From Kiritimatiellia bacterium (GTDB lineage: Bacteria; Verrucomicrobiota; Kiritimatiellia; RFP12; UBA1067), in the NCBI GenBank assembly GCA_017514235.1, contig JAFWKK010000078.1, positions 33,782 to 97,781 on the forward strand: DNA of 64,000 nt, in the 5' to 3' direction. The notes below the pieces were generated by a model. The model had not been told where the DNA came from. It was given only the letters and a program-made list of their open reading frames with translations, and ran no database searches. The translations under genes were made by a program, and so were the position numbers. This document shows positions 1 through 64,000 of the stretch, piece after piece (within the stretch, counting starts at the first letter, position 1; every line of letters starts with the position of its first letter).

Positions 1-2
1 AG

Positions 3-242
3 GGCATCACCGCGCGCGAGGTGGCCGCCACCTTCCCCTGCTCGCGGCGAATGGCTGAGATCCGCTTTCGCGCGGCAACGGGGCAGTCAATCCTCGAGCG
101 CATCCGCGATGAGCGCCGCACCGCCGCCCAGAAGGCGGAGGGGGTCCGACCGCTTTCGCCGAAGCTTCTCGCCGCGCAGTTCGGCTATTCCGCCGTCAGC
201 TCCGTCTACCGTCTCCTTCGGCAGAAGGATCCCGTCAAATGA
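3..242 (+). CDS. AraC/XylR-type regulator, C-terminal fragment (5' end outside window)
   Basis: The frame is open from base 3 to TGA at 240-242 (about 79 residues) and has no credible start inside the window, so the gene begins upstream. The residues form the two helix-turn-helix halves of an AraC-type DNA-binding domain. The first half reads ITAREVAATFPCSRR followed by AEIRFRAATGQSI, close to the XylR pattern of helix, SRR turn, RFR and TG-S. The second half, LSPKLLAAQFGYSAVSSVYR, is recognisable but the chain stops sooner than usual after it. Its 3' end overlaps by 8 bp the end of the small minus-strand ORF at 235-366. The regulated target is not visible. An ATG or GTG further in (GTG at 21) would split the first helix and is unlikely to be the real start. 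Confidence 0.75.
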   Translation, partial: GITAREVAATFPCSRRMAEIRFRAATGQSILERIRDERRTAAQKAEGVRPLSPKLLAAQFGYSAVSSVYRLLRQKDPVK

Positions 243-366
243 CCTGTCCGATCACGACGGCCTTGATGCAATCAAGCAACATCCGTTCAAGCGTAGCCCC
301 CTGAACGGCCGCATAGTCTCGCGCTTCCTGTGCCATCGCAGGCGGCAAATCTATCATTATGCTCAT
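235..366 (-). CDS. 43-residue antitoxin-like small protein
   Basis: A short ORF starts at ATG 366 with a clear ribosome binding site (GGAGGG, 6 nt upstream of the start) and ends at TGA 235-237. It begins MSIMIDLPPAMAQEARDYA and continues AVQGATLERMLLDCIKAVV. A short N-terminal beta-strand (IMIDLP) followed by two helices resembles the ribbon-helix-helix layout of small antitoxins and of the many short orphan RHH proteins in gut genomes. No toxin partner lies next to it, and it converges with the AraC-type fragment by an 8-bp overlap. A longer reading with a start at 546 would lack a ribosome binding site and would have low-complexity content. Function is inference from length and predicted fold only. 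Confidence 0.4.
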   Translation of the reverse strand: MSIMIDLPPAMAQEARDYAAVQGATLERMLLDCIKAVVIGQVI

Positions 367-615
367 GCCAATCCCTCCAACGCCGCGTGTTATATCATAA
401 ATCCCCCGTCGAAGGACGGGGGGGGGCGCCGCTGGGCAAGATGACATCACGCGGCTTGCGGCGACATGGGCATGCCCGTTTTCAAGTGTAGGAGTCACCG
501 TCGTAAGCCTGCTTGCGACCTCGACCGCACCAAACGCAAACTCCACCGTCAGGGTCTAGCCCTTGACATATTCGAGGTGCGCCTAAAGTTCCGAATTTAG
601 TCGGAGTGAATCCTC

Positions 616-711
616 AAAAATTGACAATCGGTGCAAAAGTTACAATTAAAAATTGACAATCCGTGCAAAAGTCGCATTGAAAAATATGACAGATTGTGAT
701 ATAATTTTCAC
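616..711 (+). repeat. Direct repeats with 32-bp period upstream of the DUF4143 ATPase
   Basis: Bases 616-640 and 648-672 are the same 25-mer with one mismatch (G at 630, C at 662). The core is AAAAATTGACAAT followed by a GTGCAAAAGT block. A third, degenerate copy starts at 680 (AAAAATATGACA), keeping the exact 32-bp spacing, and overlaps the promoter. Thirty-two base pairs is close to three helical turns, so all copies face the same side of the DNA. This favours a protein-binding array (operator) over a chance repeat. Confidence 0.7.
677..705 (+). promoter_or_regulatory. Sigma-70-type promoter for the DUF4143 ATPase
   Basis: A -35 TTGAAA (677-682), a 17-bp spacer and a -10 TATAAT (700-705) preceded by TGA give an extended -10. 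The predicted transcription start is near 712, about 32 nt before the chosen ATG at 744. It overlaps the third, degenerate copy of the 32-bp-period repeats, so a protein bound to the repeats could control it. Confidence 0.75.
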
Positions 712-743
712 CGCAAAAGATAAAAAGGGTGATAATCAAGGAA

Positions 744-2099
744 ATGAAGCGAAAAGTGTACGATAAACTTCTTGAGTGGAAGAGGCTTGATCATGGGACA
801 TCGGCAGTGCTAGTTAACGGAGCGCGGCGGGTTGGCAAGAGCTTCATTGTCGAGAAGTTCGCCAAGCGGGAATATCGTAACTACGTGATGATTGACTTTG
901 CGACGGCAAAGGACGATGTGCGCATCACGGACACATTCATGACCTACCTCGCCGACACAAAGGAGTTCTTCAAACGACTGTCCGCAATCTTTGGCAAAAA
1001 ATTCTACGAACGCGAGACGCTGTTCATCTTCGACGAAGTGCAGAAGTTCCCGCGCGCCCGTGAGGCAATCAAGAAGCTGGTGGCGGATGGCAGGTATGAT
1101 TTCATCGAGACAGGATCCCTCGTTTCTATTCACGAGAACGTCAAAGACATACTAATCCCCTCCGAGGAGATTGACATTGACATGTATCCGATGGACTTCG
1201 AGGAGTTCTTGTGGGCGAAGGGCAACGAGACGCTAATGGACATGATCAGGGAATGTTATGCGAAGCGAGTGCCAATGGGTTCTCTGCATCGCGTTGCCAT
1301 GGATGCTTTCCGGGAGTACGTGATCGTCGGGGGAATGCCACAGGCGGTGAAGAAGTACATTGCGACGGATGATTTCAAGGCGGTTGACCGCGAGAAGCGC
1401 AAGATCCTGTCGCTGTATCGCAAGGGCATCAGGGAGCATGCCGGAGCACTCGCCGAGCGAGTTGAGGCTTTGTACGATTTCGTGCCGTCGCAGTTGCAGG
1501 AGCACGAGAAGAAAGTGGTGCTTTCGGAGATTGAACCTGAGGCGCGGATGCGCGACTATCAGGATCCCATCTTTTGGCTTAAGGACGCCAAGGTCGTCAA
1601 CGTTGCCTACAATGCGACGGAGCCAAATGTCGGGTTGCGGATGAGCCTCGACCATTCGACCGTCAAGTGCTACTTTGGCGACACCGGGCTACTCATCAGC
1701 CATGCTTTTGACGAGAACGAACTTATGTCCGAAGACATACACAACCGTTTGCTATTCGACGACATAGCCCTGAACAAGGGAATGCTGACCGAAAATGTCG
1801 TAGCGCAGATGCTTGCCGCATCGGGGCGGAAACTGTATTTCTTCTCCCGCTCCAGCCCGACCGACCGCAAAGACCGTATGGAGATAGACTTTCTCGTCTC
1901 CAAGTCGAAGCTGGCGAAGAAGAACAACGTTGTTGCAATTGAAGTCAAAAGCGGAAAGAACGTGACGCACCGGTCTTTGGACAAGTTCAAGGCGAAGTAT
2001 TCGGACTGGATGGGCGAGCCGTGCCTTCTCTGGGATCGCGACTTGAAGATTGATAACGGCATCGCCTACCTTCCGCTCTACATGGCTTCGCTTCTGTAA
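744..2099 (+). CDS. AAA ATPase with DUF4143 C-terminal domain
   Basis: A 451-residue AAA_14/DUF4143 ATPase. The Walker A motif is NGARRVGKS at residues 25-33, and the Walker B motif is LFIFDEVQ near residue 95. The C-terminal third carries MEIDFLV, then VVAIEVKSG near residue 405, a D...E-x-K pattern like PD-(D/E)XK nuclease folds, typical of DUF4143. The family's function is unsettled; it is common as a single mobile gene in gut bacteria and archaea. I chose ATG 744 because AAAGGGTGAT lies 10 nt upstream; GTG 729 (15 bases earlier, in frame) is the alternative. The gene is less GC-rich than its neighbours, has its own promoter and repeats, and its 3' end abuts a kinase remnant, so recent insertion is likely. 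Confidence 0.9.
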   Translation: MKRKVYDKLLEWKRLDHGTSAVLVNGARRVGKSFIVEKFAKREYRNYVMIDFATAKDDVRITDTFMTYLADTKEFFKRLSAIFGKKFYERETLFIFDEVQKFPRAREAIKKLVADGRYDFIETGSLVSIHENVKDILIPSEEIDIDMYPMDFEEFLWAKGNETLMDMIRECYAKRVPMGSLHRVAMDAFREYVIVGGMPQAVKKYIATDDFKAVDREKRKILSLYRKGIREHAGALAERVEALYDFVPSQLQEHEKKVVLSEIEPEARMRDYQDPIFWLKDAKVVNVAYNATEPNVGLRMSLDHSTVKCYFGDTGLLISHAFDENELMSEDIHNRLLFDDIALNKGMLTENVVAQMLAASGRKLYFFSRSSPTDRKDRMEIDFLVSKSKLAKKNNVVAIEVKSGKNVTHRSLDKFKAKYSDWMGEPCLLWDRDLKIDNGIAYLPLYMASLL

Positions 2100-2128
2100 A
2101 AGTTTGGGGACAAAAAGTTTGGGGACAG
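2098..2128 (+). repeat. Tandem 15-bp repeat at the 3' edge of the ATPase cassette
   Basis: AAAAGTTTGGGGACA occurs at 2098-2112 and again at 2114-2128. The second copy runs into GCCCC, so GGGGACAGCCCC (2122-2133) can form a small hairpin with a 4-bp stem. The repeat begins at the ATPase stop codon and ends where kinase homology resumes (2133). That makes it the likely right junction of an inserted segment. I recall similar short GGGGACA inverted repeats from REP-like elements, but cannot verify that here. Confidence 0.55.
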
Positions 2129-2132
2129 CCCC

Positions 2133-2483
2133 TTCGTCGGCGACGCCGCGCTGACCGTCCGCTTCAACGTGCCGCGCGCGGAGATATCAGACGACACCGC
2201 CCACGCGCTCATGCGCATCGTGCGCGAACTCGCCACCAACGCCGTCCGCCACTGACAGGCGAAGGCGATCCACATCGCCGGCACGCTCGACGGCGACCGG
2301 CTGCTCTTCTCGGTCAAGGACGACGGCTGCGGCTTCGACCCCGCCGCCCTCCCCGGCCTCGCCGAGGGACACTTCGGTCTCGCCGGCATCCGCGAGCGCG
2401 TCGCCCGCGCCGGAGGCAGCCTCTCCATAGACTCCGTCCCCGGCCGCGGCGCCAAAATCTCCGTCGCGCTGAAGACGGCATGA
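2133..2483 (+). pseudogene. Histidine kinase remnant (DHp end and HATPase domain only)
   Basis: From 2133 the frame reads the end of a HisKA_3 region and a HATPase_c domain: AHALMRIVRELATNAVRH (N box), then SVKDDGCGFDP, then EGHFGLAGIRERV (G boxes), and stops at 2481-2483. It aligns almost residue for residue with the C-terminal 115 residues of the intact kinase at 36293-38377. There is no upstream part: the sensor, membrane segment and phospho-accepting histidine are missing, replaced by the ATPase cassette. A TGA at 2253-2255 also interrupts the N box, where the paralogue has glycine. The remnant lies just upstream of the response regulator at 2509, in the order seen for the intact pair. 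It is clearly non-functional as a kinase. Confidence 0.85.
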
Positions 2484-2508
2484 CATCAAACGAAAACGAG
2501 GTGCTGTC

Positions 2509-3129
2509 TTGAAGAAGATACGCGTACTGATCGCCGATGACCACGCCGTCGTGCGGATGGGGTTCGTCTCGCTGCTCGAGTCGGAACGGGATGTCGCCGT
2601 CGTCGGCGAGGCGGACGACGGCGAGGCGGCCGTCCGCCTTGCCGCCGAGACGCAACCCGACGTCGTCCTCATGGATCTCGTGATGCCGAAGATGGACGGC
2701 GCGGAGGCGACGGCAGCGATCCGTCGGGCGAACCCGTCGACGCGCGTCGTCTTGCTCACCACCTTCAGCACCTCTGACGGCATTTCCCGCGCCCTCGAGG
2801 CCGGCGCCGACGGTGCGCTCCTCAAGAACGCCGACTGCGCCGAGGTCATCGAAGCGATCCGCGCCATCGCCGCCGGTGAAACCCACATCGCGCCAGAAGT
2901 GCAAAAGATGCTGAAGGAGGATCCGCCGATTCCGGACCTCTCCGACCGCCAGCGCGACATCCTCGAAGCCATGACCCGCGGACTCACCAACGCCGACATG
3001 GCGAAGATGCTCGGCATCACCCCCGACGGCGTGAAGTTCCACATCACCTCGCTCTTCGCGAAGCTCGGCGTCGTCAACCGCGCCGAGGCCATCGCCCTCG
3101 CCATCAGAAAGCAGATCGTGCAACCGTGA
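2509..3129 (+). CDS. NarL/FixJ-family response regulator, probably orphaned
   Basis: A 206-residue two-domain response regulator. The receiver domain covers about residues 3-120, with acidic pocket D10-D11, phospho-acceptor D56 (VVLMDLVMP), T84 and K106. A LuxR-type helix-turn-helix covers about 140-200 (LSDRQRDILEAMTRG, then GVKFHITSLFAKLGVVNR). It starts at TTG 2509, supported by GAGGTG five bases upstream; the paralogue at 38374 also starts with TTG. Its cognate kinase just upstream is reduced to a pseudogene, so it is either silent, phosphorylated by another kinase such as that at 36293, or by acetyl phosphate. The closest relative in the window is 38374-38994. Its 3' end lies next to the broken end of an FGGY kinase. 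Confidence 0.92.
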   Translation: MKKIRVLIADDHAVVRMGFVSLLESERDVAVVGEADDGEAAVRLAAETQPDVVLMDLVMPKMDGAEATAAIRRANPSTRVVLLTTFSTSDGISRALEAGADGALLKNADCAEVIEAIRAIAAGETHIAPEVQKMLKEDPPIPDLSDRQRDILEAMTRGLTNADMAKMLGITPDGVKFHITSLFAKLGVVNRAEAIALAIRKQIVQP

Positions 3130-3313
3130 CGGAGATGCCCCGACAAGATGCGTCGGCCAGGCCGTAGGACCACACATTGTCCGCAAGCGGCCTGTTCTCC
3201 CATGCGAACGCGCCCTTCGCCAACACCGCGCCCGAACCGTCGATCACGCCAGCCTTGATGCGCGTCGAGCCGAGCTCTATGCCGAGAAACCCGCTGTCAT
3301 TCCCTGTAATCAT
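3104..3313 (-). pseudogene. FGGY carbohydrate kinase, truncated after 54 codons
   Basis: The reading starts at ATG 3313, overlapping the symporter stop (ATGA), so it was the third gene of the aldolase-symporter operon. It encodes FLGIELGSTRIKAGVID, the first beta-hairpin and phosphate loop of FGGY kinases, then FAWENRPLADNVWSYGLAD, the conserved segment after it. Homology ends at about 3152. The remaining 15 codons are read from DNA next to the end of the response regulator at 2509-3129. A normal FGGY kinase has about 450-520 residues, so roughly 90 percent is gone. The substrate cannot be told from this fragment (xylulokinase- or rhamnulokinase-like). Its loss would leave the pathway without its sugar kinase unless another copy exists elsewhere. 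Confidence 0.8.
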
Positions 3314-4764
3314 GCGCAATATTTTTCTTTGCCCAGGCGCGAAAGGGCGAATCCCGAAAGCAGAAGGACGCTCGTACCGAAGACGATCGAGAGATTCGGG
3401 TGGAACGACTTCTGGAAGAACACCACCCACGCGACCGTCGCCATCCCCAGGATCGTCGCAACGCCGGCCTGCGACGGGCTCACGCGCCGAGAAGCCCACC
3501 CGAGCAGGAACAGCCCCAGCATTCCGCCGGAAAGCACACTCTGCAGCATCCACCACGTCGAGAGCGCGGACTCAACGCCGATGACTGCAAACGCTATCGC
3601 GACCGAGGCAATCCCAAGGGCGACCGTGGACGCGCGCAGCACCGTCACGCAAGTCCTTTCTGACGCATCGCGCCGGACATAGCGGCGGAACCAGTCCTCC
3701 ATGATCACCGTAGCGCCGGAATTTAGCGTCGTGGAAATGGTGCTCATCGCAGCCGCCGCGATCGCCGCGACCAGAAGCCCGGTCACGCCGGGCGGCAGGG
3801 AGTGGACTATGAAATACGGGAACACGGAGTCCGTCACGGCCGCGACCTCGTCCGGCAGCGAACCGGGCTTTCCCGTGTAGTACGCCCAGAGCAGCGTTCC
3901 TATGGCGACGAAGCAGAACGTGACCGGCAGGTACAGGAAGCATCCGAAGCAGACCGACTTCGCGGCGGCACGGCCGTCCTTTGCGGATATGTAGCGCTGC
4001 GTGAAGCTCTGGTCGATGCCGAGGTTCTGGAGATTGATGAAGACCGCATAGAAGAACGTGACCCAGAACGTCTCGCCAGCCCAGTCGGAAAGGGAGAACG
4101 ATCCGAGCGAAACCTTGCCGTCCGCCCAGATGCGCGATGCCGCCGACGCAAGGCCGTCCGGCATGGTGAACAAGAGGACGCCGATGCAGAGCAGCGTCCC
4201 AGCGATCAGCACGATCGACTGTATCGCGTCCGTCCATATCACCGCCAGAACGCCGCCCAACATGGAGTAAACGCAAGTAGCGAGCCCCACGCCAAGGATG
4301 ATCGCCGGCACTGGCCAGCCGAAGAGCGTCTTGAGCAGGATCGCCAGAAGGTAGAGGATGACGCCCGAACGCGCCGTCTGCATCACGAGGAAGCAAGCGC
4401 TGCCGTACATGCGCGCCCACGGCCCGAAGCGTTTCTCAAGGAATGCATATGCCGAAACCGAGTTCAGGTTCCTGTAAAGCGGCACGAACGCCACCGCAGC
4501 CACAATCGCCGCAAGCGGAACGGTGAAGGAGAGCACGAGCGCGTTCCAGTTCGACGCAAACGCCTTCGCCGGCAGGGCGAGAAATGATATGGACGACACG
4601 TAAGTCGCGAAGATCGAAAGGCTGATCGCCCAGCTAGGGACGCGCCCGCCCCCGGAGACGAAGCCATCGGTGCCTTTCGCGCTCTTCCTGAAGTAAAACG
4701 AGCAGCCGAAGGCGGTCACCCCAGCAAGGTAGGCGGCAAGAATGAAAAGATCGATCGTCCTCAT
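3310..4764 (-). CDS. Sodium:solute symporter (SSS family)
   Basis: A 484-residue inner-membrane protein with about 13 hydrophobic segments, starting MRTIDLFILAAYLAGV and containing the SSS-type stretch FVSGGGRVPSWAISLSIFAT in the second segment. It belongs to the sodium/solute symporter family that includes sialic acid (NanT/SiaT-type), galactose and proline carriers. The substrate is inferred from context: it lies between a DapA/NanA-type aldolase and a truncated sugar kinase, so a sugar acid or sialic acid is likely. ATG 4764 overlaps the stop of the aldolase gene by 4 bp (ATGA), which sets the start and suggests translational coupling. A longer reading up to 4884 would run into the aldolase coding region. 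Confidence 0.9.
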   Translation of the reverse strand: MRTIDLFILAAYLAGVTAFGCSFYFRKSAKGTDGFVSGGGRVPSWAISLSIFATYVSSISFLALPAKAFASNWNALVLSFTVPLAAIVAAVAFVPLYRNLNSVSAYAFLEKRFGPWARMYGSACFLVMQTARSGVILYLLAILLKTLFGWPVPAIILGVGLATCVYSMLGGVLAVIWTDAIQSIVLIAGTLLCIGVLLFTMPDGLASAASRIWADGKVSLGSFSLSDWAGETFWVTFFYAVFINLQNLGIDQSFTQRYISAKDGRAAAKSVCFGCFLYLPVTFCFVAIGTLLWAYYTGKPGSLPDEVAAVTDSVFPYFIVHSLPPGVTGLLVAAIAAAAMSTISTTLNSGATVIMEDWFRRYVRRDASERTCVTVLRASTVALGIASVAIAFAVIGVESALSTWWMLQSVLSGGMLGLFLLGWASRRVSPSQAGVATILGMATVAWVVFFQKSFHPNLSIVFGTSVLLLSGFALSRLGKEKYCA

Positions 4765-5690
4765 CGCGCCAGCACCCCCAGTCTTACAAGGCCTGCACGG
4801 ATTTTCGCCCGATCCCCGGCGTTGAAAGGTTCGCGCGGTTCCGCCAGCGCATCGGAACAGATGCCCATCAGCGAGATGGCGCACTTGACGCCCTTGACGA
4901 AACTGGAGTTGTGATGGCCTATGCCATAGAGCAGCGAAGAGGCCAGCATCACCCGATCCTGAAGCGCCCTTACGCGCGGGACGTCCATCGCAATTGCGGC
5001 GTCATAGAGATCGGCGAACAGGCGGGGGAAGATGTTGGCGCCACCCGCTACGCCGCCGGAAGCCCCCATCAGCACGGCTTCGCCCATAGCCTCCTCGGGG
5101 CCCATGAGAATCGAAAAGCCGGGACGATCCTTCAGCGCATGCAGGCAGGCATTGAAGTAGCCGATGTTGCCTGACGAATCCTTCAGCCCCGCGATGTTCG
5201 GATGGCGCGAGAGTTCCACCACGGTCTTGACCTCGATCATCACCTTTACCTGGGACGGCATGTTGTACAGGAAGAGCGGCAGCGGCAGTTCATCCGCAAG
5301 CCTGCGGTAGTAGGCCAGCAACTCCGGCTGCCCGGCGGCGAAATAGTACGGCGGCGCGGCGACAAGCGCAGACGCACCGCACGAACGCGCAAACTCGCCC
5401 ATGCACAGGGACTCGGACGACACCGTGTCGGTGATGCCGACAAGCACGGGGACGCGCCCCGCCACAAGGGCGCAGGTCCGCTCGACAAGCTCGCGCCTCA
5501 CGTCGTAGGGAAGATCCGGCGCTTCGCCAGTCGTGCCCAAAGCGAACAGGCCGTGGACGCCGCCGCCGAGTATGTGCGCGACAAGCCGCTCCAGCCCTCC
5601 CGCGTCCAATTTGCGCTCCGGCGTAAGCGGAGTGACCATGGGAGGTATGACCCCACGGAGAGGCCTCAGCTCTCTTTCTTCCTTCTTCAC
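4761..5690 (-). CDS. Dihydrodipicolinate synthase / N-acetylneuraminate lyase family aldolase
   Basis: A 309-residue class I pyruvate aldolase. Visible motifs are FALGTTGEA (pyruvate carboxylate loop), the catalytic tyrosine in LFLYNMPSQ and the Schiff-base lysine in IAGLKDSSGN. The family covers DapA, NanA and sugar-acid aldolases. Linkage to an SSS symporter and a sugar kinase, with no lysine-biosynthesis neighbours, favours catabolism of a sugar acid. The start is uncertain. GTG 5690 is preferred because an extended -10 (TGGCATAAT) ends 7 nt before it, the same leaderless spacing seen at other genes here; ATG 5726 is the alternative. It is the first gene of an operon with the symporter and the broken kinase, divergent from the AraC regulator at 5769. 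Confidence 0.88.
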   Translation of the reverse strand: MKKEERELRPLRGVIPPMVTPLTPERKLDAGGLERLVAHILGGGVHGLFALGTTGEAPDLPYDVRRELVERTCALVAGRVPVLVGITDTVSSESLCMGEFARSCGASALVAAPPYYFAAGQPELLAYYRRLADELPLPLFLYNMPSQVKVMIEVKTVVELSRHPNIAGLKDSSGNIGYFNACLHALKDRPGFSILMGPEEAMGEAVLMGASGGVAGGANIFPRLFADLYDAAIAMDVPRVRALQDRVMLASSLLYGIGHHNSSFVKGVKCAISLMGICSDALAEPREPFNAGDRAKIRAGLVRLGVLAR

Positions 5691-5697
5691 GCAGCAT

Positions 5698-5706
5698 ATT
5701 ATGCCA
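5698..5706 (-). promoter_or_regulatory. Extended -10 box of the aldolase-symporter operon
   Basis: On the minus strand the sequence reads TGG-CATAAT (5706 to 5698), seven bases before GTG 5690. No good -35 is visible, as expected for extended -10 promoters or ones that need an activator such as the divergent AraC protein. Confidence 0.5.
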
Positions 5707-5755
5707 CATCCCCGGCATAAAATCATCCATTGAACAATTTTCACGCTCGATATTG

Positions 5756-5761
5756 TATAAT
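5756..5761 (+). promoter_or_regulatory. -10 box of the AraC regulator gene (leaderless spacing)
   Basis: A perfect TATAAT at 5756-5761 lies seven bases before ATG 5769, so transcription would start at or next to the A of the start codon. TTGAAC at 5730-5735 is 20 bp upstream, too far for a standard -35. Confidence 0.5.
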
Positions 5762-5768
5762 ACTCCCC

Positions 5769-6641
5769 ATGGAAAACGACGGGTACGCAAACGTCAGCCA
5801 CAATATCGGCCAAGCAGACATAGGCCTGGGATGGCTTTCGGGAATAACGGACTGGATGACGACAAAGGCAATGCACATGCACCCGCACATGCATTCGCAT
5901 ATCGAGCTGATCTTCTGCCTGAGGGGCACCATGACATACAAGGTGGACGGTCACGGGAACGTGACGATCCACGAAGGCAGCGGAGTGGTAATGCCGGCGA
6001 ATACCGTCCATGTCCTCAAGGACGGGACGGACGCACCATGCGAACGCCTTGGGCTGCACATCTCCCGCTCCATGTCGCCCAAGCGCCGCTATGCGGTGTT
6101 CTCGCCGGCGGACTTCAAGTCGTTCCATGCCACGCTGGCGAAGATGGCGGCTCGCTCGTTCCGTTTGAGCGCGAAACTCCAGTCGTCAGTCAAGGAACTG
6201 GTCAGGCTCATCCGTCAGGACTCGATCTCGTCGCCGGAACGTGGTCTTCTCCGTGCGTTGTGCTGCACCGTCCTGTTCCATGTGGCGGAGACGCTTTCCA
6301 AGCCGTTCGCCGCACCCCAGCCACAGATGATGGATGAAGCGGTGAAGTTCCTTGAATCGCATTATTCGCAAAAGATGACGCTAGACGCGCTCGTGCTGCA
6401 CATGGGGTACGGCAGGACGCAGTTCTTCAACCTCTTCAAGCGGCACACCGGGCTGACGCCGAACGAGTATCTCGTGCGCTTCAGGATAAGGAACGCCAAG
6501 GCGATGCTCGTGGACACGGACAAGCCTCTCGCCGCCATAGCGAAAGCCGTCGGCTTCTCGTCGGCAAGCTACTTCCGCCGCGTATTCCTGAAATACGAAG
6601 GCAGGAAGCCGGAATCATTCCGACATACGGGCGAAGCCTAG
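5769..6641 (+). CDS. AraC-family regulator with N-terminal cupin sensor
   Basis: A 290-residue regulator. The N-terminal half is a cupin-like sugar-sensing fold: MHPHMHSHIELIFCLRG with clustered histidines near residues 35-50, then GSGVVMPANTVHVL. The C-terminal 100 residues form the AraC domain: MTLDALVLHMGYGRTQFFNLFKRHTG, then KPLAAIAKAVGFSSASYF and RRVF. ATG 5769 was chosen because the TATAAT box ends 7 nt before it; an upstream in-frame codon at 5730 would fall before the -10. It is divergent from the aldolase-symporter operon, which it probably controls, and converges with the eight-gene operon, leaving only 37 bp between stops. The histidine cluster could bind a metal or ligand. Confidence 0.9.
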   Translation: MENDGYANVSHNIGQADIGLGWLSGITDWMTTKAMHMHPHMHSHIELIFCLRGTMTYKVDGHGNVTIHEGSGVVMPANTVHVLKDGTDAPCERLGLHISRSMSPKRRYAVFSPADFKSFHATLAKMAARSFRLSAKLQSSVKELVRLIRQDSISSPERGLLRALCCTVLFHVAETLSKPFAAPQPQMMDEAVKFLESHYSQKMTLDALVLHMGYGRTQFFNLFKRHTGLTPNEYLVRFRIRNAKAMLVDTDKPLAAIAKAVGFSSASYFRRVFLKYEGRKPESFRHTGEA

Positions 6642-6678
6642 CGCGTCGGCCGCCCTGCGCAAATTCACGGAGAGACGG

Positions 6679-7644
6679 TCATACGGCGGCGGCAAGCTGG
6701 TCGATGGCGTCAAGGTGCCTCTGGTCGTGTTCAGGCGTCGTGTAGCGCCAGATCGAAACCTGAAAGCCTTTCAGTCGGTCCGGATCGATGTGCTTGCGGC
6801 AGTAGCGGACGGTATCGCCGATGTTCGTGGCCCAGGCATGGTTGCTGCAGCCGGGGAACTGGTCGAACCCCGCCTTATCAAGTTCGTCGTAGGTGAGCAG
6901 CTCTTCGGGATGTTTCATCTTCGCAGGATCAAACTCCTTGCCGTAGTACCAGTTCGTCTGCAAGACCGACCGCGGAGCCTTCTTCAGATACTCGTCCTTA
7001 TGCGCCCATGCGTAGTCCGCAGCCATTTGCGCGCGCACCCCATGCCGCTCGACCTGCGAGACGAACCAGAGCAGGTCGTGCCACCACAGCTCGCCCTGAC
7101 GGCACACGCAGAAGTTCTGGTTGCGCTGAAGGCGCGGCGACTCCTCGTCATAGCCGATGCTGAAGAGCTTAGGCGTACCGAACATCTCGCAGACGTCAGC
7201 GATAATTTCCGAGCAGGTCCGGTAATACTCCGCGGTGGAGAGCATTCGAGAATACTCTCCAAGCCAGATGTCGTGCGCAGCTGAGAAATTCAATGACGGC
7301 ATCAGCTCGATGCCCATCTCCTCAAGGCGGCGGACCTCGTCACGCACCCTGTCAGGCGACCACGAATCATCAACCGCAAGCTCCGGGTGGCTTGGATATC
7401 TCACGCCCTCGGCGAGGTCGAGCTGGATCATGTTGAAGCCATGCTTGGCGGCATAGGCCGTGATGCGCCGCCAGGAGCCGTCGTCAAAATGCAGCCGGTT
7501 CCAGTGCTCGACGACCCAGCGCGCACCGTCGTCGTAAGGCATGCGCTCGTCGCCGCGCACCTTGCCGCCAAACGTATCCATCGGCCCGCGCCACATGTGC
7601 TGGCCGAGCTGCATGTACAGGCACCGCAATTCCCGTTCCTTCAT
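6679..7644 (-). CDS. GH20-like TIM-barrel protein, no signal peptide
   Basis: A 321-residue TIM-barrel protein. It has YPSHPELAVDDSWSPDRV, LMPSLNFSAAHDIWL and LFSIGYDEESPR. The last resembles the H-x-G-x-DE catalytic segment of beta-hexosaminidases (GH20), although the usual first His is absent. A paralogue with the same landmarks and an N-terminal signal lies at 52474-53556. This copy starts MKERELRCLYMQLGQHMW with no export signal, so unlike the rest of its operon it may act in the cytoplasm. ATG 7644 overlaps the preceding stop by 4 bp. It is the last gene of the operon starting at 20354. The enzyme assignment is by motif only; a non-hydrolytic relative is possible. Confidence 0.6.
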   Translation of the reverse strand: MKERELRCLYMQLGQHMWRGPMDTFGGKVRGDERMPYDDGARWVVEHWNRLHFDDGSWRRITAYAAKHGFNMIQLDLAEGVRYPSHPELAVDDSWSPDRVRDEVRRLEEMGIELMPSLNFSAAHDIWLGEYSRMLSTAEYYRTCSEIIADVCEMFGTPKLFSIGYDEESPRLQRNQNFCVCRQGELWWHDLLWFVSQVERHGVRAQMAADYAWAHKDEYLKKAPRSVLQTNWYYGKEFDPAKMKHPEELLTYDELDKAGFDQFPGCSNHAWATNIGDTVRYCRKHIDPDRLKGFQVSIWRYTTPEHDQRHLDAIDQLAAAV

Positions 7645-9815
7645 TTTCTTTCTCCATTTGCCGTCGCCACAAAATCCCGTATCACCTTCTGGTCACATTC
7701 GGGATAGTTGTCAGGATCGACGCATTCCATCACGATGCCGGCCGCGCCGCAGCGTACGGCGATCTCCATCTGGAGCCGCAGTCCCTCCGCAACGCTCACG
7801 CCGGCCCACTTCGATATCTGCCCGTATCCCGGTCGCTGCTTAGAGAAGTTATACGCCATGATCGGGAAATACACATTGCAGCGCCCGTTCACGAAATCCA
7901 TCACCCGGCGGAAGTAGCGCTCCATACTGCCGAGGGCATCCACCGGATCGACTGCGATCGACGCGACTACCACTCCGTCGACGATGCCTTCGTTCACATA
8001 GCGCCGCCAGTCAACCCCGACAGAGGTTGTTGTGCGGTCCGTATCCGTGCCGTTGACGGAATCAACGCCGACAAGCAGAGGGATCCTCCGCCCGGACGCG
8101 TCGATCAGCCGCCGGATTCCCTTGAAGTAGTTGTAGCGGCCTTCCGATGCGATGGCCACCCACCGCGGGTCGCTTGAGTCAGACGGCACGGACTCGCCTG
8201 GATACAGCTTCGCCCAACGGTCAAGGTAGGGCTTCACGTACTCGTTAGCGAGAAAGTACCCGCCGTTCCGGCAGGTGTCGACGTAAATCATGTCGGGGCC
8301 GTAACCGATCAGCTCCTTCACTATGGACAGGCGATGCTTCAACACTTCCGGATAGGCAAACGAGCCGTGGTACATCTGCACGGTACCGTCTCGCTTGCGG
8401 CACCAGAACTGCGGGTGCTCAAGGTTCCACGCACCCAGGTACATGAACTGCCAGTGCGCCTCCTCCAGCAGCATGTGAAGTCCCCATTTGCGCACCTGCG
8501 GACGCTTCGAGCAGACATCACTCACGACCTGCAGCTGGTCGGGGTTGTTGCCCCAAAGCGTCACCCACCCGTTGACCTCGGTACTGCGGCTCGAGCGTCT
8601 CTTGTCAACTGGCCACACCATGCGGTCAAGGTCCTCCTGCGCACTCACATATCGCGGCATCGCCCCCGAATGGGTACGCCAGAGGATCACATCCGCCCCG
8701 GTCTCAAGCACGCGGTCTACGATCCGCTCCGTTCCGGCGGCATTCTCGATGTCGAAGACGTGCGGATAGTCGCTGCCGTCCACAAAGGCGATCTTCTCAA
8801 ACGTCGTTGCTTTCGCTGCGGGGAGTTTTGGAGTTTTGGAGGGCTGGGGATTTTTTTGGATAATCTCCACATCACCCAAACGCTTTTCAGGTGCGTCTTC
8901 AGCTTCCGGCAGGGCGTGTTCGCCGAACGCGCTGTCGAGCAGAGACATAAAGATCTCACTATCGCGGTCATAGAAAACCGCCCGACAATCCGGGGCGAAG
9001 GATGGATTTCTCCCCTTCGCAAGTCGCTTCATCGATCCGCCGTTCGCCGGCATCAGATAGACGTGCCAGCCGCCATCGCCCTCCTGGCATCCCGTAAACG
9101 CAATGTATTTCCCGCCCGGGCTCCACGTCGGCGCATAGGCCGGCATCGTCTTCGGCGTAAGATATGTACGCCCGGCACAGTTGGTCACCGGCGAAACGAC
9201 AATGCGCCAAGGTTGGTTGTACTGCTCTGCCTCGGCGCGCAGAAGCAGCCGACCATCCGGCGAGACGGACGGATCGCCGAACATACAGGGCGTTTCGGGA
9301 AGTGTAACCGCCGTCTCGCGTCTGCCGTCAACGCCAATGCGGACGATGCTCGGGATGTCCTTGCCGTCAGTCACGTCGGCCACGAAGTAGAGCGAACCGT
9401 CTGGAGCAAAAGACGCGCAGGTTTCGCGGATACGGCCCGACGTCAGCTTTTCGATCTGCCCGTCGCGGAACAGGTGGAGGTTCCATCCGGTCTGGTCGTT
9501 CCGCGCCGCAAAAGCACTCTTCGTCTCGTTCGCCGCCGTGAAGACGATCGCTCCGTCTTTTCGCCAACGCGGCATGATCGCCTGTCCAGGGCCAGATGGA
9601 ACAGCAGTTTCCGATCCGGTCCGCAGATCGCGTACCAATACGCAGAAACGATGTCCCTCAAGGCGCATGAACGCGATGGAGCCGCCGTCGGGAGAGACGG
9701 CCGCCGACTCGCCGCGGCAGATCCGCGTTTCGCGTAACGGCAGCTGGCCGCCGCGCTCGCCAAGCGCCACGGCTGCCGACATCACAGCAGCCAACAGGGC
9801 AAACAACATGCGCAT
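7641..9815 (-). CDS. Secreted beta-propeller / TIM-barrel glycosidase-like fusion
   Basis: A 724-residue secreted protein with a signal peptide (MRMLFALLAAVMSAAVALG). Residues about 30-310 are TolB/PD40-like propeller blades, with repeats such as AAVSPDGGSIAFMR, ASFAPDGSLYFVA and PSVSPDGRLLLRA. From about 340 to the end it is a TIM barrel with DVILWRTHSGAMPRYV, LLEEAHWQFMYLGAWN, GPDMIYVDTCRNGG and GIVDGVVVASIAVDP, resembling GH10-like or DUF4015-type glycosidase-like domains. I cannot assign an exact family. ATG 9815 was chosen over TTG 9821 because it gives the cleanest signal peptide; GGTAGG lies 11 nt upstream. It follows the beta-helix gene by 12 bp and overlaps the next gene by 4 bp. Probably periplasmic or surface-exposed. 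Confidence 0.65.
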   Translation of the reverse strand: MRMLFALLAAVMSAAVALGERGGQLPLRETRICRGESAAVSPDGGSIAFMRLEGHRFCVLVRDLRTGSETAVPSGPGQAIMPRWRKDGAIVFTAANETKSAFAARNDQTGWNLHLFRDGQIEKLTSGRIRETCASFAPDGSLYFVADVTDGKDIPSIVRIGVDGRRETAVTLPETPCMFGDPSVSPDGRLLLRAEAEQYNQPWRIVVSPVTNCAGRTYLTPKTMPAYAPTWSPGGKYIAFTGCQEGDGGWHVYLMPANGGSMKRLAKGRNPSFAPDCRAVFYDRDSEIFMSLLDSAFGEHALPEAEDAPEKRLGDVEIIQKNPQPSKTPKLPAAKATTFEKIAFVDGSDYPHVFDIENAAGTERIVDRVLETGADVILWRTHSGAMPRYVSAQEDLDRMVWPVDKRRSSRSTEVNGWVTLWGNNPDQLQVVSDVCSKRPQVRKWGLHMLLEEAHWQFMYLGAWNLEHPQFWCRKRDGTVQMYHGSFAYPEVLKHRLSIVKELIGYGPDMIYVDTCRNGGYFLANEYVKPYLDRWAKLYPGESVPSDSSDPRWVAIASEGRYNYFKGIRRLIDASGRRIPLLVGVDSVNGTDTDRTTTSVGVDWRRYVNEGIVDGVVVASIAVDPVDALGSMERYFRRVMDFVNGRCNVYFPIMAYNFSKQRPGYGQISKWAGVSVAEGLRLQMEIAVRCGAAGIVMECVDPDNYPECDQKVIRDFVATANGERK

Positions 9816-9827
9816 GTTCAACGCGAC

Positions 9828-12734
9828 CTACCGAACGATCAATACGGCGCCTATGCGCTTGCGCAGCTGCAACGTGTTCCCCTTCACCGCGGCATACCAT
9901 TCCTGCGGCTCCGTCTCTACGCCGTTGTCGACAAAGACAAGCCGCGGAGTCTCAGACGAGTAGAGAAGCCCGCCGTTGGTCTTGACCTCCGCAACCGTGA
10001 ACCTTGTCTCGTCCGATGCCGCGAGCGCCGCTGCGCCAAGCACCTTGACGACCGCGTACTCTCCCAATGTCATCCGTTGGTTGACCGTGAGATGGTCGCC
10101 GGCCAAGAGATCCGTCGCGAAGCACTCAACGGCGTTGGTGACGGTATAGTAGCCAAATGACGTCGTACCGCAGCCGCGGATGAACGGCACGGTGACAGCC
10201 ACACTGGCCGTGTTGAATGAAATCATCGCACCTTTGTGGAGAATGATGCCGCTTCCTTGCGGCATGCCGCACTGGGGCGCCTGCGGATTCAAGAAGGACA
10301 GGATGCCTTCCACAACTTCCGTATCGCCGCGATACGTATTTGCGCCGTACATGTTAAGTCGTGGCGCACCAACCTTGCGGAAGCCCGTCCAACCGGTTTC
10401 AGGCTGATCCTCAAGCTCAACGGGGCAGGTGTAGGCGCCCTGGCGATTTCCGGACTCGATCGTAACCACGGTGTCGTTGCCATATCCCCAGCCAGGACAC
10501 GTGACGACCACCCCTCGATTGGTATGCCCCACGTCATCATAATCTACAAACGCCGTTGCACCTTCGCCAGAGCCGGAAATCGTGACCGTCGGCGGCCCCA
10601 TGAACACGTCAGCCGCATAGGCAGCATCTGACATCGGTAGCACAATCGACTTGATTCGCTTGCCCGCTCCTGGCGACTGGAAAGCGTATTCCATGTTGAC
10701 ATCCGCGGACAGGCTCGATGTATCGACGGTAAACCCTTTTTCGTAAACGGTAACGCGTGTCGGCTGTCGGGACGTGTCGTTCCAGGCCGTACCGTTGGCA
10801 AACCAGGGGGTCGCAGAAAGCTTGCGGATAATGCCGCCATTCAGGTTCACCTTCATCTGGCACCCGTCACCGCCGTCGAGACGGTAGAGGTTCGGAGAGG
10901 AAAGCATCGCACCGTCGTTTATGTTCAAAGTGAAGTCGCCTCCGGCGTTCGTCCAGAACACACGCATGTACTTGCCGACATGGAGAACCGTCCCAGTCCC
11001 CATAAGCGTGACGTCCGCCGCGCCGGCTTGGTTGCGGACGGCATTGCGTCCGAAGTCCAGCGTCTGCAACGCCTCCATCTTCGCGCCGTCTGAGAGACAG
11101 GCGGAGAACCGACCGCCCGTTACGGCGGCAAATTCCACATGCGTGGCCGATTGCGACGGCGTACCAACAAACTCGACTTCGCCCCCTGCACGGACGGCAA
11201 GCGTCGCCGTGCCCTGATAGCCCCAGAACGACCTGATCGAATTGTCTGCAATTTTCGATCCATCAACCTTCAGTTTCCCGTTCGACACCGACACATATCC
11301 GTAGGCACCCGAATTGTAACCGAGAGAATCAAAGTTGTAGTTGTAGATAGGATAGTAGCAATTGGCACCAGCGATGACAAGCGCACCATATCCAGAGTGA
11401 CCGACAGCCATTGAAATGTTCGAGACGACCGATCCTCCATTCACAGTCAAGCGTCCATACTTGGAGTGGTTCGCCGATATGTCACTGCCAAGATAGAAAC
11501 GGCAACTCGCACCGCCCTCGGCATTTGTGTCGCATGAGGCAAACGTGTTCTCAAAGGCGACATCCGCCGGCCAGCTCTTTTCGCCCGCCGCATAGAGCCC
11601 TGTCGGGGCATCCCATACGACTTCGGTATCCTTAAACGTGATGCTGCCCGCAGTCGCGTCGATCGCGCCGCTGGCAATCGTCTTGCCACCGTCGAACACG
11701 GTGCGTCCGCTTCTGCTCGTGATCTTCAACAACTCGTTGGTGCCTTTCAGAGTAAGAAGCCCATTGTTAGCGAACTGCGCGTTCGCGATGGCATTGCGCC
11801 CCGTCACGTTTCCGGCAAGCGTCAGGTGCGAACCGTTCTGTTTCGGAGTGACGGTCAGCTGCTTGTGCAGTTCCACCGGACCTGCCCACACGTTCTGAAC
11901 ATCCGACGAACCTGATTCGTCGTCCTCGATGTACGCCGAACTGTCTCCGTCCACAATGAGTTTCCATTGTATATGCGTGTCTGTGTTGCGCAGGCGCAGA
12001 ATCGGCTTGGCATAGCCCTTGGAACTCAAGCAGTCCTTCAGCGTAAGCGTATTGTTCGTCGAACCGCCCCCCATCGCATTGTAGCGCGGGTAGAAGGTTC
12101 CGCCCTCGACAACGATATGCCCCGGATCGTCTGTCGAACCGTTTTTCTTGAACTGACCTCTCGGCCAGTAGAATACGGAATTCTGGCCGCTAATGCCAGC
12201 GTTGATCGTCAACGTGTGCCCTTCGAGATTGAAGGTGCTTGCGCTGCTGTCTGGGCAGCCGATTTGAACAGAGTTGCAGATTGAGGCATCGGCGGTAAGC
12301 GTCACATTGCCGAGCAGCGAATTGATTGGGCCTCCGCCGGTGCGGCGGATCGCGCCGCCGCCTTTTACACCAGTACCGGCGATGAAGATCGGCGTAGAGG
12401 CGATGTTCCCGGCTCCAGTGCTTTCTGACGTCAAATCCAATGTCGCACCGGATGACACCGTGATCTTCGTCGGCGTACCGAAGTTCTGCAAATACTGGGC
12501 GGCGAGCGTGCCTTGCTGTACCTCGATCTCGCCGGCGAACGAAGATGTTGCCGTACCGTACTTGATCGTCGCCTTGTAGGCACCCGTCTTCACCACCTTC
12601 GACGCCCGTGCCAGCGCGACGTTGTCGGTGAAGGTGATGTCTTCCGTAGGGGCGTCTATCGTCAGGACGCCATCCGCAACAGCTGCGGAACATGCGGCCA
12701 AGGCCGCCATTATGGGAATGACCGTTCTTTTCAT
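9828..12734 (-). CDS. Large secreted beta-strand-repeat (autotransporter-like) protein
   Basis: A 968-residue protein with a signal peptide (MKRTVIPIMAALAACSAAVA) and long stretches rich in G, N, T and S with alternating hydrophobics, such as LTLAGNVTGRNAIANAQFA and LTVNGGSVVSNISMAVGHS. This is the pattern of right-handed beta-helix passenger and autotransporter-associated beta-strand repeat proteins. There is no C-terminal beta-barrel: the chain ends in QLRKRIGAVLIVR, a short strand that recurs in other secreted proteins here. It could be a surface glycan-binding scaffold for the enzymes of its operon, but that is inference. ATG 12734 overlaps the FAD-oxidoreductase stop by 4 bp. Such sequences diverge fast, so homology searches may return only weak matches. 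Confidence 0.8.
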   Translation of the reverse strand: MKRTVIPIMAALAACSAAVADGVLTIDAPTEDITFTDNVALARASKVVKTGAYKATIKYGTATSSFAGEIEVQQGTLAAQYLQNFGTPTKITVSSGATLDLTSESTGAGNIASTPIFIAGTGVKGGGAIRRTGGGPINSLLGNVTLTADASICNSVQIGCPDSSASTFNLEGHTLTINAGISGQNSVFYWPRGQFKKNGSTDDPGHIVVEGGTFYPRYNAMGGGSTNNTLTLKDCLSSKGYAKPILRLRNTDTHIQWKLIVDGDSSAYIEDDESGSSDVQNVWAGPVELHKQLTVTPKQNGSHLTLAGNVTGRNAIANAQFANNGLLTLKGTNELLKITSRSGRTVFDGGKTIASGAIDATAGSITFKDTEVVWDAPTGLYAAGEKSWPADVAFENTFASCDTNAEGGASCRFYLGSDISANHSKYGRLTVNGGSVVSNISMAVGHSGYGALVIAGANCYYPIYNYNFDSLGYNSGAYGYVSVSNGKLKVDGSKIADNSIRSFWGYQGTATLAVRAGGEVEFVGTPSQSATHVEFAAVTGGRFSACLSDGAKMEALQTLDFGRNAVRNQAGAADVTLMGTGTVLHVGKYMRVFWTNAGGDFTLNINDGAMLSSPNLYRLDGGDGCQMKVNLNGGIIRKLSATPWFANGTAWNDTSRQPTRVTVYEKGFTVDTSSLSADVNMEYAFQSPGAGKRIKSIVLPMSDAAYAADVFMGPPTVTISGSGEGATAFVDYDDVGHTNRGVVVTCPGWGYGNDTVVTIESGNRQGAYTCPVELEDQPETGWTGFRKVGAPRLNMYGANTYRGDTEVVEGILSFLNPQAPQCGMPQGSGIILHKGAMISFNTASVAVTVPFIRGCGTTSFGYYTVTNAVECFATDLLAGDHLTVNQRMTLGEYAVVKVLGAAALAASDETRFTVAEVKTNGGLLYSSETPRLVFVDNGVETEPQEWYAAVKGNTLQLRKRIGAVLIVR

Positions 12735-14893
12735 TTGTTCACTCCTGTAGTTTCATTTGTTGCGTTGAAAATCGCAAATCCATCCGCCGCCACCGTTCCG
12801 TGCGAACGCGAGCCTACGATACGCAGCGTCGCACCGGGCTCAAGGTCGAATTCGCCAAGCTTCCGCCAGCTCCCGGTGGCAATGCCCTGATCAACGGCGA
12901 ATGCCGTGTCCTTCCCCGATGAGAAAACGGCCATCGCAGTCGAAGATCCAGGATGCGTCTTGTAGAAATAAGGCACGCGACCCATCAGCACGTACTTCCC
13001 CGGCGTCTCGACCGGCAGCGGATAGACGACATCGCCAACGTCCCTGTTGGGCTTGTGATCAGGGCTCCAGTTGCCGCTGCCCTTGGGGAAATGCGAAACA
13101 TCTCCCACCTGTTCGCCGTTTGGATTGTGGCCAATGACCCATCCCTTGCCGAACGTCACGCCCTCAGACTCGTCGTCAACGATGCGCCAGCCGGCCTCTC
13201 TTGCGTCCGGCACGCCGGGGAAACCGCCTCCGAGCAGGGCCTGAAGTTCGCGGACGTGTCCATGCGCGAAGATGCCGCGCGGCGTCTCGCCAAGCCGGCG
13301 GCACATCGCAGCCGCTTCACCGGCTGCGACGCCGAGCTGCGACAGGGTGTTGATCACACGCGGGCCGCCCAAGCCGACATGCGTGCAGCTGAAGCAGCGG
13401 CCGACCATGAACAGATTGCCGACGTTGCGCGAATAGATCGACCGATAGGGAATCCAGTAGCGGCCGTAATGCGGCTGGCGACAGGTCGTGAGGAAATCAA
13501 CACCGGGCTTGCAGTCGTCGTAATGGAGATCCACGCTCCATGAACCGGACGCGATCGAGTCCTCGAAGAGACGCTTCTCCGTCACATCCTTCTCCGAATA
13601 GATCCAGTCGCCCAACAGACGGCGCGATTCGCGCTTGCCTAGCAGGAACGGACAGAAGTTCAGCATGCGGTTGGTGTTTTCCGGCAGGCGCTTCGCGCGG
13701 GAGAACGCGCCGTAGATGGCCAGCAGCAGCCTGTCACGGATATGCTCGCCTTCAGAAATCATGTCACGATGGATGCCGTACTCCCAGTTCCACTCGCCGT
13801 TGACCGCCGTCTCGCCCTGCGCGAACGGCTCCGCCCACGGCGCGGCGAACGGGACTGGCGCGTTCGCCTCTGCGCTCGTCCACATGATCGAAGCGCCGAG
13901 GGTGTCGGCGTCGGCCTTCTCAGGCGCGAAGCTTTCGCCATGCTCCGCCTTCGCCTCTCGACCCATACGCCAATCTGCTCCGGCCCAATAACCAATCCAC
14001 CCATCACCTGTCGCATCGCAGAAGAGCGGAGACTCGAACCTGACCATCCGGTTGCGGCGAAGGTCAAGCGCCTTGACGGCGGCGATGGTTCCGTCCGGCC
14101 TCCGCTCTACCCCGACGGCACGGGTCAGAAGCCGAACCGTCAGGTTCGTCTCATCCTCAACAATCCGCATCCGGCGCACGTCGCAGAGAGGCATGTTGAC
14201 GTCGCGGTTGAGAAAGACGCTGCGCAATTCGCGAACAAGCGGATATCGCGCCTCGCCTGCGCACCAGACACGAATCTCGGCAGAGGCGTTGCCGCCCAAC
14301 ACCGGACGATCCTGAACAAGCACGACCTTGAGACCATGTCGTGCCGCCGCAACCGCCGCGCATGTGCCCGGCATTCCGCCGCCAACCACCGTGAAGTCAG
14401 AAACTATGGTCTCGGCAACCTCGTCCGGCGGCACAAGTGGCCCTTCCGGAACGGTTCCGTCATTCGTCAGCACGATGCCGGCACAGCGTCCGTCAAATCC
14501 GTCCTTGTCCGCAAGCGAAAGAACGGCAATGCCCTTCTCAAGCGCTACCGTTCCGCCGTCCTCCCAGAACCAGTCGCTCCTCCCGGCGCCGAACATATGA
14601 TCCAGCTCGCGACCATTGACCGCAACCTTGAATAATCCTGCCCCCTTCACCCATTGTCTGTTGCGAACCCACACGCGCCATTCCCCAGAGGCAGGAATAT
14701 CCACCGATGCTCGGGCATCCAGGACACGGACACCACACCCGTGCGCCAGCAGATATGGGGAGCCCATGACGTCGGCGAACTGCGAATCAAGCTTCCATCC
14801 GCGCGCGTCGAACGCCAATGCGGACACGTCCACCCTGGCGGCGGTTGCCGTCAAGAGAGTCAACATGGCAAAAAGAAAGATCGATCGTTTCAT
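12731..14893 (-). CDS. Secreted FAD-dependent oxidoreductase with beta-sandwich flanks
   Basis: A 720-residue protein with a signal peptide (MKRSIFLFAMLTLLTATAA). Residues about 165-560 are an FAD_oxidored domain: the dinucleotide-binding segment FTVVGGGMPGTCAAVAAARHG, then VLVQDRPVLGGNASAEIRVW, then LFCDATGDGWIGYWAGADWR near the second FAD contact, and VGRCFSCTHVGLGGPRVI late in the domain. About 140 residues precede it and about 150 follow; both read as carbohydrate-binding-like beta-sandwiches. Family members are common in polysaccharide loci of PVC bacteria and Bacteroidetes, with substrate unknown. Export of an FAD enzyme by a Sec-type signal is notable, since cofactor proteins often use Tat. 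Both ends overlap neighbours by 4 bp. Confidence 0.85.
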   Translation of the reverse strand: MKRSIFLFAMLTLLTATAARVDVSALAFDARGWKLDSQFADVMGSPYLLAHGCGVRVLDARASVDIPASGEWRVWVRNRQWVKGAGLFKVAVNGRELDHMFGAGRSDWFWEDGGTVALEKGIAVLSLADKDGFDGRCAGIVLTNDGTVPEGPLVPPDEVAETIVSDFTVVGGGMPGTCAAVAAARHGLKVVLVQDRPVLGGNASAEIRVWCAGEARYPLVRELRSVFLNRDVNMPLCDVRRMRIVEDETNLTVRLLTRAVGVERRPDGTIAAVKALDLRRNRMVRFESPLFCDATGDGWIGYWAGADWRMGREAKAEHGESFAPEKADADTLGASIMWTSAEANAPVPFAAPWAEPFAQGETAVNGEWNWEYGIHRDMISEGEHIRDRLLLAIYGAFSRAKRLPENTNRMLNFCPFLLGKRESRRLLGDWIYSEKDVTEKRLFEDSIASGSWSVDLHYDDCKPGVDFLTTCRQPHYGRYWIPYRSIYSRNVGNLFMVGRCFSCTHVGLGGPRVINTLSQLGVAAGEAAAMCRRLGETPRGIFAHGHVRELQALLGGGFPGVPDAREAGWRIVDDESEGVTFGKGWVIGHNPNGEQVGDVSHFPKGSGNWSPDHKPNRDVGDVVYPLPVETPGKYVLMGRVPYFYKTHPGSSTAMAVFSSGKDTAFAVDQGIATGSWRKLGEFDLEPGATLRIVGSRSHGTVAADGFAIFNATNETTGVNK

Positions 14894-15918
14894 GTTATGA
14901 TTGCCAGGTTGCGACGGACGAGTCCGAAAGCATCGGCCTCGCGTACAAGTTCCTCATATTCCTTTTCAGTCAACGGCTGTTCGGGCGGGCGGAACGAGCC
15001 GCAGTCCAGCCCGATGTAGCGCATCATGCCCTTGCGGAAGCTGGCGTTGGGGTGGCTGTGGCAGACGAACTCCACGATGCGATTCGTCTCCTCCTGCCAG
15101 GCCGCTGCCTCGTTCCATCGGTTCTGGCGCATCGCCTCATATATCCTGACAAAGTGCGCCGGCACCACATTCTGCACAGTGCCGATGGAGCCGGAGAAGA
15201 CATTGCCGAAGGAAAGCGCCGCAACGAAATGCTGGTCGCTGCCGGAGAGGAACAGCGCCTCCTTGCCGATGCGCCGCTTCAGACGCTGGACGGCGTAGAA
15301 GTCAGTTCCCGTATATTTCATGCCCTTCACGTTGGGTATGTCGAAGAGCTTTGCGTCACGGTCAGGGTTAACCTGGCTGCCACCGATCGAATAGATCAGG
15401 AACGGCAAATCGGTTGCGGACGAAATGATCGAATAATGACGGTACGCATCCTCGAACTTCCCGCCGAAATAGACGGGCGGAACACTCGACACCCAGTCGC
15501 AACCAGCCTCTGCCGCCGCACGCGCAAGCTTCGCCGCCTCGTCGGAGTTAATGCAACCGACGTGCGCAATCAGCTTCGCGCGGCCGTTCGCCGCCTTCAC
15601 CGCGCGACGATAAACGCGAACCCGTTCGTCAAAGGTCATGTTAAGGCCCTCTCCGGTTCCGCCAGTCAGGTAGAAGCCCCTCAAGCCGTTCCTTAGACCG
15701 TAATCGATCTCCCTCTCGACCATTTCCTCGTTGAGAGAACCGTCTTTGCCGAACGGCGTGAAAAGAGCGGCATAGACGCCGTCCATGCCCTGAAACTCCT
15801 TGCCAGTGTAGGTCGGGAAGGCAAGCGTTCGTCCGACCGTGCCGGCCTGTACGCCATACGCCGCCCCCGCGCCAAGCACGGCAGCCCCAGCAATGAAATC
15901 TCTCCTGCTCGTCTCCAT
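14890..15918 (-). CDS. Tat-exported N-acetylneuraminate-lyase-like aldolase
   Basis: A 342-residue protein of the DapA/NanA family. It opens with a textbook twin-arginine signal: METSRRDFIAGAAVLGAG, then AAYGVQA. The aldolase part shows YLTGGTGEGLNM (pyruvate loop), the tyrosine of LIYSIGGSQV and the lysine of VKGMKYTGTDFYAVQ. The KYT form around the lysine is typical of N-acetylneuraminate lyases rather than DapA. Known NanA enzymes are cytoplasmic, so an exported copy is unusual. The gene follows a sialidase-like/esterase fusion by 10 bp, so released sialic acid may be cleaved outside the inner membrane. ATG 15918 was chosen because it starts the Tat motif; ATG 15942 lies inside the preceding gene. 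It overlaps the FAD-oxidoreductase start by 4 bp. Confidence 0.85.
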   Translation of the reverse strand: METSRRDFIAGAAVLGAGAAYGVQAGTVGRTLAFPTYTGKEFQGMDGVYAALFTPFGKDGSLNEEMVEREIDYGLRNGLRGFYLTGGTGEGLNMTFDERVRVYRRAVKAANGRAKLIAHVGCINSDEAAKLARAAAEAGCDWVSSVPPVYFGGKFEDAYRHYSIISSATDLPFLIYSIGGSQVNPDRDAKLFDIPNVKGMKYTGTDFYAVQRLKRRIGKEALFLSGSDQHFVAALSFGNVFSGSIGTVQNVVPAHFVRIYEAMRQNRWNEAAAWQEETNRIVEFVCHSHPNASFRKGMMRYIGLDCGSFRPPEQPLTEKEYEELVREADAFGLVRRNLAIIT

Positions 15919-15928
15919 CTTGTCTTGC

Positions 15929-17836
15929 TTATTCCTTTCCATGCTTGAAGTACTCCTCAAAACGGGCGAACACCGTCTTCATCGCCTCGTAGGCAAACGT
16001 GCGCGTATGTGAGGAATGTTCCTCGTCGATGCCGCGGACCTCCTGATGCACGTGGGCGACTCGGTTGGAAGACAGAAGGTCGTGTAACGCCCGGTTGACG
16101 CCAAAGAAGAAGTCGCCAGTGCCGATGACGGTGGTGAGCTGCACCTCGCCGTTGCGCAACTTTGCCGCGCGCGAGACCGCCGAGAAGCGCCGCCAGTCGT
16201 CAGGGTACGCAGCTGAATCGCCCAGCAACTTCACTAAATCCTTCCGCGTGGAAAACGGACGCAGGTCAACGCCGCCCATCACATTACCTACGGCACCAAA
16301 AATATCAGTGTGCCCAAATCCGACGAAGCATGCCCCGTGTCCGCCCATGGAATGCCCGGCTATGGCGCGCCCGCGACGGTCTGCAATCGTGCGGTAATGC
16401 CCGTCGACATACGGAACAAGCTCCTTCGCGACGAACGTCTCGTAGCGCATCCACGGCATTCGCGGCGAATCGATCCACCAGCTCGCGTCGCCGTAAGGGC
16501 ACACGACAATGGCGCCGATGCGGTCGGCAAGCGACAGGATCGGCCCGCAGGCATACGTGCGCTGATCGTTGCCGGCGCCATGCAGCATATAGACCACTGG
16601 ATAACGCCGATCCCCGGAAGTCGCGTAGTCGCTCGGAAGCATGACCGTGGTCGGCACGTCCTTCTTCATCGACGCGCTACGGACCGCAACCTCGGTGACG
16701 CGATCCGGCTTGGTCCCGAGCCGCCACTTGACAGCCTGTATCACCGCCGGCGCATGCAGACCGAAATGACGGTAGAAGACCGTCAGCAGCGCGCCGTCGT
16801 CGAGTTCTGCAGTCGTGGCGTAGCCAAGATCGGGATTGTCGTCGCGCTGAATGACAAGCTCGTTCGCCACGTCCCATGTACGGCCGTCATCGCTGCTCAT
16901 GACGGCGAACTCGCCCATGCGGCCCTCCTTGCGACGGGCATACGTCAGCAGCACGCGCCCATCGCGCAGTCGCAAAACATGCGGCGGATAGCCGTCCACG
17001 TCCGTCTCCTTGAGCCGCGACCAGGTGCGTCCTCCGTCTCTCGACTCCGCATAAAGCAGATGCGCAAGCCCCTTGTGATAGCGGAAGTACGCATGAAGCG
17101 TCCCGTCCTTCGCCTCATATACGGTCGGCTCGGCAATGTTCCATCGGTCCCAGCCGTCTGGAGAGATGTGTGCGACCGTCTGCCAGCTGCGTCCGCCGTC
17201 ACTCGACTCGCAGACGACTATCTTCTTGTGCTGCGGCTCGTCATTCTCCGCCTCGTCGCCGACAAGATGTCCACGGGTGTATCGGCTCTGCATCCCGACC
17301 ATAAGTATCCGTCCGTCGCGGAGCAAGGTTGGTCCGTGCGGCGTCATCGCCGGAAGGCGCACCGGAGCGGACCAGGTCTTGCCTCCGTCTGTCGAACGGA
17401 CGCAAAACGACCCCAGCATTCGCCTGACGGCATTCTTGTCGAGCTTGTTCCAGTACTTCTGGTAGCGCTCGCTGGAGGCGTATTTCGGATCGCCAAAGTC
17501 AACATCGGTGAACCAGAATACGAGCTGGGCGCCGTCCTTTAGTTCCAGCAGGGCCGCGTCCCGGTCGTCGATGGCGCAGTCATAGACCGTCTCGGGCTTG
17601 GACCAAGTCTCGCCGTTGTCCGCCGACCTGATCATGCGCACCTTTCCCCACGGGCATATGTGAGCATCGCGGTCGCCCGAATAGACGACGCGCAGCTCAC
17701 CGTTCCTAAGCCGCTTCAGCGTAGGCCAGCCGGCATAGCGTCCGCCCTCGTCGGCAATCGTCCGCGTCCAGAGCACCTCCGCTTTCGGCGCGGCAACAGC
17801 GAAACAGGCAAGGGCAAGCGTTGCAAGCATAATCAT
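15929..17836 (-). CDS. Sialidase-like BNR domain fused to a feruloyl-esterase-like hydrolase
   Basis: A 635-residue secreted protein (signal MIMLATLALACFAVAAPKA). Residues about 20-360 form a BNR/sialidase propeller with five Asp boxes: SADNGETW, STDGGKTW, SSDGGRSW, SRDGGRTW and SSDDGRTW. Residues about 375-630 are an esterase D/feruloyl-esterase-type alpha/beta hydrolase with VVYMLHGAGNDQRTY (oxyanion region), nucleophile motif GHSMGGHGA near residue 495 and a late EEHSSHT histidine. The combination suggests removal of sialic acid and of an ester group, perhaps O-acetyl, from the same glycan. The BNR half lacks a clear RIP motif, so the glycoside specificity is uncertain. ATG 17836 overlaps the deacetylase stop by 4 bp (ATGA), which fixes the start. 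A start at 17929 would extend into that gene. Confidence 0.82.
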   Translation of the reverse strand: MIMLATLALACFAVAAPKAEVLWTRTIADEGGRYAGWPTLKRLRNGELRVVYSGDRDAHICPWGKVRMIRSADNGETWSKPETVYDCAIDDRDAALLELKDGAQLVFWFTDVDFGDPKYASSERYQKYWNKLDKNAVRRMLGSFCVRSTDGGKTWSAPVRLPAMTPHGPTLLRDGRILMVGMQSRYTRGHLVGDEAENDEPQHKKIVVCESSDGGRSWQTVAHISPDGWDRWNIAEPTVYEAKDGTLHAYFRYHKGLAHLLYAESRDGGRTWSRLKETDVDGYPPHVLRLRDGRVLLTYARRKEGRMGEFAVMSSDDGRTWDVANELVIQRDDNPDLGYATTAELDDGALLTVFYRHFGLHAPAVIQAVKWRLGTKPDRVTEVAVRSASMKKDVPTTVMLPSDYATSGDRRYPVVYMLHGAGNDQRTYACGPILSLADRIGAIVVCPYGDASWWIDSPRMPWMRYETFVAKELVPYVDGHYRTIADRRGRAIAGHSMGGHGACFVGFGHTDIFGAVGNVMGGVDLRPFSTRKDLVKLLGDSAAYPDDWRRFSAVSRAAKLRNGEVQLTTVIGTGDFFFGVNRALHDLLSSNRVAHVHQEVRGIDEEHSSHTRTFAYEAMKTVFARFEEYFKHGKE

Positions 17837-19209
17837 TCGTAGCGCAATGTCCAGATCTGCCACCTCATGCGGTCGGACAGATACTTGTCCTTGAACTCCG
17901 GCGAATGGAGCCATGTGCCGGCGTAGCACATCTTCGCCAGAAACGGGAACGGGCCAAAGCCCCCAAGCTGCTCGCGCGGCGCGACCGTGACTTCGTCCGC
18001 CCCGGTTTCAAGGGTCTCCAATGCCGCGAACAGGAAATCGGCAGGGCCGATCTCTATCTCACCGACGCGAATGGAGACCGGCAGGAAGCGCGAAATGTCC
18101 ATGTCATTTGCCGCCGCCACAAGGTCTCGGCGAGAGACCCTGACCGGCGTGGCGACTCCGCGCGGCTTTTCGAGGAACCCATACGCCATACCCGGCATGC
18201 AGCTCTCTTCGCCGCGCAGGAAACGGACAGCGGCGACGAAGCAATCGGAGAGCGACCACGAGCCCGGCTCGCGCACGGGTCCGAACGATGCGGCGAGCGC
18301 CGCCCTTACCGTCGGCACGTCGCTGCGCGTCATCGCACGGCGCGGCTTGCGCGTGGCATCGATCTCCGGAAGCGTCGTGATGCGGAAGCGCGGATCGCCC
18401 TTGATGCGGCGCACCAGCTCGCGAATGCGTCCGAGATAGGTCTCAACCTCCTCCGGCGGCCTCTGCGGCGAAATCTCCCACTCTCCCCACTTGTGGCGGT
18501 TCTCGCCCTTGAAGTTGAGTTCGTCCCAGAACTCGCGCGCGTGCACCTTGTTCGGGTGGCAATAGACGATCGAGCGCTTCGTCTTCGCAAGACGGTTGAG
18601 AAAGTCGTCGGGGTCGTATTTCGCCCCTCTCTCGATGAACTCCTCCCACGTAAGCCCGTAAGGGATATGGCGCAGGTTGCAGAACCACACGTCTTCGCCA
18701 GGCGTCTCTTCCGCGAACCATGCGCCGCAGTAAAACGGAAGACCAAGCCGGGCATAGACATAAAAAGCCACGTAGGAATCGCTGTTGCCGGGTGGCACCG
18801 AGCCCCAGACGCGGTCCACGCCGGTCGCCGCCTCGACCATGCCGATGGATTCAGCCTCGCGCGCCAGCACCGCGTCGTAGGCGGCATCGAAATCCTCGAC
18901 ATCGGATATCTCAAGGAGGTTGGGGTGGACGCTGTGCGAAATGGTGTGGTTCAGCCGGAGGTGCGGCTTCAGCGCCTCGATGACGTCCCACCGGCCTCGC
19001 TGGACGAACGCTCGCGCCATGTAGCCTACGGTCACGAAATGCGCCGTCACGCCCTCTTCGGTGAAGAGCCGCGCCAGTTCTAGGACGCCATCGGCAGAAA
19101 TCGGCGACGTGAAGTCCTCCGTGTCGAAGTTGAAAAGAACCTCGGTCGGCTCGGCCTGCGCGACCGACACGAAGGCAGCTGCAAATGCAGTTAGGGTAGT
19201 CCTTTTCAT
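17833..19209 (-). CDS. Secreted polysaccharide deacetylase (NodB-like)
   Basis: A 458-residue protein with a signal peptide (MKRTTLTAFAAAFVSVAQA) and a NodB homology domain in residues about 22-260. Motif 1 is FNFDTEDF, with the catalytic and metal-binding aspartates. Motif 2 is LNHTISHSVHP, the H-x3-H metal site. Later motifs include VWGSVPPGNSD and SIVYCHPNKVH. The domain removes N- or O-acetyl groups from amino sugars in chitin, peptidoglycan or exopolysaccharides. The remaining C-terminal 180 residues (ATRKPRRAMTRSDVPTVRAA onward) match nothing I recognise and may be a substrate-binding domain. It is the second gene of the operon, overlapping both neighbours by 4 bp, directly after a membrane acetyltransferase with the opposite chemistry. 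Confidence 0.85.
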   Translation of the reverse strand: MKRTTLTAFAAAFVSVAQAEPTEVLFNFDTEDFTSPISADGVLELARLFTEEGVTAHFVTVGYMARAFVQRGRWDVIEALKPHLRLNHTISHSVHPNLLEISDVEDFDAAYDAVLAREAESIGMVEAATGVDRVWGSVPPGNSDSYVAFYVYARLGLPFYCGAWFAEETPGEDVWFCNLRHIPYGLTWEEFIERGAKYDPDDFLNRLAKTKRSIVYCHPNKVHAREFWDELNFKGENRHKWGEWEISPQRPPEEVETYLGRIRELVRRIKGDPRFRITTLPEIDATRKPRRAMTRSDVPTVRAALAASFGPVREPGSWSLSDCFVAAVRFLRGEESCMPGMAYGFLEKPRGVATPVRVSRRDLVAAANDMDISRFLPVSIRVGEIEIGPADFLFAALETLETGADEVTVAPREQLGGFGPFPFLAKMCYAGTWLHSPEFKDKYLSDRMRWQIWTLRYE

Positions 19210-20354
19210 CTCTGCTTGATCTTTCTTCGAATTGACAGCACCGCCACTATCTCAAGCACCACCACGACGGCGACGATGAGCGGCTGGTAGCGGTCAGTGC
19301 CGAGCAGGTGGGGGAACCCGGGCGTAAGTATCTCTGCGAACTTGACCGTCACCGGCTTGAAGAACTCCTCCATCAGATATGCGGTCAGCGCAAACTGCCC
19401 GAAGAGAACCGGCAGTCCAAAGCCGCGGCGGACGCCGAAGATGTCCGTCAGCACGTAGAGCGCGTCCAGCAGCAGCACGCACCAGCCCATCGCCTGTGCC
19501 GTGAAGGACACGGTGAAGATGTGCTTAACCGTCCGAACGCCAGCGAAAGTCAAGATCCAGCCGAGCGCAAGCAACGACGCGCCGTAAACGGCAAGCCGAA
19601 CGGCCTTCCGCCGCGGCTCGGCGCCAGCCTGGAGGATCTTGGTGGCGAAGTATCCGCAGAACGTCATGAACACGAACATCGGAGAGGTGAGGATCCAGGT
19701 GTAGCAGATCTCCCCTTTCTCCGAAACGTCCGGCAGATAGCCCAGCTCGCCGATTTCGTGGATCGCCTTCGAGCCTGCCGGCAGCACCGCCGACAAGACC
19801 GCATTCTCGAAGCGATACGCGAAATTGTCCTGCATCGAATAGTCGCCGAGGAAATGTACCAGCAACCCGTATGCTGCGAAGCAGGCAACGGGAATCGCGA
19901 TTCGGAACTTCATTGACTTCACGCAGATCGCCATGGCGCAGGCAAGATAGCCGAGGGCGATCGTCTGCAGGGTGTTGTTGTAGGGCCTGATCTCAAGCGC
20001 GTCCAGCGAGGCGAGATGGCCCTGCACCAGCATGCCCAGCACCCACAGCATGGCCACGCGGCAGATCACATGCTTCCAGTAGGCGCGGTCGGGGGAGCCG
20101 CCCGCCTGCTCGATCCGGCGTTCCAGGGAAAGCGGAATCGCCGCGCCGCACATGAACAGGAACATCGGCATGATGATGTCCCAGCATGTGAAGCCCTCCC
20201 ATGGGTGCGTCAGCTGAAACAGCACGCCGTCAGGAAGGCCCCATACCGCATGCACCGCCCAGAGAAGAGGCCCGACCACCGTCAAAAACATCATGTCCAA
20301 CCCCCGAAGCACGTCGAGGGAATACAGACGCCGCTGAGACACATCGCTTTTCAT
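19206..20354 (-). CDS. Membrane acyltransferase, heparan-alpha-glucosaminide N-acetyltransferase-like
   Basis: A 382-residue polytopic inner-membrane protein with about ten hydrophobic segments. It opens RRLYSLDVLRGLDMMFL and has LTHPWEGFTCWDIIMPMFLF followed by CGAAIPLSLERR. These are landmarks of the COG4299/DUF5009 family related to lysosomal HGSNAT, which carries acetyl groups from cytoplasmic acetyl-CoA across the membrane onto terminal glucosamine. In bacteria the acceptor is mostly untested. It is the first gene of the eight-gene operon. ATG 20354 lies only 8 nt after an extended -10, so its mRNA is probably nearly leaderless. It is divergent from the regulator at 20459, which carries its own acetyltransferase domain. 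The next gene overlaps it by 4 bp. Confidence 0.85.
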   Translation of the reverse strand: MKSDVSQRRLYSLDVLRGLDMMFLTVVGPLLWAVHAVWGLPDGVLFQLTHPWEGFTCWDIIMPMFLFMCGAAIPLSLERRIEQAGGSPDRAYWKHVICRVAMLWVLGMLVQGHLASLDALEIRPYNNTLQTIALGYLACAMAICVKSMKFRIAIPVACFAAYGLLVHFLGDYSMQDNFAYRFENAVLSAVLPAGSKAIHEIGELGYLPDVSEKGEICYTWILTSPMFVFMTFCGYFATKILQAGAEPRRKAVRLAVYGASLLALGWILTFAGVRTVKHIFTVSFTAQAMGWCVLLLDALYVLTDIFGVRRGFGLPVLFGQFALTAYLMEEFFKPVTVKFAEILTPGFPHLLGTDRYQPLIVAVVVVLEIVAVLSIRRKIKQR

Positions 20355-20362
20355 GTACGCGC

Positions 20363-20371
20363 ATTATAGCA
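20363..20371 (-). promoter_or_regulatory. Extended -10 promoter of the eight-gene operon
   Basis: The minus strand reads TGC-TATAAT (20371 to 20363) and ends 8 nt before ATG 20354. No convincing -35 is present. Two GGCAAG direct repeats (20391-20396 and 20414-20419, 23 bp apart) lie between this promoter and the divergent one, and are possible contact sites for the XylR-type regulator. Confidence 0.6.
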
Positions 20372-20445
20372 AACCGCGCTATTGTTATTCGGCAAGAGTT
20401 TCTTTGCTTATATGGCAAGCGACGCTGCGGCGAGACGAACTTTGT

Positions 20446-20451
20446 TATAAT
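20446..20451 (+). promoter_or_regulatory. Extended -10 promoter of the XylR-GNAT regulator
   Basis: TGT-TATAAT, with the hexamer at 20446-20451, ends exactly 7 nt before ATG 20459, so the transcript probably begins at the start codon. There is no ribosome binding site between the -10 and the ATG. Confidence 0.6.
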
Positions 20452-20458
20452 TCCACCC

Positions 20459-22078
20459 ATGAAAACCATCGCCATCCACCTGAGGCTTGAAACGGCATCG
20501 CACCGCAAGCGCATGATGGGGATATTCCGGCACGTCGGGGCGTCGAACGCGTGGGACGTCAGGATCATTCCCAACGAGGACATCCTCTGCAAGCAGCTGC
20601 TCACCGAGAACCCGGACGAGCGACCGGACGGAATAATCTCCGGCATACCATATTCAAAGCAGGCATTAAGCGCCATCAGCGCGTCCGGCATACCTTTCGT
20701 CGGCATAGGGATGACTGAGTCAGAACTGTCCGCACGCTCCAGCAAGTGCGGGTTCGTGCTGAACGACAACGAGGGCATCGGACGTTCGGCGGCGGAATAT
20801 TTCCTTTCGCTCGGCGACTTCCGGTCGTACGCCTTCGTCTCCGACACGCGCGGACGCAACTGGAGCCTGCTCCGCGGAGAATCCTTTGCAGCCGCCTTGA
20901 AGTCGGCGGGCAGGTGCTGCATCACGTACCGCTCCTCCGAACAGGACGCTGCGACTCTCTCCGAGTTCCTTGCGAAGCTGCCCAAGCCCGCCGCCATCTT
21001 CGCCGCCTGGGACGGAAGAGGCGCCGACGTCATTCATGCGGCGCACAAGGCGAGGCTTCAGGTTCCAGATGACGTTTCGATCCTAGGCGTCGATGACGAC
21101 GACCTCATCTGTGAACATACCGTCCCTACCCTAACCAGCATCAGGACGGACGCCGAAGGAATGGGCGAGCATGCCGCAAGGATGCTGGATGCGCTTGTCA
21201 ACGGCAATGCGCGAAACCATCCGCGCAACATCAAATGCCCGATTCTCGGAATAACGGAACGTGGCTCCACGCATCCGACTTCGCCTGCTTCCAGCCTAAT
21301 CAAGCGCGCAGTCTCCTTCATCAGCTCCGAAGCCGTGAACGGCATAACCCCCGACGACGTCGCCAGGCATCTCAAGATATCCCGCAGGCTTCTTGACCTT
21401 CGCTTCAAGCAGTATGAATCCAGGTCCGTTGCCGAAAGCATAACGGACCGCAAGCTGGAAAGCGTGAAACAGCTGCTGGCGAACTCAGAGGTTCAGATAA
21501 AGGACGCGTTCAGGCGCTCCGGCTTCGGGAATGTCGCCTATGCGACAAAGCTCTTCAGGGAAACCTTCGGCATTACGCCGGAAAACTGGCGACGGGAGCA
21601 ACGCGCCGCAATGTCTGGAGCTGCGGCTTCCGCGCCAAGGCGGAGCGGGCAGCTGGAGCGACTGTCGGACATTTCCAATGCCGACGCGGCGTCCCTCCTT
21701 GAACTGTCCATGCAACTTTCGGACGAATCGGCGTTTGACGTCGAGTCGCTGCGCCGGTCCATGCAGCGCGGCACGACTTCCATATTCGTGATGCGGCACA
21801 AGGCCAGAATCATCGCCAGCGTCTCCGTCGCCTGCTTCGCGACCCCTACCGGGAACCATTGCCGCATCGAGGACGTAGTCGTGGACGAAAGGCATCGCGG
21901 CAAGGGCCTCGGGCGAAAGCTGATGACCAAGGCCATTGAAGCGCTGCGAGCAATGAACGTAAAGCACGTGGAACTGACGTCGCGGCCTTCGCGGACAGTC
22001 GCGAATGAACTTTACCGGTCGCTGGGCTTCAAGCTCCGAAAGACGAACGTCTACGGCTTTGAACTGAAGGACGCCTGA
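20459..22078 (+). CDS. XylR-type AraC regulator fused to a GNAT acetyltransferase
   Basis: A 539-residue protein with three parts. Residues 1-265 are a LacI/XylR-type periplasmic-binding-protein-like sensor (FVGIGMTESELSARS, then AAIFAAWDGRGADVIHAA, then VSILGVDDDDLICE). Residues about 280-380 are a complete AraC DNA-binding domain (ITPDDVARHLKISRRLLDLR, then IKDAFRRSGFGNVAYATKLF, RETFGITPENW). Residues about 400-539 are a GNAT domain with the acetyl-CoA motif VVVDERHRGKGLGRKLM near residue 475 and a late ANELYRSLGF. XylR-like regulators normally end after the AraC domain at about 390 residues; I know of no standard one carrying GNAT. ATG 20459 is set by a TATAAT box 7 nt upstream; earlier starts run back through the divergent gene. 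It likely controls the adjacent deacetylase/acetyltransferase operon. Confidence 0.9.
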   Translation: MKTIAIHLRLETASHRKRMMGIFRHVGASNAWDVRIIPNEDILCKQLLTENPDERPDGIISGIPYSKQALSAISASGIPFVGIGMTESELSARSSKCGFVLNDNEGIGRSAAEYFLSLGDFRSYAFVSDTRGRNWSLLRGESFAAALKSAGRCCITYRSSEQDAATLSEFLAKLPKPAAIFAAWDGRGADVIHAAHKARLQVPDDVSILGVDDDDLICEHTVPTLTSIRTDAEGMGEHAARMLDALVNGNARNHPRNIKCPILGITERGSTHPTSPASSLIKRAVSFISSEAVNGITPDDVARHLKISRRLLDLRFKQYESRSVAESITDRKLESVKQLLANSEVQIKDAFRRSGFGNVAYATKLFRETFGITPENWRREQRAAMSGAAASAPRRSGQLERLSDISNADAASLLELSMQLSDESAFDVESLRRSMQRGTTSIFVMRHKARIIASVSVACFATPTGNHCRIEDVVVDERHRGKGLGRKLMTKAIEALRAMNVKHVELTSRPSRTVANELYRSLGFKLRKTNVYGFELKDA

Positions 22079-22090
22079 GAGCGTCCACCC

Positions 22091-24637
22091 TTATTTCGCG
22101 GGCTTCGCCTCAAAATCGACTACGACCGGCGAATGATCCGAGACGTCGAGGACGCCCTGTTCCGTAACCACCGCATGGCGGAGCGCATGGACGCGATTCG
22201 TTCCAACCAGCACATGGTCGATCGAAGTGGCGGAAGTGTTGTCTTTTTCACGCAAGGTTCCGCGATAACGCCCCTGGTCGTCACGCCTGGGATTGCCGTG
22301 GTGGGATGAAATCTTCGACGCGTCGTCCGCCGCTTCGGCCGCCGTGACGAACCCTTCCTTTTCCAGCATCTCGTACGCCCAGCTTCCCGGCTTGGAATTC
22401 AAATCCCCTCCGACGACGACGGGGACGTCGCCGTATTTCCACTTTATCGAGCGGATTCGCCATATCAGCATCTGCGCGTTCTGCTCCCTTATTGCATCAG
22501 ACTCGCGCCCGTTGGCCTGCCACCAGAAATGCGTCGATGCGGCAACGACGAGTCCGCCAGTGTTCCTGTCCTCAAGGACGGCCCACGTCAGGCCCTTGTT
22601 GTATTCCAGCCGCGCATGAAACACGTCAAACCCGCAATCGACAAGCCTGTACCTTTCTTTCCTGTAAAGGAGCGGCACATGGTTGCGCAAGCGGTCAGGG
22701 GCGATTCCGCCGGCGCATGCCGCCTTGAACGCCTCGGCTTCGTTTCCCTTGATCACGGCATATCCGGCTTTGTCCAACTTAGGGAACAACGCAGACCTCC
22801 ACCAGTTTGGAGTCACCTCCTGCAATGCGATTATATCCGGCCTGGCGGACACGATGGCATCCGCAACGCCATCTTCCCGCTCGTTCGGCGGATTGCCGAA
22901 GTAATCGCCCCATATGTTGAAGGTCATCATTCGAGCGGTTTCGCGGCAAAGTGCGTTGCCGGCATCAGTGGCGAAGTGAGGTTCTGAACACGAGCCTGAA
23001 GAGAGCCGACAGTCCACTTTCAGCTGCGTTACCGCCGAAAGCACAAGCGCAGAAGGTTCCGCGGACACATCCCACTCGAACTTGCCGTCCGCCGCCGTCA
23101 ACGGCATTCTCCGCCCCATCACATCGAACAGTTCGGCTTCGTGCGCATCGGTGGCCAAGTGCACTGCCGCATGTGCGCCGCCAGCGGTCCAGCCGACAAG
23201 AACGATCTTGTCCCCTCCCCTAAAGCGATATACCTTCATCTCGTCTCCGTCGGCGTGGGCACATTCGAAGTCTAGTCCGTTGAATATGGCCGCCAAGGCG
23301 CAGAACGAGGCGAACGCCGGCATAGGATGCCAGTCATGCGTCATTACGCCATAAGCCCATTCCACCCCGGCGCCTGCGCGTCCAGATTTCGCGCGCAGGT
23401 TGTACCAGGTGTAATCCGTGCTTCCGTGCGCCCATGCGTACAGAATCTTCCGCCACACGTCGATCGCGACCGGCACTTCGCGCCCGCCTGACGCATGGTC
23501 GGCCGTCTCGTTCGAATACCACGGCTGCTTGACGCCGTAGCGCTTCAGCAAAGGGAAGAACTTGGAATTGAGTCTCGATTCGTAATTGTCGAAAGAGCCG
23601 TGCAGATGCACCGGCAAGACGTCGAACCAACCCTGTCCCTTTTCAAGAAACTCCTCCATTATGCCGAGGTTTGGAAGGCGCTTGCCCTTGTGAAAGTAGT
23701 CGTCCGAACCTCCCACCGCCCATCCGCAGGTGGTGACGCATGCCGCAGGGCACGATTCCTTTATGCCCTCCCACGCTTCTCGCTGGAGGCGCAACGCCAC
23801 GCCGGGCGGCAGTATCCAGCGCGGCACCATGTCGAATTCATTGCCTATCTCATAGTAGTCTATCTGCGTGCCGTAGCGCGCGGCAAGAGCCCGACAATAG
23901 TCCCTGAACAACCCTTCCCTGGGCGGCATGCAGCCTATCGCCCATTCAACCTTGTCGCGAATGCAGTTTGCCACACGGTTTGACTCGGCCGCCCAGCGCG
24001 GCACCCTGCCGTAAATCGTGGCATTAACCGATATTCCACGGCTGCGGAACGCCTCTATGCCCTCGTCTGACTCGCGCCAGTCAAAGCAGCCCTCGCCGCC
24101 GGACATCACGTCGCCGAACCCTGCAAGACCGACACGGGCAAGTTTCGCGCCAGACGCCACAAACGCATCGTACAAGAGACGCCGTTCCTCATGAGCGTAG
24201 TACAGCGGATGGTCGGTGAAGCCGAAACGGAATTTCGGCTTGGACAAGAGAGGCGTAACCTCGTGCCGTTCCACGAACGCAAAGCTTGTCGAGGCGGCAG
24301 GCCTGTCCGAACTTCCTTCAAAAAGACGTATCCAGTAGAAGCCCTTTGCGGGGAGCGGCCCCGGCAGAGGATATCGGCCGGCCATGCCCGGCGGCAAGGT
24401 GTCGGCCACGGGCACGGTGAAGCCGCGCCCCTTCCAGTCCCGCACCTCTAGCCGCCCTCCGACAGCCTGCGCCGAAGAAGATGCGTTGGAAACAACCGCA
24501 ACGACAGGCGAACGTGCATCATGGACCAGATGCAGCGCGTTGCCGGTATCGACATCAAGCGACACGTCCGACGCCGGCAGCATGCGAACCGACGCGAGAC
24601 AGAGCAGGACCGGAAAGGCAATTCTGGACATCTTCAT
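22091..24637 (-). CDS. Secreted clan GH-A glycosidase fused to an endonuclease/exonuclease/phosphatase domain
   Basis: An 848-residue protein with a signal peptide (MKMSRIAFPVLLCLASVRM, then LPAS). Residues about 30-125 are a beta-sandwich. Residues 130-540 are a GH39/GH5-like TIM barrel with acid/base Glu in DYYEIGNEFDM and a probable nucleophile Glu in WYSNETADHA. Residues about 568-845 are an EEP-fold phosphoesterase: RMMTFNIWGDYFG, DIIALQEVTPNWW, VVVGGDLNSKPGSW, SIDHVLVG and a final VSDHSPVVVDF. All EEP catalytic landmarks (N, E, DxN, D, SDH) are present. EEP domains cleave phosphodiester or phosphomonoester bonds, so a phosphate-decorated glycan is a plausible substrate. It follows the preceding gene in the operon by 17 bp and converges with the XylR-GNAT gene. 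Confidence 0.85.
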   Translation of the reverse strand: MKMSRIAFPVLLCLASVRMLPASDVSLDVDTGNALHLVHDARSPVVAVVSNASSSAQAVGGRLEVRDWKGRGFTVPVADTLPPGMAGRYPLPGPLPAKGFYWIRLFEGSSDRPAASTSFAFVERHEVTPLLSKPKFRFGFTDHPLYYAHEERRLLYDAFVASGAKLARVGLAGFGDVMSGGEGCFDWRESDEGIEAFRSRGISVNATIYGRVPRWAAESNRVANCIRDKVEWAIGCMPPREGLFRDYCRALAARYGTQIDYYEIGNEFDMVPRWILPPGVALRLQREAWEGIKESCPAACVTTCGWAVGGSDDYFHKGKRLPNLGIMEEFLEKGQGWFDVLPVHLHGSFDNYESRLNSKFFPLLKRYGVKQPWYSNETADHASGGREVPVAIDVWRKILYAWAHGSTDYTWYNLRAKSGRAGAGVEWAYGVMTHDWHPMPAFASFCALAAIFNGLDFECAHADGDEMKVYRFRGGDKIVLVGWTAGGAHAAVHLATDAHEAELFDVMGRRMPLTAADGKFEWDVSAEPSALVLSAVTQLKVDCRLSSGSCSEPHFATDAGNALCRETARMMTFNIWGDYFGNPPNEREDGVADAIVSARPDIIALQEVTPNWWRSALFPKLDKAGYAVIKGNEAEAFKAACAGGIAPDRLRNHVPLLYRKERYRLVDCGFDVFHARLEYNKGLTWAVLEDRNTGGLVVAASTHFWWQANGRESDAIREQNAQMLIWRIRSIKWKYGDVPVVVGGDLNSKPGSWAYEMLEKEGFVTAAEAADDASKISSHHGNPRRDDQGRYRGTLREKDNTSATSIDHVLVGTNRVHALRHAVVTEQGVLDVSDHSPVVVDFEAKPAK

Positions 24638-24654
24638 GACACGCCCTATAAACG

Positions 24655-26955
24655 CTATAGCGATGCCGCCAGCGAGGCTTCCGAGAGGACCGCGCCGACG
24701 ACATCATCCGAGGCGTCCGTGTCTATGTAAACCCGCCCGGATATGTCGAATGCGCCATTCTCCGCCGCCAGCGGCTCTCCATCCGGCTCTTTGCGGAGCG
24801 TGAAAGTGAAGCCGGACGGAAACGATATGCGCCCCTTCCCTGTGTTGTGCCACATCATAACGACACGCCGCCCATTCCGTGAAAAGAGAAAAGCCGACAC
24901 GCACCCGCCCGCAACACCGCGAATCTCACGAACCGGCACAAGCTCATACTCGCCTTTCCCGTTGACGAGAAGATGATGTTCTTGCGTTGGCGACTTCAAC
25001 GCCTCCTTCTGCTCTGCCGTGAGCCAGTTCCTTGCGCGGACGTCCTCCCACCTGCGCATGACCTCCAGCAAGTCATCAGCTCGCGGATGCTTGAAGAAAT
25101 GGCCCGGGTTCAGATGGATCGCCGCCGGACAGTCCCATGCGGCGGCGCGGCTCGTCCCCCACTCCCACATGTCAGGCTGGACGCCTGTTTCGCTCACGTA
25201 GTCCCTGTTTATCGGCTTCGTGCCAGGCAGCGTTACGTCCCACCAGCCGAAATCAAGCCGCGTGAAGTTGCGGCGCATCAGCGGGGCGCTCGCCTGCGGG
25301 TATTCGACAATCTTCGCCTTGAACATCTCCGGAGGAAACACGTCGAACGCGTTTGCACCGGCCTGCAGATGCCAGCCGAAGTGCGACTTCGCCGCGCCCT
25401 CGGTGAATATCGGCGGCGTGGCGAACTTGCGGGCGACGCGCCACTGCGCGTACGATACGTTCACGCCGCACGGCGGGTTGACTCCCTCGGACCCATCCAT
25501 GTAGCAGAACTCGAAGCCACAGTCGTAGAGCCTCGCGATCTTCTCCGCGACTTCGTCCTGAAGGGACGTCTGCTGGTTGATGTAGCAGCTGAAGGCGGCA
25601 AACTCGCTGACATCCAGCACCCCGCCTACCTGGCCGCGCGGATGCTCCTGCGGACGCGTTGCACAATGTCCGCGCGTGCACCCCGTGAACCTGTATGGCG
25701 GTTCCGTCGTGTAGTCCGCGTAGTGCAGCAGCTCGCCGCCGAACTGAAGCACCCTGCATTTCGGATGGCGCGGCGAATCCACCGGGTTCTCCTCGACGGC
25801 GATCTCGCATTCGTTCGTGCCGCAGGGGAGCGGCGCCGACAGCGTGAACGTGCGCGTGTGGTTCAGGCGCGGGTCGGCGACGGGCGTCACGTAGCGGCTC
25901 CGCAGCCCGATGTGCGTCTGCAGCAGGTGAAGGCCCGGCTTGATGCCAGCCGCCCTTATCTTGCCCAGCATGTCCCGTATGTCGTCATAGCCGCGGGGAT
26001 AGAGCTTCTTGTTGGGACGGTAGTCGCCGATCGTGGCCCAGCCATAGTCGTCGGTGAACTTGGTGTAGTAGATGAGCATCAAACGGAATCCGCCTCTCTT
26101 CGCCAGCTCGATGTGCTGATCCACGTTGCCGGGATAGAGCGTGTCGCTCCAGCAGATGGATGCGTTTATGATCGGTGACCGGCGCGCAGCGACTCCACGC
26201 GGCAGTGCGTAGTCCGCCTCCAGCCTGTCCACGGCGTCCAGAAACGCCTCCCGGCCAGCCCCCGCGACGATCGCCGCCGAGCCGCCGCGCAGTTTCATGC
26301 CACGCTGCAGGTCTGCGGTCAGCACCCTGCCGCCAGCGCAATCTTCATGGTCGACTTCGGAAAAGGGATCGACAGACATCACCGCAACCGCCGCCTTGTC
26401 ATCCCATGCGGCGTTCACCCAGTCGCCGAAATTGCGACGTTCCGCCACGGGCAGCTGCATGATGCGAAAGCCGGCGACGGGCGGCACGTCCATCACAAGC
26501 CGCCTGTACTGCCGCTCCTGCACGGTGTCCGAGATGAAATCCTCAAGCGTGAAGACCATGTAGTCGTCGCGGCAATCAACCTTGACAATGGCCTCGTAAG
26601 GCGCCAGCTCGAAGCCGACAACCAATTTGTCTCCATCGCGGCGGAGCCTGTTGGCGCGATACGTCATTCGCTTGCTGGGATGGATGAGCTTCGTCTGGTT
26701 GTTGAACGGCCTTATCTGCGCGGACGCAAAAAGCGGAACAGCCGCGCCAGATTGCAAACACTCTTCGCCGGTTGCCTTTACAACGAGCGATTTCGCGCAG
26801 GCATTCTCGCCGATGCGCAATGTCATCCGCTTGTTCTCGAACACCACGTCGTCCGCCGACGCCGGCAGCATGCTAATCGCCGCAAGGCAGAAGGCAACTG
26901 ATGCACGGGTGAAGGTTGATTTTACCATCATGCTCATAGGTTCAGCTGTTGTCAT
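24655..26955 (-). CDS. Secreted TIM-barrel glycosidase-like protein (clan GH-D-like)
   Basis: A 766-residue secreted protein. The signal lies in MVKSTFTRASVAFCLAAISM, then LPASA. Residues about 30-240 are a beta-rich N-terminal domain. Residues about 250-600 are a TIM barrel with NASICWSDTLYPGNVDQHIE, RGGFRLMLIYYTKFTDDYGW, GIKPGLHLLQTHIGLR and the acidic FEFCYMDGSEGVNPP, resembling GH36/GH27-type barrels where an Asp at this strand is the nucleophile. A beta-sandwich closes the chain. I cannot name the family with certainty. ATG 26955 lies 10 nt after an extended -10; an in-frame ATG at 26967 overlaps the -10 itself, so it is excluded. It is the first gene of a two-gene operon with the GH/EEP fusion. 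Confidence 0.65.
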   Translation of the reverse strand: MTTAEPMSMMVKSTFTRASVAFCLAAISMLPASADDVVFENKRMTLRIGENACAKSLVVKATGEECLQSGAAVPLFASAQIRPFNNQTKLIHPSKRMTYRANRLRRDGDKLVVGFELAPYEAIVKVDCRDDYMVFTLEDFISDTVQERQYRRLVMDVPPVAGFRIMQLPVAERRNFGDWVNAAWDDKAAVAVMSVDPFSEVDHEDCAGGRVLTADLQRGMKLRGGSAAIVAGAGREAFLDAVDRLEADYALPRGVAARRSPIINASICWSDTLYPGNVDQHIELAKRGGFRLMLIYYTKFTDDYGWATIGDYRPNKKLYPRGYDDIRDMLGKIRAAGIKPGLHLLQTHIGLRSRYVTPVADPRLNHTRTFTLSAPLPCGTNECEIAVEENPVDSPRHPKCRVLQFGGELLHYADYTTEPPYRFTGCTRGHCATRPQEHPRGQVGGVLDVSEFAAFSCYINQQTSLQDEVAEKIARLYDCGFEFCYMDGSEGVNPPCGVNVSYAQWRVARKFATPPIFTEGAAKSHFGWHLQAGANAFDVFPPEMFKAKIVEYPQASAPLMRRNFTRLDFGWWDVTLPGTKPINRDYVSETGVQPDMWEWGTSRAAAWDCPAAIHLNPGHFFKHPRADDLLEVMRRWEDVRARNWLTAEQKEALKSPTQEHHLLVNGKGEYELVPVREIRGVAGGCVSAFLFSRNGRRVVMMWHNTGKGRISFPSGFTFTLRKEPDGEPLAAENGAFDISGRVYIDTDASDDVVGAVLSEASLAASL

Positions 26956-26965
26956 CGTGCAATGC

Positions 26966-26974
26966 ATTATATCA
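26966..26974 (-). promoter_or_regulatory. Extended -10 promoter of the 26955-22091 operon
   Basis: The minus strand reads TGA-TATAAT (26974 to 26966), 10 nt before ATG 26955. The -35 position is poor, consistent with dependence on an activator bound at the inverted repeat centred about 43 bp upstream of the predicted start. Confidence 0.65.
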
Positions 26975-27266
26975 TTTGCAACGCCGGCGAGATACTACAC
27001 TTTGGTGTACTCTCTCAAAAGCCTGTGCTTGACCTCCAAGTCACACCCAATCGCCACAAGAACCCGGCGCACCGGGAAATTGCCATGTCGGAACTGATCT
27101 TTTAACAATCAACAATCAGGTCTTGACGACTTAAGGCGGACGGGACCGATGATGCCAGAGGGAACAAAAGGATCTGTTGGCTTCGGGTTGTATCTTGGCT
27201 GGTATATGATCCATGTCTTGCGCTTCATTTCCGGTTGCCCAAGGTCATAGCCGCGCAAAATTCTCG
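26975..27266. other. Intergenic region without a gene
   Basis: Apart from the operator at 26996-27009 I see no coding potential here on either strand. TTGACC (27028-27033) and TTGACG (27123-27128) resemble -35 boxes but have no matching -10. Confidence 0.5.
26996..27009 (-). promoter_or_regulatory. Inverted-repeat operator TACAC-CAAA-GTGTA upstream of the 26955 operon
   Basis: Read on the minus strand, TACACCAAAGTGTA is a perfect inverted repeat with 5-bp arms and a 4-bp centre, followed by GTA. The same 17 bp (one difference) occurs at 36230-36246. Its centre is about 43 bp upstream of the predicted transcription start, a classic activator position. Confidence 0.6.
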
Positions 27267-27295
27267 TTGTTGCGGCGGGAGGTTTATGGTATGCT
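27267..27295 (+). promoter_or_regulatory. Probable promoter of the lipoprotein phosphodiesterase gene
   Basis: TTGTTG (27267-27272), a 17-bp spacer and TATGCT (27290-27295) preceded by TGG form an extended -10 promoter. The leader to ATG 27334 is about 32 nt and carries AAAGGA. Confidence 0.5.
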
Positions 27296-27333
27296 ACTGC
27301 CGTGGACTGAACAAACGAAAGGAAAAAAAAGAT

Positions 27334-28263
27334 ATGGCAAAACGTTTCTTGGGCCTGGCGGTTGCATTGACGGCAGCCGCGATGGTCGGCTGCTGCGACA
27401 AGTGCGGATGCCGCAAGGCGGCGGCTCCGGCGAAGCGCGTCGTGCTCGTAGGCGTCGACGGAATGGGAGCGCGCTGGATTCCGTGGAGTGTCATGCCCAA
27501 TCTATCCAAGCTCCGGGACGAGGGCCATTACGCCGTCGGTCGCGACAACTACCCGACTTCCTCGGGCATCAACTGGGCTACGGCGATGTTCGGCACCGTA
27601 GTCGAGATACACGGATACCGCAACTGGAACAGCCGCAAGCCCGACGTGCCTGCGTTCGAGGTGACCGACAAGGGCATCCCACCGTGCATCTTCCACGAGA
27701 TCCGCAAGCAGGACCCCTCGGCCTACACGGTTTCGCTCTACAATTGGGACGGCATCGGGTTCGTCCACGCAACGAACGAGGTCTCCTATGTGCGGTACTT
27801 CAGCGAAGGGTCGCTGGAGCAGCGCGACGACGACGCGCTGGCCGACTGCCTCGCGCAACTGAAGGCCCACAACTCCAAGCTGACGTTCCTCTACCAGCAC
27901 CTGCCCGACTGCTATGGCCACAAGGTCGGCTGGGGCACGCCCGAATATACCAACGCCTGCATCAACGTCGACAAGAACATCGGCCTCCTCGTCAAGGGGC
28001 TTGAAGAGCTCGGCATGCTCAACGACACGGCGATTGTGCTCGTGGCGGATCATGGCGGCCTCGGAAAGAAGCACGGCATGGCCAACCTCGAGTGTTTCGA
28101 GATTCCGTTCCTCGTGAGCGGACCGTGCGTGCGCAACGGCTGGCGTCTGCGCGAGCCGGTGCTTCTTGCGGACACCGCGCCGACCGTCGCCTCGCTTCTC
28201 GGGTATGATGTGCCGGAGACGTGGCGCGGCCGCCCGGCGCTCGTGCCAGCGGCGAAGAAGTAA
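27334..28263 (+). CDS. Lipoprotein phosphodiesterase / alkaline phosphatase superfamily protein
   Basis: A 309-residue protein with a lipoprotein signal (MAKRFLGLAVALTAAAMVGC, lipid attachment at Cys20). The body is a type I phosphodiesterase/nucleotide pyrophosphatase fold: VVLVGVDGMGARW (first metal Asp), NYPTSSGINWATAMFG (the Thr/Ser nucleophile region), LTFLYQHLPDCYGH (metal site) and IVLVADHGGLGKKHGM (the DHG metal motif). The family hydrolyses phosphodiesters or phosphomonoesters with two zinc ions. ATG 27334 is supported by AAAGGA about 11 nt upstream and by the clean lipobox; an upstream in-frame GTG/ATG would precede the signal. It stands alone between two minus-strand operons and converges with the GH78 gene. 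Near the GH/EEP fusion, it adds a second extracytoplasmic phosphate-releasing activity. Confidence 0.85.
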   Translation: MAKRFLGLAVALTAAAMVGCCDKCGCRKAAAPAKRVVLVGVDGMGARWIPWSVMPNLSKLRDEGHYAVGRDNYPTSSGINWATAMFGTVVEIHGYRNWNSRKPDVPAFEVTDKGIPPCIFHEIRKQDPSAYTVSLYNWDGIGFVHATNEVSYVRYFSEGSLEQRDDDALADCLAQLKAHNSKLTFLYQHLPDCYGHKVGWGTPEYTNACINVDKNIGLLVKGLEELGMLNDTAIVLVADHGGLGKKHGMANLECFEIPFLVSGPCVRNGWRLREPVLLADTAPTVASLLGYDVPETWRGRPALVPAAKK

Positions 28264-28296
28264 GTAGAGTTTCACGCGACCTCGCGCGCATTGACA

Positions 28297-28318
28297 GCCC
28301 CTGAACAAAGGAAGGGGC
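28297..28318. terminator. Weak hairpin between convergent genes
   Basis: GCCCCT (28297-28302) and AGGGGC (28313-28318) pair into a 6-bp GC-rich stem with a 10-nt loop, between the convergent stops at 28263 and 28332. There is no U-tract on either strand, so this is at best a bidirectional, Rho-assisted or inefficient terminator. Confidence 0.3.
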
Positions 28319-28331
28319 GACAATCGGAATG

Positions 28332-30695
28332 TCACCGTGCGTCAATCGTGTTGACGCCCGGCGCAAGCGGCTTTTCCGTGCCGTTCCACCGGAACACGCC
28401 TTCAACGCCCTCCGGCAACGTGACCGTTCCAGCAGCCGCGCCTGCCCCGTCAAAGCTCAGGCCGACGGTGACGCTGCCCTTCTGGTGCGGCGCACGCGCA
28501 CGTATGAACGAAAGTCCGCCAGGGCATGGCGCGACCATCACCTTGGAGTAACCCAACGCAGCAGGCCGGATTCCGGCAAGGCCGGCAAGCGCGTGGTAGA
28601 TCGGATGCGCGCCCCACGCATGGCAGTCGCTACGCGCATTCGCCCCGGGACTTTCCAACGGCGTCTTCAGTCCGAGCCGCACGTAGTCGCGCCACAGGTC
28701 CAGCTTCTTGAGAAAGAGATCGCCGCGCCTGTGACGGAAATACGCACCGAAAAGATAGTGGGAGAAATACACTGTCGCACGTGCGAGATCCTGCGACGTC
28801 AGCAGGCCTTCGAAAGCGCGTTCCTCCTCGTCCGCCCTCATCAGTCCCGTCGCCATCGCGAGCGACTGGGCGTGCTCGGACCATTTCGAGTGCGCAAGGT
28901 CGTCGGCGAAGAGTCCGCGTCCCTCATCCCAGAACCGCTTGCGCACAGCATCGAATGTACGCTGGGCACGGCCAAGCCAGTAGTCAGCTTGCGCGTCGTC
29001 GCCACACCGCCGTTCCGTCAAGGCGGCACTCTGCATGGTCAAGACCCAGAACAGCGAATGGATCGAGTTCGCTCGCCCCGCCGCCCGTCCATCAGGCGCC
29101 TCGCCGTGATTCCATTCAGGCACCCAGTCCACAAATGGCCATCCAGGCAGATCAATCAGCAGACCGTCGCCGTTCTCATGGCGCTGCAACGCACTCATCG
29201 TATGCCGCAGCCCCGGCAGACGCGCAGAAAGCCACTTGGCATCCACGCCCCACTTGGCAAGGTCGCCGTACATCATGGCATAGCACATCGTGTACGTGCC
29301 AGACTCCTGCTGCAGCCAACACGGGAAATTCATCGGCACGAACCCGTCATTGCGTCGGGCGAAGTCAAACAGCTCGACGACGCGCTGCACAATCCGCCGA
29401 TCTCGATAGCCCGCTTCAAGAACCTGAAGCTCCACGCGTCCGTCGCCGGGATACATCTGCTGCTCGTAGAACGGACAGTCGAACAGCATCTCGTGCGTAC
29501 ATTCCTCCATGCCGCGGCGGCATATCGCCAGCACCTCGCCCACAGACGGATCGGAGCACTCGAACGACCACTCCCTCCCCAGCGGATAGCGTGTCTCCTC
29601 AATGAACACGTCCTTTATCTCAAGCGGTTCGTCCGCCGTCTCCACCAAAAGCTCGCACCAGCGTCCGCACCGCATCCATGGCGCGGTGAACGTGGCGTCG
29701 CCCCGTCCGTCGCACGTGAACCTGTCGCCGAACCCATTGAACCTCTTGCCTCGCCATTCGTTGCGGTTTCCCTTGGCGCCGTCCGCCTCTCGCAGCGACT
29801 CCGCCCACCCCCACCGGACCGTCGCCCCTGCGCCGCCGGACACCTTCAATACCGGATACGCGCAGTAGTAGTCTCCAAGGTCCCAGAGCACCCTCCTCTT
29901 GGTCTTCTTCGGGACTACGCCGCACAACTGCCCGCCGTCAACGACTTCGCCGGGACGTATCGCGCTGTTCAGCTGGTCCGGCAGCTGAGACGGATACAGC
30001 AGCCGACCCCTGCGCCGCACCCCGCCGGCTACGCTTTCCCCCTGCGGCACTTCGCTGACACTTGCCGCCGTCCATTCCGTCGGCTCTTCGTCAAGCAGCC
30101 CAGTACCGACAGCACGAGTCTCCCATCCCGTCCCGAAAGCGCCGCTCCTGCCCTGCCCCGCAAACCGAGTTCCGCGAATGATCCCGACATCCCATGCCGC
30201 CTTGCCTGTCGTCAGCCGGCCGTCGTACACGCCGCTTGCCTTCAGGACAAAACCGGGACGATGCTCAAGCTGGGCGCGTGGAGCCTTTTCTCCACCGCTC
30301 CACACAACGGCCTCAAACAGATGTTCTCCCGCTTCGAGCGACAGCCTGTACGACTGGAACTGCCAGTTCTCCGTCAGACCGCGATGCGGACCTCTGGAGA
30401 CAACCTCGCCGTCAAGCAGAAGTGCAAAACGTCCGTCACCTGACACATCAATCTCAAATGGCGCGTTGTCCTCCACGTGAAACCTACGACGATACTTGAC
30501 GAACAGTCCGCCGCCGTCATCTCGCGCCGACGGATGCGCAATCCAGGATGCATGCTCGATCTCATAGCGCACCGTAAGCCCCGCATTGCCGCGCGTGTAC
30601 GATGGCTGCCTGAAAATGCGCTGAACCGCCGCAGGGCTCTGGCAACGAAAGCCGACCGCTGCAATTACGAAGATCAATATGTGCCTGGCGTTCAT
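28332..30695 (-). CDS. Alpha-L-rhamnosidase-like enzyme (GH78)
   Basis: A 787-residue secreted enzyme (signal MNARHILIFVIAAVGFRCQS, then PAA). The N-terminal region (residues about 50-260) holds beta-sandwich modules, including FVKYRRRFHVEDNAPFEIDV and DGRFALLLDGEVVSRGP. The (alpha/alpha)6 barrel follows with ECTHEMLFDCPFYEQQMYPG then DGRVELQ, matching the conserved DCPxxE...GD segment that carries catalytic acids in GH78. Later are FVDWVPEWNHGE and DLAHSKWSEHAQSLA, and a beta-sandwich closes the chain with a GH78-type ending (GVEGVFRWNGTEKPLAPG). It removes terminal alpha-L-rhamnose from glycans. It is the last gene of the operon starting at 36155; ATG 30695 overlaps the preceding stop by 4 bp. 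Confidence 0.88.
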   Translation of the reverse strand: MNARHILIFVIAAVGFRCQSPAAVQRIFRQPSYTRGNAGLTVRYEIEHASWIAHPSARDDGGGLFVKYRRRFHVEDNAPFEIDVSGDGRFALLLDGEVVSRGPHRGLTENWQFQSYRLSLEAGEHLFEAVVWSGGEKAPRAQLEHRPGFVLKASGVYDGRLTTGKAAWDVGIIRGTRFAGQGRSGAFGTGWETRAVGTGLLDEEPTEWTAASVSEVPQGESVAGGVRRRGRLLYPSQLPDQLNSAIRPGEVVDGGQLCGVVPKKTKRRVLWDLGDYYCAYPVLKVSGGAGATVRWGWAESLREADGAKGNRNEWRGKRFNGFGDRFTCDGRGDATFTAPWMRCGRWCELLVETADEPLEIKDVFIEETRYPLGREWSFECSDPSVGEVLAICRRGMEECTHEMLFDCPFYEQQMYPGDGRVELQVLEAGYRDRRIVQRVVELFDFARRNDGFVPMNFPCWLQQESGTYTMCYAMMYGDLAKWGVDAKWLSARLPGLRHTMSALQRHENGDGLLIDLPGWPFVDWVPEWNHGEAPDGRAAGRANSIHSLFWVLTMQSAALTERRCGDDAQADYWLGRAQRTFDAVRKRFWDEGRGLFADDLAHSKWSEHAQSLAMATGLMRADEEERAFEGLLTSQDLARATVYFSHYLFGAYFRHRRGDLFLKKLDLWRDYVRLGLKTPLESPGANARSDCHAWGAHPIYHALAGLAGIRPAALGYSKVMVAPCPGGLSFIRARAPHQKGSVTVGLSFDGAGAAAGTVTLPEGVEGVFRWNGTEKPLAPGVNTIDAR

Positions 30696-33235
30696 TTCTC
30701 GACAAGGAAAATGGTGGTGGCGGGGCCACGCGCGTCAAACGAGAATTCCGAGCAGCCGGCCGACACAAGGCGATGCTCGGGGTAGAGCTCCGTCACTCGC
30801 GCAGCATGCTGCAGGCGAATCGTCCTCCGTCCGGCGCGGGCGTTGTGAAGTGCAACATAGGAAGCGTTGGCGTAGACCGCCGCATCGGCGTCGTCATTGT
30901 AGAAATGCACGCCCGCACCGGAAAGGAAGCCACGCAGCTGCGCACGCGTCGGGGCCGTGTCGAACGCCGCATCTCCAGGCTCGGCGATCCCTCTGGAAAC
31001 GGCGCCATCCGGCCCGACGGCGCCTGCCGCGCCTATCCACGCCATCTTCGCGCCCTGACGGCGTAAGCGCAGCACGGCATCGCGCTTCTCGTCCGTCGCA
31101 TAATGCAGATTCGGGAATATGTACGCCTTGTACTCCTTCGTCCGCCCGTTCGCGACATCGTCAACAGAGGCGGAGTCGAACGGGGCGCCCGCACAGCACA
31201 GGGCGTTCGCCAAGTCCGTCATGGCGAGATTTTCCTTGAGCGGCGGATATTCGGCGTGGGTGAACATCACGCTTTCATAGTCGCCGACGATAAGGACCTC
31301 CGACACGCTACGGCAATCGTCGCTGCGGCGGCGAATCGGATATATCCTGGCGAAGAAGTCCTTGAACGCGGCGTCTGCGTACCAACCCTGCCCGAAGTCG
31401 AAATACCAATAGCCGCACCCCCAGCAAAGCGACTGCGCGAAATCCCGCGCAAGCAAGGCGATGTCCGCCTCCGTCGAATCGGAATAGCGGCAGTACGGCG
31501 ATTCTGAGACAACGGTCGAATTGTCGGCCTCGATTATGGCGAGCTTCCCCCTGCTCCTCAGCCCCTCAAGCAGGCAGCGGGCGTATTGTCCGCAGCCGCG
31601 CCGCCTGGACTCCGCGCCATATATCGACGGCGAGCACTGAAAGTCGACGTATTGGGAATCGAGGATGGCGTCGTTTTCCAGATGCCAGCCCTCGGCGGTC
31701 TCCGGCACGCCGAAGTAGTACCCGCAGTAGTTTCCGACGAGAGCCCTTCCGCCGCAAGCTTCCTTGACGGCCTTGTTGCAGCCAAGAAGAAGGCTTCTGA
31801 GAAGCCGGGCATGACAGCGCTCGTAGTCTATGACGCTGCGCTCCCTGACCGGATCCCTGAAACGCCCGGCGGACTTGCGCAACCTGTCTGCGGCGGACGG
31901 AGTGACCGCAGTCTCAAACGTCACGGAGCTGTCATTCCATGCCGTGCGCAAGGCCGCCGCGTCATCGTCGTATGCCTTCTTCAGCCATCCGCGAAATGCG
32001 CTTGTCATGGCCTTGCCGTTGTCGGGCATCAGTCCGCGCATTCCGTAGTAGTGCCACTCGTGGTTGATTCCCCAGTCGACGCGATACGCGAAGATGCGCC
32101 TTGAGAGCACGCCGCCTTCGAACTGCGCCACGGCATCGCGCAGGCATTTCTCGAAATCTCGCCGCCACGCTTTCGAAGCCGCAGACGGCGCCGCGCAGTT
32201 CTTCAGGCACGCGCGCTGGTTGATGTCCGCTTTCGCGCCGATGTAGCCGACCAGCTCGTCGGGATGCGACACCGCCCACCACCTTGGCGGAAGGACAGCG
32301 GAAAGGCATACGAAGAATCTCGCTTCCGGATCGATCGCCAGCGCCGAACGCATCGCCTCTTCGGCGAACGTCACGTCAACCGTTCCGTCAGGCCGCCAGG
32401 CCGTCTCAAGGTCGAGCCCAAGTCCAAACAAATGGACGCCTGCATCACGGAAATACGCCGCCTGCCGGCGCAGCTTGCGGTTGTCGTCATGCCATGACTC
32501 GGAAGCGTTGTAGAACGTAGATTCGAACCGTTTCCCCCCGATGTCGAAGAACGCCTTGCCCCTGTCATAGCCGACGCGGCACTTGGGCTTCGGCTCCTTT
32601 TCCATCTCCGCAAGCACGGACTTCAGGCGGGCGTCTCGCATCTCGCGGAACCGCGTCACGGCGTCTCGCTCGCCCTGCGGCAGGAAAAGCGTCATGTCGG
32701 CGCGTGCGCTCCACGGTCCTGCGGCTATGTCGTCGTGAACCTTTGCGGCGTCCCATGTCGAATCGTCGAAGTCCGCCTTTTCCCATCCGTCGGCGGCATC
32801 CGTTGCGCAACGCCAGGAACCGTCGGTATGGACATGATCCGTGGAGCCGTCCGCGTACGCCAGCTCCAGCGCAAGGCACACTCCGCCCTTGCCGGCGAGG
32901 TTTGCGTTGCGGACGGCAAGGCAATGCCGCCCCGGCGCAGCAAGCTTCGCCGTAAAGTCTGCAGGGTCGCCTATGCGGGAGCCGCGCCTTCCTGAGACCG
33001 GCTGCCCGTCTAGGAATATCTCGCCGCCGTCATCAAGCCACCACCGGGCGACAGCCTTTTGAAGGCCCGGCGACACATCGAATGTGCGCCGATAGTAGCG
33101 GGGCTTGCCCATTCCCGCCGCGAACGTCTCGCGGGGGCAGATCCACTTGACCGAAACCTCAGGCTCTTCAACTGTCGCAGCGGAGGCCGCCACCGCGCAA
33201 AGCATCAGCGCCAGCGCTATATGCGGCTCGCTCAT
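30692..33235 (-). CDS. Secreted GH42-like glycoside hydrolase with N-terminal jelly roll
   Basis: An 847-residue secreted protein (signal MSEPHIALALMLCAVAASAA). Residues about 30-190 form a galactose-binding-like jelly roll (YYRRTFDVSPGLQKAVARWW, then DGGEIFLDGQPV). Residues about 230-640 are a clan GH-A barrel of GH42 type: FRDAGVHLFGLGLDLETAW, FAYRVDWGINHEWHYYGMRG (the region of the acid/base residue) and LAIIEADNSTVVSES (nucleophile Glu region). A Rossmann-like trimerisation domain follows (EVLIVGDYESVMFTHAEYPP, YKAYIFPNLHYATDEKR), as in GH42 beta-galactosidases. The precise acid/base residue is not certain to me. The start at 33235 and the end at 30692 both overlap neighbours by 4 bp, so it is coupled to the FGE-like and GH78 genes. 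Confidence 0.8.
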   Translation of the reverse strand: MSEPHIALALMLCAVAASAATVEEPEVSVKWICPRETFAAGMGKPRYYRRTFDVSPGLQKAVARWWLDDGGEIFLDGQPVSGRRGSRIGDPADFTAKLAAPGRHCLAVRNANLAGKGGVCLALELAYADGSTDHVHTDGSWRCATDAADGWEKADFDDSTWDAAKVHDDIAAGPWSARADMTLFLPQGERDAVTRFREMRDARLKSVLAEMEKEPKPKCRVGYDRGKAFFDIGGKRFESTFYNASESWHDDNRKLRRQAAYFRDAGVHLFGLGLDLETAWRPDGTVDVTFAEEAMRSALAIDPEARFFVCLSAVLPPRWWAVSHPDELVGYIGAKADINQRACLKNCAAPSAASKAWRRDFEKCLRDAVAQFEGGVLSRRIFAYRVDWGINHEWHYYGMRGLMPDNGKAMTSAFRGWLKKAYDDDAAALRTAWNDSSVTFETAVTPSAADRLRKSAGRFRDPVRERSVIDYERCHARLLRSLLLGCNKAVKEACGGRALVGNYCGYYFGVPETAEGWHLENDAILDSQYVDFQCSPSIYGAESRRRGCGQYARCLLEGLRSRGKLAIIEADNSTVVSESPYCRYSDSTEADIALLARDFAQSLCWGCGYWYFDFGQGWYADAAFKDFFARIYPIRRRSDDCRSVSEVLIVGDYESVMFTHAEYPPLKENLAMTDLANALCCAGAPFDSASVDDVANGRTKEYKAYIFPNLHYATDEKRDAVLRLRRQGAKMAWIGAAGAVGPDGAVSRGIAEPGDAAFDTAPTRAQLRGFLSGAGVHFYNDDADAAVYANASYVALHNARAGRRTIRLQHAARVTELYPEHRLVSAGCSEFSFDARGPATTIFLVEK

Positions 33236-34452
33236 TTAGCCTTCGCTGGCGCACGGCACGGCGCGACCAGCCGGAAGCCGACCGTAGCGTAGGCAGTTCC
33301 GGGCGCCAAATTGGAGCGGAAATTCGAATACAGGCGCGTATAGACATCATTCCATCCGCTGCTCCGCTGCACGCGCTTGTCGTTCGGAGAGGAAGTCACT
33401 CCCTTGGGATCGGTCGTTTCCAGCTGGCCCAAATCGGCGTTCGCGTCATACCAATCAAGGCACCACTCCAACATTCCGCCGTACATGTCGTAAAGTCCCC
33501 ATGGATTCGGCGCGAAATGCCCTACGGCCCCCATTTGATTCCATGCGCGAAGACCGAACCATCCGTTTGTCGCGGCAAGTTCCGGCGAATTGGCGCACCC
33601 GTTGTACGTCTCAGTCCCCGTTCCTGCACGACAGGCGTATTCCCATTGCGCTTCGGTCGGGAGATCGGCTTCGATGCCAAATCTCGTACGGAATACGTCG
33701 ATGGGAGAACCGCTCAGGACATTGTGCCCGGTCATCGGCCAGTTGATGCCTTCGCCGACGGTTCCGCGCAGGAACTCATATTTGGTGGAAGACACTGGGA
33801 GCAGTTCATTGGCGAGGACGTGCGTGTCTGAGATTCGTACAAGACCGCATCGTATCCACTGCCCGACGGTAAACTCATAGATGCCCATGTAATAGTCCGC
33901 CGACAGGGTGACGACATGGTCGTTCTGGTTAGGGTAGCCCATGTGCCAGCGAACGCCGGCCGCCGGTATGCGCCGCATCACGAGCCATTCCGTCTTGTAC
34001 ATGTCGCTGGTGACCGGCACTGGAAACGCATCGGCCGAAACGTAGTAGCGCACCACATCGGTGTCGATCATGTTGATCGCCATGTAGTCCGGCGGAGCAT
34101 TTGTCGCCCATGCGGAGACGACGACGCGCGCCGCGCCGACGGCCTGCGCCGGCATCGACGAATCGAGCGGCAACGTGGCCGAAACGGATGCGTTCACATT
34201 GGTGACTAGCTTGTTCACTTCGCCACAGATCAAGCGCAACTTGTCCGCGCCGATGGACGCATACACGCCGTCGCCGCGGTTCGTGCGGACATCAACGGTA
34301 ATGATAGCCGGCTCGTCGATGCTGTAGGTGACGGTGGCCTTTCCGCTCAACGGGTCCTGCGAAAAGCCCACGCCGGAGACCGTCGCTCCCGCCGCCGAAG
34401 ACACGGCGGCCAGGCAACAGTACGACGCCGCAATCCGGAACGCTGATTTCAT
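33232..34452 (-). CDS. Secreted FGE-like (SUMF1/C-lectin fold) protein 1
   Basis: A 406-residue secreted protein (signal MKSAFRIAASYCCLAAVSSA). Residues about 25-135 are an Ig-like beta-sandwich with VTYSIDEPAIITVDVRTNRG. Residues about 150-400 are a formylglycine-generating-enzyme-type domain: YYMGIYEFTVGQWIRCG, LPTEAQWEYACRAGTGTETY, NPWGLYDMYGGMLEWCLDWY and TVGFRLVAPCRAP. The paired active-site cysteines of true FGEs are absent where expected (VQRSSGWNDVYTRLYSNFR), and no sulfatase gene is in the window, so it is more likely a non-catalytic, perhaps carbohydrate-binding, relative. Two paralogues lie at 34468-35754 and 47267-48421. AAGGGAG lies 6 nt before ATG 34452. Same operon as the GH42-like and GH78 genes. 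Confidence 0.82.
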   Translation of the reverse strand: MKSAFRIAASYCCLAAVSSAAGATVSGVGFSQDPLSGKATVTYSIDEPAIITVDVRTNRGDGVYASIGADKLRLICGEVNKLVTNVNASVSATLPLDSSMPAQAVGAARVVVSAWATNAPPDYMAINMIDTDVVRYYVSADAFPVPVTSDMYKTEWLVMRRIPAAGVRWHMGYPNQNDHVVTLSADYYMGIYEFTVGQWIRCGLVRISDTHVLANELLPVSSTKYEFLRGTVGEGINWPMTGHNVLSGSPIDVFRTRFGIEADLPTEAQWEYACRAGTGTETYNGCANSPELAATNGWFGLRAWNQMGAVGHFAPNPWGLYDMYGGMLEWCLDWYDANADLGQLETTDPKGVTSSPNDKRVQRSSGWNDVYTRLYSNFRSNLAPGTAYATVGFRLVAPCRAPAKAK

Positions 34453-34467
34453 GCCGGGCTCCCTTCT

Positions 34468-35754
34468 TTACTTCGCCTTGTACGGAGCGGCGCAGGGCGC
34501 CACAATGCGGAAACCGATCGAGATGTAGCGAATCGTCTCATTGTAGTGCCCCCGGAATGTGGAGGTTTGCTTGTACCAAACGTCATTCCATGCGTTGCCA
34601 CGAAGGACACGGATAGAGGTTGTATCGGATGTTCCGGTCTTGGGCACGCCTACGGGATCGATCGACGGAAGATCAGCGAGCGATATGCTGGCATCGTAGG
34701 CATCCAGGCATTGCTCCATCTGACTGCCGTACATATCGTAAAGGCCCCACGGATTTGGTGCAAACGATCCGGCGTCATGGCTGTCCCATCCAACGGTGTT
34801 CCCTTTGTATGCGGCTGTCGAGGCAATAAATGCCTCGTCGAATTGGCGGCTGTAAACAGGCGTGGTCGTACCTGCGCGGCAGGCGTACTCCCACTGCGCC
34901 TCGGTCGGGAGATCGACCTCGATCCCCAGCTTGGCGCGCATGTCGGCGATTGCCGAGCCGGGCTTCACCTGATGTCCCGTGTCGGGCCAGCCGAAACTGC
35001 CGTCCGTTGCGCCGCGCAGGCATTTGTAGTCTGCCTGCGTGCAGGGCTTCAATGCATTTCCCCAGGCCGCACCTCCGACGCCGGTAGCGGCCACACCGGT
35101 TGTCGAGGTCACGCCCAATTGAAGCCACTGGCCGATGGTGAACTCGAAGATCCCGATGTAGTAGTCATCCGTGAGAGTGACGACATGCGGATTCTCGTCG
35201 GCCTGCCTGTTGTAATGCTCGGCAGCGGTCGATCCCATGCGCCAGGGGATGCCGGCGGCGTGGATGCGGCGCATCACCAGGTAGTCGGTCTTGTACCTGT
35301 CGTCGGTTACGGGATACGGCATCGCGTCCGCGGCGACATAGTAGCGCACCTCGTCGCGGTCGATGAGGTTGATGACCATGTAGTCCGGCGGCGCGTTGGT
35401 CGCCCAGGCGGTGACGACGGCCTTGACGTTGTCGCCCGTGATGCGCGAGCCCTGGTTCCAATGGAGATCAGGACGCCAGGTCATGGTGACATCCTCGTTC
35501 ACGTTCGTGACGAGCTTGTTCACCTCGCCGACGAAGCCGGTAAGGTTCGCCGTGCCTATCGAGGCGAACACGCCGTCGCCCCTGTTCGTCTGTATGTCGA
35601 CCGTGACGATGGCCGGCTCGTCGATACGGTACGTAACGGTGACGAGGCGGGTATGCGGGTGCTGGTCGAAGGTCATGTCGGTAACGACGGGGGCAGCCCA
35701 GACCGTCTGTACGCAGACGGCGGCGAGCGGCAGCAGGATCTTTGACATGTTCAT
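34468..35754 (-). CDS. Secreted FGE-like (SUMF1/C-lectin fold) protein 2
   Basis: A 428-residue paralogue of the protein encoded at 33232-34452, 15 bp upstream in the same operon, so a tandem duplication is likely. The signal peptide is MNMSKILLPLAAVCVQTVWA. The beta-sandwich keeps VTYRIDEPAIVTVDIQTNRG. The FGE-type domain has YYIGIFEFTIGQWLQLG, LPTEAQWEYACRAGTTTPVY, NPWGLYDMYGSQMEQCLDAY and SIGFRIVAPCAAPYKAK. It lacks the catalytic cysteine pair (VLRGNAWNDVWYKQTSTFRG). AAAGGA sits about 9 nt before ATG 35754. As with its sister, conserved aromatic and glycine positions imply a stable C-lectin fold, with the role (binding or scaffold) inferred. Confidence 0.82.
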   Translation of the reverse strand: MNMSKILLPLAAVCVQTVWAAPVVTDMTFDQHPHTRLVTVTYRIDEPAIVTVDIQTNRGDGVFASIGTANLTGFVGEVNKLVTNVNEDVTMTWRPDLHWNQGSRITGDNVKAVVTAWATNAPPDYMVINLIDRDEVRYYVAADAMPYPVTDDRYKTDYLVMRRIHAAGIPWRMGSTAAEHYNRQADENPHVVTLTDDYYIGIFEFTIGQWLQLGVTSTTGVAATGVGGAAWGNALKPCTQADYKCLRGATDGSFGWPDTGHQVKPGSAIADMRAKLGIEVDLPTEAQWEYACRAGTTTPVYSRQFDEAFIASTAAYKGNTVGWDSHDAGSFAPNPWGLYDMYGSQMEQCLDAYDASISLADLPSIDPVGVPKTGTSDTTSIRVLRGNAWNDVWYKQTSTFRGHYNETIRYISIGFRIVAPCAAPYKAK

Positions 35755-35786
35755 GGCGTTCTTTCCTTTCGAATAAGTGGTTGCTG

Positions 35787-36155
35787 TCAGTATATCTGGA
35801 TTATGACTCCGCGCGGTTCACGCGAGTCGAGTCCGCGTGCGGGCGATTCCAGCGCATATGCGCTGAACGGCTCGAAGCCCTTCACGCCCGTAGTTGCGGA
35901 CACATCCGATGCCGATCCAGAGCCCAGCACGACCGTTCCGCAGTCCGCCGTACCGATGGAGTTCAGCGACCCGGAATAGCCGCTCGTGTTCCAGAATCCC
36001 GGCGTGCCGGGCGTATCGGCGAGGCCGTCGTAGACTTCCGTCTGCGAAGCGCCACCGTCCGCCCGCGTCCATGCGGCCAGGCCGAAGCCAACCGCCGCGG
36101 CGCATGCGAGGGCAAGGTGCATTCGCGACGCCACGGACATTTTTTCGTTCTTCAT
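35787..36155 (-). CDS. Small secreted protein of unknown function
   Basis: A 122-residue protein with a signal peptide (MKNEKMSVASRMHLALACAA, then AVGFGLAA). The mature part is rich in G, S and T (PGTPGFWNTSGYSGSLNSIG) and ends SREPRGVIIQIY, a short hydrophobic strand like the ends of the larger secreted proteins in this window. I do not recognise a family. The start at ATG 36155 is well supported by GGAG six bases upstream and by a -10 TATAAT at 36199-36204, giving a leader of about 37 nt. It is the first gene of the operon that continues with two FGE-like genes, the GH42-like gene and the GH78 gene. Confidence 0.6.
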   Translation of the reverse strand: MKNEKMSVASRMHLALACAAAVGFGLAAWTRADGGASQTEVYDGLADTPGTPGFWNTSGYSGSLNSIGTADCGTVVLGSGSASDVSATTGVKGFEPFSAYALESPARGLDSREPRGVIIQIY

Positions 36156-36198
36156 CTCAGCTCCATTCGTCTGTCGTTTGCGAAAAACTTTCGCTCAT

Positions 36199-36204
36199 AT
36201 TATA
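36199..36204 (-). promoter_or_regulatory. -10 box of the 36155-28332 operon
   Basis: TATAAT on the minus strand (36204 to 36199). Unlike several other promoters here it lacks the TGn extension. The shared inverted repeat at 36230-36243 is centred about 44 bp upstream of the predicted start, nearly the same placement as in front of the 26955 operon. Confidence 0.6.
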
Positions 36205-36229
36205 CTTGAGCGCACCTTCTTCGTGAAGA

Positions 36230-36246
36230 TACACCAAAGTATAGTA
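36230..36246 (+). promoter_or_regulatory. Shared operator between the two-component genes and the GH78 operon
   Basis: TACACCAAAGTATAGTA matches the operator before the 26955 operon at 16 of 17 positions. The arms TACAC and GTATA flank CAAA, so one arm position is imperfect. It lies between divergent promoters: about 44 bp upstream of the minus-strand start and about 54 bp upstream of the kinase start, one helical turn apart. The response regulator encoded at 38374 is the nearest candidate to bind it. Confidence 0.6.
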
Positions 36247-36274
36247 CGCCGAAACCGCATTTCCACGCGGCAAA

Positions 36275-36283
36275 TGGTATAAT
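36275..36283 (+). promoter_or_regulatory. Extended -10 promoter of the sensor kinase gene
   Basis: TGG-TATAAT (36275-36283) ends 9 nt before GTG 36293. There is no recognisable -35 and no ribosome binding site before the start, so the mRNA is probably nearly leaderless. Confidence 0.6.
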
Positions 36284-36292
36284 ACGGGCACT

Positions 36293-38377
36293 GTGTGCGT
36301 CCTTCTGATCCTTGCTGCCGCGGCCTGCGGCGCGGCGGACTGCCCCGTGCTGCGAACGGCGGCTGAGACCCGCGCGTATGCCGAACGGCCCGCCGAGACG
36401 AACGACTACCGATTCGTCCTGCGCGGCACGGTCACGTCATGGATTGCGATAGACAGCTTTATCCTTAAGGACGAGTCTGGCGCCGTCTGGCTGAAGCTTT
36501 CCGACGAGCGACGCGTTTCGCCAGGCGACATGATCGAAGCGCGCGGACACAGCGTGCCGAACTTCGTCGGCAACCGCACCGCTGAAGTCGACGACTTCGT
36601 CCTCTTGGGCCGCGCTGAACCGCCGCCGCCGGTAGATGTGGACCTGCGAGACTTCAATTCCACTGACCGCAGCAAGCTGACGTACAGGACGATTCGGACG
36701 CGCGGCATCGTAATCAACGCCTTCCACGACGAAATCGACCCGCGATTCCACCACCTCGTCCTCAGGCGCGGGAGCGTCACGCTTCACGCCTCCATCCCGG
36801 CGGCGGACTTGGCAGCTGACTGTCTCGACCGTCTCCTTGGCGCAGAGGTGCGCGTCACCGGGACGTTCATGCTCCACCAAGGCGGTCGCCGCCTCTTCAG
36901 CGGAAACACCGTCTATATCCAAGGCGCGGCAGAAATAGAAACCCTGCGCAGTGCGGATGACGAAACCTGCGACGTGCCGCCCCTTGAAGACGTTTCACAC
37001 ATGGACCCCGCGGTAATCGTCGCAACTGACCTGCGCCGCGTGGCCGGCATCGTCACGGCAGTCTGGCACGGCGACACGTTTCTCGTCAGGACGGATGACG
37101 AGCGCTACGTGACCGTCTCGCTCGTGCGGCACCGCAATCCGCCAACGGTCGGCACACACGTATGCGCCATCGGATTCCCCGACACCGACCTGTTCCACGT
37201 CAACCTGATCGATGCGCGAGTCGTGCGCTCCGAAACGGTTCCCGTACCCAGCGAAGAAGCCTTTTCAACAAGCATTGCAAGCCTTCTTTCCGACGGATCG
37301 CGGAGGCGCTTCGATGTCTCGCAGTACGGACGCGTCATCCGCCTTTCTGGGACTGTCGCAGATTTGCCGTCTGCCGATGGCCGCGTCAACCTGCGCGATG
37401 CCGGCGGGTTCACCCTGCCGATCGACGTCAGCGCCTGTCCCACGGTCGCCGATCGTCTCAAGGAAGGCTGCACGGTCGAGGCCACCGGCATCTGCATCGT
37501 GGAGACGGACAGCTGGAGGCCTAATGCCGTTGTCCCCCAGGTCAAGGGAATGGTCCTCGTCATCCGTTCGCCTGACGACGTGCGCATCGTCAGCGGACCG
37601 CCTTTGCTGACCGTCGGGCGGCTCTCCGCCGCAGTCGTGATCCTGCTGGCGTTCCTGATCGGCGTGATCGTCTGGAACCGGGCGCTCAACGGCCTCGTCA
37701 ACCGCAGGAGCCGAGAACTGATCAAGGAGCAGATCGCCCGCACCGTTTCGCAGCTCAAGGTCGGCGAGCGTACGCGGCTCGCCGTCGAGCTGCATGACGC
37801 CTTGTCGCAGAACCTGGCGGCGGTCGCATGCCTCGTGGGCACGGCGCGTCGCGCCGTCGACACCGGCGACGCCTCCGCCGGCAGGCAGCTGCAGACTACC
37901 GAACGCATCCTGAACTCATGCCGCACGGAACTCAAGCATTGCCTCTTCGACCTCCGCAGCGACATGCTGGAGAGACGCGACTTCTCCGAGGCGATCCGCG
38001 CGACGCTCGACCAGCTCCATGCCGCCGCCGAGATCGCCGTGCGGTTCAGCGTGCCGCGCGCACGCATGACCGACTCTACCGCGCACGCAATCCTCTGCAT
38101 CGTCCGCGAACTCGTCTCTAACGCCGTCCGGCACGGACGGGCTACGCGCATCCATGTCGCAGGCAGCATTGACGGCGAAACGCTCAGGTTCTCCGTGCGC
38201 GACAACGGGACCGGTTTCGACCCCGCCGCTTCTCCAGGGCCGCGCGAGGGGCACTTCGGCCTTGACGGCATACGCGACCGCGTACAGCGCATAGGAGGCG
38301 ACTTCCAGATAGACTCCTCGCCGGGCAAGGGGACTTACGCAGTCGTCACGCTCAACGCAAAGGGAGGGACGCCTTGA
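36293..38377 (+). CDS. Membrane sensor histidine kinase with OB-fold-like extracytoplasmic sensor
   Basis: A 694-residue kinase. A short signal-like stretch (VCVLLILAAAACGAA) is followed by about 420 extracytoplasmic residues. These contain repeated modules of the type FVLRGTVTSWIAIDSFILKD, RRVAGIVTAVWHGDTFLVR and IRLSGTVADLPSADGRVNLR, each followed by a G-x-x-V/I-x-A-x-G segment, which I read as OB-fold-like beta-barrels. A membrane helix spans about residues 440-462 (RLSAAVVILLAFLIGVIVW). HisKA_3 follows with the phospho-accepting His501 in VELHDALSQNLAAVA, then HATPase_c with IVRELVSNAVRHG and EGHFGLDGIRDRV. The start is GTG 36293, 9 nt after an extended -10. The stop overlaps the response-regulator start. 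A truncated paralogue lies at 2133-2483. Confidence 0.85.
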   Translation: MCVLLILAAAACGAADCPVLRTAAETRAYAERPAETNDYRFVLRGTVTSWIAIDSFILKDESGAVWLKLSDERRVSPGDMIEARGHSVPNFVGNRTAEVDDFVLLGRAEPPPPVDVDLRDFNSTDRSKLTYRTIRTRGIVINAFHDEIDPRFHHLVLRRGSVTLHASIPAADLAADCLDRLLGAEVRVTGTFMLHQGGRRLFSGNTVYIQGAAEIETLRSADDETCDVPPLEDVSHMDPAVIVATDLRRVAGIVTAVWHGDTFLVRTDDERYVTVSLVRHRNPPTVGTHVCAIGFPDTDLFHVNLIDARVVRSETVPVPSEEAFSTSIASLLSDGSRRRFDVSQYGRVIRLSGTVADLPSADGRVNLRDAGGFTLPIDVSACPTVADRLKEGCTVEATGICIVETDSWRPNAVVPQVKGMVLVIRSPDDVRIVSGPPLLTVGRLSAAVVILLAFLIGVIVWNRALNGLVNRRSRELIKEQIARTVSQLKVGERTRLAVELHDALSQNLAAVACLVGTARRAVDTGDASAGRQLQTTERILNSCRTELKHCLFDLRSDMLERRDFSEAIRATLDQLHAAAEIAVRFSVPRARMTDSTAHAILCIVRELVSNAVRHGRATRIHVAGSIDGETLRFSVRDNGTGFDPAASPGPREGHFGLDGIRDRVQRIGGDFQIDSSPGKGTYAVVTLNAKGGTP

Positions 38378-38994
38378 AACCGATCAGGATTCTGCTCGCC
38401 GACGACCATTCCGTCATGCGCATGGGGCTCGCCACGCTCATCGGAAGCGATCCTGGAATGGCAGTCGTGGGAGAGGCGAGGAACGGCGAAGCAGCCGTGA
38501 AGCTCGTCGCAGAGACTCACCCCGACGTCGTCATCATGGATCTCATGATGCCGGCGCTTTCCGGCGCAGAGGCCACCAAGCGCATACTAGCGGAACATCC
38601 GGAAACGCGCATACTCATACTGACGTCTTACGGCACTTCCGCGGAGTGTGCGTACGCGATCCGGCACGGCGCGCTCGGCGTGCTTACGAAAGACGCGGCG
38701 GCGGAAAGCATACTTGACGCCGTGCGCACCGTCGCGGCCGGCGGACGGATCATTCCGGACGGCATCGAGAAGAACCTGCAGGAGGTGTTCTCGTCCGCAA
38801 AGCTGACCGACCGCCAGCTGGAGATACTGGACATGGTCAGGCGAGGGTTCTCCAACCAGGACATCGCCCGCCAGTTCGACATATCGCTGACGGGAGTCAA
38901 GAAGCATCTCCAGACGATATTCACCAAGCTGGGCGTCTCATCCCGCGCCGAGGCCGTCGGCATCGCCATGCACCGCCAGCTGCTGAAGTTCTGA
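38374..38994 (+). CDS. NarL/FixJ-family response regulator, partner of the kinase at 36293
   Basis: A 206-residue regulator. The receiver domain has D10-D11, phospho-acceptor D56 (VVIMDLMMP) and a following T/K pair. A LuxR-type DNA-binding domain covers about residues 140-200 (LTDRQLEILDMVRRGFSNQD, then GVKKHLQTIFTKLGVSSR). It starts at TTG 38374, overlapping the kinase TGA, with GGGAGGG five bases upstream, so the pair is translationally coupled. It most likely controls the divergent GH78/GH42/FGE-like operon and perhaps the 26955 operon through the shared inverted repeat. That link is inference from position. It is closely related to the regulator at 2509, whose kinase is broken. It converges with the gene at 39013, 18 bp apart. 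Confidence 0.93.
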   Translation: MKPIRILLADDHSVMRMGLATLIGSDPGMAVVGEARNGEAAVKLVAETHPDVVIMDLMMPALSGAEATKRILAEHPETRILILTSYGTSAECAYAIRHGALGVLTKDAAAESILDAVRTVAAGGRIIPDGIEKNLQEVFSSAKLTDRQLEILDMVRRGFSNQDIARQFDISLTGVKKHLQTIFTKLGVSSRAEAVGIAMHRQLLKF

Positions 38995-39012
38995 ACCCGC
39001 CAAGCCGTCGCG

Positions 39013-42000
39013 TCATTCACGGCTCTCTATCCAATCAGCGGCGAGAAGACCACATGGGCCGTCGGGTCCGTTAACGGCATTCCAGAAGCGCATATCCCAC
39101 TTCCCGGCATCCACGTCGCCAAGCATCGGCTGCACGGATGTGCTGACGGCGATTTCAAGCCGTCCGGCCTTCCCCACGAGGTCGTCCTGAATCTCCCATT
39201 CAAACGGCGCCCAGGCGCGTACGCCCAGGTCGCGCCCCGCAAGCACGACACGCGTCACGCGGCCGCCTGTCGCCAGCCGCAGGCGGACCTTGGCGCTTGT
39301 CGGCACGGTCACCTCGGCCGACCACGTGGCCGTTCCTGTGAAATCCCCAAGGCCATTGGACGCAAGAGACCCCATCTTCACCTTTTTCTGCGGACGCGCC
39401 ATGAGAACGCCGTTGAATACTACGAAGTCGCCTGTCACGAAAAATGCCGGAAGGAAGAAGTTGCTGTCGGCCTCGCCCGATACGATCGCAAACCGATGTT
39501 CCCCCGCCAAAAGATCAAACGGCGCAGTCTGTCGATAGAGCGGATTGCAGCACGGACGCAGCGAAGAACATGGCTCGGTTGCCTCCACCTTTACTCCGTC
39601 CATCTCGAACGCATACGGCTCTGCGACGTGGCGAATCACCGTGTCGCCTTTTGCAGGTTGCTCGTTAAGTCCGATGGGACGCCCCGAACCGGTTACGGCA
39701 TAGCTCATCGCGCATTCGCGCGTCACTATCCGAACGTTCTTCAACGGCGAGGCGACCGTTAGCGAGCCTTGCTTCGCCTCATCGAAGTTGACGCGTCGGA
39801 TGTTTGGCGCACTGAGCGAAAGTTCCCATTCCACGTCCGCGAGCGACCGAACGGCGGTCGGAAGCTTCGGAACTTCCGGCAGCGTACCGGAGTCAAAGCG
39901 CACGATACCACGTGCGGGCAGGCCGAATGACGTTCGCTTGCCGTCACGTTCCGCGAGAAGCACACGATCGGAGAACGCCCGAAGGTTGAGCACGGCGGAC
40001 GAGCCGTCCGAGAACGTGCGTGTGAGCAAGTCTGTGGCCAACGTGCCGTCCTGCTCCAGAACACAGAAAGTAGGGGTGAGGCGTTTGCGGCAAAGCGCGA
40101 GCGCGTCAGCTGCGGTCAAATCTGCCTTGCCAGTGCGTTCCTCCGCAAAACGACCGTCCGCACCGCACGAGAACACGAGCGGGATATCTGTTGTCTCGTC
40201 CTCATCGACCAGACGGCATGTGAACTGGTTCTGTTCCAGCGTCTGAAGCAGTCCGTAGAGGTTGGGCCCTGGCGTGGCTTTCGTCCGCCCACAAAAGGCC
40301 AGCTGCGCCGCCGTGCGGTTCGGGTAGCGCACAGCCACCTCGCGTTCCGCGACGGTCTTCCGCGCCCAGGCGGCGGCAATGCGGGACTCGTCGGCGAAGA
40401 CGCACGCGTACTTTTCATACCACGGGTGTATGGGTCCCAGTGGCGCAAGATAGCCGTGCTTCTCTACAAGCCCCTTCTCGTCCATCACATCCATGCAGGA
40501 AATATAGTGGTCGATGCCGTGCAACGCGCACATCCACATCACGAATCGCATCGTGGCCGGAACGTGGTCCGCCGGCCCGCACGCGAAAAGCTCGGCAAGC
40601 CCGCCGTTGCCGCGATGCAGAACTGCCTGACGCGCCACGTTGTACGTGACCCATTCGATGGGCGGGCGAGCATCTACGCCGTATGCCGTGCTGATCTCGT
40701 CCATGCCCGGAAGCGACTCGCCGCGCAGGCAGAGAATCGGGTTCCCGTTGTAGCGAACCGATCCGTAGATGTCATTCTCGCAAATCATGTGGCCGGTGAG
40801 AAGTATGCCGTGCGCGTCGCACCATTTGCGCAACTGGTCGAAGTATGCAGAGCGGAAGCGCTTGCCCATGAGTCCCAGACAGGCGGACCAGACGTCGCCC
40901 TTCTTCGTCTCAAGCCATTTCTCAACGTCGCCCTTGAGTTCTCGTCCAGTTGCAGCACGGTATTCGTCATCCAATCCCGAATACTTGCGAAACGAGACAA
41001 GCGGCTTGCCGTCGGGGAACGTGACGCTGGTGGGGTGACCGGGCTCATCCGTGAAGATGCCGAGAATCGTCTTGTTTGCAAACCAACGCGAGAGGCGCTT
41101 TGCATAGACTTCGTGCGTCAGTTCGATGAAGCGAGCCACCGCATCGGGTTCGCACACGTTCACCCATCCGGCCGGCGCGAGCGCACTTGTCCAGCGATAT
41201 GTACCGTCAGGGTTGCGGTAGACGCCGTATTCCGCATATCGCCAGGCGTCGTTCTCGTTCGGCACACGTCCCTTGCAGGTGCCGCTAGGCCAGTTGTACT
41301 CGTCGTACAGCCACACCTTCATGCCGCACTTCTCGGCTTCGTCGCAGAACCACTCGTTAAGCTTCAGCCATTCTTCGCCCATGTACTCCAGTTCGAGTCC
41401 GCTCCGCGCATAGATGAGGAAAGATTCGATGCCATGCGCATGGATGGCGGCCACCTTGGCACGCACCTCTGCCTCAGTGGGCTTGCCCGTAATCGCAAGG
41501 AACGGAATCATCCCGTCGCCGCGTACTGGGCCGGCGGCATCCGGTTTCGCCTCCACTTCGAATGCTCCCAGCGGAAGATTCGCCTCGTTGTAGATGCAGC
41601 CGAACCACGGGCGCGAATGAAGGTAGCGCAGTTTCCTCGGCGCCGGCACGCCATCAGCGCCAACGACGAGCCGCACGCCGTCGATATCCCCTTGCGTGCC
41701 CGACAGATTCCGTATCTCGCCAGGTTTCCATTCGCCGTCCGCGCCACATATCTCGAGACCGGCCTTGAGCGACTTGTCTGGATTGTAGATGTACAGCGAC
41801 TGCGCGTGATCCAGCTCCACGACGACATTCCCGCCATCGACACGCGCCGTCCTGACAGTTGGAGAATCGGCCTTGAGGCTGTCGAATCCGTAATCGTATT
41901 TGAGTGCAAGAAGCGCGAGACGCTGGCCAACGGTCTCCTTGTCATTTGGATGTATGTCGTTTACGTTGCCCTTGTCATTGATGACGGCCATCTTCGCATT

Positions 42001-43053
42001 CGGCTCTTCGGCGGCAAACTTTGCCTGCCCCATTTGAATCGCTGCAATGCCGGTTGACCACCACGGCGCAAGCTGCACAAACCTGATGCGCAGACCGGGG
42101 TTCTCAAACTCCTTTGCCCAGCCATTGTATAGCGCATGCATCTTCTTTGAATATCTTAGCCCTTCGCCGGAATTTGCGCATCCCTGATACCAGATGAACC
42201 CGCGCATTGCGTAGGGAGTCCAAGGCGCGACCATCTCGTTCCAGAGCACACGCGGCTGATCCTGTATGCGCGAATGCGTACGCCTCTCTTTTGGCATTGC
42301 TTCGTATTCTTCAGCGGAAAGCACTTTTTCTTCGGCGTACCGGCGAGTTTCCGGAACGGATTCAAACCCACTCTTCGGAATCCACGGTTCGATTCGCGTC
42401 CCGCCCCAGTACGCGCCGACGATGCCTATCGGAACGTCAAGCGCATTATGAAGCTCAAGTGCAAAATATACGCCCACAGCGGAAAACGACGAATCTTCGC
42501 AGAGGTTTTCAGGCGTGAACGTTTTCCATTCCGGCTTGCGCGGGCACGTTCGCTTTGGTTCAGGGCTTGTCTTCCAGTCACATTGGTTGCAGAAACGCAC
42601 GCGCGGTTTCATGGTCATCTGCGCCCGCATAAACCCCTTGCCGTCACGAAAGCGCGGATTCCCGCCAACAATCGGAACCCCAACGTTGCTCTGGCCAGAA
42701 CAGAACCACACTTCGCCAACAAGCACGTCCTTGGCTTCGGTGAAAGATTCTGACTTGTCGCCGGTTACCGTCAGCGTCCGCCCTTCGGCACTGGCTTCGA
42801 GCGGAGCAAGATCCACCCGCCATAAGCCCTCCTCGTCCGCCTTGGCGGACATGCGTTGTCCAGCGAACGAAACCGTCACATTCTCTTCCGGTTCGGCCGT
42901 CCCCCAGACCGGCACTTTCATTCCGCGCTGTAGCACGGCTCCGTCTGCGAACGGTCCGGCAATCTCTACTTTCGCCGTTACACCAAACGTTGCCAGCATC
43001 GTAACCATCGACACCAGCGTCTTCCCGGCCATCGAGCGCTTCCATAACCTCAT
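39013..43053 (-). CDS. Sialate O-acetylesterase fused to a GH106-like rhamnosidase module
   Basis: A 1346-residue secreted enzyme (signal within MRLWKRSMAGKTLVSMVTML, then ATFGVTA). Residues about 30-490 form a SASA-type O-acetylesterase: an N-terminal beta domain (GAVLQRGMKVPVWGTAEPEE), nucleophile motif WFCSGQSNVGVP near residue 120, FIWYQGCANSG, then IHPNDKETVGQRLALLAL (the catalytic His region). From about residue 509 a GH106-like domain begins (MIPFLAITGKPTEAEV), with KVWLYDEYNWPSGTCKGRV near 580, ILGIFTDEPGHP, GGLAELFACGPADHVPA, and beta-sandwich domains to the end. GH106 removes alpha-L-rhamnose. Both activities on one chain suggest an O-acetylated rhamnose-containing glycan. ATG 43053 has AAGGAA 8 nt upstream, inside the end of the preceding gene. 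Confidence 0.85.
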   Translation of the reverse strand: MRLWKRSMAGKTLVSMVTMLATFGVTAKVEIAGPFADGAVLQRGMKVPVWGTAEPEENVTVSFAGQRMSAKADEEGLWRVDLAPLEASAEGRTLTVTGDKSESFTEAKDVLVGEVWFCSGQSNVGVPIVGGNPRFRDGKGFMRAQMTMKPRVRFCNQCDWKTSPEPKRTCPRKPEWKTFTPENLCEDSSFSAVGVYFALELHNALDVPIGIVGAYWGGTRIEPWIPKSGFESVPETRRYAEEKVLSAEEYEAMPKERRTHSRIQDQPRVLWNEMVAPWTPYAMRGFIWYQGCANSGEGLRYSKKMHALYNGWAKEFENPGLRIRFVQLAPWWSTGIAAIQMGQAKFAAEEPNAKMAVINDKGNVNDIHPNDKETVGQRLALLALKYDYGFDSLKADSPTVRTARVDGGNVVVELDHAQSLYIYNPDKSLKAGLEICGADGEWKPGEIRNLSGTQGDIDGVRLVVGADGVPAPRKLRYLHSRPWFGCIYNEANLPLGAFEVEAKPDAAGPVRGDGMIPFLAITGKPTEAEVRAKVAAIHAHGIESFLIYARSGLELEYMGEEWLKLNEWFCDEAEKCGMKVWLYDEYNWPSGTCKGRVPNENDAWRYAEYGVYRNPDGTYRWTSALAPAGWVNVCEPDAVARFIELTHEVYAKRLSRWFANKTILGIFTDEPGHPTSVTFPDGKPLVSFRKYSGLDDEYRAATGRELKGDVEKWLETKKGDVWSACLGLMGKRFRSAYFDQLRKWCDAHGILLTGHMICENDIYGSVRYNGNPILCLRGESLPGMDEISTAYGVDARPPIEWVTYNVARQAVLHRGNGGLAELFACGPADHVPATMRFVMWMCALHGIDHYISCMDVMDEKGLVEKHGYLAPLGPIHPWYEKYACVFADESRIAAAWARKTVAEREVAVRYPNRTAAQLAFCGRTKATPGPNLYGLLQTLEQNQFTCRLVDEDETTDIPLVFSCGADGRFAEERTGKADLTAADALALCRKRLTPTFCVLEQDGTLATDLLTRTFSDGSSAVLNLRAFSDRVLLAERDGKRTSFGLPARGIVRFDSGTLPEVPKLPTAVRSLADVEWELSLSAPNIRRVNFDEAKQGSLTVASPLKNVRIVTRECAMSYAVTGSGRPIGLNEQPAKGDTVIRHVAEPYAFEMDGVKVEATEPCSSLRPCCNPLYRQTAPFDLLAGEHRFAIVSGEADSNFFLPAFFVTGDFVVFNGVLMARPQKKVKMGSLASNGLGDFTGTATWSAEVTVPTSAKVRLRLATGGRVTRVVLAGRDLGVRAWAPFEWEIQDDLVGKAGRLEIAVSTSVQPMLGDVDAGKWDMRFWNAVNGPDGPCGLLAADWIESRE

Positions 43054-43057
43054 TTGT

Positions 43058-45163
43058 TTATTTCCTTGCTGAACTGAATTCAGAAAACAAGCCGTCAAGC
43101 GCCGTCGCGCCGACGCACCTGCCGCCCAACACGAACGGCCGAGACTCCGGTCGAAATGTCTCGCCCGGCGATAGTGTCTTATACGGGCAATGCCATACCG
43201 CGTCTGAATGAAGACTGCTGTCTTTGTAGAAACGTATGTCAACTTCGGCTAGGCGCGGCGCGGCGAGCGCAAGGCATGTTCCATCCGGCAGAACCCACGC
43301 CCCCGTGCGCCACGGCCTCCACAGTTGAGGCGGTATGGGTGTTGGTTGGCCGTCTTTCGGCGGCTCCAGGTCGGCGTCGCCTTTTGCCACGGCTACCTCA
43401 TTGACTTCAAGTGGCAGAAGACGAAAGAACGCCGCATCCACAGGAAGCGCCTTGCTGCCTCGGTTCATGATGTCGCGCAGTTCCGCCAAAAAGAACGGGC
43501 GACCCTGCGGCAGATAAAGTCTATCGACAATCTCAAACGCGCCTGCACTTGTCTTCCCGCGAAAAACGACCTCAATGACGCCAAGACCGTTTTTCACCCT
43601 GCCGCGTACGTTCGTCACCTCAGACGCAACGCTCCACCACATGCTGCCGCGCGAGTATTCCCGGATTGATGCGGCGAACGTGCCCTTGCCGTCCAATGAA
43701 ACGCCAGGCTCGCCGATCCGGCCTGAAAGGCGGACAAGCCCGTTGGAAAGTTCAAACGTGCCATCGTCGCCGCACGAAAACTCCGGCGCACGGCCGGTGC
43801 CGTCGGTTGCCGCTGCCTTTGCGACCGCGATTGCCGTCGGTTTCACAACCGGCCTGTCTTGCGGTAGCGGCGCGTAGCGCCACTTCGCGGGATTGTTCTG
43901 CACCTCGGAAAGCGCGGCAACCTGATCGGGCCACGGGTTGTCGTTCGCGTCAACGAGACCGTAGTTGCAGTTCTCGCTCTTCTCGCCGCGCTTGCCGACT
44001 TTCGGCTGATCGCTCCACATGTAATAGACGTACCCTGCGCAGCCCGGCAGTGCGTAAAGCGTCTTCGCAAAGATCGAAGTCGCCGCCGCCCGTTCGCGCT
44101 GGGTGAAGAACCTCTCGCCGGCGCCGTGCATGCAGGGAAGTCCCGAATCAAGCGCGACGAACGACCATTCAGTTATGATTATCGGCTTGTCCGTCCATTC
44201 CGCCCGCTCCGCAATCTCCTCCGCGACCTGGCGAGCCTTGGCGTCCAGTCCGTTCAGCGCAACGCCGCGGTCGAGATCGACGAGCGGGTACGTGTTCGCT
44301 GAGACGACGTCGCAGTACCGACCGCACTCCTCCCACACGACGCGGTCGCTCGTTCTCATTCCGGCGAAGCGGCAACCGAGAACGAGATGGTTCGGATCTG
44401 CCTCTCGGATGGCGCGTGTCGCATTCTCGAAATACCGCCTTGCGACGAGGCGGACGAATTCACGCGCGACATCTTCCGTCGCATCCGACGGGGAGACGAT
44501 GCCGCGCTCCTTCAGGAAAGCGTCAAGCGCGGCGCGAGCGGAATGTCCCTCTGGCTTTGCCGCACATGCGTCAAACAGCCCGCGCGACGGCGGCGAGCGG
44601 AACTTCAGCCTGTCGCCCCACCATGCGAGCTCGTTGTCGATGTACCAGCCGAGAACCCACGGGTCGTCCCGGCTCTCCACGCACTTTCTCGCCATGTGAC
44701 GGCAGTATCCGAGCCATCTCGGATGGAACACGTTGGGAAAGCCGGTGCATGGTCCGCCATCGCACGGCAGGATGTTGTACTCTTCCCCTGACATGCTGAA
44801 ATGCTCGCCGATGGCCAGCACGGAGGCGTGGGACATCCCGCGCCGCAGAAGGTTCGTCGACGAGGACGACAGCATGTTGAAACCCCACGACTTGAGGCGG
44901 CAAAGCGTGTTCGTCGCCCAGTCCTCGAGGGTAGGATACTTTTCCTTGACCGTTCGCTCGTAGGGGGAATATCCGAGCGCCGCGCTGTGGTGCCCCTTGT
45001 GCGTGACAACACCGATTCCGTTAAGGAAGAAGCGGCCTCCGTCCGGCCCCGCAAACCACCAGCGTCCGTCGCCGTCACGCACGGTACGGTAAAAGCGCGG
45101 CACCTCTGCGAACGATGCGGACACGCAAAGCGCGGCGGCGGCAGACAGCAGGACGCGCTTCAT
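43058..45163 (-). CDS. Secreted clan GH-A glycoside hydrolase
   Basis: A 701-residue protein with a signal peptide (MKRVLLSAAAALCVSASFA). Residues about 20-440 form a TIM barrel that starts FYRTVRDGDGRWWFAGPDGG and RFFLNGIGVV, as in GH42/GH50/agarase-like enzymes. The acid/base glutamate is in VLGWYIDNELAWWGDR and the nucleophile in KPIIITEWSFVALDSG. The remaining 250 residues are beta-sandwich, rich in short charged strands. I cannot choose between the agarase-like families. It follows the GH39-like gene with a 4-bp overlap and precedes the SASA-GH106 gene by 4 bp, so the three are one translational block, presumably degrading one polysaccharide. Confidence 0.78.
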   Translation of the reverse strand: MKRVLLSAAAALCVSASFAEVPRFYRTVRDGDGRWWFAGPDGGRFFLNGIGVVTHKGHHSAALGYSPYERTVKEKYPTLEDWATNTLCRLKSWGFNMLSSSSTNLLRRGMSHASVLAIGEHFSMSGEEYNILPCDGGPCTGFPNVFHPRWLGYCRHMARKCVESRDDPWVLGWYIDNELAWWGDRLKFRSPPSRGLFDACAAKPEGHSARAALDAFLKERGIVSPSDATEDVAREFVRLVARRYFENATRAIREADPNHLVLGCRFAGMRTSDRVVWEECGRYCDVVSANTYPLVDLDRGVALNGLDAKARQVAEEIAERAEWTDKPIIITEWSFVALDSGLPCMHGAGERFFTQRERAAATSIFAKTLYALPGCAGYVYYMWSDQPKVGKRGEKSENCNYGLVDANDNPWPDQVAALSEVQNNPAKWRYAPLPQDRPVVKPTAIAVAKAAATDGTGRAPEFSCGDDGTFELSNGLVRLSGRIGEPGVSLDGKGTFAASIREYSRGSMWWSVASEVTNVRGRVKNGLGVIEVVFRGKTSAGAFEIVDRLYLPQGRPFFLAELRDIMNRGSKALPVDAAFFRLLPLEVNEVAVAKGDADLEPPKDGQPTPIPPQLWRPWRTGAWVLPDGTCLALAAPRLAEVDIRFYKDSSLHSDAVWHCPYKTLSPGETFRPESRPFVLGGRCVGATALDGLFSEFSSARK

Positions 45164-46518
45164 CTTGCCGCAAACGGTTCGGTCAGAACCGTCAAAATCG
45201 AATGGGGAGGCAGCTCGGACGGCAACGAAACGCTCGCGTTCGTGCGCGTCTCGTCAGTCATCCGGCACTCCAGTACCTTGCGTCCGCCAATGTCTAGCGC
45301 GAGCGGCACGGTTGCGTCACCCGTGTGGGCAATCACAACCGCGCCATCACTCTCGCCGCGTGCAGCGGCGACCCACGTGACCCACCTGTCGTCAGACGAC
45401 GACGCAACCTCGGTACCGCGCTTGTACAGCTCGTTGAACGCCCTGAACGCATAGTACGCCTTGTGCGGACTGTAGTCGTACGGATTGAAGAGCGGCGAGA
45501 AGATGCCGATGTTGCAGCGGGCGTCGTAGATCATCGCAGAGTCAAGCGCGGTGCCCTGAAGCCCCAGCATCTCGGCGCACACGTCCGCCGCCTGCTTCGC
45601 CGTGCCAAGGGTCTTGCGCGTCGGCACGGGCAGCCACTCATTAAGCGACATCTCCGTGTGCGTGTAGCCGGCGTCGTCAAGGGCCTTGCGGGCGGTGGCG
45701 ACATGCGAGACCGTGTCGCTCGGCGCGAGGTAGCTATGGTAGGAGAAGAAGTCCAGCGGAAGCTTCTCCTTTTTGGCGAAGTTGAGGAAGTCGTAGATGC
45801 ACTGCACTCGATGGTACATGTTAGTGTCGCGCTGCTCGGGCGGCGTGGAAAGGAGGCGGTATCCACAGCTGCCGTAGCCGCCGATCTTCAGGTGCGGGAA
45901 CTTCGCCTTGAGATGGCGTGATGCGACCGCGTACAGTTCGCAGAACTGCGGGAACGTTCCGCGCCACTGCTGGTTGTCGATCGGGTCCATCCGGTTGTCC
46001 GGCTCGTTCCAGATTTCCCAGTAGGCGATCTTCCACTTGTAGCCGTCCGCCCAGCCTTCCGTGTAGTGGCGGATCACATGCTCGCAGATTCGCGCCCACT
46101 TCGCATAGTCTTTAGGAGGATAGATGTTATACGCCTTCTCGCGACAATAGTTCTCTATGGAAACTCCGAGGCGGAACCACGGCTCCACGCCATTGGCGAT
46201 CAGCGCCTCCATCAGTCTGTCCGTGAAGTAGAAGTCATAGTTCGCCGGATCGTTCTCGTCCGCGTCAAAGTTGGGGAACAAATGCGGGATATCCACCAGC
46301 CGCGCCCTGATGCCGAGGTCGTGGAGCCGCGAGTACGGAACGCCCGCCTCCTTTAACAGACGAAAGAGCTGGTAGTCGCGTGTGCCCAACAGCGGCGGCT
46401 GTCCAACGGCATGCATCGGCTTGATGCGACCGACCTCTTTTGCAAAATCGACCTTAATCTCAACGGCGTCCGCGCCCATCGCGCACGCCGCAGCAGCCGC
46501 TAAAACCACAACTTTCAT
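45160..46518 (-). CDS. Secreted GH39-like glycoside hydrolase
   Basis: A 452-residue protein with a signal peptide (MKVVVLAAAAACAMGADA). It is a single TIM barrel resembling GH39 (beta-xylosidase/alpha-L-iduronidase type): GVPYSRLHDLGIRARLVDIP, acid/base Glu in IAYWEIWNEPDNRMDP, FFSYHSYLAPSDTVSH and a probable nucleophile in MSLNEWLPVPTRKT. A short beta-sandwich follows (AVVIAHTGDATVPLALDIGG). ATG 46518 was preferred to an in-frame ATG at 46539 because GGTGGAGG ends four bases before it and the signal peptide then starts cleanly. It overlaps the next gene by 4 bp and follows a small secreted protein by 36 bp. Confidence 0.8.
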   Translation of the reverse strand: MKVVVLAAAAACAMGADAVEIKVDFAKEVGRIKPMHAVGQPPLLGTRDYQLFRLLKEAGVPYSRLHDLGIRARLVDIPHLFPNFDADENDPANYDFYFTDRLMEALIANGVEPWFRLGVSIENYCREKAYNIYPPKDYAKWARICEHVIRHYTEGWADGYKWKIAYWEIWNEPDNRMDPIDNQQWRGTFPQFCELYAVASRHLKAKFPHLKIGGYGSCGYRLLSTPPEQRDTNMYHRVQCIYDFLNFAKKEKLPLDFFSYHSYLAPSDTVSHVATARKALDDAGYTHTEMSLNEWLPVPTRKTLGTAKQAADVCAEMLGLQGTALDSAMIYDARCNIGIFSPLFNPYDYSPHKAYYAFRAFNELYKRGTEVASSSDDRWVTWVAAARGESDGAVVIAHTGDATVPLALDIGGRKVLECRMTDETRTNASVSLPSELPPHSILTVLTEPFAAR

Positions 46519-46554
46519 GACGCCTCCACCACCATCCAACTGCCAACTGGGCTA

Positions 46555-47241
46555 TCACCGTATCACAAGCGTAAGGCCACCGTTTATCGTTATGACGGCA
46601 TCGCGTGTCGTTCCATCCGCCATTGCAAGCAGCATCGTCCAGTTCCCTGCTTCGTTGAAATTGAACGATGTCACCCCTGTTCCCGTGCGGCTCAAGATCA
46701 TTGTCGCGCCGGTCGGCGAGGTGAACGTCAGTGTCACGGCCTTAGCTATGTCGCCGACCCAGTTGTCGCCAGTGTAGGCAACGGGCAGCGCTTCCTTGCG
46801 GCACGTCGCGCGATTCGGTCCCGGCAACAGGCTGTCGGCGGCGTAGGCCGGCGACGCAGCGCTTGTCAAGGACATTGAATCGCCAAACACAGACCACGGA
46901 ACGCAGATGTGCGCCGTGCCCTGCTTGGAGTTGGTGAGAATCCAGACGCCGCCCGCATTCGGCGCGAACGAATCCGAACCCGCTGACGCGGCGGACGTGG
47001 CAAGCGAGGTTTCCGTGCCATCCCACTTTTCCGCCGTCACCGTCTCGCCAGCGCGCCACGTCACGCGCGGCAGCGTGGCGATCTCGGCAGAGGATTTTGC
47101 CGCATACGTTGCGTTGTCCGCGCTGTACACGTCAAACACTGCACCAGTCGTATCCTCCGCAAGCAGGTCGCCGTCGGCGGCATTGAGCGCACACGTTCCC
47201 GCAAGGGACGCGACGCAGAGAACAAGAAATCTTCGCCTCAT
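46555..47241 (-). CDS. Secreted protein of unknown function with LVIR-type C-terminus
   Basis: A 228-residue protein with a signal peptide (MRRRFLVLCVASLAGTCALN, then A). The mature part is beta-rich (FDVYSADNATYAAKSSAEIA, ATMILSRTGTGVTSFNFNEA) and ends AVITINGGLTLVIR, closely matching the C-terminal strand of the large beta-repeat protein at 9828-12734. No enzyme motif is visible. AGGAG lies 8 nt before ATG 47241. It sits between an FGE-like gene and a GH39-like gene in the operon that begins at 48421, and could be a surface adaptor. That role is speculative. Confidence 0.6.
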   Translation of the reverse strand: MRRRFLVLCVASLAGTCALNAADGDLLAEDTTGAVFDVYSADNATYAAKSSAEIATLPRVTWRAGETVTAEKWDGTETSLATSAASAGSDSFAPNAGGVWILTNSKQGTAHICVPWSVFGDSMSLTSAASPAYAADSLLPGPNRATCRKEALPVAYTGDNWVGDIAKAVTLTFTSPTGATMILSRTGTGVTSFNFNEAGNWTMLLAMADGTTRDAVITINGGLTLVIR

Positions 47242-47266
47242 GTGATTGCTCCTTTCTTGCGCCGCC

Positions 47267-48421
47267 TCACTTCACGATGTACGCTATGCGAAAGCCATAG
47301 GACTGAAACGCAGAAGTTGCGTTGCCCTCGGCACGATTCCACGAGCGGAATGGGTTTGTTGTATTGTTGTTGTACGCTCCGCCGCGGGCTCGCCTGCTGG
47401 CGGTACCTGCCGTATGGGCCGGCGTAAAGGGATCAACAGCATCTGCAAGGTTTGCAAGTGAAGTGTCATCCAGGCAGAAATCCCACACGTTGCCAGCCAT
47501 GTCGTAAAGGCCCCAGGGATTCGCAGGGCGATTCCCGACTGCGGATATCGAGGTGTTCCCGACTACTTTGGACCAGTCCATGTCATTGCTGCCCCAATAG
47601 TAATCCGTCGTCGTACCGGCACGCGCCGCAATTTCATACATCACCTCCGTCGGCAAGTCGAAGCCAAGCCTGTTGCTAACCTTGTAGTTAAGCCGCTGGA
47701 GAAACGTACCCGTATTGGTATCCACTGTCGGAATATTCTCGTTGGGAGCGACACTGGCGCGAAAATCGGTCCACGAGATTCCATTCTTCGGGCTCGCATC
47801 CAAATAGTTGCCTGAGCCATCAAGTCTGTTGTACTGGCCCTTCGTAATCTCGAACACGCCGATGTAGTAGTCTCTGTCTGTCGTCCACTGCTTGACCGTG
47901 TTGCTGTTCTGCCCGCTTTTGCCCGTCTGATACGTACCGCCGGCAGGCACCTTGCGAAGGACAATCTTGCTCTGCTTATAGGCATCCACGTTATAGCGCG
48001 TATTCGAGGCGTCTTGCGTGGCAAGAAGCCCTTCGTATGTAATAACGCCGGTATCGAGATCGACGATCATGTAGTCGTCGCCGCTGGGGTTGTCTGCCGA
48101 GAGGAGTTGCGCCGTCATCGTGCAGCCTGTTGCCTTGAGGCCGGAGGGAAGCGTCCACGTCACGGTGTGCGTTCCGTCGTTGGCGCTCGCGCCGACATCA
48201 TGGACGCCATCGATGGTGATGTTGGTCGTGCCGATGCTCGCCGTGAAGACGATTCTGGCGTACACCCCACCGGCGACGTTCTGCCCGCCGCTCACCGTGT
48301 ATGTGATGTCGATCTTGTTGTTCCACGGCCAGCGCTGCGCCACGCGGTCCACGGTTATACTTGAAGCATATGCGCCGCAGGCTACCGCCGCCGCGCCAAA
48401 CATCATAAGTGGTTTATTCAT
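47267..48421 (-). CDS. Secreted FGE-like (SUMF1/C-lectin fold) protein 3
   Basis: A 384-residue protein, the third FGE-like paralogue. The signal peptide is MNKPLMMFGAAAVACGAYAS. The beta-sandwich has KIDITYTVSGGQNVAGGVYA. The FGE-type domain has YYIGVFEITKGQYNRLDGSG, LPTEVMYEIAARAGTTTDYY, NPWGLYDMAGNVWDFCLDD and RRARGGAYNNNTTNPFRSW. It is closer to the general FGE-sulfatase consensus (AGNVWD, RGGA) than its two sisters but still lacks the active-site cysteine pair. ATG 48421 was chosen because GGG of AAAGGG is about 10 nt upstream; ATG 48430 is too close to that site. It is the first gene of the operon running to 39013, downstream of a palindromic operator. Confidence 0.8.
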   Translation of the reverse strand: MNKPLMMFGAAAVACGAYASSITVDRVAQRWPWNNKIDITYTVSGGQNVAGGVYARIVFTASIGTTNITIDGVHDVGASANDGTHTVTWTLPSGLKATGCTMTAQLLSADNPSGDDYMIVDLDTGVITYEGLLATQDASNTRYNVDAYKQSKIVLRKVPAGGTYQTGKSGQNSNTVKQWTTDRDYYIGVFEITKGQYNRLDGSGNYLDASPKNGISWTDFRASVAPNENIPTVDTNTGTFLQRLNYKVSNRLGFDLPTEVMYEIAARAGTTTDYYWGSNDMDWSKVVGNTSISAVGNRPANPWGLYDMAGNVWDFCLDDTSLANLADAVDPFTPAHTAGTASRRARGGAYNNNTTNPFRSWNRAEGNATSAFQSYGFRIAYIVK

Positions 48422-48446
48422 TTCCTTCATTCCCTTTCTGACGCGA

Positions 48447-48455
48447 ATTGTATCA
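48447..48455 (-). promoter_or_regulatory. Extended -10 promoter of the 48421-39013 operon
   Basis: The minus strand reads TGA-TACAAT (48455 to 48447), 25 nt before ATG 48421. No good -35 is seen. The palindrome at 48479-48490 is centred about 44 bp upstream of the predicted start. Confidence 0.5.
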
Positions 48456-48478
48456 CAACCAATTCCGTCGTGGCGTAG

Positions 48479-48490
48479 CGTTATATAACG
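48479..48490. promoter_or_regulatory. Palindromic operator CGTTATATAACG (operon side)
   Basis: A perfect 12-bp palindrome between the stop of the GntR/LacI-type gene (48523) and the promoter of the FGE-like/GH operon. The identical 12-mer occurs upstream of that regulator at 49659-49670, which makes it the likely binding site of the regulator. Confidence 0.7.
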
Positions 48491-48522
48491 GAAAATGCAG
48501 GGCGAGAGGACGACTTTTAGCG

Positions 48523-49605
48523 TCACCGTGTTGTCGATTCACGGATGACGAGATCAGTAGCGACTAGGATGCGGCGCGTTTCGGCGGCATGGTTCTCCAT
48601 GCGCCAGAGAAGCGTTTCCAGCGCCGCCCGTGCAATCGCCTCACACGGCTGATGCACGGTCGTGAGCGGCGGCGAGACGAATGTCGCCAAATCAACGTCG
48701 TCAACACCGGTCAGAAGAACGTCATTCGGGCAACTCTTCCCAATCCTCGACAGAAGCTTCAGCACGTGTGCGGCGACAAGATCGCTGGAGCAGACGATCG
48801 CATCCGGCAGACGCGTTTTCCACTTCTTTGCCATCGCGGCGCCGTCTCCCATGATGCCATACTGTCCAACGAACCGTACACTGCGCTTGCAGGCAAGTGC
48901 AGTCAGCAGACCTTCCAGCCGCTGCTCAACGTTGCAGCACATCTCCGACCACGCGACAAACGCCACTGACTTTATGCCGCGTTCAAGCAAATGCCTACCG
49001 GCTATCTCGCCGACCTCTCGGTTGTCCACGCCGACAAAATCATGCCGAAGGTCATTTGACGCAAAGCCAATGTCGAAATCAAGCAGCAGCAAGGGAATGC
49101 CTGCCCTTGAAAAGATGTTCAGCACTTCGCGATTCACGGCAGCGGCTTTCGCCCCAAAATCGGCAGGACGGAAGATTGCGCCCGACACACCGGCATCCGC
49201 CATCCTGTGTGCAGCCTCGATGACTAGTGCATCATCCTTCTCGGAGAAATCCGTTGCCATGTCGGCAAAGTCCAGACCGACTCCGTTCTTCTGCGCAAGC
49301 CGAGAGATTTCACGTGCAATCGGCGGAAGTATGTCGATCTGTCCGATCATCGACACAATAATGAGTCCAATGGACTTCATGCGCCGAGACACGAAGGTGC
49401 CCACGCCATTACGAGTACGGACAAGCCCCCTCCCCTTAAGCGTCTCAATCACCTTTGCGGCCGTCAGGTGCGAAATGCCGAAACGACGGCATAGCATCTT
49501 GACGGACGGGAACACCGCGCCAGGGGCATACCGCCCAGCAAGGATGTTGTCGCGCAGTTCATTCGCAACTGCCAAATATTTCCGTTCCTCTCCTGAAGTC
49601 ACCAT
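48523..49605 (-). CDS. GntR/LacI-type transcriptional regulator
   Basis: A 360-residue regulator. The N-terminal 70 residues are a GntR winged helix (YLAVANELRDNILAGRYAPG, PSVKMLCRRFGISHLTAAKV, then RTRNGVGTFV). Residues about 78-358 are a LacI-type sugar-binding domain (IGLIIVSMIGQIDILPPIAR, then DFVGVDNREVGEIAGRHLLE, and DVLLTGVDDVDLATFVSPPL ahead of TTVHQPC). Such proteins usually repress sugar operons and release DNA on binding a sugar. ATG 49605 is preferred (AGGTGAGG just upstream); GTG 49617 is the alternative. An identical palindrome lies before this gene and before the operon at 48421, so autoregulation together with control of that operon is likely. Confidence 0.88.
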   Translation of the reverse strand: MVTSGEERKYLAVANELRDNILAGRYAPGAVFPSVKMLCRRFGISHLTAAKVIETLKGRGLVRTRNGVGTFVSRRMKSIGLIIVSMIGQIDILPPIAREISRLAQKNGVGLDFADMATDFSEKDDALVIEAAHRMADAGVSGAIFRPADFGAKAAAVNREVLNIFSRAGIPLLLLDFDIGFASNDLRHDFVGVDNREVGEIAGRHLLERGIKSVAFVAWSEMCCNVEQRLEGLLTALACKRSVRFVGQYGIMGDGAAMAKKWKTRLPDAIVCSSDLVAAHVLKLLSRIGKSCPNDVLLTGVDDVDLATFVSPPLTTVHQPCEAIARAALETLLWRMENHAAETRRILVATDLVIRESTTR

Positions 49606-49626
49606 ACCCGACCTCACCTGGATGTT

Positions 49627-49632
49627 ATTTTA
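49627..49632 (-). promoter_or_regulatory. -10 box of the GntR/LacI-type regulator
   Basis: TAAAAT on the minus strand (49632 to 49627), 21 nt before ATG 49605. The palindrome at 49657-49672 begins next to the position where the -35 would lie, so a bound repressor would hinder polymerase. Confidence 0.45.
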
Positions 49633-49656
49633 CCATAAATTCCCAATTCGATACAT

Positions 49657-49672
49657 GCCGTTATATAACGGC
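49657..49672. promoter_or_regulatory. Palindromic operator GCCGTTATATAACGGC (regulator side)
   Basis: A perfect 16-bp palindrome that contains the same CGTTATATAACG core as 48479-48490. It lies upstream of the regulator at 48523-49605 and downstream of the ceramidase-like gene that ends at 49816. Confidence 0.72.
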
Positions 49673-49815
49673 ACCCAATCTCCTCTGCGAATTTCCCCAC
49701 TCACGGCGAAGCTAGTGTTTGCGGCATGCTCGACAACCGCCTTTCACCGCACCATGGCAAGGATGGTTCTTGACCTGGACGACACGCCAAAATCGACGGA
49801 CGGCCGTTTCAGCTT

Positions 49816-51087
49816 CTACAATGCGCGAAGAATGCCTATCTGTGCCTGCACGACTCGCCCGGCCGCCGCAGGATCAAATATCGTGGAAGCGGACTCGTAC
49901 GACTCGCCGCTGCACCCCTCGGCCGTCGGCAGATAGCCATACGAACCGTTCGTCAGGCATGTGTAGAACGTCATGCGGAATGGCGACGCCTTTTTCACCA
50001 CGCGACCCAGCTCTGTGAACGGTTCGCATGGCAGACCCGTGAAGCAAAGCGCATCGCCCACGGCGATCGCCGACACGGGAAACGGAATCTCGTCAGGTTC
50101 CTTTTCGAGCCGCACTATCCGCGCCGCCTCCACAAGCCGAAAACGGTGTCCCTTGATTTCGTTCGCGCGTCCCGCGCAGTAGAGAGCCCAGTCTGCCCGT
50201 GCCGCCGGAAGATCTTCGGCGGAACGTTTCCTGATCGGCATGGACACGTCCTTTACGGCGCAACGTATCCTGCCCGCAGGCGTCGGCACGCAAAAGCCGT
50301 AGACGCCCAGGACGGCGCCGGCCACCATACGCCCCATCTGCCGCGAGTGTTCGTAGCGCTTGTTGGTTTCGCGACCTGGTTCCGGACGCACGTTGATATG
50401 GTTGCTGTCGCCCTGCGCACCGTTGAAGAAGATGCATTTCGTCCCGTCACCAAGGGTCTTTTCCAACGTACGACGCGTGAAGCCAGGCCAATCGGCGGAA
50501 ATTCGTGTGCCACCAATGACGTCGGGATGCGTCTGGAAGTTGCCTAGCAGTATCTCGGGCGCGTCCGTACGCACAAGCCGCACGACCTGAACCTCGTCGT
50601 CAGGCTGTCCAACGGGTGCGACGATGTCTGGATTGCCGACACCTGGATTCGTGGTGACGCTTCCGTCCTTCATGCGGTATCGGCGGATGAAAGATGCGCC
50701 CGGACAGGAAGTCCGCCCCATCAGCAGCTGCGCAGGCTTCAGGTCGGCCAACGCCGCCCGGCAGACATCCACGACCTTGCCTTCCAGCGCCTTGTCGTAT
50801 TCAGGATCGCTGTCGAAGCTGATCTCGTAGGAATCCGCCGCCCGGCCGACGTTTCCGCCCGTGTGCGTATGCGTACAGGCGAAATAGAAAGCTTCCGGCG
50901 GCAGGCCGGTCGCAGCGGCGGCGCGATGCCGCCATGCGGTGGAAAGGCCCTTAATCTCAACCAGATCAAACGATACGAGCACGGCGACGTTCGTGCCGTC
51001 CGATAACGCGACGGCATTGGCTTCCGTGTCGTCCAAAACGCCGTCCACCCGCCGGTCTTCAAAGTAGCCTGGAATGTTCGATCCCAT
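49816..51087 (-). CDS. Neutral ceramidase-like hydrolase, N-terminus frameshifted
   Basis: This frame gives 423 residues resembling the neutral/alkaline ceramidase family: SNIPGYFEDRRVDGVLDDTE, VSFDLVEIKGLSTAW, FACTHTHTGGNVG (metal-binding His pair), FQTHPDVIGGTRIS and NGAQGDSNHINVRP. The in-frame sequence before ATG 51087 still reads AGFARAEINPPM, a family-like N-terminus, but no start codon precedes it before a stop. A good start (ATG 51183, with AAAGGG about 8 nt upstream) and signal peptide MTKAVLSAFAVSFVLSAWA lie in another frame. One lost base between about 51100 and 51140 would explain this. So either the gene is a recent pseudogene, or there is a sequence error. The family cleaves N-acyl bonds of sphingolipids, but PVC relatives may have other substrates. 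It is the last gene of the 55857 operon. Confidence 0.7.
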   Translation of the reverse strand: MGSNIPGYFEDRRVDGVLDDTEANAVALSDGTNVAVLVSFDLVEIKGLSTAWRHRAAAATGLPPEAFYFACTHTHTGGNVGRAADSYEISFDSDPEYDKALEGKVVDVCRAALADLKPAQLLMGRTSCPGASFIRRYRMKDGSVTTNPGVGNPDIVAPVGQPDDEVQVVRLVRTDAPEILLGNFQTHPDVIGGTRISADWPGFTRRTLEKTLGDGTKCIFFNGAQGDSNHINVRPEPGRETNKRYEHSRQMGRMVAGAVLGVYGFCVPTPAGRIRCAVKDVSMPIRKRSAEDLPAARADWALYCAGRANEIKGHRFRLVEAARIVRLEKEPDEIPFPVSAIAVGDALCFTGLPCEPFTELGRVVKKASPFRMTFYTCLTNGSYGYLPTAEGCSGESYESASTIFDPAAAGRVVQAQIGILRAL

Positions 51088-51241
51088 TGGCGGATTGATT
51101 TCGGCACGGGCGAACCCGGCGGAAAGTCCGCCCAGGCCGACAAGACGAAGGATACGGCGAAAGCCGAAAGAACTGCTTTAGTCATTGCAAGAACACCCTT
51201 TCTTGGTTGGATCTGACTTGAAGTCATTTGCGATTCCTGCC

Positions 51242-52477
51242 TCAACGCCTCATGACAAATATCTCCGCCGCACCTGGCGAGACCGTATAGGCGCCGCCAT
51301 ACGCCGCTGCCAGAACTTTAGTTCCGTCTTCAAGAATCCGAACGGCAGACGAGTCAAGCGCGATGTTCAGCTGCATTTCCCTAACAGGGCTCCGGTTGAC
51401 GACGACGAGCGCGTCAAATTTCGACCCCGAAAACTGTGAAACGACCGCGCCGCCGTCAGGCGTCGTCAGCGACTTGACGTAGGGCGGCAGTTTCTCCAGC
51501 CGCCGCGTTCCGGTCGGAATCTCGGCACCCGTATGTTCAACGGAAACAAGTTCCGAATCCATGAAGACGAACGCCCGCGCCTGAAGCTCCCGGTTCACCT
51601 GCCGGACGCGGTCATAGACCGGACTGCGCGTGCCATCCTCCCTTATTATCGATTCGTGAAACTTCAGCGGCGTGTTTGAATTCGGATTCCAATAGGTGAA
51701 GTACTGGAGCATCCGTGCGCCGTAGGCGAGATTGGAGTACATCTGGAGCCGCAGCATCGCAACCGTCGGGACAGGATACACGTAGTCGATGACATTATGC
51801 GCGACATCGCAGGCAAAGAGTGCGAGCGGCAGTTTCTCCCGCCGCGCCAAGCCGGAAAGATACTCAAGCTGACGGTACCATTTTGGACTCACATAGACCT
51901 CGTTGCCGATATCCCGGTACGGGACGGCACGCGCCGTATCGGCCAACCTGCAAGGGTAGAAATCGGCGCTGATGAGCTTTGGCTTGAATTCGCGTAGCAT
52001 ACGCTCCATGTAGGCGGCGTAGTCAGGAACGCCCATCGAAACGCTCGCATCGGCGATATGGTTCACATAGCAGGGATGCCGCCCGTCAACGGCGTCAATG
52101 CGGCGGATCGTCTCGGCCACCTTCGCAAAATCCGCATACTTCGGCTCGTCCTTTATGTGCCACATGAAAAGCGCAGGATGGTTCTTGAGCTTTACTATCG
52201 CTTCTTCCATGTTGTCATGCCCGATTTCCGGGAAGAACACAGACAGCTTTATGCCTGCACTTTGTGCCCTTTCAAGAAGTTCATAAGTCTTTTCCGGGCT
52301 TGATGCTCCCTGCATAAGGACTGTGAAGCCGGCCTGTCGTGCTTCGATGTAGCGCTCAATCGTCGCTTTGTCTTCTGGAATGCCCCACCAACCGAGAATT
52401 GGAAGCTCCGCGCCAATGACCGCCCTTGCGGACAGCAACGCCACACAAATCCAGCAAATCTCTTTCAGCCAACTCAT
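51242..52477 (-). CDS. Secreted TIM-barrel glycosidase-like protein
   Basis: A 411-residue protein with a signal peptide (MSWLKEICWICVALLSARAV). Residues about 25-330 form a clan GH-A-like barrel: LPILGWWGIPEDKATIERY, HPALFMWHIKDEPKYADFA (a strand ending in D-E-P, typical of the acid/base Glu in such barrels), KLISADFYPCRL and RMLQYFTYWNPNSNTPLKF. The last 80 residues are a beta-sandwich (SKFDALVVVNRSPVREMQLN). I cannot name the GH family. ATG 52477 overlaps the preceding stop by 4 bp, which excludes the longer reading to 52678. It is third in an operon of a beta-repeat protein, a GH20-like protein, this protein and a ceramidase-like protein. Confidence 0.68.
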   Translation of the reverse strand: MSWLKEICWICVALLSARAVIGAELPILGWWGIPEDKATIERYIEARQAGFTVLMQGASSPEKTYELLERAQSAGIKLSVFFPEIGHDNMEEAIVKLKNHPALFMWHIKDEPKYADFAKVAETIRRIDAVDGRHPCYVNHIADASVSMGVPDYAAYMERMLREFKPKLISADFYPCRLADTARAVPYRDIGNEVYVSPKWYRQLEYLSGLARREKLPLALFACDVAHNVIDYVYPVPTVAMLRLQMYSNLAYGARMLQYFTYWNPNSNTPLKFHESIIREDGTRSPVYDRVRQVNRELQARAFVFMDSELVSVEHTGAEIPTGTRRLEKLPPYVKSLTTPDGGAVVSQFSGSKFDALVVVNRSPVREMQLNIALDSSAVRILEDGTKVLAAAYGGAYTVSPGAAEIFVMRR

Positions 52478-53556
52478 AGAACGCCTTCCGCGCCCACGCG
52501 CCGCCGCGCTTCTGCGACCAATGACGATGCCTCTCTCAGCAACCTTCCGTATGGAGCACGGGTTTCCACCCAAGGTGCCATGAGCATACCCTTGTAACGT
52601 TCTGCCGGAAGGTTCTTCTTGCAGAACGCGGCAGTTGCAGGGAAATTCTCCCTCAAGCCATAGCAGTTGGACGCGCATGGGATCACGTCATACCCCGCCT
52701 CGCACAACGACAGGTATATCTTGATGAGAGGATCGTCAAAAGACGGCTTCTCCGTGCGGTATGTCCATGGACTCTGAAGGACGGTCTTTGGCATCTTTCG
52801 CGCAAACTCGTCCATAGGGTGCCGACGCATGTAATCGCTCCACACCCAAGCCCTGCAATCAAGTTTCTCGACGCAATCAACAAAGTACCGCATGTCGTGC
52901 CACCAAAGGTCACCCTGACGGAAACGGACAAGGGTTGTGTTTCGTGACTGATATTCTACGATGTCCTCCTCGTCCATCCCCAGATGAATGAAGTCTGGAT
53001 GGTCAAACATCTCGTATGCGTCACGGATGAGGTCAGCCACCACCTGATAGTATTTGGCCGTCGATACCATGCGAGCATAGTCCTTCAACCAAAAATCGTG
53101 ACAGCACGAGAAGTTTAGCTTTGGAACAACCGCAAAACCCATGCTTTTCAGCCGTCGCACTTCTGCCTGCATTTTCTCCGCGCTCCAGCTGCCATCAACA
53201 GCCAGTTCTGGATGACTTGGATAGACAACAAACTCGCCAAGGTCAATCAGCAGCAGATTTGAACCGTCCTTGCGAATCTGCTGCGACAGCGAACGCCATA
53301 ATGCCTCGTCGAAACGCACCGCCGTTCGCGTGTCATATCCAGGAGAACAGATTACGGCAAACTCCTCGTCGGTCAGAATGCGCGTCTGTATTCCATCTCG
53401 CTCAGGGGGCGTTATCATGTCGCCCCACATGTTGTTGCCGAACTGTGGCATGAAGCCCCAGACAAGACCTTTGCCGTCACGCGCCGACAACCTTGCCGCC
53501 GGAACCGTCGCCAAAAACGCGGCGATGCAGCGCAAGAAATCCTTCCTGTTCAGCAT
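52474..53556 (-). CDS. Exported GH20-like TIM-barrel protein
   Basis: A 360-residue protein, paralogous to 6679-7644. The N-terminus MLNRKDFLRCIAAFLATVPA resembles a Tat or Sec signal (RK in place of RR). It shares YPSHPELAVDGSWSAEKM, VPKLNFSCCHDFWLKDYARM and FIHLGMDEEDIVEY with its paralogue. HLGMDEE is close to the H-x-G-x-DE catalytic segment of GH20 hexosaminidases, and here the first His is kept, unlike in 6679-7644. AAGGGG lies 5 nt before ATG 53556. It follows the beta-repeat gene by 9 bp and overlaps the next gene by 4 bp. An action on amino-sugar glycans is a reasonable but unproven guess. Confidence 0.65.
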   Translation of the reverse strand: MLNRKDFLRCIAAFLATVPAARLSARDGKGLVWGFMPQFGNNMWGDMITPPERDGIQTRILTDEEFAVICSPGYDTRTAVRFDEALWRSLSQQIRKDGSNLLLIDLGEFVVYPSHPELAVDGSWSAEKMQAEVRRLKSMGFAVVPKLNFSCCHDFWLKDYARMVSTAKYYQVVADLIRDAYEMFDHPDFIHLGMDEEDIVEYQSRNTTLVRFRQGDLWWHDMRYFVDCVEKLDCRAWVWSDYMRRHPMDEFARKMPKTVLQSPWTYRTEKPSFDDPLIKIYLSLCEAGYDVIPCASNCYGLRENFPATAAFCKKNLPAERYKGMLMAPWVETRAPYGRLLREASSLVAEARRRVGAEGVL

Positions 53557-53565
53557 ACTATCCCC

Positions 53566-55857
53566 TTACTGAATCGTCAGCACAAAGCCTGGTCTGCAAA
53601 AACGGGCGACAATCGTTGATGAACCATCGCCGTTGGAACGAACGGCATATCCAACGAAACGAAGTTTGTTAAACGGAGAATAGGCCATCGCAAGCATATC
53701 GACAAGACCTGCCGCAACGCCATCGCGAACCGTGCACACTGGCAAAGTGATGTCTTGCTTTTGAGATATGCCGGCTGCGTTGCCAGCCCAGCGGAAGGGA
53801 ATCTTCCCATCGGATGTCTGGATGGCAAACGGCGTATCGGTCTTCGTGTTGCGAATGCCGAATTCATCGTTGATGTTCAGTACCAGCTGCAATTGAGAAC
53901 CGGGATTCAGCGTGATCTTTACGCCATTAAGCGCATCGGCGCTCAACAGGCGCACCGAGCTGGAAGTCACCAGAACATTCTTGTCGCTTTCCGGCAGACT
54001 CTCCGCCTCGCCAGCCCCGAAACGCGCCGTTCCGCCAAGGCAAAGCGTGCCGGTGCCCTCTTTCGTCAGCGTTCCGTCAAAAGTAATTGAGTTGTACATC
54101 TCAACCGCCAGACTGCCCGGAATGTTGATACTGGCGTTCCCCGAGACCTTCCAGCCTCGCGTCGCTTCATTCATCGACATTGAATTCTCGAACGTCAGCC
54201 GCGTGTGGTTGCCAAGCGTCACCGCGTCTGGACGGAACTCGCCTGAAGCCGTGGGGCCGCCAAAGGCATTCGCGTTTCCGGCATACACGTTCATCGGCCC
54301 TGCCTTGCTGTCCGAATAAAAGAACCGCAACCCGCCACCGAAACCAGAGTTGTTCCCCTCCAGATAATACGTACAAATGTGGGCGTTGTCATTCCCGTTC
54401 AACACAAGATCACCAGCCCCGCGAAGCGGACAGTCAATATGAATCTTCTTGTATTCCCATGCCTTGAATGTCACGGGCGAATCTCCTGAATGAATGACGA
54501 TGGAACCCGCAGCATCCCAATACTTGTCATTGCCAACATATGACATGACGATGGAACCTGGCGCGAAATGAACTTCCTGCGCCGAGAACCGATCAAACTG
54601 CGCGTAAAAATCGATACCCGATTTGATCTGGAACTTCGCCAGCGGATAGGCGAACGTCTTTGTCCCATTGTCGTTGTTGTAGGCGAGAAATGTATTTTCA
54701 ATCGACAGCCAACCAGTCGTTTCCGCCGTCGGGCATTGACCGTTAGACCAGAATGCCTTGAATGCATCTTGCAATGCCGAGTTCTGGTTTGACGTGCCTG
54801 CGCCATTCCCCGTCAACATTGAAACGTATGCGTCATATGCAAAGTAAACCACTTTGTCATCTCCATCGCTCTCGATTTCAAGCCTCTGTCCAGGCGGAAA
54901 TGCGTCCGACCCCAAGACATTCTCAAGCTGCACATTCGCTACGTCCGGAGAATTGGCGGCCGCAGCGCCAGTAAGCCGGAAAATCGGATACCGCTTTGCC
55001 GTACGATTCGGTGTAGCCGCACCCGTCAGCCGCAAGTTGAATCGCCCAAGCGCCAATGCATCCGTCACAACAATCGGCTGGCAGGTCTCACCGCTGATGG
55101 CCTGGGAGTAGAATCCGCCGTCGGACAGTTCAAGTGTTCCGACCCGATTCTGAACGCTCGCGTCATGATTGACAAACCATCCGCCCTTATCAACACGCAG
55201 CGTGCCCGGAAGCGTCGCGCCTCCCGTCACGTAAAACGACAGCTTCTGCCCCTCGGCAACGGCGAGCGTTCCACGGCATTCTGAAAAATCCCCAAAGAGA
55301 CGCACGGTTGATAGTGGCGTAGCGGGAACCGTCTCCGTTGGACGAAGCCCGAATACAAGCGCCGTTCCCTCCTCGGAAGCTATGGAGGCGTCGAAGGCAA
55401 AGGCTGCGGTCGAATTCGGAACAAACGTTAGGTATTTCGCTGGCGTCCCCTCGGCGGCCTTGACCACGACCGATCCGCCTATTGAACATGCACTACCGAA
55501 GCTGTACGTTGCTCCGTCAAGAAGCCACAGCGCTGGCCAACTGACCTTCCGGCCGCCAGAAACAGCGACTTTTATGTCTCCGGCACAGGCAAGGACATCG
55601 CCGGCAAAGGTTCGATCCTGAGAATTCCCCGCTGGCGTGAAGAAAACCATTCCAGACGGTACATAATACTTATATCCCTGTTGAGGCGCAGTGCCATCAG
55701 ACCAATGCGCTCCGTTGGCAAAGGAATTCTCTGATACGTCGGCATCCGTCGTCTGCTGATGGACGAAATCGCCATACGGATTTTCGCCATCGGCAAAGCT
55801 TCCGGAAAGCACCGCTAGACTGGCTACAGTTGTCAGGACTGTCTTGCGCATTGTCAT
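53566..55857 (-). CDS. Large secreted beta-strand-repeat protein
   Basis: A 763-residue protein with a signal peptide (MTMRKTVLTTVASLAVLSGS, then FA). The body is a long series of G/N/T-rich beta-strands (DIKVAVSGGRKVSWPALWLL, LSTVRLFGDFSECRGTLAVA, SIVIHSGDSPVTFKAWEYKK), typical of autotransporter-like and beta-helical surface proteins without a barrel domain. It ends RFCRPGFVLTIQ. ATG 55857 was chosen because GAGGAG lies 7 nt upstream. It parallels the protein at 9828-12734 in length, composition and position beside GH20-like and TIM-barrel enzymes, so both may serve as surface-binding partners of those enzymes. It is the first gene after the regulator at 55913, 55 bp away. Confidence 0.78.
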   Translation of the reverse strand: MTMRKTVLTTVASLAVLSGSFADGENPYGDFVHQQTTDADVSENSFANGAHWSDGTAPQQGYKYYVPSGMVFFTPAGNSQDRTFAGDVLACAGDIKVAVSGGRKVSWPALWLLDGATYSFGSACSIGGSVVVKAAEGTPAKYLTFVPNSTAAFAFDASIASEEGTALVFGLRPTETVPATPLSTVRLFGDFSECRGTLAVAEGQKLSFYVTGGATLPGTLRVDKGGWFVNHDASVQNRVGTLELSDGGFYSQAISGETCQPIVVTDALALGRFNLRLTGAATPNRTAKRYPIFRLTGAAAANSPDVANVQLENVLGSDAFPPGQRLEIESDGDDKVVYFAYDAYVSMLTGNGAGTSNQNSALQDAFKAFWSNGQCPTAETTGWLSIENTFLAYNNDNGTKTFAYPLAKFQIKSGIDFYAQFDRFSAQEVHFAPGSIVMSYVGNDKYWDAAGSIVIHSGDSPVTFKAWEYKKIHIDCPLRGAGDLVLNGNDNAHICTYYLEGNNSGFGGGLRFFYSDSKAGPMNVYAGNANAFGGPTASGEFRPDAVTLGNHTRLTFENSMSMNEATRGWKVSGNASINIPGSLAVEMYNSITFDGTLTKEGTGTLCLGGTARFGAGEAESLPESDKNVLVTSSSVRLLSADALNGVKITLNPGSQLQLVLNINDEFGIRNTKTDTPFAIQTSDGKIPFRWAGNAAGISQKQDITLPVCTVRDGVAAGLVDMLAMAYSPFNKLRFVGYAVRSNGDGSSTIVARFCRPGFVLTIQ

Positions 55858-55912
55858 TTTATTTCTCCTCATTTCCTTTGTTGGTTTCTTATTAAAGTGT
55901 TTTCTGTCTTCT

Positions 55913-57013
55913 TCATGCCGTCTCGCCCTCTTCGAAAGTTGCCGCGATGGACAGCTCCGGCGCACACGTTTCACCGTCAAGCATCTTGAGCAAGCTGTCG
56001 GCAACCTCCTGCCCGTGACGCAACGGATCGACCTCTATCCGCGTAAGATTCCGGAAATAGACAGGCCCAAGGCCACGATTGGATGTCGTTGCCAGACGAA
56101 TATCTTCAGGCACTCGTACACCATGACGTTCAAAAGCGGTGAGCGCACCTGCCGTCAGGTAATCGTCGTTGAACACCACTGCATCGGCGGCAAGCGGGCC
56201 TTTTGACAGCATACGGTCGAACGTCTCAAGCGCGGCGCGCTGCACACATTCCGGCTGCATGTAGCCGTCCAGCGGAGTGATGCACATCTTTTTGACGGAA
56301 AAGCCTGCCGCCTTCAACGCCGTTGCGCAATCGATTCCGCTAACGTGTTGGCAGACTGAAAGCACCTTGCGTACGCCATGCGCCTTAAACGTCGCCGCCA
56401 GTTTTGAAAGCGCCGCGTCAGCACATGGCCGTATGGCCATGCGAGCCTTGCGCGACTTCGCCTTGGTCCACACCTGGACGAACGGCAGTCCCGACCGGTC
56501 AAGCGCACCAAGCAAGGCGGAAGACGGGAACAACGCCACCACCAACTCCGGCGAGAGGCATTTCAGCAGCCCCGCGACGTCCGTGCCGGCGCCGCCGGGC
56601 GAATCGGGCCACTCCATCCTGGCGAACAGCCAGCCGTTCTTCATCAGCACGGAGGCGATGGTGCCCTCGAGCACGTTGGCGTAGTACATGCCGGAGTCGT
56701 GTGCCGGGCGTATGCCTGCGACAACCCCGCGCCATGACCTTCTGCCGCCGCCGCACACCGTAAGCCCGACCCGCGGCCGCGCCTGAAGCACCCCCTGGCG
56801 GCACAGTTCCTTCACCGCACGGCGCACTACGATCTCGCTCACGGAGAGCTCCTTGGCCATTTTCCGGATTCCGGGCAGCGAAGCGCCGTGAGCCAGCGCG
56901 CCGCTTCCAACGGCTAGGGACACGCCGCCTACGATCTGCTCGGCCAAGTCGACGCCCAGGTTCCTGTCCACGCGGAACGGCAGCCGCCCCGAAGACTCTA
57001 AAGAAGAAATCAT
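55913..57013 (-). CDS. GntR/LacI-type transcriptional regulator
   Basis: A 366-residue protein. The N-terminal 75 residues are a GntR-type winged helix (VDRNLGVDLAEQIVGGVSLA, LPGIRKMAKELSVSEIVVRR, then GVLQARPRVGLTV). The rest is a LacI-type periplasmic-binding-like domain (AGIRPAHDSGMYYANVLEGT, then VVFNDDYLTAGALTAFERHG and IRLATTSNRGLGPVYFRNLT). It probably represses the operon starting at 55857. ATG 57013 is set by a strong promoter whose -10 ends 6 nt before it; an earlier in-frame start at 57073 would include the promoter itself. The LacI-type regulator at 48523 has the same two-domain plan but a different sequence. Confidence 0.87.
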   Translation of the reverse strand: MISSLESSGRLPFRVDRNLGVDLAEQIVGGVSLAVGSGALAHGASLPGIRKMAKELSVSEIVVRRAVKELCRQGVLQARPRVGLTVCGGGRRSWRGVVAGIRPAHDSGMYYANVLEGTIASVLMKNGWLFARMEWPDSPGGAGTDVAGLLKCLSPELVVALFPSSALLGALDRSGLPFVQVWTKAKSRKARMAIRPCADAALSKLAATFKAHGVRKVLSVCQHVSGIDCATALKAAGFSVKKMCITPLDGYMQPECVQRAALETFDRMLSKGPLAADAVVFNDDYLTAGALTAFERHGVRVPEDIRLATTSNRGLGPVYFRNLTRIEVDPLRHGQEVADSLLKMLDGETCAPELSIAATFEEGETA

Positions 57014-57019
57014 GCACGT

Positions 57020-57048
57020 ATGATACCACAATATACACAGTGAGTCAA
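57020..57048 (-). promoter_or_regulatory. Strong promoter of the GntR/LacI-type regulator at 55913
   Basis: On the minus strand: TTGACT (57048 to 57043), a 17-bp spacer ending in TGG, and TATCAT (57025 to 57020), then only 6 nt to ATG 57013. This is the best complete promoter in the window with leaderless spacing. Confidence 0.7.
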
Positions 57049-57119
57049 CGGGAACGCCGCCCGCCGATGACAATGCCTAGCAATGGGTTGACAGCGTTGC
57101 CGCAGCAGCGCGACAGACG

Positions 57120-59618
57120 TCAGGAGCGCTTCTCGCCGAGGTCGGAGAGCTTCATCGAGATGACGCGCGAGACGCCCTTCTCCTGCTGAGAGACGCCGTA
57201 CACGAGGTCGCTCCCCGCGATAGTGTGCTGGTTGTGCGTGATGATGAGGAACTGCGACTGCGCCAGGAACTCCTTGAGCTGCTCCACGAACCGGCCGATG
57301 TTCGCGTCGTCGAGCGCGGCGTCGAGCTCGTCGAGCATGCAGAACGGAGCCGGCTTGATCATGAAGATCGAGAACAGCAGCGCGACGGCCGTCATCGTGC
57401 GCTCTCCGCCGGAAAGGAGCGTCACCGACTGGGGGCGCTTTCCTGGCGGACGCGCGATTATGTCGATGCCGCACTCGAGCGGATCCTCCTCGCCCTCCAT
57501 CAGCACGAGCCTCGCCTCGCCGCCGCCGAAGAGCCGCGTGAACATCGTCTGGAAGTTCTTGTCAGCCTGCTCGAACGTCGTCCGGAACAGGTCCGAAGAC
57601 GTCGTGTTCAGGTTCGTGATAAGCTCGAGTATCTGCGCCTTGGCGGCCAGCAGGTCCTCCTCCTGCGCCTTCTCCCGCGCATAGCGCTCCTCGAGCTCGC
57701 GGCACTCGTCCACAGCCACCATGTTTACGGGACCGAGGGCGGCGATCTCGGCCTGGAGCCGTGCGACGGTGCCCTCTAGCTCTGACATCGGCGGCTCGCC
57801 GTTCGGCCACTCCGGGTCGGGCTCGCGCATCACGGCGTCGGCGAAGAGCCCGTACTCGTCCTGAAGGTGCTCGTAGACGTTCTGCCGCCGCATCGTCGCC
57901 TCGGCCGCCTGGACCTCCAGCTTGCTGCGGAAGTCGCGCGCCTGGTCGAGGTCGGCGCGGCGGCGCGACACCTCCTGGTCGGCGGCGGAAATCTTCTCCA
58001 GCATCTCCGCCCGGCGTCCCCGCTCGTCGTTGATGAGCGACACGAAGCCGGCAGCCTTTTCCCTCAGCTCGTCAAGCCCTGCCAGCAGGTCGCCGGACTC
58101 CTCGGTCAGCCTGGCGATGGAATCCTCGTAGCCGCGCACCCCCTCCTCGCGTCCGGCGATCGCGCGCTCCAGCTCGCCGCGCCGGTCGAGCGCGGCCTCC
58201 TTCTGCTGGCCTACGAACGAAAGCTCCTGCTCCATCTGGCTGGCCGCGATGCGCCTCTCGGTTAGGCGCTGCGACGCCGGCACATGGCGCACTTCCATCT
58301 CCCGGAGCTCGTCCTCGGCCGCCGTGACAAGCGCCATCAGGTCCTCGCGCTTCATCATCGTCGTCACGGACGTACCGGCCTTCCAGACCTCGACCGCGCC
58401 GTTGCGCAGCACTTCGCTGTCGGACACCAGCGACCCGGTGCGCGTCGTGTCCTTGACCTCGCGCCGCCTGGCGGCGACTTCCTCGCGCTTCGCGTCTATC
58501 TCCGCCTGCAGGGCGTTGAACGCCGCCTCCTCTTCCGCGATGGACTCGCGCGCCGCGGCAAGGGAATCGGTCAGCAGGGCCGTCTTCTGCTCCAGCGACT
58601 CGGCCTGCATGCGCACGTCGTCCAGCGCGCGCTTCGCCCCCTCGATCTCGGCGCGGTCGCGCTCGGCGAACGAGCGGTACTCAGCCACGCGCTGCGCGTT
58701 GACGCCGATGACCTCGTTCGCGCGGCGGTACTCGCTGTCCGCCGCAGCCTGCCGTGACGCCAGCGTCTGCAGGCGCTCCTCAAGCTCGTGGACGCTCTGG
58801 TGGAGCTCCTGCGCCCGCAGCTCCGCGCCGGACACCGCGGCCTGCGCCTCCGCGATCGCCTTGTCGATCTCGTTGCGGTTCGCCGCGTTCTGCTCCAGCT
58901 CAAGGTCGTAGTCGTGGATCCTGCGCTTCGACACGAAGATGTCGACGCCCCTGAGGCTGTCGCGAAGCTCCTTGTACTTGCGCGCCTTGCCGACCTGGCG
59001 CTGCAGGGAGCCGATCTGCCGCTTCATCTCGCGCAGCACGTCCGCCTCGCGAAGCAGGTTCTGCTCGGTCTGCTCTATCTTGCGCAACGCCTCCTTGCGG
59101 TCGGCCTTGAACTTGGTGATGCCGGCGGCCTCCTCGAAGACTGCGCGGCGGTCCTCGGGGCGGGACGACAGGATCGCGTCTATCTGGCCCTGCGCCATCA
59201 CCGAATACGAGCTGGTGCCGATGCCCGTGCCCATGAAAAGGTGCTGAACGTCCTTCAGCCGGCACGCCTGCTTGTTTATGAAGTACTCGCCGGAGCCGTC
59301 GCGGTATACGCGGCGCGTCACCGTCACCTCGTGGTAGTCGGTGCCGAGCTCCTTCTCGCACTCGGCGAACGTGATCGACACCTCGGCAAGGCCGAGCGGC
59401 TTGCGCGTGTCGGTGCCGTTGAACACCACGTCCACGAGCTTCGAGCACCTGAGCGCCGTCGGCTTCTGCTCGCCGAGCACCCACCGTATCGCGTCCGAGA
59501 CGTTGGACTTTCCGCAGCCGTTCGGCCCCACTATCGCCGTCAGCCCCGGCTCGAAGGTGAGGCGGGTCTTGTCGGCGAACGACTTGAATCCGATTACGTC
59601 TAGCTGCTTCAGGTACAT
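57120..59618 (-). CDS. smc: Chromosome segregation SMC protein, short form
   Basis: An 832-residue SMC ATPase. The N-terminal head has Walker A GPNGCGKSNVSDAIRWVLGE (P-loop at residues 31-38). The C-terminal head has signature LLSGGERTMTAVALLF (SGGE at 736-739) and Walker B FCMLDELDAALDD. Two coiled-coil arms of about 220 residues each lie between. Bacterial SMC proteins normally have 1150-1200 residues with arms of about 330 and a hinge of about 150. Here the hinge is reduced to a strip (TGSLVSDSEVLRNGAVEVWK, about residues 392-415) resembling only the last hinge strands. Both heads are intact, so it should bind ATP and DNA, but hinge dimerisation is doubtful. It follows asd by 14 bp with no evident ribosome binding site. 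Confidence 0.88.
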   Translation of the reverse strand: MYLKQLDVIGFKSFADKTRLTFEPGLTAIVGPNGCGKSNVSDAIRWVLGEQKPTALRCSKLVDVVFNGTDTRKPLGLAEVSITFAECEKELGTDYHEVTVTRRVYRDGSGEYFINKQACRLKDVQHLFMGTGIGTSSYSVMAQGQIDAILSSRPEDRRAVFEEAAGITKFKADRKEALRKIEQTEQNLLREADVLREMKRQIGSLQRQVGKARKYKELRDSLRGVDIFVSKRRIHDYDLELEQNAANRNEIDKAIAEAQAAVSGAELRAQELHQSVHELEERLQTLASRQAAADSEYRRANEVIGVNAQRVAEYRSFAERDRAEIEGAKRALDDVRMQAESLEQKTALLTDSLAAARESIAEEEAAFNALQAEIDAKREEVAARRREVKDTTRTGSLVSDSEVLRNGAVEVWKAGTSVTTMMKREDLMALVTAAEDELREMEVRHVPASQRLTERRIAASQMEQELSFVGQQKEAALDRRGELERAIAGREEGVRGYEDSIARLTEESGDLLAGLDELREKAAGFVSLINDERGRRAEMLEKISAADQEVSRRRADLDQARDFRSKLEVQAAEATMRRQNVYEHLQDEYGLFADAVMREPDPEWPNGEPPMSELEGTVARLQAEIAALGPVNMVAVDECRELEERYAREKAQEEDLLAAKAQILELITNLNTTSSDLFRTTFEQADKNFQTMFTRLFGGGEARLVLMEGEEDPLECGIDIIARPPGKRPQSVTLLSGGERTMTAVALLFSIFMIKPAPFCMLDELDAALDDANIGRFVEQLKEFLAQSQFLIITHNQHTIAGSDLVYGVSQQEKGVSRVISMKLSDLGEKRS

Positions 59619-59632
59619 GCGGAACGGCGCCG

Positions 59633-60646
59633 TCAGACGAGGCCGCGGCTCACCAGCCGCTCTGCGATCTCCACCGCGTTGAGGGCCGCTCCGCGCAGGA
59701 GCTGGTCGCCAGAGACGAACATCTCAAGGCCCTTCCGGTCGTTGCGCGATATGTCCTGGCGTATGCGCCCGGCGAGGACGTCGTACTTAGCCGTCGCGTC
59801 AAGAGGCATCGGGTAGCGGCCGTTCAGCGGATCGTCCACCACGCGGACGCCCTCGGCCTTCGACAGTATCTCGCGCGCCTCCTCAGGAGTGATCTCCTCC
59901 TCGAACTCCAGGTTCAGCGACTCGGAGTGAGCGCGCGGTATCGGCACGCGCACCGACGTGCAGGAGAGCATGAGGTCCGGCGCATGGAGCATCTTGCGGG
60001 ACTCGTTGCGCATCTTCAGCTCCTCGAGCGTGTACCAGTTCGTCTCGTCGAACTTGTCGATGTGCGGTATGAGGTTGTACGTTAGCTGGTGCTGGAACGC
60101 CTTCACCGTGAGCGGACGGCCCTCCACCATCTCCTTCATCTGCTCCTCAAGCTCCGCGAGGCCCGGTGCACCCGCGCCCGACGCCGCCTGGTACGTCGCC
60201 GCCACCACGCGCTTCAGCTTCTTCGCCTTGTGAAGCGGCGCGACGGCCTCCAGCATGATCGCCGTGGTGCAGTTCGGGTTAGCGATGACGCCCTTGTTCC
60301 AGTCCAGGTCCTCCTCGTTCACCTGCGGCACCACGAGCGGAACGTCCGGATCCTGGCGGAAGGCGCGGGAGTTGTCGATCATCTTCGCGCCCGCCTTCAC
60401 GACCGCGTCGCGCAGCTGCACCGCGACGTCCGTCTTGCCGGCGAAAAGCACGATGTCCAGCCCGTCGAAGCTCTTCTCCGTCGCCGGAAGTACGTGATAC
60501 GTCTCGCCAAGTATCTCCTCGTCGCGCTCGCGCGACGCGAAGACCTGCACCTTGCCCGCGACCGGGAAACGCCTGTCGCGCAGCACCTTGATCATCTCGG
60601 TTCCGACGGCGCCCACGCCGACCAGCCCGACCTTGTATTCTCTCAT
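59633..60646 (-). CDS. asd: Aspartate-semialdehyde dehydrogenase
   Basis: A 337-residue cytoplasmic enzyme that reduces aspartyl-4-phosphate to aspartate semialdehyde for lysine, diaminopimelate, threonine and methionine synthesis. Visible landmarks are the NADP-binding VGLVGVGAVGTEMIKVLRDR, the catalytic cysteine in VIANPNCTTAIMLEAV, QAASGAGAPGLAELEEQ and the catalytic histidine region VRVPIPRAHSESLNLEF. Length and motifs fit the usual bacterial family. AGAGGAG lies 6-7 nt before ATG 60646. It has its own extended -10 that overlaps the stop codon of the SurA-like gene, and is followed closely by smc, so asd and smc may be co-transcribed. Confidence 0.95.
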   Translation of the reverse strand: MREYKVGLVGVGAVGTEMIKVLRDRRFPVAGKVQVFASRERDEEILGETYHVLPATEKSFDGLDIVLFAGKTDVAVQLRDAVVKAGAKMIDNSRAFRQDPDVPLVVPQVNEEDLDWNKGVIANPNCTTAIMLEAVAPLHKAKKLKRVVAATYQAASGAGAPGLAELEEQMKEMVEGRPLTVKAFQHQLTYNLIPHIDKFDETNWYTLEELKMRNESRKMLHAPDLMLSCTSVRVPIPRAHSESLNLEFEEEITPEEAREILSKAEGVRVVDDPLNGRYPMPLDATAKYDVLAGRIRQDISRNDRKGLEMFVSGDQLLRGAALNAVEIAERLVSRGLV

Positions 60647-60674
60647 TCCTTGCTCCTCTTGTGAAAGCCGCCCT

Positions 60675-60683
60675 ATTATATCA
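60675..60683 (-). promoter_or_regulatory. Extended -10 promoter of asd, overlapping the upstream stop codon
   Basis: The minus strand reads TGA-TATAAT (60683 to 60675). The TGA is also the stop codon of the SurA-like gene. The leader to ATG 60646 is about 22 nt and holds AGAGGAG. Confidence 0.6.
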
Positions 60684-61556
60684 AAAAACGCGAATGTACG
60701 TCTCGGCGCGAAGGCGCTCTATCCACGCCTTGTAGAGCCGGTCGGCCTCTGCGGCCTTCACCGCAGCCTCAACGTCGTCGTACGCCTCCTCCAGCGACAG
60801 GCTGCGGCTCTCGCTTTCCGCATCCTTGCGTATCAGGAAGCTCCAGCCCTCAAGCTCGATCCAGCGGCTGATGGTCCCCTTGGGCATCGCCGCGATCTCG
60901 CGGCATATCTCAGGCTTGAACTGCTCCTCCGGCCGCACGTTCTCGTACTTCTTGCCGCCGAGCTCCTCGAAGTCCTTCACCTTGAGCGCGGCCGAAATCT
61001 CTTCGCGCCGGGCGGCCTCCTCGGGCTTGAGAAGAATGACGGACACCGTGACGCGGTGGGCCGACTTGTAGCGCTCCGGGTGCGCCTCGAACTCGCGCCG
61101 CACGTCCGACGGCGAGGCGGACACGTTCTTGTCGATGACGTTCCAGCGCATCGCGCCGACGATCATGTCCTCCTTCATGCGCGCATGCCATTCCGGGTAT
61201 GACGTCTTCTGCCGCGACAGCGTCTCGATCAGCTTGCTGCGGTCGCCGCCGAACGCCTTGCCGATGATCTCGCGGACGCGGTTCTCAACCACCCACTCCT
61301 GCATCGTCATCTTGGCGTCCGCCGCCGCCTTCAGTATGAGCTTGCGGTCGATCATCTCGTTGCGCACCTCGGCATAGCGCGAATCGTCGCGCTCGCCCAT
61401 GCGGCGCATCTCGTCGTACACGTCGGAGCGCAGGATCGTCTCCGCCCCGACCTTCGCGGCGACCCCGTCGACCTCTTCGGCGACGGACGGCACGGCCAGC
61501 AGAACGCTGCAGGCCAGCGCCACGGCAACATCTCGACAACTGTTCTTCAACGGCAT
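60681..61556 (-). CDS. SurA-like periplasmic chaperone / peptidyl-prolyl isomerase-related protein
   Basis: A 291-residue exported protein (signal MPLKNSCRDVAVALACSVLL, then AVPSVA). The next segment, VDGVAAKVGAETILRSDVYD, is the N-terminal helix pair of SurA/PpiC-type chaperones. A long helical region follows (MIDRKLILKAAADAKMTMQE, VREFEAHPERYKSAHRV), then a C-terminal part (FEELGGKKYENVRPEEQFKP, KGTISRWIELEGWSFLIRKD) that resembles a PPIC rotamase domain. It likely assists outer-membrane protein folding, which implies a diderm cell. The start is ambiguous: AGGAGG lies only 2 nt before ATG 61556 but 8 nt before TTG 61550. It has a promoter at 61598-61606. Confidence 0.8.
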   Translation of the reverse strand: MPLKNSCRDVAVALACSVLLAVPSVAEEVDGVAAKVGAETILRSDVYDEMRRMGERDDSRYAEVRNEMIDRKLILKAAADAKMTMQEWVVENRVREIIGKAFGGDRSKLIETLSRQKTSYPEWHARMKEDMIVGAMRWNVIDKNVSASPSDVRREFEAHPERYKSAHRVTVSVILLKPEEAARREEISAALKVKDFEELGGKKYENVRPEEQFKPEICREIAAMPKGTISRWIELEGWSFLIRKDAESESRSLSLEEAYDDVEAAVKAAEADRLYKAWIERLRAETYIRVF

Positions 61557-61597
61557 ATCCTCCTGCATGGCAAGCGACAGCCCGCCACAACCGCCGA

Positions 61598-61606
61598 ATT
61601 ATACCA
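61598..61606 (-). promoter_or_regulatory. Extended -10 promoter of the SurA-like gene
   Basis: The minus strand reads TGG-TATAAT (61606 to 61598), about 40 nt before ATG 61556, giving a normal leader with AGGAGG. Confidence 0.6.
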
Positions 61607-61991
61607 TTTTTCAGCTCCCGCCCGCAAACAGGCAAAGGCTTTGGCGGTTCCCCCATTTTTCTCCTGGGCTTCCGAGCCCTCGCGAACACCTGCGCAGTTT
61701 TTTACAAACTCCGAGGGTTGTTGTTCTCGCTACCGCTCCACGGCTTCGCACGTCTCAACCTGTGACATGTCGCATTTCTACGCTGTTGTAGCTGGAGGAA
61801 GCGTCCTCCAGACCTCCTCTGCCGAAGGCAGACCCTAAGCATGAACGTGAAGAGTGCCATAATCGCGGCTGTATGGCGTGGAACGCAAGGCGGAATGGTA
61901 ATGACGCTTTTTGCCAGCCGTCGGAGTTAACGCAAAAAGCGGAGCGGAAATGCGCCCGCGCCGAAGGCGTCGGGTTGGCCAAGGCAGGGGC
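61607..61991. other. Non-coding region with two strong hairpins
   Basis: No gene is evident in this 385-bp gap. CTGGAGGA (61792-61799) and TCCTCCAG (61804-61811) form a perfect 8-bp stem with a 4-nt loop. TCTGCC (61818-61823) and GGCAGA (61827-61832) form a second stem with a GAA loop 6 nt later. Together they look like a REP-type element or a structured RNA; there is no U-tract after either. They lie downstream of the LRR gene that ends at 61992 (minus strand), so they could also serve as its 3' end structure. Confidence 0.4.
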
Positions 61992-64000
61992 TTACTTGCG
62001 GATCTGCAGGAACGCCGTCGCGCATGTCTTGCCGCCTGCCGTCGCCTCCATCTCCGCGAACGTCACGACGACACCGTCGTCCGGCACCGCCTGCCCGACG
62101 GCAATCTCGAGCGAACACGTCTTGGAACCGTACTTCAGCGCAGTAGTCGCACGCAAAGCGCCATATGAGAATTCGTCAAACCCGTCGGCCGTGAAGGAGT
62201 ACGTTTTCTTGTCCTTCGTCCGCACGAACTTGCCGGATATCTTGCCCGACGACGAGACGGTAAGCGTGGCGGTCGCCGCCTTGCCGCCGACCTCGCCCTC
62301 GCCCTTGAACGTTCCGACAGCCCATTTAGCTGGCTTCCACACCGCGTAAAGCGTGACCGTCTTGCCGTTCTTAGCCAGGTCCTTCACGCTCGCCTTGTTC
62401 TTGTAGACGACAGGGCCGCCCTTCTTCTTCGCCCAGCCTGCGAACACGAAACCCTCCCTGACGTATGAGTTTGCCGCGAGCTTGGTCTTCGCGCCACAGT
62501 TGACCGTCTGGCTCTGCGCCGCGCCGGTGCCACCGTTAGCGTTGAACTTCACCTTGTACGAGTTATGCTTCCACACGGCGTAGAGAGTCACCGTCTTGCC
62601 GTCCGTCGCCGTCAGGTTCTTGACCTTCGCCCTGTCCGCATACGCGACCTCGCCGTTCATCTTCTTCGCCCAGCCTTGGAACGTGTGCTTGGAACGCTTG
62701 AAGGCGTTGGCCGTTAGCTTCACGCTCTTGCCGTAGGCAGCGGATAGATTCTTCATCGTGCCCGCGCCGCCGTTGGCGTTGAACTTGATCTTGTACTTGT
62801 TCGCCGTCCACCGAGCGTAGTACGTTACGTCCTTGGTCACCTTCGTCTTGGCAGTTATTCTAGATCCACCGCTCTTTGCCGTCCACCATCCCGCAAACGA
62901 ATAGCCAGTCCTCGCCGGCATCGGCAGGGCGCCCAGCGCATTGCCTTCCTCCACATATCTCTGCGACTCCCCGCTCTTCCCTCCGTTCGCGTCAAACGTG
63001 ACAGCGACAGTCATATACTCTATCCACAATCCGTTCCAGATCCCGGGAATGTCCACACCCCAGCCCGTGGAGTCATAACAGATATAAACTGTACAATCAC
63101 CCAGATAATGAAAACTATATTGACCAATTTCCGGCGCATTACCACCAAAGGTAATGCTCGTCAGTCCGCGGCATTCGTAAAACGCATAATCCCCGATGTT
63201 CGTCACGCTGTTGCCTATAGTCACGCTCGTCAGCCCGCTGCAGCCGTAGAACGCCCGCTCCCCGATGCTCGTCACGCTGTTAGGTATCGTAACGCTAGTC
63301 AAGCCCTCGCAATCAGCGAACGCACTGAGCCCGATGCTCGTCACGCTATCCGGTATAGTAACGCTCACAAGACTTTCACAGCCAAAGAACGCAGACTCCC
63401 CGATGTTTGTAACACTGTTTGGTATTGTAACACTTACAAGACTTTCACAGCCGAAGAACGCAGACTCCCCGATGTTTGTAACGCTGTTGCCTATAGTCAC
63501 GCTCGTAAGACCGCGGCACCAGTCGAACGCACTGCGCCCAATGCTTGTAACGCTGTTCGGTATCGTAACGCTAGTCAAGCCCTCGCAATTAGCGAACGCA
63601 CTGAGCCCGATGCTCGTCACGCCATTGCCTATGGCAATGCTCGTCAGCCCGCTACAGCCGTAGAACGCCTGCTCCCCGATGCTCGTCACGCTGTTCGGTA
63701 TCGTAACGCTAGTCAAGCCCTCGCAATTAGCGAACGCAAAATCCCCGATGCTCGTCACGCCATTGCCTATGGCAATGCTCGTCAGCCCGCTGCAGCCGAT
63801 GAACGCCTGCTCCCCGATGCTCGTTACGCTGTCAGGAATACTCACGCTCGTAAGACCGGCGCAACTGACGAATGCAAAAGGCTCGATGCTAGTCACGCTA
63901 GCGGGGATCGCCACACTCACAAGCCCACCGGGAACTGCAACAAGAGTTTTCCCATCTTTTGACAACAGCAATCCAGATTCGGCCTTATACGCATGATTGC
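61992..64000 (-). CDS. BspA-type LRR and InlB-repeat surface protein (5' end outside window)
   Basis: The frame is open through base 64000 (NHAYKAESGLLLSKDGKT), so the start lies beyond the window; at least 669 residues are seen. About 300 residues are LRR_5/BspA-like repeats of 23 residues (LTSVTIPNSVTSIGEQAFYG type), starting with the typical AYKAESGLLLSKDGKTLVAV. Three InlB-type (Flg_new) beta-grasp repeats follow: VTFDANGGKSGE, YKIKFNANGGAGTMKNLS and YKVKFNANGGTGAAQSQT, each ending in Y-A-V/R-W. A 110-residue C-terminal domain (WAVGTFKGEGEVGGKAATAT, then LTVSSSGKISGKFV) ends CATAFLQIRK. These proteins are usually secreted surface adhesins. The repeats are near-identical at DNA level. Confidence 0.85.
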   Translation of the reverse strand, partial: NHAYKAESGLLLSKDGKTLVAVPGGLVSVAIPASVTSIEPFAFVSCAGLTSVSIPDSVTSIGEQAFIGCSGLTSIAIGNGVTSIGDFAFANCEGLTSVTIPNSVTSIGEQAFYGCSGLTSIAIGNGVTSIGLSAFANCEGLTSVTIPNSVTSIGRSAFDWCRGLTSVTIGNSVTNIGESAFFGCESLVSVTIPNSVTNIGESAFFGCESLVSVTIPDSVTSIGLSAFADCEGLTSVTIPNSVTSIGERAFYGCSGLTSVTIGNSVTNIGDYAFYECRGLTSITFGGNAPEIGQYSFHYLGDCTVYICYDSTGWGVDIPGIWNGLWIEYMTVAVTFDANGGKSGESQRYVEEGNALGALPMPARTGYSFAGWWTAKSGGSRITAKTKVTKDVTYYARWTANKYKIKFNANGGAGTMKNLSAAYGKSVKLTANAFKRSKHTFQGWAKKMNGEVAYADRAKVKNLTATDGKTVTLYAVWKHNSYKVKFNANGGTGAAQSQTVNCGAKTKLAANSYVREGFVFAGWAKKKGGPVVYKNKASVKDLAKNGKTVTLYAVWKPAKWAVGTFKGEGEVGGKAATATLTVSSSGKISGKFVRTKDKKTYSFTADGFDEFSYGALRATTALKYGSKTCSLEIAVGQAVPDDGVVVTFAEMEATAGGKTCATAFLQIRK
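63130..63960 (-). repeat. Tandem 69-bp repeats encoding 23-residue LRR units
   Basis: About a dozen 69-bp units encode LTSVTIPNSVTSIGEQAFYG-type leucine-rich repeats within the gene at 61992-64000. Neighbouring units share long identical runs (for example the AGCGTGACGAGCATCGGG-type core on the coding strand). Such arrays commonly expand or contract by slippage and can be mis-assembled from short reads. Confidence 0.75.

Follow-up and report, generated by a model that had tools for sequence, protein, structure and literature searches.

We found that the window, i.e., the whole 64,000-nucleotide stretch of DNA analysed, encodes an XylR-type regulator that runs in frame into a C-terminal GNAT acetyltransferase, and that the same fusion is present in two other ruminant-gut species. 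The best reading of this protein, which we hold at about even chances, is a local activator of the divergent nagX-like operon that carries an acetyltransferase of the same pathway, probably acting on an amine or amino sugar. The locus comprises the following features (positions in the window):

20459–22078, plus strand: XylR-type regulator with C-terminal GNAT, 539 aa (open frame, Pfam domains, orthologues)
20459–21271, plus strand: LacI/periplasmic-binding-protein-like sensor domain, residues 1–271 (Peripla_BP_3; alignment with E. coli XylR)
21296–21607, plus strand: AraC-type DNA-binding domain, residues 280–383 (HTH_18 at 302–379)
21608–21658, plus strand: variable linker, residues 384–400 (highest dN/dS among the segments)
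21659–22075, plus strand: GNAT acetyltransferase domain, residues 401–539 (loop, invariant residues)
20446–20451, plus strand: TATAAT, candidate -10 box, 7 nt before the regulator start
20384–20419, no strand assigned: candidate operator of two direct repeats at a 23-bp spacing, shared by the three fused loci
20384–20396: repeat copy GTTATTCGGCAAG
20407–20419: repeat copy CTTATATGGCAAG
20363–20368, minus strand: TATAAT, candidate -10 box of the nagX-like gene, 8 nt upstream
19206–20354, minus strand: divergent NagX-like transmembrane acetyltransferase, 382 aa (NCBIfam NF046061)
17833–19209, minus strand: secreted-looking protein without a recognised family, possibly a deacetylase of the NodB type, with a 4-bp overlap with the nagX-like gene

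The LacI/XylR-like sensor, AraC domain and GNAT domain that a sequence-only reading had placed in one frame were all recovered with Pfam: Peripla_BP_3 at residues 112–271 (E 2e-29, 103 bits against a gathering score of 26.5), HTH_18 at residues 302–379 (E 2e-14, 54 bits against 33.6) and Acetyltransf_1 at residues 436–524 (E 1e-15, above the gathering score). An N-terminal LacI-like ligand-binding domain followed by an AraC-type domain is the arrangement of E. coli XylR and of XylR-type regulators in general, and the E. coli XylR structures 4fe4 and 4fe7 correspond to residues 13–379 in the sequence alignment. However, XylR-type regulators end after the AraC domain, while the window protein extends 160 residues beyond residue 379 and adds a GNAT domain about 140 residues long. 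Its own genome yielded 37 XylR-type matches, the window protein and some partial ones included, and the tail after the AraC domain is at most 36 residues long in 28 of the 29 other loci fetched, in agreement with the earlier claim that such regulators stop there. The available part of PMC12125979 describes 258 XylRA homologues, all as having two domains only. A further XylR-type regulator of the same genome (L011, G000:C82:55716-56852) has 94 residues past the AraC domain, the last 93 of which gave no Pfam match.

The regulator frame stays open upstream of position 20459, with an earlier ATG at 20201. Since the conservation with the two fused relatives begins at MKTIAIHL, where one of them (G004) would have a GTG start, 20459 is likely the true start of the gene. 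The full-length predicted fold of the 539-residue protein is a poor model and supports no claim on contacts between the domains.

GNAT acetyltransferases share the acetyl-CoA loop motif R/Q-x-x-G-x-G/A, with which RHRGKG of the window protein agrees. The loop reported earlier lies at residues 478–489 and is indeed kept, as RHRGKGLG at residues 478–485; its RG-x-G part is invariant in seven of seven GNATs, and R or Q stands in the first position in three of them. The invariant residues of the domain are E471, D472, R480, G481, G483 and Y519. The same loop and invariant residues occur in free-standing GNATs with the LTSRPSR..AN.LYRSLGF stretch, from Planosporangium, a deltaproteobacterial MAG, a Harrisonbacteria MAG and G085, whereas the window GNAT is joined to a regulator. 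The predicted structure of the C-terminal part is a GNAT fold, and the sequence profile, in which GNA1 (glucosamine-6-phosphate N-acetyltransferase) is strongly represented, leans weakly to glucosamine-phosphate enzymes; 3fb3 ranks fourth for this domain in Foldseek, and GNA1 was not singled out by VIA-align. Comparison of the own genome (G000) with G004 gave dN/dS point values of 0.148 (sensor), 0.124 (AraC part) and 0.105 (GNAT), and the highest value, 0.294, for the linker, which has only about 51 sites. As the values of the GNAT and the rest of the protein are similar, purifying selection acts on the GNAT half about as tightly as on the regulator half.

RimI and NatC/Ard1 were also among the structural matches of the GNAT domain. 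Together with a weak RimI family match, this agrees with a GNAT that acetylates another protein, in the manner of ribosomal and N-terminal acetyltransferases or of toxin-like GNATs, in which case the fusion would regulate its own expression only. GNAT-HTH toxin-antitoxin pairs do exist (PMC6929052), but those in the accessible portion of that source are separate genes. The RimI match reaches 39 of the 86 bits required, the link to the nagX-like gene is constant, and the half that binds DNA belongs to a sugar-sensing AraC protein; we thus consider protein acetylation decidedly improbable.

In a search with the full protein, two others of the 59 genomes of the genus (own genome included) were found to carry the same in-frame fusion. 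The orthologue of G004, a goat-ileum Kiritimatiellae MAG, is 91% identical over residues 1–538, and that of G037, a sheep-colon Kiritimatiellae MAG, is 54% identical over residues 1–535; both carry the identical trio of Pfam domains. In all three fused loci, the regulator-GNAT gene is divergent from a nagX-like gene, so these two relatives keep both the fusion and its nagX-like neighbour. The sequence-only reading had also allowed for a fusion created by an error at the junction of two adjacent genes, in which case homologues would encode the GNAT separately. A separate GNAT does exist in G085, a yak-rectum MAG from a genus other than that of G000 and G037, which speaks for such an artefact. 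However, this GNAT diverges directly from the nagX-like gene, and next to it lies no regulator gene that could have been joined; moreover, the same fusion recurs without a frameshift at 91% and 54% identity. Because the fusion is present in two other species, it is not a sequencing error, and an assembly artefact is hardly conceivable and was rejected.

The fusion with a GNAT of the window type is rare, being found in three of 162 genomes of the order, in searches that would miss XylR-type fusions with a different GNAT. The GNAT itself was found, at E up to 1e-8, in five of the 115 genomes of the family and, at E up to 1e-12, in the same five among the 162 of the order, namely as three fusions, one standalone gene (G085) and one C-terminal piece (G072). 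The latter (L120 537-761), described as a remnant, consists of only the C-terminal ~75 residues of the GNAT in a frame overlapping another gene, and lies on a contig other than those with nagX-like genes. In an evenly drawn phylum sample, where at most the ten best candidates per genome were scored, the own genome was the only one of 387 with the GNAT among the matches listed. When the full protein was searched against 346 class genomes, with at most the four best candidates per genome scored, only the three known fusions pass residue 462 among the matches listed; there, a match in G089 reaches this residue, but across four stops. None of the 55 matching plasmid records covers 80% of the query. 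Since three more distant relatives of the GNAT in named genomes (Planosporangium, a deltaproteobacterial MAG and a Harrisonbacteria MAG) are all standalone genes of 148–162 aa, the fusion looks like an exception within the GNAT family, judged from these few examples.

The divergent operon proposed earlier, with a transmembrane acetyltransferase and a deacetylase as its first two genes, was confirmed for the first gene. The NagX model NF046061 matches its product over nearly the full length (E 2e-29), as expected for a membrane acetyltransferase of the NagX/HGSNAT type; however, the score of 102.8 bits is far below the cut-off of 480, and the substrate may therefore differ from that of NagX. 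A first-loop histidine, His50, is present in 42 of 43 aligned rows, the own one included, and is a candidate for the acetyl-carrying histidine named in the available text of PMC9007349, matched by reading rather than by alignment. According to the same partial source, NagX has a role in glucosamine use in other bacteria, where the proposal is that it transfers acetyl groups from cytoplasmic acetyl-CoA to glucosamine in the periplasm. The second gene, called a deacetylase from the look of its sequence alone, gave no Pfam, NCBIfam or PDB sequence match at the thresholds used; relatives of its product lie near nagX-like genes in four loci (L045, L087, L113 and L116).

Farther downstream within the window, a gene for a sialidase-type (BNR)-repeat/esterase protein (15929–17929) adjoins one for an N-acetylneuraminate-lyase-like protein (14890–15960), and a GH84 beta-N-acetylglucosaminidase and an MFS transporter are encoded near the G085 locus. 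The NagX-like gene, the GH84 gene near G085 and the sialidase-type and N-acetylneuraminate-lyase-like genes of the window make it likely that the locus serves an amino-sugar pathway. G004 has a different gene where the window has the latter two, and the G037 contig stops before that point. The lyase-like protein, of the DHDPS family, shows a weak twin-arginine signal match below the Pfam cut-off, which is odd for a cytoplasmic aldolase. On the other side of the regulator, the gene at 22091–24637 encodes 848 aa here and 1110 aa in G004 (L045 7215-10547); the ends are very similar, and the G004 protein has a mid-protein GDPD (glycerophosphodiester phosphodiesterase) domain without a match in the window. 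Between the regulator and this gene, G004 also encodes a 205-aa Gly/Pro/Arg-rich repeat protein with a signal-like start (L045 6481-7098), which was not seen at the corresponding spot in the window.

This amino-sugar context, with a sugar-binding sensor and a NagX-like neighbour, as well as the GNAT profile, which leans weakly to glucosamine-phosphate enzymes, would fit a GNAT that modifies the regulator's own ligand, making or removing the inducer as a feedback trigger enzyme. Against this, 38 other nagX-like neighbourhoods (L082-L119) showed no XylR-type and no such GNAT gene by blastp (E 1e-6); with the four GNAT loci they cover 42 of 63 nagX-like matches, and some stretches stop at contig ends and may hide neighbours. 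We regard ligand modification as unlikely.

In G085, a lone GNAT of 153 aa, 50–55% identical to the other GNATs of these loci, occupies the same place divergent from the nagX-like gene, without the regulator. Convergent with it lies a gene for an FkbH-like protein (weak match; L046 5952-7550), overlapping by 4 bp. In a NagX tree of 43 rows, from which nagX frames below 300 aa were left out, the four GNAT-linked loci group together (97/88), and G085 pairs with G037 within this group (100/100). A topology test on 17 hand-chosen rows of the 43 rejected a clade of the fused loci alone (p-AU 0.00018), while the GNAT tree has the same shape (81/87) but does not reject the fused-only clade (p-AU 0.235). 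Since the NagX tree nests the G085 locus inside the fused clade, the simplest account is a single fusion event, after which G085 lost the regulator half. The gene tree and the genus labels disagree, because G037 shares its genus with G000 and G085 does not; two fusions, or a transfer between lineages, may be alternative histories.

As the GNAT was apparently kept after the loss of the regulator in G085, the comparison points to an enzyme with a job of its own rather than a mere acetyl-CoA sensor, and it makes a sensor working for the regulator alone less plausible. This bears on a reading in which the GNAT is part of the switch, by binding acetyl-CoA or acetylating the regulator, so that transcription of the nagX-like gene needs acetyl-CoA as well as the sugar. 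Acetyl-CoA supply would be a sensible signal, since NagX-type enzymes are proposed to draw on the cytoplasmic pool (PMC9007349, available text). CoA-binding transcription factors such as MtPrpR exist (PMC6765138, in the portion at hand), and the two halves are covalently fused in three species. However, the GNAT persists without the regulator, the loop and the E/D/Y residues are common to free GNATs, and the linker is short and variable; we consider such a switch rather unlikely. A one-protein circuit, in which the GNAT makes or removes the amino-sugar ligand sensed by the LacI-like half, induction is set by sugar together with acetyl-CoA, and the yak lineage dropped the regulator and kept the enzyme, seems quite unlikely.

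The intergenic region is 104 bp long here and 104, 111 and 125 bp over the fused loci, compared with 55 bp in G085, for the chosen starts; with the outermost listed nagX starts, it measures 89 bp in G037 and 31 bp in G085. In each fused locus, the best internal repeat is the same block, two copies of approximately GyTTATnyGGCAA 23 bp apart. Taken per locus, this block is little better than chance, as 23, 27 and 36 of 300 shuffles were as good, and yet it is kept in G037 despite only 54% protein identity. It was not found in the intergenic region of G085. The three-locus pattern over 20391–20407 matches the own genome exactly at a single place, the regulator locus; a search for a wider regulon with at most three mismatches gave 98 matches against 70 in a reversed control, which is not clearly above it.

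AraC-type activators generally use a site that overlaps the -35 region of the promoter. If TATAAT at 20363–20368 is the -10 box of the nagX-like gene, the first repeat copy would overlap its -35 region in this genome, a tentative placement given the different spacing in G037. Binding to a pair of direct repeats has been reported for XylR-type proteins (PMC12125979). On the regulator side, TATAAT stands 7–9 nt before the start codon in the three fused loci, and in G085 it precedes the lone GNAT's second Met; boxes so near the start codons suggest leaderless messages.

Combined, it seems rational to propose a bifunctional local regulator, whose N-terminal 380 residues would act as an XylR-type regulator. 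Its LacI-like domain would bind a sugar or amino sugar, and its AraC domain would bind the two direct repeats in the intergenic region and presumably activate the nagX-like operon; the domains, the divergence and the kept repeats are the basis of this part. The C-terminal 140 residues would be a catalytically competent GNAT of the same pathway, as read from the predicted fold, the acetyl-CoA loop, the purifying selection and the nagX linkage with and without the regulator. This GNAT would most likely acetylate a small amine, e.g., an amino sugar, in the cytoplasm, as the counterpart of the NagX-like protein, which would acetylate an amine or amino sugar in the periplasm. The fusion may deliver the enzyme together with the regulator, and the data can be explained without an allosteric link between the halves.

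Enzymes joined to DNA-binding domains include Ada, an AraC-domain protein with a methyltransferase, as well as MarR-GNAT proteins. Like these and other HTH/GNAT fusions, the window protein combines a DNA-binding domain and an acetyltransferase (or another enzyme) in one chain, but it differs from them by its LacI-like sugar sensor with an AraC domain and by its nagX-like linkage. No description of an AraC and GNAT fusion was found in the open-licence PMC literature, by search and among the titles listed. Since the HTH regulator-GNAT fusion is already a named product class (PMC13295564, accessible portion), the XylR-type regulator with a GNAT in three species is a variant of known HTH-GNAT fusions, and the "undescribed regulatory principle" of the sequence-only reading exceeds the evidence.

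These gut bacteria are rich in XylR-type regulators, as seen from the 37 matches in this genome, and to our knowledge the ligands of most such regulators are not known. An enzyme fusion beside a membrane acetyltransferase offers a hint to the ligand, to the pathway and to a possible connection of acetyl-CoA with sugar use, and the lone GNAT of G085 lets the enzyme be compared, in a naturally occurring pair, when fused to a regulator and when free of one.
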